Below, in pieces: positions 1 to 33,722 of a DNA stretch of 33,722 nucleotides. Origin of the DNA: a virus. The stretch's first letter is position 1; every line of letters begins with the position of its first letter. The stretch lies in IMG/VR virus record IMGVR_UViG_3300001596_000069, positions 1 to 33,722 of that record; one strand, written 5' to 3'. Both the position numbers and the translations under genes were made by a program. The notes under the pieces were generated by a model, which was not told where the DNA came from, searched no databases, and was given only the letters and a program-made list of their open reading frames with translations.

Positions 1-1593
1 TCAAGTCTCTCCTCCGCTACCACCCGTCCCCCCCAAATAGGAAATCGACGCCGGATCTTCGGTGAGGCCGGACAGAAGGCCTTCTACCTGGACGCTCAAG
101 CGTGCGCCCGGCGCCATGCTGCTATCGACGGTCACGGAGCCGACTAGCAGCCGCAGGGCATCTCTGGACTCCTGGTCCACGTCTTCACCGGTTACGTGGT
201 CCCGCAACTCAGCAATGACGTGCAGATAGCGATCGACGGTTGCCGGGTGGATCTGCACCACGTTGCTTTCTTCTTCACGGTCCAAGGCCTCGAGTCGCGC
301 GGTCACTTCGGCCAACTCGCTTTCATTGGTCTCAAGGCGATCGCGGATAGCTGAGATTTCCATGGATCCGGTCGCCAAGGCGTCCACCATGCGTTCATTC
401 TGCCCGCCAAGTGTGGTCCGCCGGCGTTCCAGCGCCCGGCGCTCTCGTCTCGCGTCTGCGGATAGGCGCTGCATTTCCGCGTGGTACTCGGACACGAAGG
501 CCTCAATCACCTGCGGATCCTGAAGCGTGTCCAACAGGCCGCCAAGCACTATCCGTTCAATGTCGTTGAGAACGTAGCTTGTCCGGTGATCGCACCGGCC
601 ACCTTCACGCGACTGCGTGCATTGCACACGCACGACACCCTTGCGGCGATCCTTGACGGACATGCCGCCGCCGCAATGGCCGCACTTTAGAAGCCCACTC
701 AACAGATGCTTTGGCCGATGGTGATATGGATTGCTTAGTTGGCTGGCCTCGGCCAAGCGGGTTTGCACGGCGTCGAAAACGTCCTGGTCAACAATCCGCA
801 AGTGGGGGGCTTCATGCTCCACATACTCGGAAGCGTCGCGTGGTCGAGATAGCCGTTGTCCGTTGGCGGGATCTGCGATCATGCGGTTCTTGTTCCAGAC
901 AATGCGCCCGGCGTAGAGCTGATTTCGCAAGATCCCCGCGCCTCGCTTCTTGTTGCCGCGAATAGTGGACGCCAGCCACGTCTTGCCGCGTGGGGCCGGA
1001 ATGCCTTCGGCGTTAAGCTCACTGGCGATCACCTTTGGTGACTTGCCGGCGGCATAGGAATCAAAGATACGCCGAATGATGGCCGCTTCATCTTCAACGA
1101 TGCGGTGAACACCAGGAGCGCCGGGTGTGGGCCGATAGCCATAGGCCTGTCCGCCACCGGATCTACCGTCCAGAACTACACCGGTCTGACCACGGTGCAC
1201 CCTCTCTGCCAGATCCTTCAAATAGAGCGCACCGACAAGGCCGCGAACGCCTATCTGAATGTGGTCCGCGCGCCCTTCGTGGACCGTGCGGATCTCGACA
1301 CCGTTGAACTTAAGCTGCTTGTAGATGTGTGCCAGATCTTCTTGGTCGCGTGACAGGCGATCGAGCGACTCAACAATCACCACGTCAAAGCTGTTGCCCT
1401 TGGCCGCGCGCAACAGGCCCTTAATGCCCATGCGCCGCTGCATGGACCCGCCGGACTTGGCACGGTCTTCAAACAGTGCGGCGACCTTCATGCCCTCCGA
1501 CCGCGCAAAGTCTCTGCACAGTCGGTTCTGGTCATCGATCGAGGTTTCTTTCTGAAGCTCGCTAGAGAACCGGGCGTAGATTGCCGCGCGCAT
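1..1593 (-). CDS. int: Large serine recombinase (phage integrase)
   Basis: This 530-residue site-specific recombinase would integrate and excise the prophage. The N-terminal resolvase domain (about residues 1-145) carries YARFSSELQ with the candidate nucleophile Ser10, Arg8, and DRLSR at 78-82. A recombinase domain follows (about 155-280). A zinc-ribbon has Cys304, Cys307, Cys325 and Cys334, and a charged, coiled-coil-like stretch spans about 370-440. That order and length are typical of large serine integrases, which need no cox-type tyrosine-recombinase partner for integration. It is the last gene of the minus-strand early operon, and the ATG is preceded by an AGGACGGAAGG ribosome site. Its stop codon is at the very edge of the window, so attP/attL would lie just outside. 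P2 itself uses a tyrosine integrase, so this is a module swap. Family confidence is very high; the role as prophage integrase is inferred from position. Confidence 0.96.
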   Translation of the reverse strand: MRAAIYARFSSELQKETSIDDQNRLCRDFARSEGMKVAALFEDRAKSGGSMQRRMGIKGLLRAAKGNSFDVVIVESLDRLSRDQEDLAHIYKQLKFNGVEIRTVHEGRADHIQIGVRGLVGALYLKDLAERVHRGQTGVVLDGRSGGGQAYGYRPTPGAPGVHRIVEDEAAIIRRIFDSYAAGKSPKVIASELNAEGIPAPRGKTWLASTIRGNKKRGAGILRNQLYAGRIVWNKNRMIADPANGQRLSRPRDASEYVEHEAPHLRIVDQDVFDAVQTRLAEASQLSNPYHHRPKHLLSGLLKCGHCGGGMSVKDRRKGVVRVQCTQSREGGRCDHRTSYVLNDIERIVLGGLLDTLQDPQVIEAFVSEYHAEMQRLSADARRERRALERRRTTLGGQNERMVDALATGSMEISAIRDRLETNESELAEVTARLEALDREEESNVVQIHPATVDRYLHVIAELRDHVTGEDVDQESRDALRLLVGSVTVDSSMAPGARLSVQVEGLLSGLTEDPASISYLGGTGGSGGET

Positions 1594-1606
1594 GATGCCT
1601 TCCGTC

Positions 1607-1756
1607 CTAGTTGCCGTCTCTCAGCTGCTTATAGTCCATGCGGGCCACCTTCCGCGCAAGGGCGCGCGCCAGAGCCTTGGCAGCTTCGATTTCTTCCGGC
1701 CGGCGCGGACGCGGGAGTGATGGAGGGGGCTGTATGGTCGGTTTTCCTGCCATCAT
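1607..1756 (-). CDS. 49-residue basic protein overlapping the primase-helicase stop
   Basis: The short frame starts MMAGKPTIQ and ends at a TAG. Its ATG overlaps the stop codon of the primase-helicase gene in an ATGA junction, and it ends 13 bp before the recombinase start. The protein has a proline-rich N-terminus (PPPSLPRPRRP) and then a predicted helix rich in Ala, Lys and Arg. I do not recognise the family. Translational coupling to the upstream gene and the good fit between neighbours make it a believable gene. A small basic protein next to a serine integrase could be a recombination directionality factor or another DNA-binding accessory, but that is inference from position only. Confidence 0.6.
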   Translation of the reverse strand: MMAGKPTIQPPPSLPRPRRPEEIEAAKALARALARKVARMDYKQLRDGN

Positions 1757-4422
1757 TCCCCCGCAAAACACCAGCATTTGCAGGTCCAGCCCTCGCCCTT
1801 GTCGAGAAGGTCAGAGAGTTGCGAGCGGACAGTCTTGATGCCTTGGAACTTCCGACTACGGGAAGCCTTCAAGTGCCGCTTCAGATCCGTGATAGGCGGG
1901 ATCTGTTGTTTGCGGTTGTTGGCAACCTGGACGAAGTGATTGAGGTTCACGGCGACCACACCGGGTGTTCCGCTGTGGTTCAACATCGGCCTGCCGTCCG
2001 GCCCCTCGTTCAGGAACTCGAAGGTTTCCCAGAACTCGCGGACAACTGGGTGGTCAGCGGATATGGCGGCTTGGCGCTGAACGGCTAGTTCGCACACTTG
2101 GCTGAAGATGGCGGCATGTTGGTCATCTGTAAGATTGACCAATGGGGCCAAGGCATCTACTGCCGCCATGATCACCGCATGGTTCTTTGCCAGCCGCACG
2201 CTGCTTAGGCCGTCCAGTCCTGCAAACTCTGACTGGTAGTGTTTCGACCGCTCAAGGATCGTCGCCACGGCTTCTTTCTCGCCGGCGCATGCTCGCCGCA
2301 GAAAGGCGCTCACCGCGCTTGTAGGCATCGCCTCTAGGGCTTCCGCCGCGATCTTCGATTGCGGCGTATGACCGGACGTATCAAAGGACAGGTGCACGAT
2401 GCGCTGAAGCATGGCTTCACTGGCATCCACGTCCGCGTTCTGACTTATGACCAGGGATCCGCGAAACGGTGGTTCGCGCGTGTCGTTACCATTGTTCTTG
2501 ACGCCGGTGGCCCGGCTGGCCCGTCCGTTGTAAGCCGTCTTCAGTTCATCCCAATCGAACTTCTTGCTGTGTGCTGTGTCCTCATCCCGGTCACCTTCAA
2601 TCATGACAACCGGGAGATTCGCCACTTGCGACATGATGCGGGCGCGCGCGGCTGGCGTGGACTTTGACGGATCAAAGCCTTCGTAGTCAGATCGTCCTAC
2701 AAGCCGCCAAAGGAATTCAATGAGGGTGGACTTGCCCGCCCCAGGTGCACCCACGATCTCTAGAAACGGAAAGCTCTTCTGCGTGGCACGGATCTGTTCA
2801 GCGAACAGGCTCGCGTACCAGAAGGCGACCGCGACAATTCCCTTCTCGCCAAAGCACTCCCAGATGTAGCCAGGCCATTTGTCCTGATACTCCCGCTCGT
2901 CTCCGATATGCAGGTGTACGGACTGGTTCAGGCTCTTGATTGATAGCCGGTCCAATTCAAAGAAGTCTTCGTCGTTCAGCTCTATAGCTGCCCCATTTCT
3001 GATGGCCAGGTCGTTGAAAACGTAAGTCTGATGGTCGGCGCTGTAGCCAATAAAATCGACTGTCTCAACGGTCTTGATGCCATGCAGCTTGTCCTTAAGA
3101 AACTGGTCGAGCTGCGTTTTGGAACCGGTGAAGATGGAACCGGCTGCAATGCCTAGCAGGCGTTTCTTGAACTCTGTTGGAGCGGACAGTTGTGCGCCGG
3201 TGAAAGTGTTCTTGACAGGCCTTGCGCCATGCGGGAACCGGATCCGTGTGTAGTACCAGCTTTCGTCCGTGAGCTTGTTGACCTGGAAATACAGGAACTC
3301 TGGATAGCAGTTTGCAATCTCACTCAACATTCCCGCCTGCTTGGCGGCTTCGTCCACCAGCTCCTTTTCATCCATGCTGGCGGCGTGTTCGGAATCCTTC
3401 AACGCTTGGTGCGCGGCGTTGTAGGCAGCAAGGTCCAGGCCGAAATGGTACAGCCGGTCCTTGAACTCAAAGTTGAACCATGACTGTCCGGTGTGACGGT
3501 AACGGATCAGGGCCTTCTCTAAGGGCGTCTTCGCCAAGTGCAGCTCGCCGCGATACAGGTAGTGCTTGAGATTTTCCGGCTCTAGCTCGCCGTCTTTGAA
3601 GGCGTCGTTAAAGTCGCGCTTCTGACCGTTCTTGCCAGGGACAAAGGCCGCTACCACCTGGTCAAATCCTGCATCCTGCATGCGCTTCACATGCTTGGTG
3701 GCGGCGCGGCGTCCGGCCCGATCGTCGTCTAGCGCCCACACCCATTTCACGGATTTGTCGGCATGGTCCGCAAGCCGGATCTCGGGATAGTTGCCTGCCG
3801 AGAGAGTGGCGACGGCTTTCACGCCAGCGCAATGCAGGCTGGCCGCATCTATGCAGGCCTCAACCAACCAGACGGTATCGCCGTCTTCGATCTCTAGTCC
3901 TGGTGGTTGCCACCAAAGTCCCTTGTGCTTGCCGCCGAAGTGCTGCTTGCGGATTGTCCGCCTGCCGTCATCCTCAACCGTGATGGGCTCAACAAAGCGC
4001 TCCATATAGATTTCGTTGGCGCGGTCGATATCGAAGCGGACGGTCGCGGTTCCGGTGCGGCCAATTGCGGAGGGATTGTAGTAGGCCTCCTGACGGTAAG
4101 CACCGCGTAGCTTCTCAACAGGCAGGCCGCGCGCGTATGTCATGTAAGCGTCTGCGGTCGCGTTGGGGTCTTCCTGCGATTTCGGGAAGCGCTTGTTGAA
4201 GCCCTCAAACAGATCCTTGTAGAGATCCTTCACGGAGAATTCGGCGCCGCACCTGTTCAGCCGCCCACACCGCGCGGTCCAGGGCTTCTCCTTGGATACG
4301 TACAGCTCGCGATGACCGCATGCAGGGCACGTGCCTTGGCGCAGATAGTCACCTGCATCCTTCATGCGGTAGTCGGATTTCAGCCGCTTCAGGATCTCGT
4401 TTTGTAGTTCTTGGTTGCGCAC
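1753..4422 (-). CDS. Toprim primase / superfamily helicase, phage replication protein
   Basis: This 889-residue protein probably makes primers and unwinds DNA for phage replication. The N-terminus has a CHC2-like zinc finger (Cys32, Cys35, Cys52, Cys58). A Toprim domain follows at about 183-265, with the conserved acid in LVEACIDAASL (Glu188) and the DDD triad at 232-234. The C-terminal half is a P-loop ATPase with Walker A GAPGAGKST at 558-566 and an acidic VVMIEGD strand downstream as candidate Walker B. It takes the place of the P2 gene A initiator, of which there is no sign. The start used is a GTG with a weak ribosome site, 12 bp after the stop of the ASCH gene. An in-frame ATG at codon 20 is an alternative and would still keep the zinc finger. 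Family is certain; exact replication mode is not known. Confidence 0.92.
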   Translation of the reverse strand: MRNQELQNEILKRLKSDYRMKDAGDYLRQGTCPACGHRELYVSKEKPWTARCGRLNRCGAEFSVKDLYKDLFEGFNKRFPKSQEDPNATADAYMTYARGLPVEKLRGAYRQEAYYNPSAIGRTGTATVRFDIDRANEIYMERFVEPITVEDDGRRTIRKQHFGGKHKGLWWQPPGLEIEDGDTVWLVEACIDAASLHCAGVKAVATLSAGNYPEIRLADHADKSVKWVWALDDDRAGRRAATKHVKRMQDAGFDQVVAAFVPGKNGQKRDFNDAFKDGELEPENLKHYLYRGELHLAKTPLEKALIRYRHTGQSWFNFEFKDRLYHFGLDLAAYNAAHQALKDSEHAASMDEKELVDEAAKQAGMLSEIANCYPEFLYFQVNKLTDESWYYTRIRFPHGARPVKNTFTGAQLSAPTEFKKRLLGIAAGSIFTGSKTQLDQFLKDKLHGIKTVETVDFIGYSADHQTYVFNDLAIRNGAAIELNDEDFFELDRLSIKSLNQSVHLHIGDEREYQDKWPGYIWECFGEKGIVAVAFWYASLFAEQIRATQKSFPFLEIVGAPGAGKSTLIEFLWRLVGRSDYEGFDPSKSTPAARARIMSQVANLPVVMIEGDRDEDTAHSKKFDWDELKTAYNGRASRATGVKNNGNDTREPPFRGSLVISQNADVDASEAMLQRIVHLSFDTSGHTPQSKIAAEALEAMPTSAVSAFLRRACAGEKEAVATILERSKHYQSEFAGLDGLSSVRLAKNHAVIMAAVDALAPLVNLTDDQHAAIFSQVCELAVQRQAAISADHPVVREFWETFEFLNEGPDGRPMLNHSGTPGVVAVNLNHFVQVANNRKQQIPPITDLKRHLKASRSRKFQGIKTVRSQLSDLLDKGEGWTCKCWCFAGE

Positions 4423-4434
4423 GGCTTTTCCGGT

Positions 4435-4824
4435 CTAGGTGTCAGTGTCGGCTTGCCGGATAACGTCTTCCGGATCCCAATGGACAAGGACGCCTTCGGC
4501 AGGGAAGCCGTGGGTTGCCTTCACCCAGGCAAAGAAGTCTGCGGGTGTGTCAAAGCCATCGGCCTGGGTGAGTTTCTTTAGGCGGATGTGACCAAGGATC
4601 TGACCGTTCAGCATGATGTAATCATCACCCACGGTCATGCGGTCCACGTGTGTGCAAGTCGTCTCCGCGATGCGCCGGCAAGCCTTGGTGCGCATTCCGG
4701 TGTAGAGCTGCACCAGCCGACCAGGGCGCACATGGCGACGCTTTCCATAGACGCGGAAAGTGTGCGACTTCCGGCCTGTCTTGATCGCAGGGACGAACTT
4801 GGCCAAGAAGTTGTACGCGACCAT
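4435..4824 (-). CDS. ASCH/PUA-like domain protein
   Basis: The protein has about 129 residues and the look of an ASCH (PUA-fold, RNA- or nucleotide-binding) domain. It starts with a hydrophobic strand and a GRKSHTFR segment, then RHVRPGRLVQLYTGMRTKAC, matching the family pattern of a conserved Lys/Thr/Arg patch followed by a basic Pro-Gly turn and a YTGMRT strand. The start overlaps the methylase stop (TGATG); a GTG one codon earlier (4827) is equally possible. It sits between the C5 methylase and the primase-helicase in the early operon. ASCH proteins are common in phage early regions and some act on modified nucleosides, but nothing here fixes the substrate. Confidence 0.75.
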   Translation of the reverse strand: MVAYNFLAKFVPAIKTGRKSHTFRVYGKRRHVRPGRLVQLYTGMRTKACRRIAETTCTHVDRMTVGDDYIMLNGQILGHIRLKKLTQADGFDTPADFFAWVKATHGFPAEGVLVHWDPEDVIRQADTDT

Positions 4825-6449
4825 CACGCCACCCCTAGTTCAAGCTGATCCGGTGACTGGTGCGCCACGGCACCGCGCTTGCGCGGTCGGTTTGCCGCCG
4901 CCACAGCGCTTGCCAGGTCGGGGCAGACAGAGTTGCCACACATGCGACGTTGAGCGGTGAGGGACAGGGGCGAACCGTCCGGGCCATGATCAATGATGTA
5001 GGAGTCGCGGAAGCCTTGGGCGCGGAACAGCTCGCGTGTGGTGAGCATCCGCATGCCAATGTCTGCAAGGATCCATTGTTCGCCGGCGATCGAGACAGTC
5101 ACCAGTCCGAAGCGGTCGCGCGTTGTGACAGTGGCTGCCGGATCTGTGATCGAGCCACGCTGATCCGTTCCATAGTATTTGACCAGGAATGCAGCTACTG
5201 CGGCGGCGTGCCCACCCCCAGCGCAGATCGTCGGTGCCGGGGCATCAACGGGTTGCATGCGCCTGTCGCTGCCCTTCAGGCTCACAAGGTGTGGTGCAAC
5301 CACTGCCTGCGTGGTGGCGCGCTGGACGATGGTGCTGACCGGCGTGCGGGCGTCGTGGCCCACAACACCCGTGTTGTGTTGCGCCAGGAACGGAGCAATG
5401 AGCGATGCACCGTTCGCGGTCGGAACGATCACAGGGAGCGGGTCTGTGACTTTGCGCGTGCGCGGTTCCTGACCGTCACGCTCTCCATATCGCGGAACGA
5501 AGTAGGGCATCACCAAGCCATGCGCGTCGCGATTGGCAGTGATGGTAGCCATGGGCGCGCCAAAGTCTTGCCCACGGAAGCTATCGCCACTGTGATTGCA
5601 GACCACAAGAAAGGGGTCTGGATCTTCCAGAACGTAGCGGACCACTCCTTGAGCTATCCGGCGCATTGTGTTTTCAGCAAGGGGGCGCTTTATCTGGATG
5701 CCATGTGACTGGCGCAGCTCGCGTGCGTCGTCGCTTGTCAGGAAGATTGACGGGCAGGGGATCGACCAATCTATGATCTCCGCCGCCGTGCGGTGGGGCT
5801 GTAAATCGCCAGCGATAACGCGCGGATCGTCGGGCCGGCCATGTGTCGGCTCAGGCTTTGTGATAGGGCCACCATCGCACCGCGCCACCAGTACCAGGCG
5901 CTTCCGTATCGTCGGTGCGCCATAGTCACATGCACGCAGTTCCCACCAATCGACCTCGTACCCAATCCGGCGCAAGGCCTCTACCCAATGCCGGAATGTC
6001 TGACCCTTTCGGCGCGGGCACGGCTTCTTGTCTGTGCCAAGCGGCCCCCAATCGCGGAACTCTTCCACGTTCTCAAGTGCGATCACCGCAGGGCGTACTA
6101 ACCGCGCCCACTTGATCACAACCCAGGCCAGGTCACGGATGTGGCGCTTCACTGGCTTGCTACCCTTGGCCTTGGAGAAGTGCTTGCAGTCCGGTGAGAA
6201 CCACGCGAATGCAACGGGTTGACCGCGCGTAGCCTCAATCGGGTTGACCGCCCAGATGTCACTTACAAAGTGCTCGGTATCCGGATGATTTGCCTCATGC
6301 ATGGCGAGTGCCTGAGCATCGTGATTGATCGCGATATCCGGCGAGCGACCAAAGGCCATTTCAATGCCGGTGGAAGCACCGCCGCCGCCGGCAAAGCTGT
6401 CTATGATCAGCCCATGTAGATCCGTGGTGGCTGTATTTGCGGCGCTCAT
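4824..6449 (-). CDS. DNA (cytosine-5) methyltransferase, orphan
   Basis: This 541-residue C5-cytosine methyltransferase transfers a methyl group from S-adenosylmethionine to cytosine in DNA. Motif I (FAGGGGAS, residues 19-26) binds SAM. Motif IV is PDC with catalytic Cys88. ENVEE at 126-130 is motif VI, GAPTIRKRLVLVAR at 177-190 is motif VIII, and CGNSV near the C-terminus is motif X. Between motifs VIII and X is an unusually long target-recognition region built of several diverged repeats of the form TP..TI.A....GLV..YLV. No restriction nuclease is next to it, so it is an orphan, probably protecting phage DNA from host restriction or modifying regulation. It overlaps the J-domain gene upstream (ATGA). 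Catalytic assignment is very secure; target sequence is not predictable. Confidence 0.95.
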   Translation of the reverse strand: MSAANTATTDLHGLIIDSFAGGGGASTGIEMAFGRSPDIAINHDAQALAMHEANHPDTEHFVSDIWAVNPIEATRGQPVAFAWFSPDCKHFSKAKGSKPVKRHIRDLAWVVIKWARLVRPAVIALENVEEFRDWGPLGTDKKPCPRRKGQTFRHWVEALRRIGYEVDWWELRACDYGAPTIRKRLVLVARCDGGPITKPEPTHGRPDDPRVIAGDLQPHRTAAEIIDWSIPCPSIFLTSDDARELRQSHGIQIKRPLAENTMRRIAQGVVRYVLEDPDPFLVVCNHSGDSFRGQDFGAPMATITANRDAHGLVMPYFVPRYGERDGQEPRTRKVTDPLPVIVPTANGASLIAPFLAQHNTGVVGHDARTPVSTIVQRATTQAVVAPHLVSLKGSDRRMQPVDAPAPTICAGGGHAAAVAAFLVKYYGTDQRGSITDPAATVTTRDRFGLVTVSIAGEQWILADIGMRMLTTRELFRAQGFRDSYIIDHGPDGSPLSLTAQRRMCGNSVCPDLASAVAAANRPRKRGAVAHQSPDQLELGVA

Positions 6450-7081
6450 GAGCGCCCCCCTGCGGCCTTCAGGCCAGCGTCACGAGCTGCAACCAACTCC
6501 TGAAACGCAGCCTTGTTTCCGCCAGCGTCCGGGTGACACTTTTTTGTCTTCTCCCGGAAGGCAGCGTTGATCACGGCGCTGCTCGCGTTTGGCGTCACGT
6601 CCAACACCTGCGTCCAGTGTCGCTCGCCTTGTGCGATGGGCGCAGGTAGGGCATCAAAACCAGAAAATGCCTTGTGGATCATGACACCGCCGCCGTGCCG
6701 ATCGAGCTGCCGCATGCCTTCCACAGCCAAGGCCAGTGACGTTGCGTTGTGCTCTGGTCGGTGGAACGCGTCGCGCGCCATCGCCTTGGGCGTGCCGCCA
6801 AGCTCGAAGTAGACCGCAACGCCGGGATCGTCGGGAATCCGCTGGCCGGACCGTGGCATGCCATCCGCGCGAAGTGCGACATTGGAAGACACTGTGATGT
6901 ACTCGACACCGAGGCGGCGCAGCTCTGCTACAAGTCGCTCACATGCAGCGTGCATAGACGGTTGCTTGTAACCGCCGGTCCAGTCACTACGCCGAAAACG
7001 TGAGCTGCCGTCTTGCCGCTGGTGGTCCGGGGTGCGCGGCCATCCTTCAGGCCATGCAAGGGGGAACGCGTCTGTTGCCAT
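6446..7081 (-). CDS. Phage J-domain-like protein
   Basis: The 211-residue protein has a C-terminal J-domain: a helix ending FREKTKKC is followed by the HPD signature in HPDAGG and a last helix rich in Ala. The HPD motif is what stimulates Hsp70 (DnaK) ATPase. The N-terminal 150 residues form a separate domain with ITVSSNVALRADGMPRSGQ and GVAVYF that I cannot name. Similar fusions recur in alphaproteobacterial phages beside methyltransferase genes. The start has a strong AAGGAG ribosome site, and the stop overlaps the C5 methylase start. The likely role is recruiting host DnaK to remodel a replication or repressor complex, which is inference. No glycine/cysteine-rich DnaJ middle region is present. 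Confidence 0.8.
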   Translation of the reverse strand: MATDAFPLAWPEGWPRTPDHQRQDGSSRFRRSDWTGGYKQPSMHAACERLVAELRRLGVEYITVSSNVALRADGMPRSGQRIPDDPGVAVYFELGGTPKAMARDAFHRPEHNATSLALAVEGMRQLDRHGGGVMIHKAFSGFDALPAPIAQGERHWTQVLDVTPNASSAVINAAFREKTKKCHPDAGGNKAAFQELVAARDAGLKAAGGRS

Positions 7082-7108
7082 TGTGAATGCTCCTTTTCAC
7101 GAGGCCAG

Positions 7109-7423
7109 TTAGTCGACGTAGGGAAGGCGGGTTTCCGCCGGACGATTGGGCGCAACAGGACCGTTGCCGATGCGTCCGGCCTGGGTGATCTGTACAAAGA
7201 CGATGGCGGTGAACGGGGCCTTCGTCGCCAACCGCCGCCGTTTCTCGGCCAGGCCGTCCCTGATCAGCGCATTCATGACGCGCTCGGGAATGACGGCTTT
7301 GGCGTGCTTGCAGGTAGTGCCCTTCCAATAGGCGACGGTGTAGCCACCCACTGACTGGTCGAGGCGGGCGGTTGCCTGGTGCATCCGCAACAGTTCAAGG
7401 GCGCGCTGGCGAGAGGCGGGCAT
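7109..7423 (-). CDS. Hypothetical early protein (104 residues)
   Basis: I do not recognise this family. The protein is basic, with MPASRQRALELLRMHQ as an N-terminal helix, a central GGYTVAYWKGTTCKHAKAVIP beta segment and the segment ERVMNALIRDGLAEKRRR, which resembles part of a winged-helix or small DNA-binding fold. The start codon overlaps the stop of the MT-A70 gene (TAATG), with a GGAGG site upstream, so translation is coupled. It lies between the adenine methylase and the J-domain gene in the early operon. Confidence 0.72.
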   Translation of the reverse strand: MPASRQRALELLRMHQATARLDQSVGGYTVAYWKGTTCKHAKAVIPERVMNALIRDGLAEKRRRLATKAPFTAIVFVQITQAGRIGNGPVAPNRPAETRLPYVD

Positions 7424-8094
7424 TAGGCCGATTCCTCCGCATCAAACTTGCCGACTTCATTGCCCCAGGCGGTCCAGCCAGAGCGCGTGTTGCGGGCGAA
7501 CAATTCTATGTAGGGGCCGCTGAAAAGCGTCTCTATCCGGTCGTATTGTTCCGGTGGTTTGCGGCTGTGTTCGCGGGACGGGCTGCGCACGCAGTCGTGC
7601 GGGGACCATTGGATGAAGTCGCGGACACTGCGGACTCCATCCGGTTGGTGGCCTTCGTCCAGCAGATTGGCTTCCCATCCTTTGCGAAGCTGCGGGTTGC
7701 CGCGTGTCGCCAGCAAGCATGGTTCGAGGTTTTTCCGGGTGCCGTATCCGCCGCCGAATGCGTACTTACGTGTCTGCGGATTGTATTTGATCCACTCCCA
7801 CGCAAGTGCTGAGTACGTGAAACCCCAAGCCTTCAGCACCCGTTGCCAGACAGGCTGAAGCGGCCATGTCACCCACAAGAACAGTGCGCAATCCCGCGCT
7901 GCCAGAGTGCTGACCGGCAGGGCACAGATCTTAGCAATGTCCATGGTCGGGTAGTGCGCCGATGCGCTCTTGCCCGTGCCTTTCTCAGAACGCGTCTCAA
8001 AGGGCCAAGGCGGGTCCGCCAGAACGACTGAGAAGCCACCGGCGGGCCGCAGGGCGGCGAAGTCGCGCACATGTTGAGGGTTGGGCGTTGCCAT
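7423..8094 (-). CDS. MT-A70 family N6-adenine DNA methyltransferase
   Basis: The 223-residue protein carries the DPPW catalytic motif at residues 27-30 (VVLADPPWPFE) and the MT-A70 pattern further on: LFLWVTWPL, then WIKYN and FGGGYGTRKNLEPCLLATRG. It should methylate adenine N6 in DNA using SAM. Many MT-A70 proteins in phages and plasmids are orphan DNA modifiers, and this one has no restriction partner. Together with the C5 methylase it suggests the phage marks its DNA at two bases, probably against host restriction. It is coupled by overlap to the downstream hypothetical gene. Confidence 0.93.
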   Translation of the reverse strand: MATPNPQHVRDFAALRPAGGFSVVLADPPWPFETRSEKGTGKSASAHYPTMDIAKICALPVSTLAARDCALFLWVTWPLQPVWQRVLKAWGFTYSALAWEWIKYNPQTRKYAFGGGYGTRKNLEPCLLATRGNPQLRKGWEANLLDEGHQPDGVRSVRDFIQWSPHDCVRSPSREHSRKPPEQYDRIETLFSGPYIELFARNTRSGWTAWGNEVGKFDAEESA

Positions 8095-8106
8095 GGCGCT
8101 GCGTCT

Positions 8107-8427
8107 CTACGCGTTGCTGCGCACGATGGCTTCAATGTCGCGGACGGATACAGCGACGCGCTTGCCGTCCACCATCGCAAAGACGCAAGTGCTTGTGCTG
8201 CGGTCTATGTCAATGAGGGTGTCGGACCCGAGCGCCTCATGATCGGCAACCACCATTGCGGCAATGGTGTCGGCCTTATCAACGGTCGTGCTCTTGTCGC
8301 GCACTAGCGACCGCTTCACCGCGTCAAACTGCCCTTCTCGATCATCCACGCCGGCATTGATTGCGCGATGCAGTGCGACGCGGGCGAAGTCTTGAAGGTT
8401 CTCGGCTTCGTAGGATGTCGGGCGCAT
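8107..8427 (-). CDS. Hypothetical early protein (106 residues)
   Basis: Family not recognised. The protein is soluble and acidic. It starts MRPTSYEAENLQDFARVALHRA and has a C-terminal beta-rich part, DIDRSTSTCVFAMVDGKRVAVS. A good GGAG site precedes the ATG. It sits between the Ogr-like activator and the MT-A70 gene, co-directional with both, with gaps of 15 and 12 bp. No catalytic motif or membrane segment is visible. Confidence 0.72.
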   Translation of the reverse strand: MRPTSYEAENLQDFARVALHRAINAGVDDREGQFDAVKRSLVRDKSTTVDKADTIAAMVVADHEALGSDTLIDIDRSTSTCVFAMVDGKRVAVSVRDIEAIVRSNA

Positions 8428-8442
8428 GGCTTGCTCCTTCAG

Positions 8443-8727
8443 CTAGGCGCGTTTCACGGGCTCGTTCAGGGAGAGAACGAGTTGCTGGACGTTGACGTGT
8501 TCGGATAGGGGGATGTGAACGTCAGGGTTGGGCGCGGCGGACGGTGTGAGAATGCGGACGGGGGTGATCGCGCAGACGAATACGCAACCGCATTTGTCGT
8601 TGAGGCACTGGCAGGTGATTTCCCTGTAGATGGGCGTGAACTCTCGCGTCTTGCGAATGCGCGTTTTGTGCTCACAGTGCGGACATGGAATCCGCTTGAT
8701 GGTCGGCTTGTGTTCCTTCACGCGCAT
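8443..8727 (-). CDS. ogr: Ogr/Delta-like zinc-finger activator of late transcription
   Basis: The 94-residue protein has the exact cysteine spacing of the P2 Ogr / P4 Delta family: Cys15-X2-Cys18-X22-Cys41-X4-Cys46, followed by a hydrophobic CVFVCAI strand and a proline-rich tail. In P2 this zinc-binding protein contacts RNA polymerase and binds a dyad near -55 of each late promoter. The start at MRVKEHK is chosen because of the GGAG site just before it. A longer frame reading back to 8916 lacks that context and runs through the Cro-like gene. The start overlaps the Cro-like gene's end by 10 bp, so it is made from the early lytic promoter. Its likely targets are the dyads at 21024-21046 and 29871-29893. 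It is longer than P2 Ogr (72 residues). Confidence 0.9.
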   Translation of the reverse strand: MRVKEHKPTIKRIPCPHCEHKTRIRKTREFTPIYREITCQCLNDKCGCVFVCAITPVRILTPSAAPNPDVHIPLSEHVNVQQLVLSLNEPVKRA

Positions 8728-8951
8728 TGCGACGCTCCGGACACGGACGATGGGAAGGGGTGCTTGCCCTGTCTCAGGCGCTTGACTGCGGCGGCAGATT
8801 TCTTGTTGCGGATCGCCGCGCCGGTCACCTGGTCGGCGTATTTCTGAGGGAGGGTGTCGGGCAGTTGGGAGATGAAGGACTTCGAGTAACCGAGTGCCTT
8901 CGCAAGCTCCGTGCACGAACCAAACAGGGCGATGGCGTGTTCCTTAAGCAT
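8718..8951 (-). CDS. Cro-like helix-turn-helix regulator
   Basis: The protein (77 residues from MLKEHAIALFG) looks like the lambda/P22 Cro family. An initial helix ends in FGS, then comes a helix-turn-helix, TELAKALGYSKSFISQLP, and a segment LPQKYADQVTGAAI matching the Cro signature of a Pro-Glu/Gln turn followed by an alpha helix over the operator. It is the first gene of the minus-strand early operon and is divergent from the XRE repressor, with three operators between them. It should shut off repressor synthesis and moderate early transcription. An alternative ATG at 8969 lies inside the first operator. No clear ribosome site precedes either start, and the possible promoter placement would make the mRNA nearly leaderless. 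Confidence 0.85.
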   Translation of the reverse strand: MLKEHAIALFGSCTELAKALGYSKSFISQLPDTLPQKYADQVTGAAIRNKKSAAAVKRLRQGKHPFPSSVSGASQCA

Positions 8952-8958
8952 GGTTACG

Positions 8959-8987
8959 CCGTTAAGCATGCTAAACGAAAAGGTCAA
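8959..8987 (-). promoter_or_regulatory. Candidate early lytic promoter (Cro-like side)
   Basis: On the minus strand a TTGACC box (8987-8982) is followed after 17 bp by TAACGG (8964-8959), a fair -35 with a weak -10. It overlaps operators 1 and 2, so binding there would block it. Transcription would begin only a few bases before the ATG at 8951, implying a leaderless or nearly leaderless early mRNA. The call rests on match to consensus only. Confidence 0.4.
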
Positions 8988-9019
8988 GCATGCTAAACCC
9001 AAGGTTTAGTATACTTAAC
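8961..9019. promoter_or_regulatory. Three tandem repressor/Cro operators
   Basis: Three 16-bp near-palindromes share one consensus, GTTwAGyATrCTwAAC: site 1 at 8961-8976 (GTTAAGCATGCTAAAC), site 2 at 8983-8998 (GTCAAGCATGCTAAAC) and site 3 at 9004-9019 (GTTTAGTATACTTAAC). Their centres are 22 and 21 bp apart, two helical turns, so bound dimers would lie on one DNA face and could cooperate. Sites 1 and 2 cover the presumed early promoter; site 3 contains the presumed repressor -10. A weaker match is seen at 8943-8958, inside the Cro-like gene. The layout is like the lambda right operator. Confidence 0.88.
9010..9015 (+). promoter_or_regulatory. Candidate -10 box of the repressor operon
   Basis: TATACT within operator 3 fits a -10 hexamer and would place the transcription start at or next to the repressor ATG (9023), which has no ribosome site. 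A leaderless repressor mRNA, as for lambda cI from PRM, would explain both. No good -35 is present 16-18 bp upstream, so the promoter may be weak or need activation. Confidence 0.45.
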
Positions 9020-9022
9020 CGG

Positions 9023-9385
9023 ATGTTTGGTGACCGGTTGAAACTTGCGCGCGAACGCGCCGGGCTCTCGATGGCTGAATTGGCGCGGAATGCCGGGGGT
9101 ATTTCCGGGTCCGCAATAAGTCAGTTGGAGGCCGGAACGTCCAAAGGGGCGCGCCCTGAAAACCTAGCTGCGCTGGCCCGCGCCCTGGGCGTCGATATGT
9201 ATTGGTTGGCGACCGGCGAACCCAATCCTGTGCAGATTTCCGAATCAACAAGTGATTCGAAAGGCCCCTCAGCCAGTGCCAGCAGCGTCATGCTGGCGGA
9301 ATTGATCGAGCTGTTCATGTCGGTGGACGGGACAGAGAACAAGCGGCTGTTGCTGGAAGCAGCCCGCATGTTCGTGTCGCGGTAA
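9023..9385 (+). CDS. XRE-family phage repressor
   Basis: The 120-residue DNA-binding protein has an N-terminal XRE helix-turn-helix (about residues 1-60: RLKLARERAGLSMAELARN, then GSAISQLEAGTSKGARPENL and ALARALGVDMYWLATGE). A Ser/Ala-rich linker and a short helical C-terminus follow, probably for dimerisation. There is no LexA-like Ser/Lys autoprotease domain, so RecA-stimulated self-cleavage is not expected; induction must work some other way. The start at MFGDRLK is preferred over an upstream in-frame ATG at 8990, which lies inside an operator. It heads the lysogenic operon with the two membrane proteins downstream. Confidence 0.88.
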   Translation: MFGDRLKLARERAGLSMAELARNAGGISGSAISQLEAGTSKGARPENLAALARALGVDMYWLATGEPNPVQISESTSDSKGPSASASSVMLAELIELFMSVDGTENKRLLLEAARMFVSR

Positions 9386-9395
9386 GGGTGCATCC

Positions 9396-10106
9396 ATGAG
9401 TGTGATCATGTGGATTGTTGCCGGCATCATGGCCTTCTTCGCCATCGGGCAGTTCACCCTTGGCAACGTGTTGGCCGGGCTGCTTTTCGCGGTCATGGCG
9501 TTTGTGCTGTCGCCGCCGGGAACGGCGCGCGCGTTCCCCTCATACAAGGATAGCCGACGCTTTCGCGGGTGGATGGTTGTTGGTGCCGTGATCGTCTGGT
9601 TTGCGGTCGTGGTCTCTCAGATGCCGGATCCGGACGCCACACAGGACGCGACGGCGCCAGAAGATGTGATCGAGGCGGACGAAGCGGAACCGGTTGTGGT
9701 TGAGAGGGACTTGCCGCCGGACCCGGTTGTCCGCGCCGCGCCGAATGCCCCCGTCGAGACGCAGGATCCGCAACCGGCCTTTGATCCGGAGTTTCCGGCC
9801 CAGGCCCGTCAACAGGCGTCGGCGCTTTGGGCGCAGCTCAAGGGTGCGCGCTACAACAGTCAGTTCCACCAGTTCGGCTTCTCGCCCGCCGGTCCCTTCG
9901 GTGATTGGGAACGGCAACGCAAGGCACTTTATACCGAATGGTTGGACTATGCGCGCAACGGTCCCGGCGTCGCTGAAGACGTGATGCTTGGCCCGGCGAT
10001 CCACTACATGTTCACGGTCGGCATGGACTGGACGCGCACCGCCGGTCAGGGTGACGCGAATACAGCAATCATGATCCAGGACATTGAAGCGGAGCTTGGG
10101 CGGTGA
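9396..10106 (+). CDS. Membrane-anchored protein A of a paralogous pair in the repressor operon
   Basis: The 236-residue protein has three hydrophobic segments (about 3-20, 24-39 and 58-75), then a Pro/Asp/Glu-rich linker (about 76-130), then a soluble domain (about 131-236). That last domain is homologous to the soluble domain of the next gene: both show W..L...RY...FH..G....GP..DW and, near the end, an Ala-Ile...DW. motif. No known family is recognised. It starts 10 bp after the repressor stop and overlaps the next gene by four bases (GTGA), so all three should be made in the lysogen. Expression from the prophage plus membrane anchoring suggests lysogenic conversion, perhaps superinfection exclusion or phage defence; that is inference. 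Confidence 0.78.
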   Translation: MSVIMWIVAGIMAFFAIGQFTLGNVLAGLLFAVMAFVLSPPGTARAFPSYKDSRRFRGWMVVGAVIVWFAVVVSQMPDPDATQDATAPEDVIEADEAEPVVVERDLPPDPVVRAAPNAPVETQDPQPAFDPEFPAQARQQASALWAQLKGARYNSQFHQFGFSPAGPFGDWERQRKALYTEWLDYARNGPGVAEDVMLGPAIHYMFTVGMDWTRTAGQGDANTAIMIQDIEAELGR

Positions 10107-10558
10107 CCAGGATTGTTTTTTTCATCGCGGTGCTGCTCGTGGGCCTTGCAGTGTTTACAGCGCTTGGGGTGTTCTCGGGATCAACTGAACTGCCGTCGAC
10201 ACATCAGACGGTCGATATGACTACGGATACGTATCAGGAGAGAGTCCGCTCCGAACTGCGACTGCGTTGGCGGGAGTTAAACGCTGTCCGATACGATCCC
10301 GAATTTCACCGATACGGTATCCACTCCGATGGACCCATGGCCGATTGGGCTGCCGGAATGCGGGCGCTGCGGGAAGAGTTGGAAAAGCATGAACGCAAAA
10401 ACCCTGAGGCGCGGTTAGAACACCTGGATTTGAAGAACGCGATCAACGTTGTTCTGTATACGGCTACCGACTGGGCGACTACAGATGGAGGCGGCACAGA
10501 CCAGATGCGGGAATACCTCCCGCTGATTCAAGCGGAGCTTTACCGCGAGTCGTCGTAA
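10103..10558 (+). CDS. Membrane-anchored protein B of the paralogous pair
   Basis: The 151-residue protein has one N-terminal membrane helix (about residues 4-24), probably a signal anchor, followed by a soluble domain related to that of the preceding protein. Matching elements are LRWRELNAVRYDPEFHRYG, GPMADWAAGMRAL and ATDWATTDGGG. The start is a GTG overlapping the previous stop (GTGA), giving translational coupling. It ends only 9 bp before the oppositely oriented tail gene D, leaving no room for a separate terminator. Family unknown. The two proteins may form a complex at the inner membrane, with the shared domain in the same compartment or facing each other. Confidence 0.75.
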   Translation: MTRIVFFIAVLLVGLAVFTALGVFSGSTELPSTHQTVDMTTDTYQERVRSELRLRWRELNAVRYDPEFHRYGIHSDGPMADWAAGMRALREELEKHERKNPEARLEHLDLKNAINVVLYTATDWATTDGGGTDQMREYLPLIQAELYRESS

Positions 10559-10567
10559 GGGTGTGAC

Positions 10568-11554
10568 TCACGCCTTCCTCTCAAGCTGCGCTGCGGTCAT
10601 GAAGCCGCTGCCGTTCAGCGTGTGCGTCACCCGTCCGCAGATCCAGGCGATCGCATCAATTTCCGGCCGCCATCCTGTGAGGGTCACCGGCGTTTCCGCC
10701 ATCAGGTCTGCCCGCCCGATCGCCAAGGTCACAGACATGGTGTCGCGTGCCCGTTGAATGCGCGCCCATTCGCTGTCCGCTTCCGCCTGGGCTGTTGCTG
10801 CGTCCTTGAAGGTCGTGGCGAGCGTCTTCAACTTCTCCGGCGTGGATCCGCCGCCGGCGGTCACCATCTTGCGGACGCCATTGGCCACGTCATGCCATTG
10901 CGCCTTGACGCCTGAATAGTCGGTGGATCCCTGCTTGCGGCTGAAGGTGTGCCGGTCGCCGTCGCCACGGGTAAGGGTCACAGGATCCAGCGGCGTGCCG
11001 CCGGCGCTTTGTCCGGATCCGGCCTTGGCGAACAGCAGCCGTCCGGCCTTGATGGTGGCAATCGCGTCAAACTGCCGTCCAAGCCGGGTGAGAAGATGCC
11101 CGTCGCTTTCGCTCGCCTGGTCGATATGGCCGGGGTTCTGCCAGGCCAGGGCTTCCGCTACCACCAGCTCAAGGCCATGGTCCCCGGCGATGGTGCGCAG
11201 GATCTCGCCAAGTGGGATGCCGTCAAAGCTGCGGCGTTTGTGTTCGTTCAGCGACGCATGAAAGTCCGCGCTTCGCGCGTGGATCCTCAATTGATCCGGC
11301 GGGCCGGTGTCCGTCATTTCGTCGACAACGAAGCTGCCCTTGTTGATCAGGCCGGTTTCCTGGAAGCCCAGATGCACCGTCACCGATGCGCCCATGCCGG
11401 GCAGGGCAAGCAGGCCATCGGTGTTGCTCAACACAAGAACCAGCTCATCCGCTGCAAAGGCGCGCTTGTCGGTCAGGGTGAGGGTCACAAGGCGCGAGTT
11501 GATCTGCGGCGTAATGTCGGTGCCCGCGACTGTGATGAGAAAATCAGGAGTCAT
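10568..11554 (-). CDS. D: Baseplate hub / late control protein D
   Basis: The 328-residue protein matches P2 gpD, the hub between tail tube and spike. It begins with a beta-strand domain (FLITVAGTDITPQINSRL), then VSIHLGF-like and FVVDEMTDTGPPDQLRIHARSADF segments. It has the GPD hallmark region (GIPLGEILRTIAGDHGL, then QASESDGHLLTRLGRQFDA) and ends in a WICGRVTHTLNGSGFMT strand. It is the last gene of the late tail operon. The start overlaps the U stop (ATGA). Confidence 0.93.
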   Translation of the reverse strand: MTPDFLITVAGTDITPQINSRLVTLTLTDKRAFAADELVLVLSNTDGLLALPGMGASVTVHLGFQETGLINKGSFVVDEMTDTGPPDQLRIHARSADFHASLNEHKRRSFDGIPLGEILRTIAGDHGLELVVAEALAWQNPGHIDQASESDGHLLTRLGRQFDAIATIKAGRLLFAKAGSGQSAGGTPLDPVTLTRGDGDRHTFSRKQGSTDYSGVKAQWHDVANGVRKMVTAGGGSTPEKLKTLATTFKDAATAQAEADSEWARIQRARDTMSVTLAIGRADLMAETPVTLTGWRPEIDAIAWICGRVTHTLNGSGFMTAAQLERKA

Positions 11555-12009
11555 GCGCCGCCCCGCTGGATGTTGCCGGCCAGGCGTGCGATGGCCATAT
11601 CTTCAGGTGTCAGGTCCGCCTTGTTCAGCGTGTCGTCCGGCTCATGGCGTAGCGACAGGGTGAAGCTCATCTTTCGTGCTTGCCCCTCGCGCAGGAAGAT
11701 GCTGCGGCTTTGCTGCACGCTGCGGATGGTCCAGTAACCCAGGACGTTGCCGATGCCGTCCATGAGCAGATAGGCGGTGCCCGTCGCCTGCATGTCCAGC
11801 AGCCGTTGCAGATCCGCGGATCCGCCTGTTGTGCCTGGGTACAGATCTCCGGAAAGCGAGATTGTGTCCGTGCCTGGTCCAAGGTGTTGGCTTGCGGCTC
11901 GATCGCCAAACCGGTCATTGGACGCAAACCGCTCTGCCGTGTCGCGCTGGAATTGCTGATAGGCGACGGTGGGCACGGAAAACACAAACAGGCCAAGGCT
12001 CATCATCAT
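11551..12009 (-). CDS. U: Tail protein U (tail terminator-region protein)
   Basis: This roughly 150-residue protein has the P2 gpU pattern. It has a short hydrophobic N-terminus (LGLFVFSVPTVAYQQFQRD), then GPGTDTISLSGDLYPGTTGG, LLMDGIGNVLGYWTI and a C-terminal MSFTLSLRHEPDD. In P2, gpU is needed at the late stage of tail building. Three tandem ATG codons (12009, 12006, 12003) make the exact start uncertain. It is coupled to D downstream and follows the tape-measure gene. Confidence 0.9.
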   Translation of the reverse strand: MMMSLGLFVFSVPTVAYQQFQRDTAERFASNDRFGDRAASQHLGPGTDTISLSGDLYPGTTGGSADLQRLLDMQATGTAYLLMDGIGNVLGYWTIRSVQQSRSIFLREGQARKMSFTLSLRHEPDDTLNKADLTPEDMAIARLAGNIQRGGA

Positions 12010-12015
12010 GGGTGT

Positions 12016-14418
12016 CTACCCCTGGTCATGGAAGGCCGCACGGGCTGATGCGGCACGGTCGCGCTCGAGTCGCTCCACTTCGTCCGCCACCAGCCGGGCC
12101 AGGGCGTGTTCATCCATGCCCGGTGCGGCGTGAACGTGGATCTCGATTGTCTGTGTCACAGGGGCCGGGGCGGCGGGCAGGCCGGCATAGGCCGGAACGG
12201 CGCTCACACTTGCCGCCACAGCACCGGCGGCGGCCACCCGTGGTAGATCCCTACCAAATTGCTGCACGGCGTTCAGGGCGCGTCTCTGGCCCTGTTCAAC
12301 ACCTAGGGTGAGCCCTTGGGTCAGGTGCCCGCCGAAAGCGGCAAAGACACGGCTTGGGCTGTTGATGCCCAGGAGATCCGCGAAGGCCGTCTTGATGCGT
12401 CCGGCAAGCCCTTTCACGGTTTCCATCACGCGCCCAATGCGGCTGGTAATGCCGGTGATCAATCCGGACACGATATCCCTGCCAATGGCGTTGAACTTCT
12501 CCGTGAGACCACGCAACCACGCCGCTGCACTCATGAAGCCGCTCTTGATCGTGTCCCAATGCTTCCACACCAGATAGGCCGCACCGGCGATGCCCACGGC
12601 TATGAGCCCAATGGGGTTGAGTAGCAGCGCCTTGCCCAGCATCAACACCGCGCCGCCAACCATCTTCAGGCCGGTGGCCAGGGCCGCCGCCTTGAGTCCC
12701 ACCGTCACGAACGCGAACTTCGCCAGTGCAAAGGGGCCAAGCAGTCCGGCAACGCCGATCGCCAGGCCACCGGCAATGGTCCAGACCGTTGCCAGCACAC
12801 CCGCGACGGTGAACAGGCCGCCGGCAAGGCGCGGGTTCTCCCGTGACCATGCCGTAATGCCACGCACAAGCCCGGTGATGCCCTGCACCAGGTTCCGCAG
12901 GCCGAATGTCTGTGTGTCCGCCATGGCGATGTTCAGGCCTTCCCAGGCGCTTCCCAGGGCCACCACGTCGCCTGACAGGTTGTCTCCCATGAGCGTGGCC
13001 ACGCGTTGCGCTTCACCTTCGGCCTTGTTCAGCACATCCACGAACTGCGTGATGGCTTCCGCCCCCTGGGCGCGCACAAGGGCGGCCATGCCGCTACCGG
13101 CCTGCTTGCCGGCAATGGCCGTGAACAGGCCCAGGCGTTCCGCGTTGCCCATGCTTTCCGTCTTGCGCGCGATCTCTGCCAGGATCTCCGGCATGGCGCG
13201 CATGTTGCCCGCTGCATCTTTGGTTTGGACGTTGAGCGAGGCGAGTGCCGTTGCGGCCTGTCGCGGCGGACTGGCCATGCGGGTGTACATGCTCCGAAGC
13301 ACCGTGCCTGCCATGCTCGCCTGGATACCCATATTGCCGAGCAGTCCGGCCATGGCGGCGGCTTCCTGCATGGATGCGCCCGCTTCAAACGCCGCCGGCG
13401 CAACATAGGTCATGGTGTCGCCAAGCTGTTGCAGGCTGGTATTCGACCGCGTGAACGTGGCGACCAGCGTATCGGCCACCATGTTCATCTGCCCGGCTTG
13501 CAGGTTGAAGGCGCTCAAAATGTTGGATGCGATATCGGCGCTCTGTGCCAGCTCCGTGCGTCCGGCTTTCGCCAGGTTCAGCATGCCTGGCATGGCGGCC
13601 AGGATCTCGGCTGCCTCAAACCCGGCCATGGCCAGGAATTCCATGCCGCCCGCCGCCTGGGTGGCGCTGAAGGCGGTTGTGTTGCCCAGGGCGATGGCCT
13701 GGGTGCGTAGATCCTTGAATGCTTGCGATGTCTTGTTGACGCGCCCGATGGCGCCAACCGCGCTCATCTGTTCGTCAAACGTCATGCCCGGCTGAATCGT
13801 GCCGGCCAGGCCGCGAAGGGCGGTCGCGCCCCCCGCGACACCTGCGGCCCCTGCAACCGCCAGGTTGGATTGGGTTTGCAGGGTCCGGCGGTATCGCTCA
13901 CCTGCTTCCGCCAATCGGCGTTGCTGCCGTGCCGCGCGCTTCAACGCCTGTTGCTGCCGATCAAGCCCGCGCGACGTGGCGGCGATCCGCGTTGCCAGGC
14001 GGCTTTGTTCATGCGCCAGGTTGCGTGTGTCGATCCCGGCCTTGCCAAGCGCGCCACGTTCACGCTGAAGCATGTGCAGTTGCGCGGCCTGTTTTTCCTT
14101 CAGGGTCCGCACACTGTCTGCGGCCTTACTTGCCGCGCGGGCCATGGCTGTTGTCGGTCGCACCGCGTGCTTGTGCACTTGGGCAAGGCGCTGCGCTTCC
14201 ACCTGGGCAGCCTTGAGCTGTTTGGCGGTGCCGGCGGTTTCGCGCTTGAGCTTCGCAAAGCCGGTCAATCGCTTCTGTGTCGCCTGAAGTCCCTTCAGCT
14301 CCTTCGAGGTCTTGGCCACACCATCCCGCATTTTGGTGGTGCTTTGCGTGATGCCCTTGAACGTCTTTGACGCCTTATCCAGGGCTTCAACGCCGATGCG
14401 GAGCTTAAGGTCTTTCAT
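12016..14418 (-). CDS. T: Tail tape-measure protein T
   Basis: The tape measure has 800 residues and sets tail length. An N-terminal region of long basic coiled coil (about 1-200) leads to the TIGR01760-like core with MTFDEQMSAVGAIGRVNK, LAMAGFEAAEILAAMPGML and ASMQEAAAMAGLLGNMG. A long hydrophobic stretch follows at about 520-620 with several membrane-compatible helices, then the C-terminal part INSPSRVFAAFGGHLTQG. The start MKDLKLRIG (14418) is chosen because AAAGG lies 8 bases before it; the ATG six codons earlier has no ribosome site. The length predicts a tail in the P2 range. Confidence 0.94.
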   Translation of the reverse strand: MKDLKLRIGVEALDKASKTFKGITQSTTKMRDGVAKTSKELKGLQATQKRLTGFAKLKRETAGTAKQLKAAQVEAQRLAQVHKHAVRPTTAMARAASKAADSVRTLKEKQAAQLHMLQRERGALGKAGIDTRNLAHEQSRLATRIAATSRGLDRQQQALKRAARQQRRLAEAGERYRRTLQTQSNLAVAGAAGVAGGATALRGLAGTIQPGMTFDEQMSAVGAIGRVNKTSQAFKDLRTQAIALGNTTAFSATQAAGGMEFLAMAGFEAAEILAAMPGMLNLAKAGRTELAQSADIASNILSAFNLQAGQMNMVADTLVATFTRSNTSLQQLGDTMTYVAPAAFEAGASMQEAAAMAGLLGNMGIQASMAGTVLRSMYTRMASPPRQAATALASLNVQTKDAAGNMRAMPEILAEIARKTESMGNAERLGLFTAIAGKQAGSGMAALVRAQGAEAITQFVDVLNKAEGEAQRVATLMGDNLSGDVVALGSAWEGLNIAMADTQTFGLRNLVQGITGLVRGITAWSRENPRLAGGLFTVAGVLATVWTIAGGLAIGVAGLLGPFALAKFAFVTVGLKAAALATGLKMVGGAVLMLGKALLLNPIGLIAVGIAGAAYLVWKHWDTIKSGFMSAAAWLRGLTEKFNAIGRDIVSGLITGITSRIGRVMETVKGLAGRIKTAFADLLGINSPSRVFAAFGGHLTQGLTLGVEQGQRRALNAVQQFGRDLPRVAAAGAVAASVSAVPAYAGLPAAPAPVTQTIEIHVHAAPGMDEHALARLVADEVERLERDRAASARAAFHDQG

Positions 14419-14457
14419 GGTCGCGCGGCCTTTCATGAGCAGCGGCCATGGGCAGGG

Positions 14458-14583
14458 TCAGTCCTTGCCCATGGCTTTCCTGAGTGCGTCGTTCTCCTTC
14501 ACCGCTTGCGCATACCAGTCGCAGAATTCATCCAGCGGCATCGTATCGAGAACGTGAGGGGGCCACCCGCCGCCAAACACCAT
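14458..14583 (-). CDS. E': GpE+E' extension (P2 E' / GpE family), too short for routine calling
   Basis: Reading in the -1 frame relative to E, an open stretch encodes a 41-residue tail from MVFGGGWPPHVLD, with TMPLDEFCDWYAQAV matching the P2 GpE family pattern of hydrophobic-WPP...D.MPL.EL..WR. The frame is open upstream across the E stop, back to about 14690, so the product could be an E-E' fusion made by -1 recoding, as in P2. Free initiation at the ATG (14583) is possible, but no ribosome site is visible. It ends 40 bp before the tape-measure start. In P2 the E/E' pair are tail assembly chaperones. Confidence 0.75.
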   Translation of the reverse strand: MVFGGGWPPHVLDTMPLDEFCDWYAQAVKENDALRKAMGKD

Positions 14584-14621
14584 GTTGATAAAGGCGTAGG
14601 CCTGTGTGAGGTCGGCGGGAA

Positions 14622-14999
14622 TTACTTTACCGTGAGGTACTGAACCACCTTGTCTGTGAGGCCGATCAGATCCAGTGCGTTCATCTGTTCACAGATGATC
14701 TCTTCCGGCAGCGCGGGCGTTGTCAGCCTGGGGATCAGCTTCAACATCGCGTCTGTGTCCCCGTTTACCAGCGCGCCCAACTGAAGGCCGCGCAAGTCAC
14801 CAGGTTTGGGCCGCCGAACGTGCAGGTCTGTTATCGGCTGCTCGCCAAGCGTGATGGGTGTGGCGAGCGCATGCGAAACGCCTTGTGTGGCCGCACCGAT
14901 GGCCTCAGTGCTGACCGGTTCTGGTGCACGTGTCTCGGCCACCTGTCCCGGCCCTGCGTCTTTCGAAGTCTCAGCGCCGTTCTTGCGTCCGTGGGTCAT
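14622..14999 (-). CDS. E: Tail assembly chaperone E
   Basis: The 125-residue protein from MTHGRKNGAETS has the core of the E/41/14 tail-chaperone family: PITLGEQPITDLHVRRPKPGD, then LKLIPRLTTPALPEEII and MNALDLIGLTDKVV. The start is chosen for the GGAG site about 11 bases upstream; a longer frame to 15056 overlaps the tube gene. It lies between the tube (FII) and tape-measure (T) genes, the standard place, with the E' frame overlapping its 3' end. Confidence 0.9.
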   Translation of the reverse strand: MTHGRKNGAETSKDAGPGQVAETRAPEPVSTEAIGAATQGVSHALATPITLGEQPITDLHVRRPKPGDLRGLQLGALVNGDTDAMLKLIPRLTTPALPEEIICEQMNALDLIGLTDKVVQYLTVK

Positions 15000-15048
15000 T
15001 GTGTCTTGCTCCAGTGTTGTTGGACGATTGGGGCGGGTAGGGGTGTCC

Positions 15049-15564
15049 CTACTCACTCAGGCCAATGATGCGGCGGGCTTCGGCCAGCACGTCTTCGCCG
15101 GCGATTACCTCCACACCATTTTCAAAGTCGAGTTCAACCAGCGCTTCGCCGTTGCGATCGAACCGGAAGTAAGTCAGCGACAACTCATGATCCGAATCCG
15201 TCATCTGGCCTTCCTTGACGGTGCCCAGGTCGATCTTGTCGAGGCGACCGCGTGCCACCACTTCGATGGCCACCATGGGCGCGCCGGGCGTATCCGACTG
15301 GTAGGCACCGACAAAGCGCACGCCGGTGTCAGACGCGGCGTGCTTGGCCAGCGCCTTGAGCAGCGATTGCGTGTGCTCGCGCAGTTTGATGGTCATGGTG
15401 AGGGCATTCCAGCCAAGCCCCACCATGGCCGGGCCGCCCATGCCTGCGCCCCGGTATTCTTCGGTGTTGCGCTCGATTGACGGAAGCGTCACTTCCTCGG
15501 CTTTACCGAGATAGCCGACGCCATCCACAAAGACGTTCATCTTCTTCAGTGTTTCGGGAAGCAT
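15049..15564 (-). CDS. FII: Major tail tube protein FII
   Basis: The 171-residue tube protein has the P2 FII signature. It starts PETLKKMNVFVDGVGYLGKA, then has VTLPSIERNTEEYRGAGMGGP, TMTIKLREHTQ and LSLTYFRFDRNGEALVELDF. It forms the inner tube of the contractile tail. A good GGAG ribosome site precedes the ATG. It is separated from the sheath gene by 66 bp that contain a GC-rich hairpin. Confidence 0.96.
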   Translation of the reverse strand: MLPETLKKMNVFVDGVGYLGKAEEVTLPSIERNTEEYRGAGMGGPAMVGLGWNALTMTIKLREHTQSLLKALAKHAASDTGVRFVGAYQSDTPGAPMVAIEVVARGRLDKIDLGTVKEGQMTDSDHELSLTYFRFDRNGEALVELDFENGVEVIAGEDVLAEARRIIGLSE

Positions 15565-15620
15565 GGTCAGCTCCTAATCAAAGGGGTCAGAGGTGTGGGT
15601 AGGCGGACGCGGTTGCCGAT

Positions 15621-15640
15621 CGCCGCGCGCTTACGCGGCG
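15621..15640 (-). other. GC-rich hairpin over the sheath stop codon
   Basis: A perfect 7-bp inverted repeat, CGCCGCG (15621-15627) and CGCGGCG (15634-15640), with a 6-base loop, covers the stop codon of FI. There is no T run behind it on the minus strand, so it is not a classical terminator. It may protect or process the mRNA between the sheath and tube genes. Confidence 0.5.
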
Positions 15641-16809
15641 GCGATAGCGGCTTGCAGGTCCAGGATGTAGCTGTCAGTGATCCGCTGATTGAATTGCAGG
15701 TTCTCAATCGGCGGGACGGGCGTGTAGTCGTAGTCAATCTGCAACTTGCCCGCCTTCAGCTCTTCCACCGGGTTGAGTTCGGGGTTGAACCAGGCCTGTC
15801 CGCCAAGCAGATAGCCGTTATTGGTCAGGCTACGGAGCTTCGCGTTCACACCCTCGATGATGTCTTTGACATTCGGCAGGCTCATGGGGGCGTCCACAGC
15901 CCACATATGCGCTTCCGCCATGGTGTCAGCCAACACCTGAGCGGTGCGGGTGTAGTTCTCGAAGGCGAACAGACTTGTTGGATCCGCACATGTCCGGGAT
16001 CCCCAGAAGCGGAACCCGTTTTCCCGAATGAGCGTGGTCACTTCGTTTTCGTTCAGGTAGCCCGCATCCGTGTCCGGGCTTTGAAGATCCCAATTGACGT
16101 GTTGCGAGATCCCGGTAACGCCGTTGACCGCGATGTTGGAAAGCGTCTTGTGCCAGCCAATCTCATTGTCAATCTTCGCCCGAAGTCCAGCGGCGCGCGC
16201 CGTGGCAAAGGCAGTGTCCTTCAACTGCGTGGTGGTGTTGAACTTCTGAAACTCGGGCCAGATCACCATGAGTTCGCGGGCATTGAAGTTGCCACGATAG
16301 GTGACGGCTTCTTCCTTGCTGGTCGCGCCATAGGCGGACACATAGGCAAAGGCGCGCAACTCCTGGGCGATGGTGACCAGCTCCGTGGCAACAGGCTGCG
16401 TGTCCAGGCCGGGAATGGCCAGGATGCGCGGCACCACGTTCAGTTCCTGCTTGGCGACGGTCAGCGCCTTCATGCCCGTGCGGGTGCCATCGGCTTCCAC
16501 GGTGCCGATGATGTTGGCATTTGTGCCGGCTTCGTCCACGCCTTCTTCAACGCGCACCACCACCACCCAGGGGTTCGCCTGGTCGCGGATGGCATCCAGA
16601 GCGAAGGGCAGGGTGCCCGTGTCACCCGCCTTGCTGATGGCGGTGTAAATGTCCGTCATGAGAATGGGCGTGTTCAGCGGATAGGCGGCGGCGTCGGCAT
16701 TGGGGCCGGTGCACACCAGGCCGATGACCGCCGTGCGAATGGTGCGGATGGGGCGTGTGCCTTCGTTGATTTCAACAACGCGGACGCCGTGGTGATAATC
16801 GTTGGGCAT
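15631..16809 (-). CDS. FI: Contractile tail sheath protein FI
   Basis: The 392-residue sheath protein shows the P2 FI pattern. The N-terminus reads YHHGVRVVEINEGTRPIRTI, then TAVIGLVCTGPNADA. A central domain has the conserved region FRFWGSRTCADPTSLFAFENYTR, and the C-terminal core has GGQAWFNPELNPVEELKAGK and PIENLQFNQRITDSYILD, which interlock sheath subunits. A clear GGAG ribosome site is present. It is the most recognisable marker of a contractile tail here. Confidence 0.97.
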   Translation of the reverse strand: MPNDYHHGVRVVEINEGTRPIRTIRTAVIGLVCTGPNADAAAYPLNTPILMTDIYTAISKAGDTGTLPFALDAIRDQANPWVVVVRVEEGVDEAGTNANIIGTVEADGTRTGMKALTVAKQELNVVPRILAIPGLDTQPVATELVTIAQELRAFAYVSAYGATSKEEAVTYRGNFNARELMVIWPEFQKFNTTTQLKDTAFATARAAGLRAKIDNEIGWHKTLSNIAVNGVTGISQHVNWDLQSPDTDAGYLNENEVTTLIRENGFRFWGSRTCADPTSLFAFENYTRTAQVLADTMAEAHMWAVDAPMSLPNVKDIIEGVNAKLRSLTNNGYLLGGQAWFNPELNPVEELKAGKLQIDYDYTPVPPIENLQFNQRITDSYILDLQAAIAAA

Positions 16810-16847
16810 GGTCAGTCTCCTTCAAGCGCGGTGCGCGGTGTGTGGCC

Positions 16848-17507
16848 TTACTCCGGCTGCGGCCATGTCAGGGTGGACAAGATGGTGTCGATTTCGGCTG
16901 GGGTTGTGGCCGCGCGGATGGCCTGCTTGGCATGCAGCCGGGTTTGCTCGATCTGTGCACCGGCCAGGACCCAGGCGTCGCGCCGGGCGCGGATCACGCT
17001 GCCGACTTCGGCAAGCGTGTCGCCATCTACACCGATGCAGGCCGCGAGAAACGGGTAGTCGGTCGCGCTCGGGGCGCCGTCGCTCAAGATGGCGTCCGCT
17101 TCCACTTCCTTCTGTTGGTACGTCATGGCCTGACCAGCACCAGGTGTGAGGAATAGAAGCCGTGCAGTCTCGGCTGCGGCATCAACAACCGCGCCAGCCT
17201 GATGGCGGATCTGGTCGAGTGGAGGCGCGGGCGCTTCGTCCAAAGCATCGGCTGGCGGCTCCACACCGACTGTATGGATTGCGTGCTCGGATCCGTCCGG
17301 TAGCCAGTACGTCTTTCCGCGCCAGTCCGGAATCAGGTCCCATCCACCCCCGTTGAACACAGGTATGGTGTGTCCGACCGCTTCAGGCGGTGGCAGGGTT
17401 GTCGTGTTTGCCGGAAGTACAAGCCGGCCAGGTTCTCTCGGATCTGTCGCGGCTCCAGTGCTGTTGAGAAGGATGCCGTCGTCATCGAAGTGGAAGATTG
17501 TTGTCAC
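16848..17507 (-). CDS. Tail fibre assembly / chaperone-like protein
   Basis: The 219-residue protein follows the fibre gene directly, as tail-fibre assembly proteins do. It has the typical N-terminal layout: short fibre-like strands (IFHFDDDG, then FNGGGWDLIPDWRGKTYWLP and a DG). The C-terminal half, with VEADAILSDG..PS and TLAEVGSVIRARRDAW, resembles the DUF4376 region of such chaperones. The start is a GTG with a perfect TAGGAGG site 6 bases upstream. The name is by position and overall pattern. Confidence 0.75.
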   Translation of the reverse strand: MTTIFHFDDDGILLNSTGAATDPREPGRLVLPANTTTLPPPEAVGHTIPVFNGGGWDLIPDWRGKTYWLPDGSEHAIHTVGVEPPADALDEAPAPPLDQIRHQAGAVVDAAAETARLLFLTPGAGQAMTYQQKEVEADAILSDGAPSATDYPFLAACIGVDGDTLAEVGSVIRARRDAWVLAGAQIEQTRLHAKQAIRAATTPAEIDTILSTLTWPQPE

Positions 17508-17516
17508 GACCGCCTC

Positions 17517-18497
17517 CTAAGCGTACCGAATGAATGCGCGAGTGGCGTAGTTCTTTGGGCGCGTTTCAGCGCCGCCGCTTGCCTGTACGCCGTTCGTCTG
17601 TGTGGTGACGTGAGACACGGGGTCGTTGCCCCGACTGAAATAGTCGGTGCCGCCGGTGAGTTGAGCGGGCCGGAAGTACTGGAGGTGCGAGTGCTCCTTG
17701 AACTCGTCTTCCTGATAGCTTCCAAGGGATCGCCCAGGATCCAGGTTTGCGCCGCCATCAAGGACGCGGAGAAACGCACCCCGGTAATCGGGAAGGCGGA
17801 AGGTCGAAACACCATCCCCGTCAGAGAACAGGCCTTTTGCCGTTGACCATGCCGCTTCCGTGGTCAGTAGCCCGTTGGTATCAGCGAAGTTGAAGAGATC
17901 CGCGTAGGTGCTTCGATTGTAAGTAGCACCGTTCAGCTCAAGGAAATGGGAGGGGCTGGGGTTGGCGAGGGCGAAACTATAGGAGCCTATGCTCTGTTTG
18001 CTTTGCGCCAGAACGGCGGCAACAACAAATGCGGTGGTTGCGAGCTGCGTCGTGTTCGTTCCGGGATTCGCAGTAGGTGCCTCAGGCGTTCCGGTGAATG
18101 CCGGCGAAGCAAGCGGTGCCTTCTGGCTCAACAGCGTCATCATGGTTGTGCTGAAGTTGGGATCATCGCCCAGGGCCGCTGCCAGTTCGTTCAGCGTGTC
18201 GAGTGTGGACGGCGGCGCATTCAGGATCGACGCAAGCGCCTGTGTAACAAACTCGGTTGTGGCCAGGCGGGTCGAGTCGTTGCCGGCTGCCGGCGTCGGT
18301 GCCTCCGGTGCGCCGGTGAAAGTGGGACTCGCGATCGGCGCGCGGGCGTCTACTTCCTGCTTGAGATAGGCCGTGCGGTTGGCGAGCGCCTTGGCTTGCA
18401 CATTGTCGATGCCGTCCGGTCCGCCCAATACAACGTCAGTTGTTTCAAGCTGGTAGATGCCATCTACCCAGACAGGATCTTCAGATAGATTGGCCAT
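17517..18497 (-). CDS. H: Tail fibre protein with collar domain
   Basis: The 326-residue host-recognition protein has an N-terminal anchor (VWVDGIYQLETTDVVLGGPDG). Two copies of a repeat, SPxFTGxPEAPT plus an LATTxFV tail, lie at about residues 54-89 and 128-163. A collar domain then follows (FLELNGATYNRSTYADLF, then DYRGAFLRVLDGG, and an HSH metal-binding-like motif). The ATG at 18497 has a GAGGGG site before it; a TTG one codon earlier is less likely. It overlaps the end of gene I by 17 bp. It is short compared with P2 H (669 residues), so adhesion probably relies on additional fibres such as the LamG-like protein. Confidence 0.92.
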   Translation of the reverse strand: MANLSEDPVWVDGIYQLETTDVVLGGPDGIDNVQAKALANRTAYLKQEVDARAPIASPTFTGAPEAPTPAAGNDSTRLATTEFVTQALASILNAPPSTLDTLNELAAALGDDPNFSTTMMTLLSQKAPLASPAFTGTPEAPTANPGTNTTQLATTAFVVAAVLAQSKQSIGSYSFALANPSPSHFLELNGATYNRSTYADLFNFADTNGLLTTEAAWSTAKGLFSDGDGVSTFRLPDYRGAFLRVLDGGANLDPGRSLGSYQEDEFKEHSHLQYFRPAQLTGGTDYFSRGNDPVSHVTTQTNGVQASGGAETRPKNYATRAFIRYA

Positions 18498-19056
18498 CAA
18501 TCACCCCTCGTGTGAAGTCGCCATTGCGAATGACAACGCCGTTGCGCGTATTGAGAGCGCGGTCATATCGAAGCTGGTGCAGGCGATTGCTTTCGCGCTT
18601 CACCAGGTTGATGATCCGGCGGATTTGTTCAGCCTGCGGAAGGCTCACCGGCTTGCGCATGACAACCGTGAACCAGCACCAATGCGTGTAGACGCTGTAG
18701 AAGTGGGTTCCGTCGCGCTTCACCCTGCCGTCGCGGCGGCGCGCGTCTAACCCATCATACACGTCGCATTCGCCATAGCCGGCGGCACGAATGGCGTCCT
18801 TGAGCGCGCCGACCGTGCCTTTGCGCGCATGTACCAGAAGGCTTTGAGCTGTCACCGATCGCTTGGTGTCTTCAGACCAGCCATCGTCCCAGAGATCCAC
18901 CGAGAAGGCGTAGGCGAGCCATGGCACGATATCCATGGGAGCGGCTTCCGGATCCCAGACCAGGCGGATGCCCGGATCCACGTCAAAGCGGCCGGCGGCG
19001 GCGGCATCAAGTGCGCGCTCAAGGGGTTGGGCATTGGGGGGCAGTAGGTCAGACAT
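18481..19056 (-). CDS. I: Baseplate protein I (tail protein I)
   Basis: The 191-residue protein from MSDLLPPNAQPLERALD has the P2 gpI core: an early LERALDAA helix, then DPEAAPMDIVPWLAYAFSVD, VHARKGTVGALKDAI and a C-terminal HWCWFTVVM. It links the baseplate wedge to the fibre. The start overlaps the J stop by 8 bp. Confidence 0.93.
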   Translation of the reverse strand: MSDLLPPNAQPLERALDAAAAGRFDVDPGIRLVWDPEAAPMDIVPWLAYAFSVDLWDDGWSEDTKRSVTAQSLLVHARKGTVGALKDAIRAAGYGECDVYDGLDARRRDGRVKRDGTHFYSVYTHWCWFTVVMRKPVSLPQAEQIRRIINLVKRESNRLHQLRYDRALNTRNGVVIRNGDFTRGVIDGQSI

Positions 19057-20026
19057 TCTGCACCACCACATTCACGGTGAAGCCCGTGCAGTAGGCGGCC
19101 TGTTCGCCTGTCGGCTCGATATCGTTGAAGCCCGTCAGCGTCACCTTATCGACACCGGCAACCGTCAACGCTTCGTGGATCCCTGATTCCGTCACCCGCA
19201 GTCCAATGGCGTGGCGTGCGTTCACGTAGTCTTGCAGGGCGTCTTCCGCTGCCGTCTGGGCAAGCGGGATCTGCGGGCCTTCGGTGACTTCAATGGTGGC
19301 GTCAATCGTGTAGCTCACCACGTCCACGGCTTTGACAATCACCGTGTCCCCCATGGGTCGGACATAGGCGTCCGTCAGATGTGCTTCTACGGCGGAGAGA
19401 ACAGGCATCGTGGGGATGCCGTCGCCATCCCAGCCCATGACCACAACGGTGATTTCACCCGGATTGGACTGAAACGCATTGGCGTGTTTCACCTGGGCGG
19501 CGATGCCCACCGGATCAAATGTGTATTCGGTAATGACCGTGCCGGGCTGCGGACTGGTGATAGCGACGTTCGCAGGTGTCTCGCCGGCGGAAAGCGTGTT
19601 GAAGATGTACCCGCCGCGTGAACCGGCAACGCTCAGGGCTTCCGGGGAAAGCAGTATCCGCCGGCGCAAGGCTTCGTCGTCTTCATAGGTGGGGGGCACC
19701 GGGGGCGTGGCGAGCGGATCGCCCGCGTCCAGCAACAGGCGCGATACGCCATAGCGTGCGCCGATATGTTCCAGATCCGCACCCGTGGCATAGGCTGGCA
19801 TCACCCGCCGGGCGTCGTCATTGGTGCGCGCGCGCCAGTGCACCTCGCGATAGGCCGCCAGCTCAAGCAGCTTGACCACGGGGTCACTCTCAAGGGCGGC
19901 GGTGAAGTCCGGATAGAGTAGCTGGAACGCCGCAATCAGTTCGGTGCGGATTGCCTCATAGGCCAGCTCTTGCAGCACTTCCGGCTTGGGCAGCGTTGCC
20001 GGATCTATGTAATCGAAGCGGCTCAT
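19049..20026 (-). CDS. J: Baseplate wedge protein J
   Basis: The 325-residue protein is the P2 gpJ baseplate wedge. The N-terminus has FDYIDPATLPKPEVLQELAYE, then LELAAYREVHWRARTND, LEHIGARYGVSRLLLDAGDP and SVAGSRGGYIFNTLSAG. The C-terminal domain has VTESGIHEALTVAGVDKVTL. A start with 49 extra residues is possible but would run through gene W; the ATG at 20026 overlaps the W stop (ATGA) and is preferred. Confidence 0.95.
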   Translation of the reverse strand: MSRFDYIDPATLPKPEVLQELAYEAIRTELIAAFQLLYPDFTAALESDPVVKLLELAAYREVHWRARTNDDARRVMPAYATGADLEHIGARYGVSRLLLDAGDPLATPPVPPTYEDDEALRRRILLSPEALSVAGSRGGYIFNTLSAGETPANVAITSPQPGTVITEYTFDPVGIAAQVKHANAFQSNPGEITVVVMGWDGDGIPTMPVLSAVEAHLTDAYVRPMGDTVIVKAVDVVSYTIDATIEVTEGPQIPLAQTAAEDALQDYVNARHAIGLRVTESGIHEALTVAGVDKVTLTGFNDIEPTGEQAAYCTGFTVNVVVQNV

Positions 20027-20358
20027 ATCAGCAGCCCCGTCAGCCGCGCCCTGTGGCCATCGGCATAGGCCAGATCCAGATCGATTTCCGTCTTGCCGTC
20101 TCGGGTGGCGCTCACCAGCTCGATGCGGGTGACCTTCACACGCGGTTCCCATTTGGCCAGCGCATCGGCGCACACGGCCTTCAGCAACATGCTTCCGGCG
20201 GCATTGGACGCGGCATCCACCAGGGAGAAGGCGAGAGATCCGTAATCGCGGCGCATGACACGGCTGCCAAGCGGCGTAGTCAGAATGTCGGTGATTGACT
20301 GGCGCAGATGGGCTTCGCCATCCAGCGGCGCACCCGTGCCGGCTGACATGCCTCTCAT
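20023..20358 (-). CDS. W: Baseplate wedge protein W (gp25-like)
   Basis: The 111-residue gp25-type protein reads EAHLRQSITDILTTPLGSRVMRRDYGS, in which TPLGSRVM.RdYGS is diagnostic, and ends in strands IDLDLAYADG. The ATG at 20358 has a GGGGAG site; a second ATG three codons in is less well placed. It sits between V and J, the standard P2 order. Confidence 0.94.
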   Translation of the reverse strand: MRGMSAGTGAPLDGEAHLRQSITDILTTPLGSRVMRRDYGSLAFSLVDAASNAAGSMLLKAVCADALAKWEPRVKVTRIELVSATRDGKTEIDLDLAYADGHRARLTGLLI

Positions 20359-20385
20359 GAGCGGATCTCCCCGCCGTGCTGTGAC

Positions 20386-20979
20386 CTAATCCACGGCATG
20401 CACGGTCTCCGATCCCTCATGAATCACGCCGGTCAGACCTGCGCTGGATCCGGAAAGGATCTCGACCCGATCACCGGCGCGCGCGACGCGCTTGCCACCT
20501 TCGCCGCCCAGGTCCACGCGGTCCGCGTCCACCAGGGCTTCAGGCGCTTGCACAATGACTTTCGCGGCGGCCTTGATGGTGATGGCCCCGCCTTGCGGAA
20601 CCACGTCCACGGTCAATGTGTGCGCATCGTGGTCGTATGAAATTGCGGCGCCATCCTTGAAGCGCACCAGCGCCTTGGCCGGATCATCTCCGGGCTGCGG
20701 ATGGGCGGCCTGGTAGATCCCGGTGAGAACCACGCCATTGGCCGTGTCCCCGCTTTCGCTGAAGACAACAACCTGTTCACCTGGACTTGGTGCCCACCAG
20801 GTGCGGTCCTGTCCGGCGCGGAGGGCAAAGAAGGGTAGCCAAGCGGTGATCACGTCTTCGCCCAGGTCCACCTTGACGCGTGCCGCCGCTGCGTCGAGGG
20901 CGTGCACACGTCCGCGCCGCACGATGTTTTCAACGCGGCGGAACAGGTCGGCTAGCTGGAATGGATCAGGTCCGGACAT
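20386..20979 (-). CDS. V: Baseplate spike protein V
   Basis: The 197-residue spike has the P2 gpV layout. An N-terminal helix is followed by an OB-fold (RVKVDLGEDVITAWLPFFALRAG, then WWAPSPGEQVVVFSESGD). A strand-rich stem (VDVVPQGGAITIKAAAKVIVQA) leads to the C-terminal spike. It is the first gene of the tail operon behind the dyad at 21024-21046. A GTG at 21006 is an alternative start. Neither start has a convincing ribosome site, consistent with a leaderless mRNA. Confidence 0.93.
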   Translation of the reverse strand: MSGPDPFQLADLFRRVENIVRRGRVHALDAAAARVKVDLGEDVITAWLPFFALRAGQDRTWWAPSPGEQVVVFSESGDTANGVVLTGIYQAAHPQPGDDPAKALVRFKDGAAISYDHDAHTLTVDVVPQGGAITIKAAAKVIVQAPEALVDADRVDLGGEGGKRVARAGDRVEILSGSSAGLTGVIHEGSETVHAVD

Positions 20980-21023
20980 GGCGGCATCGTTTCGACCGCC
21001 CGTCACTTTGTCATTGGGGTGCT

Positions 21024-21046
21024 GGTTACAACGCAGCCTTGTAACC
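21024..21046 (-). promoter_or_regulatory. Late-activator dyad upstream of V
   Basis: GGTTACA-N9-TGTAACC, a perfect 7-bp dyad, is centred at 21035, 56 bp before the V start. The same dyad with the same spacing occurs upstream of terminase P and nowhere else that I could find. An AACGAT hexamer (20991-20986) could be the -10, putting transcription start at the V ATG. It resembles the -55 dyads bound by Ogr/Delta proteins, though P2's own motif is different. Confidence 0.75.
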
Positions 21047-21055
21047 CGGTGCCGC

Positions 21056-21481
21056 CTAGGCGACCTTTCGCCAGACGCGCATGCCGTCCGGCCCGCGCTC
21101 TGCCGTCTCGATCATGAGCCAGGTGTAGTCCGTGGCCGTCCAGGCCTTCACGTCATCTGTCAGGTTGTCGAGAACCCAGTCACCGGCGTCCGTCCTTGCC
21201 ACAAGCACCGCGTGCCCTTCTCCGGCTGGTGTCTGCACCACGGCAATACACAGGGCGTCGCGTGGCCATCCGGCATCCACCAGCCGCCGGCGCTTGGCAA
21301 TCACATAGTCTTCGCAATCGCCTTCGCCGTCTCCCTCTAGCTCCGCATCGGCCCACTTCTCCAAGCGGCCATACTTTTCAGCGTCCGGCCTTGGCCAAAT
21401 CTCGCGGTTCACGGCGCTGTTGATGGTGTTGAGCGTGGAGATATCGCCAAGCGTGGCGGCAAAGGGTGTGTCAGCAGCCAT
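21056..21481 (-). CDS. Transglutaminase-like cysteine peptidase (BTLCP)
   Basis: The 141-residue protein has the bacterial transglutaminase-like cysteine proteinase triad: Cys56 in GDCEDYV, His90 in GHAVLV and Asp105 in WVLDNL. These are spaced as in the papain-like fold, with EIWPRPD near the N-terminus. The ATG at 21481 has a GAGG site. It is the last gene before the V promoter region, right behind the lysis-related genes and overlapping the lipoprotein gene. Such peptidases often sit in alphaproteobacterial phage lysis or tail cassettes and may cleave peptidoglycan peptides or virion proteins. No signal peptide is visible. Confidence 0.85.
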   Translation of the reverse strand: MAADTPFAATLGDISTLNTINSAVNREIWPRPDAEKYGRLEKWADAELEGDGEGDCEDYVIAKRRRLVDAGWPRDALCIAVVQTPAGEGHAVLVARTDAGDWVLDNLTDDVKAWTATDYTWLMIETAERGPDGMRVWRKVA

Positions 21482-21626
21482 CGGGGTTGTCCTCGCGGTA
21501 CTCGGTGCATCCGATGGGCGGTGGCACAATTTCACCGGTTGGAATGGGTGTGCTGGTCACAGGCTTAGGTGGTGTGCAGGCGGCAATGAGAAGAAATGCC
21601 AATAGTGGGTACACGGATTGTTTCAC
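21471..21626 (-). CDS. Small proline-rich lipoprotein, Rz1-like
   Basis: The 51-residue protein from a GTG start has a short signal sequence and a lipobox, LIAAC, followed by TPPKPVTSTPIPTGEIVPPP. Size, lipobox and proline-rich tail are what outer-membrane spanin subunits (Rz1) look like. AGGAC precedes the GTG; a longer frame from 21665 would start inside the LamG-like gene. No inner-membrane Rz partner is seen next to it, so a different envelope role is possible. It overlaps the BTLCP start by 11 bp. Confidence 0.65.
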   Translation of the reverse strand: MKQSVYPLLAFLLIAACTPPKPVTSTPIPTGEIVPPPIGCTEYREDNPDGC

Positions 21627-21636
21627 GGGGCCAGTC

Positions 21637-23790
21637 CTAGGTTGCAAATTCCTGTAGATCTTCATCCGATACCGTGGCGTCGGGTGCCAAGGCGATGCTC
21701 TTCAGACCGCCCGAAAGGAACTGCTGATCACCGAAGGTGTGACCAAGGCGGAATGTGTTCCAGCGCCATGGCTCGGTGGTCTGAAGCACTCTCGACACAG
21801 TTGCGCCATCGACCGACATTGCGATCTCATTGCCGTCAAATTTGATGGCCGCTTTGTGGACTTGCCCCGGAACAACATCGGAGGGGCCGTTTGTGCTGCT
21901 GTAAGCGTCCGGATTAGCGGTGGCGCCAAGCTGGATGGCGCCATTGGTCACGGCTGCAAGCAATATCCGGTGATCAAACGAGCCATCGTCAATCTGGAAG
22001 GCGTAACGGTAGGTGCTCGAAAGCAGATCATCCACAGCGAACTCACAGACGATCACGCCGCCTGCGTCCATGCCCTCGACATGCTCAAGCGTGGCGTCAC
22101 CTGCGAGCACCCACTCCTCGCCTGTGTCAGAAACAAAGCTCGTCTGGCCGGGGCCGGTGATCTTCGCAGGGTTCATGTCCCATTTCTTGACGCCATCTTC
22201 GTAGAAGACCGAGCGGAAGGTCTTGCCCGCCCATACATCAAGACCGCCACGCGCGCCGATCTGCACCGGCCTTGTAGAAGCGTGAAGTCCACCTGAAATG
22301 TCAGCATTGAACGGGCGATTGGCTGAACCAATCAACTCCCAATTCCCGACCAGTTCTTCCGGTGTGTCCCATGGATCGGGCGACTGCTCAAAAGTCGCAG
22401 TACTGTTCGCGACATCAACACTGATCTGGAACCACACTCCCTGACCATCCACCGCGCTGACACCGGCGTTCGTGATCGCAAGAGGCTGGTCACTGCCGTC
22501 CGTCGAGGCGTAGAAGTAGAGCACGCCCCCGCCTCCAAGCCTCAAGACGTGGCCGTTACTACCGCCAGTCCACTGGCCCGAAAGCTCCTTGAGAGTTGCA
22601 GGCGTCCAGTCATTTGCGACCACGAAGGTCCGCATGACCACGCTGCTGGTAGCGCCCGACACCGGAACAGTTGCTTGGATAAGGTCGCCATTTGCACCCG
22701 GCGAGTTGACGTAGCGGGCCTTAGGTCCGACCACTTGCTCCGGGATGACTTCACGCAAAGTGACATCAGTGACATTGCCTGTGGTGGCACCACCTGATGC
22801 CTGAAAGATCAGCGCGCTTGTCACGCTGCCAGACCCCGCACCCCCATCAACGAGGATGCGCTCTGAATACGTGCCGTCGCTACCGACTCCCGGCAACTGG
22901 GTGATCCCATTCGCCTCATCACGGATCGACGGGCTGTAACTACCAGCAGTCAGCCCAGACACCGTGTAGGTGACCTCGACGATCTTGTCCACAACGTCGT
23001 CGGCAAGTGCGAAGCCGCCGAAGGCGCCTGACGAAACACCAACGAAAGCAATTCCGCCCGGCACTTCCGTCACATCGGCTGTGTTTGTGACAACCGCGCC
23101 GGTTAGGTTCGTCCCAAGGCTCTCAGGCACGATCTTGCCGAGCCAGCCATCGAAGGGAATGACGCGCCTCACGGCATTGATTGTGACCTTTCCGGCCCAA
23201 GACGCGCAGTTGAACTCAAGGCGAGTTGTCACCGAGCGGGCAACGAACTGGACCTTGTGGTTGCCCTCTGCCGGGTTCGTGGCAGACCACGCGGTCGTTA
23301 GGTCGTTCGCCGCGTCATTGCCTTCGGAAAGGGTAAGCCCGGCACCGCTATTGTTGTTGCCTTGATTGTCGATGTCGAAATCGACTTCAAAGGTTGCACC
23401 CTCAATGAAAAAGTCGAGATACCGCGCCGCGCCACGGGAGAACCCACTACTCGCGTGGATCAAAGAGCGCCCGTTTTCAGTATCGACGCTCCACCCTGTT
23501 CCTAGTTGATTGAATGGTGCTTCAGCGGCAAGCGGAAACTGGTCAGCGCCACGTCCGCGCTTCGCTACTACCGTATCCGGATTTGTGATCACATCCAGGC
23601 CGGATGACAGATCCACCAGGCGTGGGGGATCGAACGCGTCCGCATATGCGCCTGTCTGACCTCCCACAAGCGACAGATCCCGCGCCGCGTCCGCAGCCCA
23701 TATGGTGCCCGCCGGGAAGTCGGCAGCGCGCTTCAGGGGTGCAGCGAGAGTGTTGGCAAGGCCGGGAGCAAGGGAGTCCGTCAAGGGCAT
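21637..23790 (-). CDS. Multidomain LamG/carbohydrate-binding-like virion protein
   Basis: This 717-residue protein starts MPLTDSLAPGLANTL and seems to be built of beta-sandwich modules. There is an N-terminal part to about residue 110, two carbohydrate-binding-like modules at about 105-215 and 250-350, and two LamG-like modules in the second half (a strand pair VVMRTFVVANDWTPATLKEL; later AAIKFDGNEIAMSVDG and NTFRLGHTFG). It has no transmembrane segment, signal peptide or catalytic motif I can see. Base composition seems a little more AT-rich than its neighbours. It is probably an extra adhesin or head-spike fibre displayed on the virion; a glycan-targeting lysis helper is the alternative. 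It starts 5 bp after the preceding gene. Confidence 0.75.
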   Translation of the reverse strand: MPLTDSLAPGLANTLAAPLKRAADFPAGTIWAADAARDLSLVGGQTGAYADAFDPPRLVDLSSGLDVITNPDTVVAKRGRGADQFPLAAEAPFNQLGTGWSVDTENGRSLIHASSGFSRGAARYLDFFIEGATFEVDFDIDNQGNNNSGAGLTLSEGNDAANDLTTAWSATNPAEGNHKVQFVARSVTTRLEFNCASWAGKVTINAVRRVIPFDGWLGKIVPESLGTNLTGAVVTNTADVTEVPGGIAFVGVSSGAFGGFALADDVVDKIVEVTYTVSGLTAGSYSPSIRDEANGITQLPGVGSDGTYSERILVDGGAGSGSVTSALIFQASGGATTGNVTDVTLREVIPEQVVGPKARYVNSPGANGDLIQATVPVSGATSSVVMRTFVVANDWTPATLKELSGQWTGGSNGHVLRLGGGGVLYFYASTDGSDQPLAITNAGVSAVDGQGVWFQISVDVANSTATFEQSPDPWDTPEELVGNWELIGSANRPFNADISGGLHASTRPVQIGARGGLDVWAGKTFRSVFYEDGVKKWDMNPAKITGPGQTSFVSDTGEEWVLAGDATLEHVEGMDAGGVIVCEFAVDDLLSSTYRYAFQIDDGSFDHRILLAAVTNGAIQLGATANPDAYSSTNGPSDVVPGQVHKAAIKFDGNEIAMSVDGATVSRVLQTTEPWRWNTFRLGHTFGDQQFLSGGLKSIALAPDATVSDEDLQEFAT

Positions 23791-23795
23791 GGCGG

Positions 23796-24071
23796 TCAGA
23801 CCATCACGTTCAAGTCTGTGCCCGCGCTGGCGCCGATGACCTTGGCGACAAGCGGAAGGTGACTGTCTTCCGGAAGGGCCAGGACGGACCCGTTTTCCGT
23901 GAAGGTGCCGCCTTCCAGCTCGATCAGCGTGTTGTCCGGTGCCCTGTAGCCAATGGTCACGGTGGCACCGTTCCACGTGCCCCAGACCAGCACCGTGCGC
24001 CGGCCCTTGATCATGATCACGGCTTCACCGTCCGCCGTCTGGTTCTGCATGAACGTCTTCGGCACTGTCAT
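23796..24071 (-). CDS. Small beta-rich protein, possible decoration/fibre partner
   Basis: The 91-residue protein has a clear AAAGGA ribosome site. It shows alternating strands (EAVIMIKGRRTVLVWGTWNG, then ATVTIGYRAPDNTLIELEGG), a beta-sandwich-like composition with no helix or membrane segment. Family not recognised. It is immediately upstream of the LamG-like gene, so it may be the attachment or cap subunit of the same surface structure. Confidence 0.65.
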   Translation of the reverse strand: MTVPKTFMQNQTADGEAVIMIKGRRTVLVWGTWNGATVTIGYRAPDNTLIELEGGTFTENGSVLALPEDSHLPLVAKVIGASAGTDLNVMV

Positions 24072-24096
24072 GGTGCGTTCCTTTCGTGTCGCGGTC

Positions 24097-24633
24097 CTAG
24101 CTATAGGTCGGCAGGCCTTCCCTGGTGCCGCCCCTGCCGATGGTCAAAACCTGTTGCCGGTTGTGCGTCATGCTGAAACTCACATGCACCCATCCGGACT
24201 GCGGCTGGCCGATCGTGTGAAATTCGAGAATGAGCTGGTCAAAGGTCAGGTTGTCCCGGATCCACTCCGCCAGGACGTGATTGGGAATGCCCGGCAACTC
24301 GATATCCGCGGCTTCCCCGCGCGGGTGTGACTTCAGGTCCAGGTAGAGTTGCCAGGATGAGTCTTCATGCGGATCCAACCGGCGCTTGCTTGCCCATCGC
24401 AAGAAGCTGCGCCAGGTCAACACGCGTTCCAGCTCTGGCGAGCGATACCAGCTCGACGGGGAAAACGGGATCCGGAAATGCGCGCGCACGGGCTCAAGGA
24501 TCGTGTGCGCCAGTGCTTCAAGGCGCGGGTGCAGCTCCCTGGGCGGCGTGTTGTCGATGCCGTGGCGGGCAGCGGTTTGGCTGCGCATGGCTTCATGCAG
24601 GGTGAAGTGCGGTGAGAGGCGAGTGTGTGTCAT
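24097..24633 (-). CDS. Peptidase M15 endolysin
   Basis: The 178-residue protein is an M15-type D-Ala-D-Ala/L-Ala-D-Glu peptidase. Zinc ligands are His103 and Asp110 (SHPRGEAAD) and His150 (WVHVSF), with SWYRSPEL earlier in the fold. It should cut peptide cross-links in peptidoglycan to lyse the host. It lacks a signal sequence, so it needs the holins upstream to reach the wall. The start overlaps the S stop (ATGA). P2 uses a muramidase (K) placed elsewhere, so the lysis module differs. Confidence 0.9.
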   Translation of the reverse strand: MTHTRLSPHFTLHEAMRSQTAARHGIDNTPPRELHPRLEALAHTILEPVRAHFRIPFSPSSWYRSPELERVLTWRSFLRWASKRRLDPHEDSSWQLYLDLKSHPRGEAADIELPGIPNHVLAEWIRDNLTFDQLILEFHTIGQPQSGWVHVSFSMTHNRQQVLTIGRGGTREGLPTYS

Positions 24634-25109
24634 GGGGCTTGGTCCGGATCTATGTGATCGAGAATCAGCGTCTGAACGGCTTCCACGTCCGCATGCGCCA
24701 GCCCAAGCAGCTTGCGTTGCGAGTAGCGCACAAGCGGCCCCGCTTCGCCGTCGCTGCCCTTCAGCCGATCGCGAAGGCCAAATTGGTGGATACGGGCAAT
24801 GCGCGCCGTGCGGCCTTCAAAGCCGACGGCAACGCCATCTGCGGATGCGTCTATCTTCATGTGCCGGGCCTTGCGCAGACCAAGCAGCATCTTGCGCCGG
24901 CGGCGCACCTGGTCGCGCCGTGGCTTGCGCGGTGCCCACCGGCGTCCGTCCGGATCCGTCTGTTGCGTGATGCGCTTGGCGTTGATGCGCCGTAGCAGCC
25001 GGCCCATGGCAGTGAACAGCTTGGCCCGCGCCTTGGGGTCCAGGCTGGCAATCACGCCCTCAACCCAATCCTGCAATCTGTCCAGGCCTTCAGCCCGCGC
25101 AAGATCCAT
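24630..25109 (-). CDS. S: Tail completion protein S (phage virion morphogenesis)
   Basis: The 159-residue basic protein has the gpS pattern: an N-terminal helix GLDRLQDWVEGVIASLDP, a central very basic segment (RRWAPRKPRRDQ), and a C-terminal strand-helix with ARIHQFGLRDRL and GPLVRYSQRKLLGL. It is needed to finish and attach tails. It lies between R and the endolysin, ending with an ATGA overlap. Confidence 0.92.
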   Translation of the reverse strand: MDLARAEGLDRLQDWVEGVIASLDPKARAKLFTAMGRLLRRINAKRITQQTDPDGRRWAPRKPRRDQVRRRRKMLLGLRKARHMKIDASADGVAVGFEGRTARIARIHQFGLRDRLKGSDGEAGPLVRYSQRKLLGLAHADVEAVQTLILDHIDPDQAP

Positions 25110-25111
25110 GA

Positions 25112-25528
25112 TCAGGTGCCCTCGCTGAAGCCGGTCAGGCTGTCCGCGTCAATGCGCGGTTCCGGCTGAAGGGTCAGGCGGTGATCCCCGTCAACGGTCT
25201 CAACGGCCCAGGTTTCCGATAGGGGCACGCTGAACGCGATATCCGCCGCGTCCGTGTTGAGAATGTCGGCATCAAAGGTGACGGCATCCGGGGCAAGGCC
25301 GGGCTGAAACTCTTCCAGCCAGTCCCAGAGGAACAAGGCCACGGTGACCGGGTTGCCGGTGAACATCTCCGCCAGCACGTCTGCCCGGTAGGTCAGGCGC
25401 AGGCTGCGGCTTTCGCCGTCCACATACCGCAGCACGGTGCCGCTATCAGCAAACGTCACCAGCGTGTCCGCCTTGAAGCCCAGGGGTGCGGCTAGCAGGT
25501 GCTCGCGAAGGTCGGCCAGGCGCTTCAT
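25112..25528 (-). CDS. R: Tail completion protein R
   Basis: The 138-residue protein starts MKRLADLREHLLAAP, the P2 gpR opening, and has LRYVDGESRSLRLTYRADV and FLWDWLEEFQPGL. The start overlaps the holin stop (ATGA); longer frames upstream run through the holin gene and are rejected. It precedes S as in P2. Confidence 0.9.
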   Translation of the reverse strand: MKRLADLREHLLAAPLGFKADTLVTFADSGTVLRYVDGESRSLRLTYRADVLAEMFTGNPVTVALFLWDWLEEFQPGLAPDAVTFDADILNTDAADIAFSVPLSETWAVETVDGDHRLTLQPEPRIDADSLTGFSEGT

Positions 25529-25959
25529 TGGGGTGTGGATCGCTGTCGGTTTTCTGCCCAAGCGCGCATCACCGATGGCACCACTTTCTCGGCACTGCGT
25601 CCAACAACATAGCCGCCAAGGCCGATCTTCATTAGTTCGTATACAGACAGAAGTTCGTCTTCGCTCATGTCGCCTGCCGTCCACCCCAACCATCGCGCCA
25701 CAATAAGCAGCAAGAAAGTGATCATGGTGAGTGGTCGCCAGTTGCGCTGAAGCCAGCTCTTGCCGTTCGCCTCTGCCTGAATGATCGCAGCCTGTGCCGT
25801 CGCAAGCTTGCCTTCGTACTCAAGCGCTGACTTCATCAAGGTTGCTTCGTGGCTGCGCAACATGTTCTCGGCTGCAAGGCGGTCTTTGTCGGTGGTGAAG
25901 AGGCTGCCAACACCTTTGATCACTTCACCAACAGAGCTACCGATTATCTCACCCAGCAT
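25525..25959 (-). CDS. Holin of the gene-transfer-agent three-helix family
   Basis: The 144-residue protein is similar to GTA_holin_3TM proteins. A long amphipathic N-terminal helix with Lys/Glu/Ala precedes the membrane helix WRPLTMITFLLLIVARWLGW (about residues 73-92), and a second hydrophobic helix (LMKIGLGGYVVGRSAEKVV) follows. It would make inner-membrane lesions to release the M15 endolysin. It overlaps the 68-residue holin gene upstream by 11 bp and gene R downstream by 4 bp. Two holin-like genes in tandem suggest a holin/antiholin pair. Confidence 0.85.
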   Translation of the reverse strand: MLGEIIGSSVGEVIKGVGSLFTTDKDRLAAENMLRSHEATLMKSALEYEGKLATAQAAIIQAEANGKSWLQRNWRPLTMITFLLLIVARWLGWTAGDMSEDELLSVYELMKIGLGGYVVGRSAEKVVPSVMRAWAENRQRSTPQ

Positions 25960-26155
25960 TGCTGTCTCCGTTTCCTTGCTCCAAGGCGCGCTCGGCCAGC
26001 TTGAAGTGTTTGCGCTTGTACCAAGCGTTGACGAGGAAGGTTGCTATCGCAGTCAGGAGGCCTGCGAGCGCAATCCATTCATTGAAGGTCAGTACACCGA
26101 TCATTGTGGCGGTGCCGCTTCCGGCGTAGCTCGTGGCTGATGGCACGTCGTTCAT
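25949..26155 (-). CDS. Small single-helix holin-like protein
   Basis: The 68-residue protein has one membrane helix (about residues 27-44), a short N-terminal part with SYAGSGTATMIG and a basic C-terminus (WYKRKHFKLAE). That is the pattern of the HP1-type class of small phage holins (the P2 Y gene holds the same place). The start is just before X and the stop overlaps the GTA-type holin. It could serve as holin, antiholin or regulator of the larger one. Confidence 0.78.
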   Translation of the reverse strand: MNDVPSATSYAGSGTATMIGVLTFNEWIALAGLLTAIATFLVNAWYKRKHFKLAERALEQGNGDSNAG

Positions 26156-26157
26156 TC

Positions 26158-26400
26158 TCAATCCCACAGCTTCACGCTGGTATCCGTGGTCAGGGTCGTG
26201 TTGGTCGGGCTCGGCAGGCGGACGGGTGTGCCTTCCGGCAGGACCGGTCCGAGATCCGCAAGCCCGTGGTTCATGTCGATCAGCTTTTCGGTGGCCCCGG
26301 ACCATTCGCCCAGATAGCGTGCACAGATGATGTCCGCCGTGTCGCCTTGCCGTGCGTAGGCAACGCCGCTGTCCGGGAATGGTTCGCGCCGGACGCCCAT
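26158..26400 (-). CDS. X: Tail protein X
   Basis: The 80-residue protein matches P2 gpX: GVAYARQGDTADIICARYLG, with the LysM-like D.(I/V)C.RY pattern, then LIDMNHGLADLGPVLPEGTPVRLP. It belongs to the baseplate/tail assembly set. The start overlaps the L stop (TGATG). Confidence 0.92.
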   Translation of the reverse strand: MGVRREPFPDSGVAYARQGDTADIICARYLGEWSGATEKLIDMNHGLADLGPVLPEGTPVRLPSPTNTTLTTDTSVKLWD

Positions 26401-26870
26401 CAGATCAGCTCCACATTGCCGCTATCCCGGCCGGAAATGGCGGCGATCGCTTGCCGGGCGATGCGGTAGCTGTCCTGGGCGGCGTCTTCTGCCGTGTCGG
26501 CATTGTCCGCGCCGTCATTGGTCAGATCCGTGTCAACGGTCTTTTCCAGAAGAAAGGCTTTGGCTGTGTGATAGACGGCGCTTTCATACAGCGTCACCAG
26601 CTCCCCGGTGTCGCCATAGATGTCCTGGTCCACATCCGCCAGCGAGGCCTTGCCGTCGTCCTGCTGTGTTGCTGCATAGCTGGCGAGTTCGCGGTTCACG
26701 CGGATCATGGCCAGGTGCAAATCCGACTGCACCACGTCCGGAGACAGGTAGGGCGGCACACGGACGGTCTTGCCCATTGCCTCGACGGACAGGGGCGGGA
26801 AGAAAGCCAGATTGGTAACGTCACCGGGTCCGGCGTCGGGTCCGCCCGCTGGTATCACAATCGTGTTCAT
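26400..26870 (-). CDS. L: Head completion protein L
   Basis: The 156-residue protein from MNTIVIPAGG has the P2 gpL pattern: FFPPLSVEAMGKTVRVPPYLS near the N-terminus, then DLHLAMIRVNRELASY, LVTLYESAVYHTAKAFLLEKT and SYRIARQAIAAI. It seals the packaged head for tail joining. The upstream gap of 127 bp to gene M is strongly structured, and no ribosome site is obvious near the ATG. Confidence 0.91.
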   Translation of the reverse strand: MNTIVIPAGGPDAGPGDVTNLAFFPPLSVEAMGKTVRVPPYLSPDVVQSDLHLAMIRVNRELASYAATQQDDGKASLADVDQDIYGDTGELVTLYESAVYHTAKAFLLEKTVDTDLTNDGADNADTAEDAAQDSYRIARQAIAAISGRDSGNVELI

Positions 26871-26912
26871 GGCGGTGTCGTGCGCACCATATGATCCGTT
26901 ACAGATGGGATC

Positions 26913-26981
26913 GGCCCGCCTGGGAAGCGTCCAGGAGAGCAATCCCTTGCTCCCCAGGCGGACCGTCTGGCGCGAGGCCAG
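26913..26981 (-). ncRNA. Strongly structured RNA element between M and L
   Basis: In the minus-strand RNA a 12-bp stem with one G-U pair (26953-26964 with 26913-26924) encloses a second, perfect 6-bp stem (GAGCAA/TTGCTC) closed by a GGGA, GNRA-type, tetraloop. The inner stem is stacked directly on one arm, with a 12-base bulge on the other side. Just upstream is another 6-bp hairpin, 26966-26982. It has no U tract, so it is not a classical terminator. It is the longest dyad I found in the window. Confidence 0.6.
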
Positions 26982-26997
26982 AGAGGACTGTCAGCCG

Positions 26998-27735
26998 CTA
27001 AGCGGGCGGCTCTTGTGTCTGTGTGCCGTCCGGTGTGTCACCGGCGCCGGTTTCCTGGTCGGCGGCGTCCACCTTCTTTTGCAGGTCATCGCGGCGCTTC
27101 TTCAGCCCGCACTTTTCGTGCAGCTCAAGCGCGCGGTTGTAGTGGAACAACGCGGCGCGGAGATCCTGCGTGTCGCCGGCGTGCTCGAAGGCAAAGCCCA
27201 AAGCCTTGTGCAGCTTCGCGGCTACCTGGTCCGGCATGTCTGCGCCGTCCGTCGCCTCGGCAATGTCCTTGAGGACTTCCAGGCCAGGACCGTCCGTGCC
27301 ATCGGCTTCCGCCTGAATGCCCGCTTCGCCAAAGGCTTCGGCCATCCAGACCGCGAGGTCGCGGGTGAAGCGCTGCGGCATTTTGAGATCGTACTCTGAG
27401 GCATAGAGCGCGATTTCGGCGGCCTTCTCGAACTGGTTGAGATCCACAAGCCACACCATGATTTCCGTCATGATGGGGTCATCGCCACCGGGTTCTTCGC
27501 GCATCACGCCTTCAATGTAGGGCAGGTACGCGCCCACGAAGTCCGCCTTCATCGCCACCTTGCGTTCCGTGCTCTGCACACCCTTCAACTGACTGATATG
27601 GGTGGCGAGCTGCGCCATGAGCTGATCGTGGAGCGTCGTACCTTCCATGGTGTCGGCAGCGGGATTGGCAGCGGTTTGGGCCGCAGCCTTGGCGGCGGTC
27701 ACCGTCTCAAAGTGGGTGCGGAATGGGTCTCTCAT
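26998..27735 (-). CDS. M: Terminase small subunit M
   Basis: The 245-residue gpM-like protein starts MRDPFRTHFETVTAAKAA. It has helices throughout, with HISQLKGVQSTERKVAMKADFVG, DPIMTEIMVWLVDLNQFEKAAEIA and FTRDLAVWMAEAFGEAG. It recognises the packaging site and works with ATPase P. A GAGG site precedes the start; longer frames upstream are rejected. The acidic tail (GDTPDGTQTQEPPA) resembles other small terminases. Confidence 0.9.
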   Translation of the reverse strand: MRDPFRTHFETVTAAKAAAQTAANPAADTMEGTTLHDQLMAQLATHISQLKGVQSTERKVAMKADFVGAYLPYIEGVMREEPGGDDPIMTEIMVWLVDLNQFEKAAEIALYASEYDLKMPQRFTRDLAVWMAEAFGEAGIQAEADGTDGPGLEVLKDIAEATDGADMPDQVAAKLHKALGFAFEHAGDTQDLRAALFHYNRALELHEKCGLKKRRDDLQKKVDAADQETGAGDTPDGTQTQEPPA

Positions 27736-27756
27736 GGTGGCCTCTGGGTCTCTCTG

Positions 27757-27822
27757 GTTCGCGTATCGAACGAGCGTTGGGGGCGGCCATGCCGGCCAGG
27801 CCGGTCGTCGTGCTCCGCCCCC
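27757..27822 (-). ncRNA. Structured RNA element between N and M
   Basis: On the minus-strand RNA an 8-bp perfect stem, GGGGGCGG (27822-27815) with CCGCCCCC (27786-27779), surrounds a 5-bp CCGGC/GCCGG hairpin (27792-27804). A second 5-bp hairpin (27757-27771) lies 3' of it. No U tract follows. It occupies most of the 110-bp gap between the capsid and small terminase genes. Confidence 0.5.
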
Positions 27823-27845
27823 GTCTCTCGCGGTGAATTCAGTGC

Positions 27846-28862
27846 TTAGGCCCAGCCGCCGACTCCGTCCGGCGTCAGGATGCCTTCGCTCAGAAGGGCG
27901 CACGCGTAGTCTTCGACCACGTAGTCTTCATTCACGGACTGATAGTCCGCGATGCGATCCTTCTTCGGTTCTTCTTCAATGCGGCGGCGGCGCGTGCCGT
28001 TCTGGTAGTAGATCGACAGGTTCGCCAGCTTGGTCACCATGAAGGCGTTGGCAGGGAAGAACGGGACCATGATGGTCCGCTTACCGCCGATCATCTTGTT
28101 GGTCAGCATGATCTGAAGCGCGGCGCGCTCGGTCGGTGCATCGTGGTCACCGGCGAGGCTCACATACTTGTCCGAAAGCAGGTTGCGTCCGCAGATCACA
28201 ACAAGGTCCGGATCGTCCGCGTACCATTCCGCGATCTGAGCATTGATGCTCGCCATCACGGCTTGGTCGATGTTCTTGTAGTCGGCGTCTGCCTGGTCCC
28301 CGATCTTGATGGCACTGGTCACACGCTCCGCATTCTCTACGCGCATGCTCTCAAGCCAGCCGATATTCACGTCCTGCAACAGCGGGTTGGCAGCGAGGTT
28401 CGTATTGGCGGCGCGGCTTGTGCCGTTCCAGCCGATCATGATCCGGTCGCGCGCTTGCTGCTTGGTGATCACGCTGCGAATGCGCGGCTGGAAGTCCGGG
28501 AACTTCGCCCACTGGTCCAGCTTTTCGTACCGAATGGCCGTATCGAAGTTGGTCTGCGCGCACTCGTATTGCCGCGAATCCATTGCGGTCGGATCCGAGG
28601 GGTTGCGCTCGCCCGCGCCGCTGGTGTCTGTCCGGCTGGCGATGGGGTTGGCCACATCAAGGCCAAGCACTTCGCCTTTCTGCTGGTCAACACCAATGAC
28701 GTTGATCTGTTGCAGGAAGTCGGATGACTCACGAATCCGTTCTTCAAGCTTCTGTTCAACGCTCGGCTCAACCGCGAAAGCCTTTGTCGCATCCGGCACG
28801 CCATTGATGGTGGCGAGCTGGTGGAGATAAGCGTTATAGGCAAGGCGGGTTTCAGTTCTCAT
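27846..28862 (-). CDS. N: Major capsid protein N
   Basis: The 338-residue HK97-fold capsid protein has the P2 N pattern. It has TRLAYNAYLHQLATINGVPDA at the start, FAVEPSVEQKLEERIRESSDFL, then INVIGVDQQKGEVLGLDV, DLVVICGRNLLSDKY and a C-terminal YVVEDYACALL. In P2 the N-terminal arm is cleaved by the gpO protease. Translation begins straight after a 13-bp direct repeat in the mRNA leader. Confidence 0.96.
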   Translation of the reverse strand: MRTETRLAYNAYLHQLATINGVPDATKAFAVEPSVEQKLEERIRESSDFLQQINVIGVDQQKGEVLGLDVANPIASRTDTSGAGERNPSDPTAMDSRQYECAQTNFDTAIRYEKLDQWAKFPDFQPRIRSVITKQQARDRIMIGWNGTSRAANTNLAANPLLQDVNIGWLESMRVENAERVTSAIKIGDQADADYKNIDQAVMASINAQIAEWYADDPDLVVICGRNLLSDKYVSLAGDHDAPTERAALQIMLTNKMIGGKRTIMVPFFPANAFMVTKLANLSIYYQNGTRRRRIEEEPKKDRIADYQSVNEDYVVEDYACALLSEGILTPDGVGGWA

Positions 28863-28892
28863 GGGTCTTGTCCGTTCTCGGGTCTTGTCCGT
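28863..28892 (-). repeat. 13-bp direct repeat in the capsid mRNA leader
   Basis: GGGTCTTGTCCGT occurs at 28863-28875 and again at 28880-28892, 17 bp apart. The copy nearest the ATG supplies GGACAAGACCC before the start. It may be a recent tandem duplication of the translation-start region, or a binding site. Confidence 0.7.
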
Positions 28893-28925
28893 GGGCTGGT
28901 GATAGGAAGCGAGGCGAACGCCGCC

Positions 28926-29768
28926 TTAGCAGTCGGTTTGTGTGAAGGTGGTCGCGCCGGTTGAGGCCGGGCGCTCAGGCGTGGTGGGGTCGGGTTCCTG
29001 GTTCAGCTTCGCGGCCATCTCTTCCACCTGCTTTTTCAGCGCGGCCACTTCGTCTTCTGAAGGGGTTGCCGCCTGTGCTGGCGTGGCAGGTGCAGCGGCA
29101 AGGGCGACCGTTTCCCGGACGGTCGCGCCCATCTGGTCGATGCCTTCAGCCATGGCCATAAGCCCGGCTTCGATCGCGTCGATACGCTCGTTTGTCTTGT
29201 TGGTGGACTTGGAGAACATCGCGGTGATGCGCTCCGCCAGGGAGGGGCCGGTATCAACCGCCGGCTTTTCTTCTTCCTTGGTCAGTTCCAGCACGTCGCC
29301 TTCAACCGCCGGCATGAGCAGTGTGTTCATGCCTTTACTGGCCTTGTCCTGTTGCCGGAACATCAGGCGCTCGGTGCCGATACTGGCGGGCGTGTCGGTT
29401 ACGGCGAGGCCGACCATGTAGGCTTCACCACTGCCCGCGAAATCGGGATCAATCTCGATCGAGGTGAAGACTTTCTGGTCTGCCTTGTTCGTCTCAAAGA
29501 ACTTGTCGTTTGGTGCGAGCTGCGCGAACAGCGCAAGCTTGCCGTCTGCGCCCTTCTCTGCCTTGAGGGCAACCACGTCACCCAGGGCGGGAAACTGAGA
29601 CTCCACCAACAGCCCCCGGAAGTGTTCAATCCAGATCCGGGCCTGGTATTTGGTCGGATCGTAGTTGTCCGCCATTTCCTGAATCTGCTTCGCCGGGATC
29701 GCGCGACCATCGACTGTGGGGCCTTCGGTGGCGACGCGGACAAACTTGGAAACGGCTTTGTGAGACAT
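28926..29768 (-). CDS. O: Capsid scaffold / protease O
   Basis: The 280-residue P2 gpO-like protein is both scaffold and maturation protease. The N-terminal protease part has KFVRVATEGPTVDGRAIPA, QARIWIEHFRGL with a conserved His, and FTSIEIDPDF with Ser. The C-terminal half is the helical scaffold (VAALKKQVEEMAAKLNQE). It starts the capsid operon, divergent from P. Confidence 0.94.
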   Translation of the reverse strand: MSHKAVSKFVRVATEGPTVDGRAIPAKQIQEMADNYDPTKYQARIWIEHFRGLLVESQFPALGDVVALKAEKGADGKLALFAQLAPNDKFFETNKADQKVFTSIEIDPDFAGSGEAYMVGLAVTDTPASIGTERLMFRQQDKASKGMNTLLMPAVEGDVLELTKEEEKPAVDTGPSLAERITAMFSKSTNKTNERIDAIEAGLMAMAEGIDQMGATVRETVALAAAPATPAQAATPSEDEVAALKKQVEEMAAKLNQEPDPTTPERPASTGATTFTQTDC

Positions 29769-29938
29769 GGAAGCGGCCCTTCATGTGCGGTGCGGTGTGC
29801 AAGTCAGCGGTGATGCGCTGCGGTTGCCGCAAACGTCCGCGATGCCGCGCCGAATGCTCAAGCGGGGCCGGGTTACACAAGCGAGTTGTAACCAGCGCTG
29901 TTGGAAGGGAAGGGGGGCGCGGGCGGTAGGGTCCGGCC
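29769..29938. promoter_or_regulatory. Divergent late promoter region between O and P
   Basis: This 170-bp gap separates the leftward capsid genes from rightward terminase and portal, as in P2. It holds one activator dyad (29871-29893), close to P and 114 bp from O. A small TGCGG/CCGCA hairpin lies near 29818-29830. I see no second dyad at the expected distance from O, so the single palindrome may serve both sides, or O may use a weaker site. Confidence 0.6.
29871..29893 (+). promoter_or_regulatory. Late-activator dyad upstream of terminase P
   Basis: GGTTACA-N9-TGTAACC is the same dyad as upstream of V, with identical arms and 9-base spacer length but a different spacer sequence. Its centre, 29882, lies 57 bp before the P ATG. 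TAGGGT (29927-29932) could be the -10, giving a start at the ATG. This agreement in both arms and distance argues for a shared late regulator, most simply the Ogr-like protein. Confidence 0.78.
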
Positions 29939-31720
29939 ATGGCCGATGCACCGGAACCCCCTGCAAAGCACCAGCTCCCGTTCCTGCGGCAACGGGCGGC
30001 GCAGCTTTTCTGGCAGGCCTACACGGTCAGCGAGATCGCCAAGAAACTTGGGCTGAAATACGCGACCGTTGATAGCTGGAAGCGCCGTGACGGTTGGCGT
30101 GAAGCGCCGGTGCACACGCGGGTGGGCTCCACCATAGAAAGCCGTCTTTGCCTGCTGGTTGACAAGCCCGACAAGACGAAGGGCGATCTTGCGGAGATCG
30201 AAACACTCAGCCGCCAGCTCGAACGTGTGGCGCGGATAGAGAAGTTTTCCGCCGGCGGCAATGAAGCTGACCTCAACCCCAAGGTCGCCAACCGCAACAA
30301 GAAAAAGCGCAAGGGCAAACGTCACAAGAACCACCTGACCGATGAAGACATAACCAATCTGAAGATTGAGTTTCGCCGCGTGCTGTTCGGCTATCAGCAA
30401 TGCTGGTGGGACAACATCAAACGCCGTGTACGGAACATATTGAAGTCGCGGCAGATTGGTGCGACCTGGTACTTCGCCCGTGAAGCCTTCATGGATGCGC
30501 TGGAAAGTGGCGACAACCAGATTTTCCTTTCCGCGTCGCGCGCCCAGGCCGAACTATTCCGCGCCTACATCATCCAGTTTGTCTATGAGGTCACCGGCAA
30601 GGAGCTGAAAGGCAACCCGATCGAACTTGAGAACGGGGCCACGCTCTATTTCCTGTCCACAAACAGCCGGACGGCCCAGGGCTATCACGGTCACCTGTAT
30701 GTGGACGAGTATTTCTGGATCCCGAACTTCGCCAAGCTGAAGCACGTCGCCAGTGGCATGGCCGCGCACAAGAAGTGGCGCAAGACGTATTTCTCAACCC
30801 CGTCCACCCTGGGCCATGAGGCGCACGGCTTCTGGTCCGGTGCCGACTACAACAAGGGGCGGCGCGAAGAAGACAGGGTGACGGTCAACACCCTGCATGA
30901 GGTGCTGAAGTCTGGCCACCTGGGCGCGGACGGACAATGGCGCCAGGTGGTCACCATCCATGATGCGGCGAAGGCCGGGTGTGACCTGTTCGATATCGAA
31001 GCGTTGAAGCGGGAACACTCACCGGGCGAATTCGCCAACCTCTATGAGTGCGTGTTCATTGATGACGCCTTGTCCGTCTTCAAGCTGGAAGATCTTCAAT
31101 TCTGCCTGGTGGATGCCTGGGAGGCTTGGCCGGACTACCAGGGCATGCGCGCGCGCCCCTTCGGCGATCTGCCTGTATGGATTGGCTATGATCCAAGCCG
31201 CACGCGGGACGATGCCAGTTGCGTGGTGATCGCGCCGCCCGCGAAGGAAGGCGGCAAGTTCCGCTGTTTGGAGAAGCTGCGCTTCAACAACATGAACTTT
31301 GAAGCGCAGGCCAAAGCCATCCGTAAGCTGACGGAGCGCTACAACGTCCAGCATATCGGTATTGACGCCAGCGGCATGGGCATCGGCCTTTATGAGCTGG
31401 TGCTGAAGTTCTTCCCGCGTGCGCAGAAGATCGTCTATTCCGTCGACGTGAAGAACCTGTTGGTCGCCAAGGCCAAGCACCTGATCGACAACCGACGCCT
31501 TGAATATGACGCGGGCTGGGCGGATCTGTCTCAGGCGTTTATGAGCATTCACCGCAGCGCCACACCGTCCGGCGGAAAGATCACCTATCAGGCCAGCCGG
31601 TCGGCTGAAACGGGTCATGCGGATCTGGCCTGGGCGGCCATGCATGCCCTTTCCCGCGAAAGCATTGTTCCCCTTGATGAAGCTGGCCACAGCCAGCGCG
31701 CAACCGTGGAGACTTTTTGA
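29939..31720 (+). CDS. P: Terminase large subunit P
   Basis: The 593-residue packaging motor and nuclease resembles P2 gpP. An N-terminal helix-turn-helix (VSEIAKKLGLKYATVDSWKRR, about 30-50) probably contacts DNA or M. The ATPase has a non-standard Walker A, SRQIGATW at 170-177, and Walker B LYVDEYFW at 253-260. The C-terminal RNase H-like nuclease has GYDPSRTRDDAS and IGIDASGMGIG as metal-ligand strands. The stop overlaps the portal ATG (TGATG). Confidence 0.96.
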   Translation: MADAPEPPAKHQLPFLRQRAAQLFWQAYTVSEIAKKLGLKYATVDSWKRRDGWREAPVHTRVGSTIESRLCLLVDKPDKTKGDLAEIETLSRQLERVARIEKFSAGGNEADLNPKVANRNKKKRKGKRHKNHLTDEDITNLKIEFRRVLFGYQQCWWDNIKRRVRNILKSRQIGATWYFAREAFMDALESGDNQIFLSASRAQAELFRAYIIQFVYEVTGKELKGNPIELENGATLYFLSTNSRTAQGYHGHLYVDEYFWIPNFAKLKHVASGMAAHKKWRKTYFSTPSTLGHEAHGFWSGADYNKGRREEDRVTVNTLHEVLKSGHLGADGQWRQVVTIHDAAKAGCDLFDIEALKREHSPGEFANLYECVFIDDALSVFKLEDLQFCLVDAWEAWPDYQGMRARPFGDLPVWIGYDPSRTRDDASCVVIAPPAKEGGKFRCLEKLRFNNMNFEAQAKAIRKLTERYNVQHIGIDASGMGIGLYELVLKFFPRAQKIVYSVDVKNLLVAKAKHLIDNRRLEYDAGWADLSQAFMSIHRSATPSGGKITYQASRSAETGHADLAWAAMHALSRESIVPLDEAGHSQRATVETF

Positions 31721-32742
31721 TGAGCGACGCCACACACGCAACCGACGCCGCGCCGCGTGCCACCGTGTTCACCTTTGACGATCCGGTTCCGGTCATGGAA
31801 CGTGCCGGCTTGCTGGACTTTCTGCAAACCACCTTCAACGGTCGATACTATGAGCCGCCGGTGTCGGTGCGGGATCTTATCAAGTCATTTCGATCGACCG
31901 CGCATCATGAAAGCGCCATCCGCCTGAAGGCACAGATCCTCACCGGCACCTACATTCCGCATCCGTGGTTGTCGCGGCAACAGTTCGCGGCCTGGGCGCT
32001 GGACTTCCTGATTACCGGCAACGGCTATCTTGAACGCCTGGGCAACCGCATCGGCGGCACAGCGCGCCTTAAGCAGTCACCGGCCCTGCACACGCGACGC
32101 GGGAAGGAAGAGGGCGAGTACGTCTGGGTCAAGGATTGGCTTGACCATCACACGTTTGAACCCGGATCCGTGTTTCACCTGGTCGAGCCCGATCCCATGC
32201 AGGAGATCTACGGCATGCCGGCCTATATGGGCGGGCTCAATTCGGTATGGCTGAACGAAAGCGCCACACTATTCCGCCGCAAATACTATGAGAACGGCAG
32301 TCATGCGGGCTTCATTCTCTACGTCACGGATCCCAACATCACGGAAGACGATACGGACGCCATCAAGGATGCGCTGAAGAAGTCCAAGGGCATCGGCAAC
32401 TTCAAGAACCTGTTTATCCGCACCGCCGGCGGACAGAAAGACGGCATCCAGCTCATTCCGATTTCGGAAGTCGCGGCCAAAGATGAATTCCTGAACATCA
32501 AGGGTGCCAGCCGCGACGATATCCTGGCCGCGCACCGCGTGCCGCCGCCACTGATGGGCATCGTGCCCAACAACACCGGTGGCTTCGGCAGCGTCGAAGC
32601 GGCGGCCAAGGTGTTTGTAAAGAACGAGCTGGAACCCCTGCAAAGCCGCTTCCGCGAGCTGAACGATTGGCTGAACGCCGATGTTGTCGACTTCGCGCCC
32701 TATGAGCTGGATGTGCAGGACGCAGCCATGAACCAAAGGTAA
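31720..32742 (+). CDS. Q: Portal protein Q
   Basis: The 340-residue portal of P2 gpQ type has YYEPPVSVRDLIKSFRSTAHH, FLITGNGYLERLGNR, YGMPAYMGGLNSVWLNESAT, then ASRDDILAAHRVPPPLMGIVP and GGFGSVEAAAKVFV. It forms the ring for DNA entry and exit. A GGAG site lies 8 bases before the ATG. A TTG one codon earlier is an unlikely alternative. It is the last gene of the rightward late operon. Confidence 0.96.
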   Translation: MSDATHATDAAPRATVFTFDDPVPVMERAGLLDFLQTTFNGRYYEPPVSVRDLIKSFRSTAHHESAIRLKAQILTGTYIPHPWLSRQQFAAWALDFLITGNGYLERLGNRIGGTARLKQSPALHTRRGKEEGEYVWVKDWLDHHTFEPGSVFHLVEPDPMQEIYGMPAYMGGLNSVWLNESATLFRRKYYENGSHAGFILYVTDPNITEDDTDAIKDALKKSKGIGNFKNLFIRTAGGQKDGIQLIPISEVAAKDEFLNIKGASRDDILAAHRVPPPLMGIVPNNTGGFGSVEAAAKVFVKNELEPLQSRFRELNDWLNADVVDFAPYELDVQDAAMNQR

Positions 32743-32828
32743 CGGTCAGGGTTGCTCCAACTTGGGTCTTGAGACTCCAGCTCTGACCCTAGAGGCTGAC
32801 GTCTGATAGTACCGCTTGCGTTGTCCCG
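32743..32828. other. Gap downstream of the portal gene, candidate cos region
   Basis: This 86-bp gap between convergent genes holds an imperfect dyad: GGTCAG (32744-32749) and CTGACC (32783-32788), around a GTCTTGAGAC core. In P2 the cos site lies just past the 3' end of Q, so this is the place to look for it. No T run behind the dyad supports a terminator. There is nothing else visible. Confidence 0.35.
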
Positions 32829-33722
32829 CTAGTGTTGCAGGCTAACGCTGACCACCATCATCTCTTGTTTCTCTCCTAATGGCGGATATCCAGCTCCTTG
32901 TGCACCGAAACTGAGCTGTTGCTTGTGGCCGAACACATCGAGCCATATGCAGTTACACTGAATGACAACGCCGTCGACATCTTTCTCGAAGTTCATCCAC
33001 CCAGGGATCGGATGGTCAATATTGCGTTGGACACTTTCCGGTGCTCGCGCAAAAGCAGAGATCCACGCCGCCGGACCTGGTTCAACACGCAGATCTAGCG
33101 TAGTTACGCATGTGGCGCCTGCGGCTATAACCTCAGAGTCGGAGGAGGAATCAAGAAGTTTCGCCACATCGATACCACCTGGAGGCTCTGGGCTCTTGTA
33201 TACTATGGTTGTGCGAACTCCAATCCGGGCTTGGAAGGCTGGTGACTGACCGCTGTTTTTCAGTGTGACCTCAAGTCGTGTACCGACTTCCGTCCTATCA
33301 ATTTCTACCTTGATTGGTGTCAAGTATGCCCGGACTTGAGCTTTTCCAATGCGTTCAGTTTGGGATGAGGTCTCTCGCATCGCTTGGGTTCCTGCGCTGG
33401 TCGCTTCGACGGCTTTGCGTGTTTCCTCCAATGTGCGCCACACAGCAATAACACCGGCGGCAGTGATGCCCAGAGATATCATCCCGGTGAGTGCAACAAC
33501 CATGGTCCATACCGCCATAGTCTGTTGTGCAGTGAGGTCTTGAAGCTCGCGGTTAACTTGTCCGTGTTCGGAAGCAAGAGCTTCAGCGTTGCCAGAGCGC
33601 AACTCCATTTCTGTCATAGTCCGTCCGGACAAGTAGGCGGTGACAGCTATTGATGCGCCGGCGAGAATGAGTATCGCCGTGGTTGTGATTATCCGCGCGT
33701 TGGCCTTGAAGAGTTGCCGCAT
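32829..33722 (-). CDS. Membrane protein with C-terminal beta domain, possible moron
   Basis: The 297-residue protein has two membrane helices (about 11-31 and 68-92). A Ser/Thr/Glu-rich coiled-coil segment then leads to a soluble domain that starts VRAYLTPIKVEI. That domain has LKNSGQSPAFQARIGV and FGHKQQLSFG, a beta-sandwich of the RAY...NxGxSPA type found in many uncharacterised proteobacterial membrane proteins. The gene ends 86 bp from the portal stop and points the other way. It looks lower in GC than the late genes. The start coincides with the window edge, so an upstream start cannot be excluded. Position recalls P2's lysogenic conversion genes; function unknown. Confidence 0.7.
   Translation of the reverse strand: MRQLFKANARIITTTAILILAGASIAVTAYLSGRTMTEMELRSGNAEALASEHGQVNRELQDLTAQQTMAVWTMVVALTGMISLGITAAGVIAVWRTLEETRKAVEATSAGTQAMRETSSQTERIGKAQVRAYLTPIKVEIDRTEVGTRLEVTLKNSGQSPAFQARIGVRTTIVYKSPEPPGGIDVAKLLDSSSDSEVIAAGATCVTTLDLRVEPGPAAWISAFARAPESVQRNIDHPIPGWMNFEKDVDGVVIQCNCIWLDVFGHKQQLSFGAQGAGYPPLGEKQEMMVVSVSLQH

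What the first reader, a model, noticed from the sequence alone, without database searches (positions are those of the whole stretch)
9396..10558. Two paralogous membrane-anchored proteins co-expressed with the prophage repressor
Both proteins have N-terminal membrane helices and a homologous soluble domain with W..L...RY...FH..G....GP..DW and a later DW motif. They sit directly behind the repressor, with 10 bp and 4 bp junctions, so the lysogen should make them constantly. Tandem duplicates that diverged in anchor (three helices and acidic linker versus one helix) but kept one domain suggest a two-component membrane complex. I know no named family for the domain. Superinfection exclusion or anti-phage defence is the leading inference.
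Basis: partly seen in the sequence, partly recalled or inferred. Interest (0 to 1): 0.68.

Follow-up and report, generated by a model that had tools for sequence, protein, structure and literature searches.

The report
Periplasmic proteins behind a prophage repressor
A P2-like prophage carries, directly behind its repressor gene, two related inner-membrane proteins that hold a new helical domain in the periplasm; place, topology and predicted fold resemble Glo, a known protein that keeps rival phages out, although the sequences are unrelated and nothing has been tested experimentally.

Summary
Gene A (9396-10106, 3 predicted membrane helices) and gene B (10103-10558, 1 helix) share a ~105-aa domain (30% identity, E=1e-14). 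They follow a repressor whose control region has three 16-bp palindromic operators. The window is a P2-like virus record with a serine recombinase. No curated family matches the domain. Four phages or prophages carry it (window, L003, L009, L016), always on the repressor's strand just behind it; only the window has the pair. A fifth relative (L004) keeps a 48-bp scar of gene A. The domain is under strong purifying selection (dN/dS about 0.09; linker about 0.76) and is predicted to be periplasmic.

AlphaFold gives a confident helical bundle. In the viral structure library, the three most probable Foldseek matches of protein B all belong to the Glo family and lie directly behind cI in other P2-like phages. 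Glo of phage K139 is a periplasmic superinfection-exclusion protein. The E-values are not significant, profile comparison finds no sequence kinship, and Glo's two cysteines are missing. So this works like Glo but is not shown to be Glo.

Superinfection exclusion is the best reading (about 0.55). An obligate two-component complex is not supported as a general rule.

The parts
8718..8951 (-). Cro-like HTH regulator, divergent from the repressor (ATG start chosen at 8951; the ORF runs up to 9002)
   Evidence: ORF; PHROG transcriptional regulator E=1.5e-6
8961..9019 (.). three 16-bp near-palindromic operator-like sites: 8961-8976, 8983-8998, 9004-9019
9023..9385 (+). prophage repressor (HTH_3)
9396..10106 (+). 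gene A: three membrane helices, acidic linker, periplasmic helical domain
   Evidence: homologues L003, L009, L016
9780..10103 (+). soluble domain of A (residues 129-236), confident helical-bundle model
   Evidence: pLDDT 94.7; conserved columns
10103..10558 (+). gene B: one membrane helix and a paralogous periplasmic domain, start overlapping the stop of A by 4 bases
10223..10546 (+). soluble domain of B (residues 41-148)
   Evidence: same order of helices as A
10568..11554 (-). convergent neighbour: P2 gpD-like baseplate hub gene, fixed edge of the cargo slot
   Evidence: Phage_GPD; phrog_52, E=3e-120

Best explanation
A and B are lysogenic-conversion cargo made from the repressor transcript. 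Both sit in the inner membrane and hold a five-helix domain (four long helices and a short one) in the periplasm. The most likely job is superinfection exclusion: the domain meets the tail tip or tape measure of an incoming related phage, or a host inner-membrane entry factor, and stops the genome from crossing the inner membrane, much as Glo of the P2-like phage K139 and, by another fold, SieA of P22 are described to exclude phages. A seems to be the core component; B is a second copy in this phage that may widen the target range or pair with A. Shown here: gene layout, paralogy, operators, conservation of the domain, co-occurrence with repressors. Predicted: membrane topology and fold. Inferred: expression in the lysogen, exclusion, the step blocked.
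For: All four known carriers have the gene on the repressor's strand directly behind it (and the window). The window has a repressor/Cro control region with three operators, P2-like capsid, terminase, portal and tail genes and a serine recombinase. Positive charges lie in the loop before the last anchor helix and acidic residues after it, so the domain should be periplasmic. The domain evolves slowly (dN/dS 0.058/0.633 between L003 and L009) while the linker drifts (0.362/0.477). Foldseek of the B model: the three highest probabilities are A5X9F4 of phiO18P (0.98), A0A1D9C9Q8 of SMHB1 (0.80) and A0A6M3A3A6 of yong1 (0.77); the A domain finds SMHB1 (0.82, rank 3) and phiO18P (0.57, rank 5). All three genes lie directly behind cI and belong with K139 Glo by profile. 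K139 glo is annotated 'periplasmic protein; involved in phage exclusion' in a cI-orf2-glo-int lysogenic operon; PMC8537503 links SMHB1 gp4 to Glo and reports that Glo plays a role in exclusion. A separate lysis cassette exists in the window.
Against: No experiment. Foldseek E-values are 0.15-1.1, and helical bundles match by chance: the PDB list is led by a designed protein at Z 10.9 and by sensor domains at Z 8-9. HHalign of the two families gives probability 0.1%, and the A/B profile does not hit Glo. Glo's bracketing cysteines are absent from A and B. Topology rests on hydropathy and the positive-inside rule. The Glo comparison was not planned before the structure search. The A and B models share most alignment rows, so the two searches are not independent.
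Confidence: 0.55

Rival explanations
1. Other lysogenic conversion: the periplasmic domain alters the host envelope (receptor masking, stress response, surface or transport function) to the benefit of the lysogen, without stopping DNA entry.
For: Membrane anchor, periplasmic domain and lysogenic expression fit equally well; fold neighbours include sensor and ligand-binding bundles such as KinB (Z 8.8) and PcaY (Z 8.5).
Against: The best viral fold matches are proteins of the exclusion family Glo in the same gene slot. Such Z values are ordinary for helical bundles (note).
Confidence: 0.22
2. Abortive-infection device: the periplasmic domain senses phage entry and the membrane helices of A then depolarise or damage the membrane (RexB-like logic).
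For: A has three membrane helices and a sensor-like outer domain; A and B differ in anchor, which would fit an effector plus a partner.
Against: No PADLOC match. No charged or pore-like feature was noted in the helices. Three relatives lack B.
Confidence: 0.12
3. Accessory lysis or holin-control genes.
For: Small membrane proteins in a phage with predicted periplasmic domains.
Against: Endolysin and two holin-family genes lie together at 24097-26305 on the other strand; A/B lie in the repressor operon; relative L004 lives without an intact copy.
Confidence: 0.04
4. A more specific form of the main reading: the pair is an obligate two-component complex in which A and B form a hetero-oligomer needed for activity.
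For: 4-base overlap of the genes suggests coupled translation; same domain with different anchors.
Against: L003, L009 and L016 carry A alone; no evidence of co-evolution could be gathered from a single pair.
Confidence: 0.2

Closest known systems
Glo of Vibrio phage K139 and its relatives (phrog_7270, phrog_37565, phrog_21596: SMHB1 gp4, yong1, phiO18P orf3, P05B)
   Same: P2-like phages; gene on the repressor's strand in the lysogenic operon behind cI; periplasmic helical domain, in phiO18P/P05B also on several membrane helices; fold match by Foldseek
   Different: no detectable sequence kinship; no pair of cysteines; K139 Glo and SMHB1 gp4 are secreted, not membrane-anchored; the window's slot ends at gene D, not at the integrase
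SieA of Salmonella phage P22
   Same: prophage-expressed inner-membrane protein predicted to have three membrane helices; blocks DNA injection (PMC10883804)
   Different: 162-164 aa, so no room for the ~55-residue linker plus 105-aa domain of A; no PHROG/Pfam link seen; target is the ejection proteins of short-tailed phages
HK97 gp15, Ltp of TP-J34, Sie2009
   Same: prophage exclusion proteins held at the outer face of the cytoplasmic membrane by one helix or a lipid (PMC3952083)
   Different: no family link seen in the searches here; Ltp and Sie2009 are from phages of Gram-positive hosts
DUF5699 (PF18956)
   Same: weak match to membrane helices 1-2 of A, residues 3-42 (21.8 bits)
   Different: below the curated cut-off of 29 bits; says nothing on the soluble domain

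Membership tests
Glo family (K139 Glo, phrog_7270 and kin) | sequence profile match of the soluble domain | tested here: not met
   hhalign probability 0.13%, E=0.45 over 6 columns; hmmsearch of K139 Glo with the A/B profile about 0 bits; no PHROG hit
Glo family (K139 Glo, phrog_7270 and kin) | two cysteines bracketing the domain | tested here: not met
   both cysteines are invariant in the Glo alignment; the A/B domains hold no cysteine
Glo family (K139 Glo, phrog_7270 and kin) | helical-bundle fold | tested here: inconclusive
   three Glo-family structures have the highest Foldseek probabilities for B (0.98, 0.80, 0.77) but E 0.15-1.1; A domain 0.82 and 0.57
Glo family (K139 Glo, phrog_7270 and kin) | gene behind cI on the same strand in a P2-like phage | tested here: met
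   window; L003, L009, L016; K139; SMHB1; phiO18P; yong1 and P05B
Glo family (K139 Glo, phrog_7270 and kin) | periplasmic location | tested here: inconclusive
   predicted by hydropathy and charge only
Superinfection exclusion proteins in general | expression from the prophage blocks infection by related phages | not testable with these tools
   needs plating assays
P22 SieA | sequence or fold match to SieA | tested here: inconclusive
   no PHROG or Pfam hit of A or B; no direct comparison with SieA was made
Known anti-phage defence systems in PADLOC | PADLOC profile hit | tested here: not met
   no family up to E=1

The most novel reading that the evidence does not exclude
A new, sequence-unrelated class of periplasmic exclusion domain in which two anchored paralogues with different membrane stems act together at the inner membrane, so that duplication of the domain sets which phages are shut out.
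Probability: 0.2. Interest if true: 0.65.

Novelty: new variant of a known kind. Interest (0 to 1): 0.5.

Why it matters
The slot right behind the repressor of several P2-like phages repeatedly holds a protein with a helical domain facing the periplasm, in at least two sequence families: Glo-type in vibrio and aeromonas phages, and this one in a lineage whose one host-assigned member is alphaproteobacterial. If exclusion is confirmed, gene position plus topology would predict exclusion genes that sequence search misses, and the Glo-type PHROGs, all listed as 'unknown function', could be named. It also gives a small domain with a confident predicted fold for asking how a periplasmic protein stops a contractile-tailed phage from delivering its DNA.

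Tried and rejected
Sequence searches with A and B alone in phage and plasmid records and in IMG/VR found nothing; the relatives came only through an alignment or through neighbouring gene D. Profile searches of 385 alphaproteobacterial and 398 phylum-wide genomes found no carrier besides the L009 genome; the one weak hit (G511, E=0.009) lies in a porin-like ORF and was rejected as chance. PDB sequence search: nothing. PDB fold search: matches to KinB and PcaY sensor domains, YmoB and designed bundles at Z 8-11 were set aside as ordinary for helical bundles. The weak Pfam hit Anthrone_oxy of B and the XopJ and Zot-like profile hits (E 0.005-0.03) were rejected as chance on helical or linker sequence. 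A bridge between A/B and Glo was sought in 385 and 398 genomes with the Glo profile; none was found (the tool warns that an empty answer without a positive control shows little). Promoter scan of 8700-10800: no sigma-70-like site, which says little for this host.

Full report
WHAT IS THERE. The window is a 33.7-kb virus record of P2-like build: P2-family capsid, gpP-like terminase, portal, sheath, gpI and gpJ tail genes and a serine recombinase at 1-1593, gpD at 10568-11554, and an Ogr/Delta zinc finger. Between gpD and the early genes lies a control region: a divergent Cro-like gene and repressor with three 16-bp near-palindromes spaced 22 and 21 bp. Behind the repressor come gene A (10 bp later) and gene B (start overlaps the stop of A by four bases), then gpD in the opposite direction.

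PARALOGY AND TOPOLOGY. The soluble domains of A and B are 30% identical, E=1e-14. Hydropathy gives three helices in A and one in B. In A the loop before the last helix is basic (5 K/R, 1 D/E) and everything after it is acidic, so the positive-inside rule puts both domains in the periplasm. This is a prediction.

DISTRIBUTION. No Pfam, NCBIfam, PHROG or PADLOC family covers the domain. Direct searches found no relative; the neighbouring gpD gene led to closely related phages and an alignment to a prophage contig of a Candidatus Phaeomarinobacter MAG. Four carriers are known. Window: repressor-A-B-gpD. L003: repressor-A-gpD. L009: repressor-A-antisense gene-gpD. L016, with gpD 61% identical: repressor-300 bp-A-gpD. 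A fifth relative, L004, has a closely similar repressor but no intact gene: the 60 bp between its repressor and gpD hold a 48-bp ungapped match, about 71% identical, to the 3' end of the window's gene A, which none of 1000 shuffles reached. So the gene was there and was lost: it is accessory.

SELECTION. Between L003 and L009 the domain has dN 0.058 and dS 0.633, the linker dN 0.362 and dS 0.477. The periplasmic domain is what is being kept.

FOLD. AlphaFold gives the A domain pLDDT 94.7, pTM 0.88, helices 5-22, 27-32, 41-60, 70-86, 93-106. B shows the same order of helices after its membrane helix. Searches of the PDB give only matches usual for helical bundles. In the library of viral models, the B model's three highest probabilities are A5X9F4 (phiO18P), A0A1D9C9Q8 (SMHB1) and A0A6M3A3A6 (yong1); the first two also rank 5 and 3 for the A domain. 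By organism and length (195, 150 and 295 aa) these correspond to phiO18_3, PP_00004 and the gene after CI in yong1, all directly behind cI in Peduoviridae. They are kin of Glo of phage K139: with a Glo-family alignment led by K139 Glo, tblastn gave 1e-14 to a yong1-like contig, 8e-9 to a P05B-like one and 3e-6 to an SMHB1-like one, and they share PHROGs. K139 glo lies in the operon cI-orf2-glo-int and is annotated as periplasmic and involved in exclusion. PMC8537503 reports 20% identity of SMHB1 gp4 to Glo and says that Glo was shown to play a role in exclusion. The original K139 paper (Nesper 1999) is not in the library.

LIMITS OF THE GLO LINK. Foldseek E-values are 0.15 to 1.1. HHalign finds no sequence kinship. 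Glo's cysteines are missing. The comparison was noticed after the search, and both models rest on largely the same few rows. I therefore claim likeness of place, topology and probably fold, not membership.

BASE RATE OF THE SLOT. In four other P2-like phages looked at, the genes behind the repressor are mixed: Halomonas phage 4908 has two soluble proteins and one with four membrane helices, Dobby a 116-aa protein with a signal-like N-terminus, KP12 a one-helix coiled-coil protein, and Mana nothing of this kind. Envelope proteins are common there but not the rule, so position alone is moderate evidence.

MECHANISM. Most likely (0.55): lysogen-made, inner-membrane-anchored proteins whose periplasmic domain stops genome delivery by related contractile-tailed phages. 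Rivals: other envelope conversion (0.22), abortive infection (0.12), lysis control (0.04, disfavoured by an endolysin and two holin-family genes at 24097-26305). The 'two-component complex' idea, which is a refinement of the main reading and not exclusive with it, is weakened because three of four carriers have A alone; the tree cannot tell whether B arose from the window's own A (p-AU 0.27; B has a very long branch).

Noticed in passing
L009 8420-9136 (-): A 238-aa gene with a possible coiled coil and membrane segment sits antisense between gene A and gpD, flanked by a ~65-bp second copy of the 3' end of gpD: looks like a recent cargo insertion.
   Followed up: partly
L004 7000-7059: 48-bp remnant of the 3' end of gene A between repressor and gpD: a deletion scar.
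   Followed up: yes
L094 (phiO18P) 1648-2496 (-): phiO18_3 is annotated too short: the open frame starts 9 bp behind cI and, like P05B, encodes several membrane helices before the Glo-like domain.
   Followed up: yes
phrog_7270, phrog_37565, phrog_21596: These PHROGs are listed as unknown function, but K139 Glo, a described exclusion protein, matches phrog_7270 over its full length.
   Followed up: yes
window 4824-6449 (-) and 7423-8094 (-): A C5 cytosine methyltransferase and an MT-A70-type adenine methyltransferase lie in the early region.
   Followed up: no
L108 22668-23018 (-): Phage Dobby has an unrelated 116-aa protein with a signal-like N-terminus behind its repressor, another possible envelope cargo.
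   Followed up: no
window 32829-33722 (-): 297-aa open frame at the right end without any Pfam or PHROG match.
   Followed up: no
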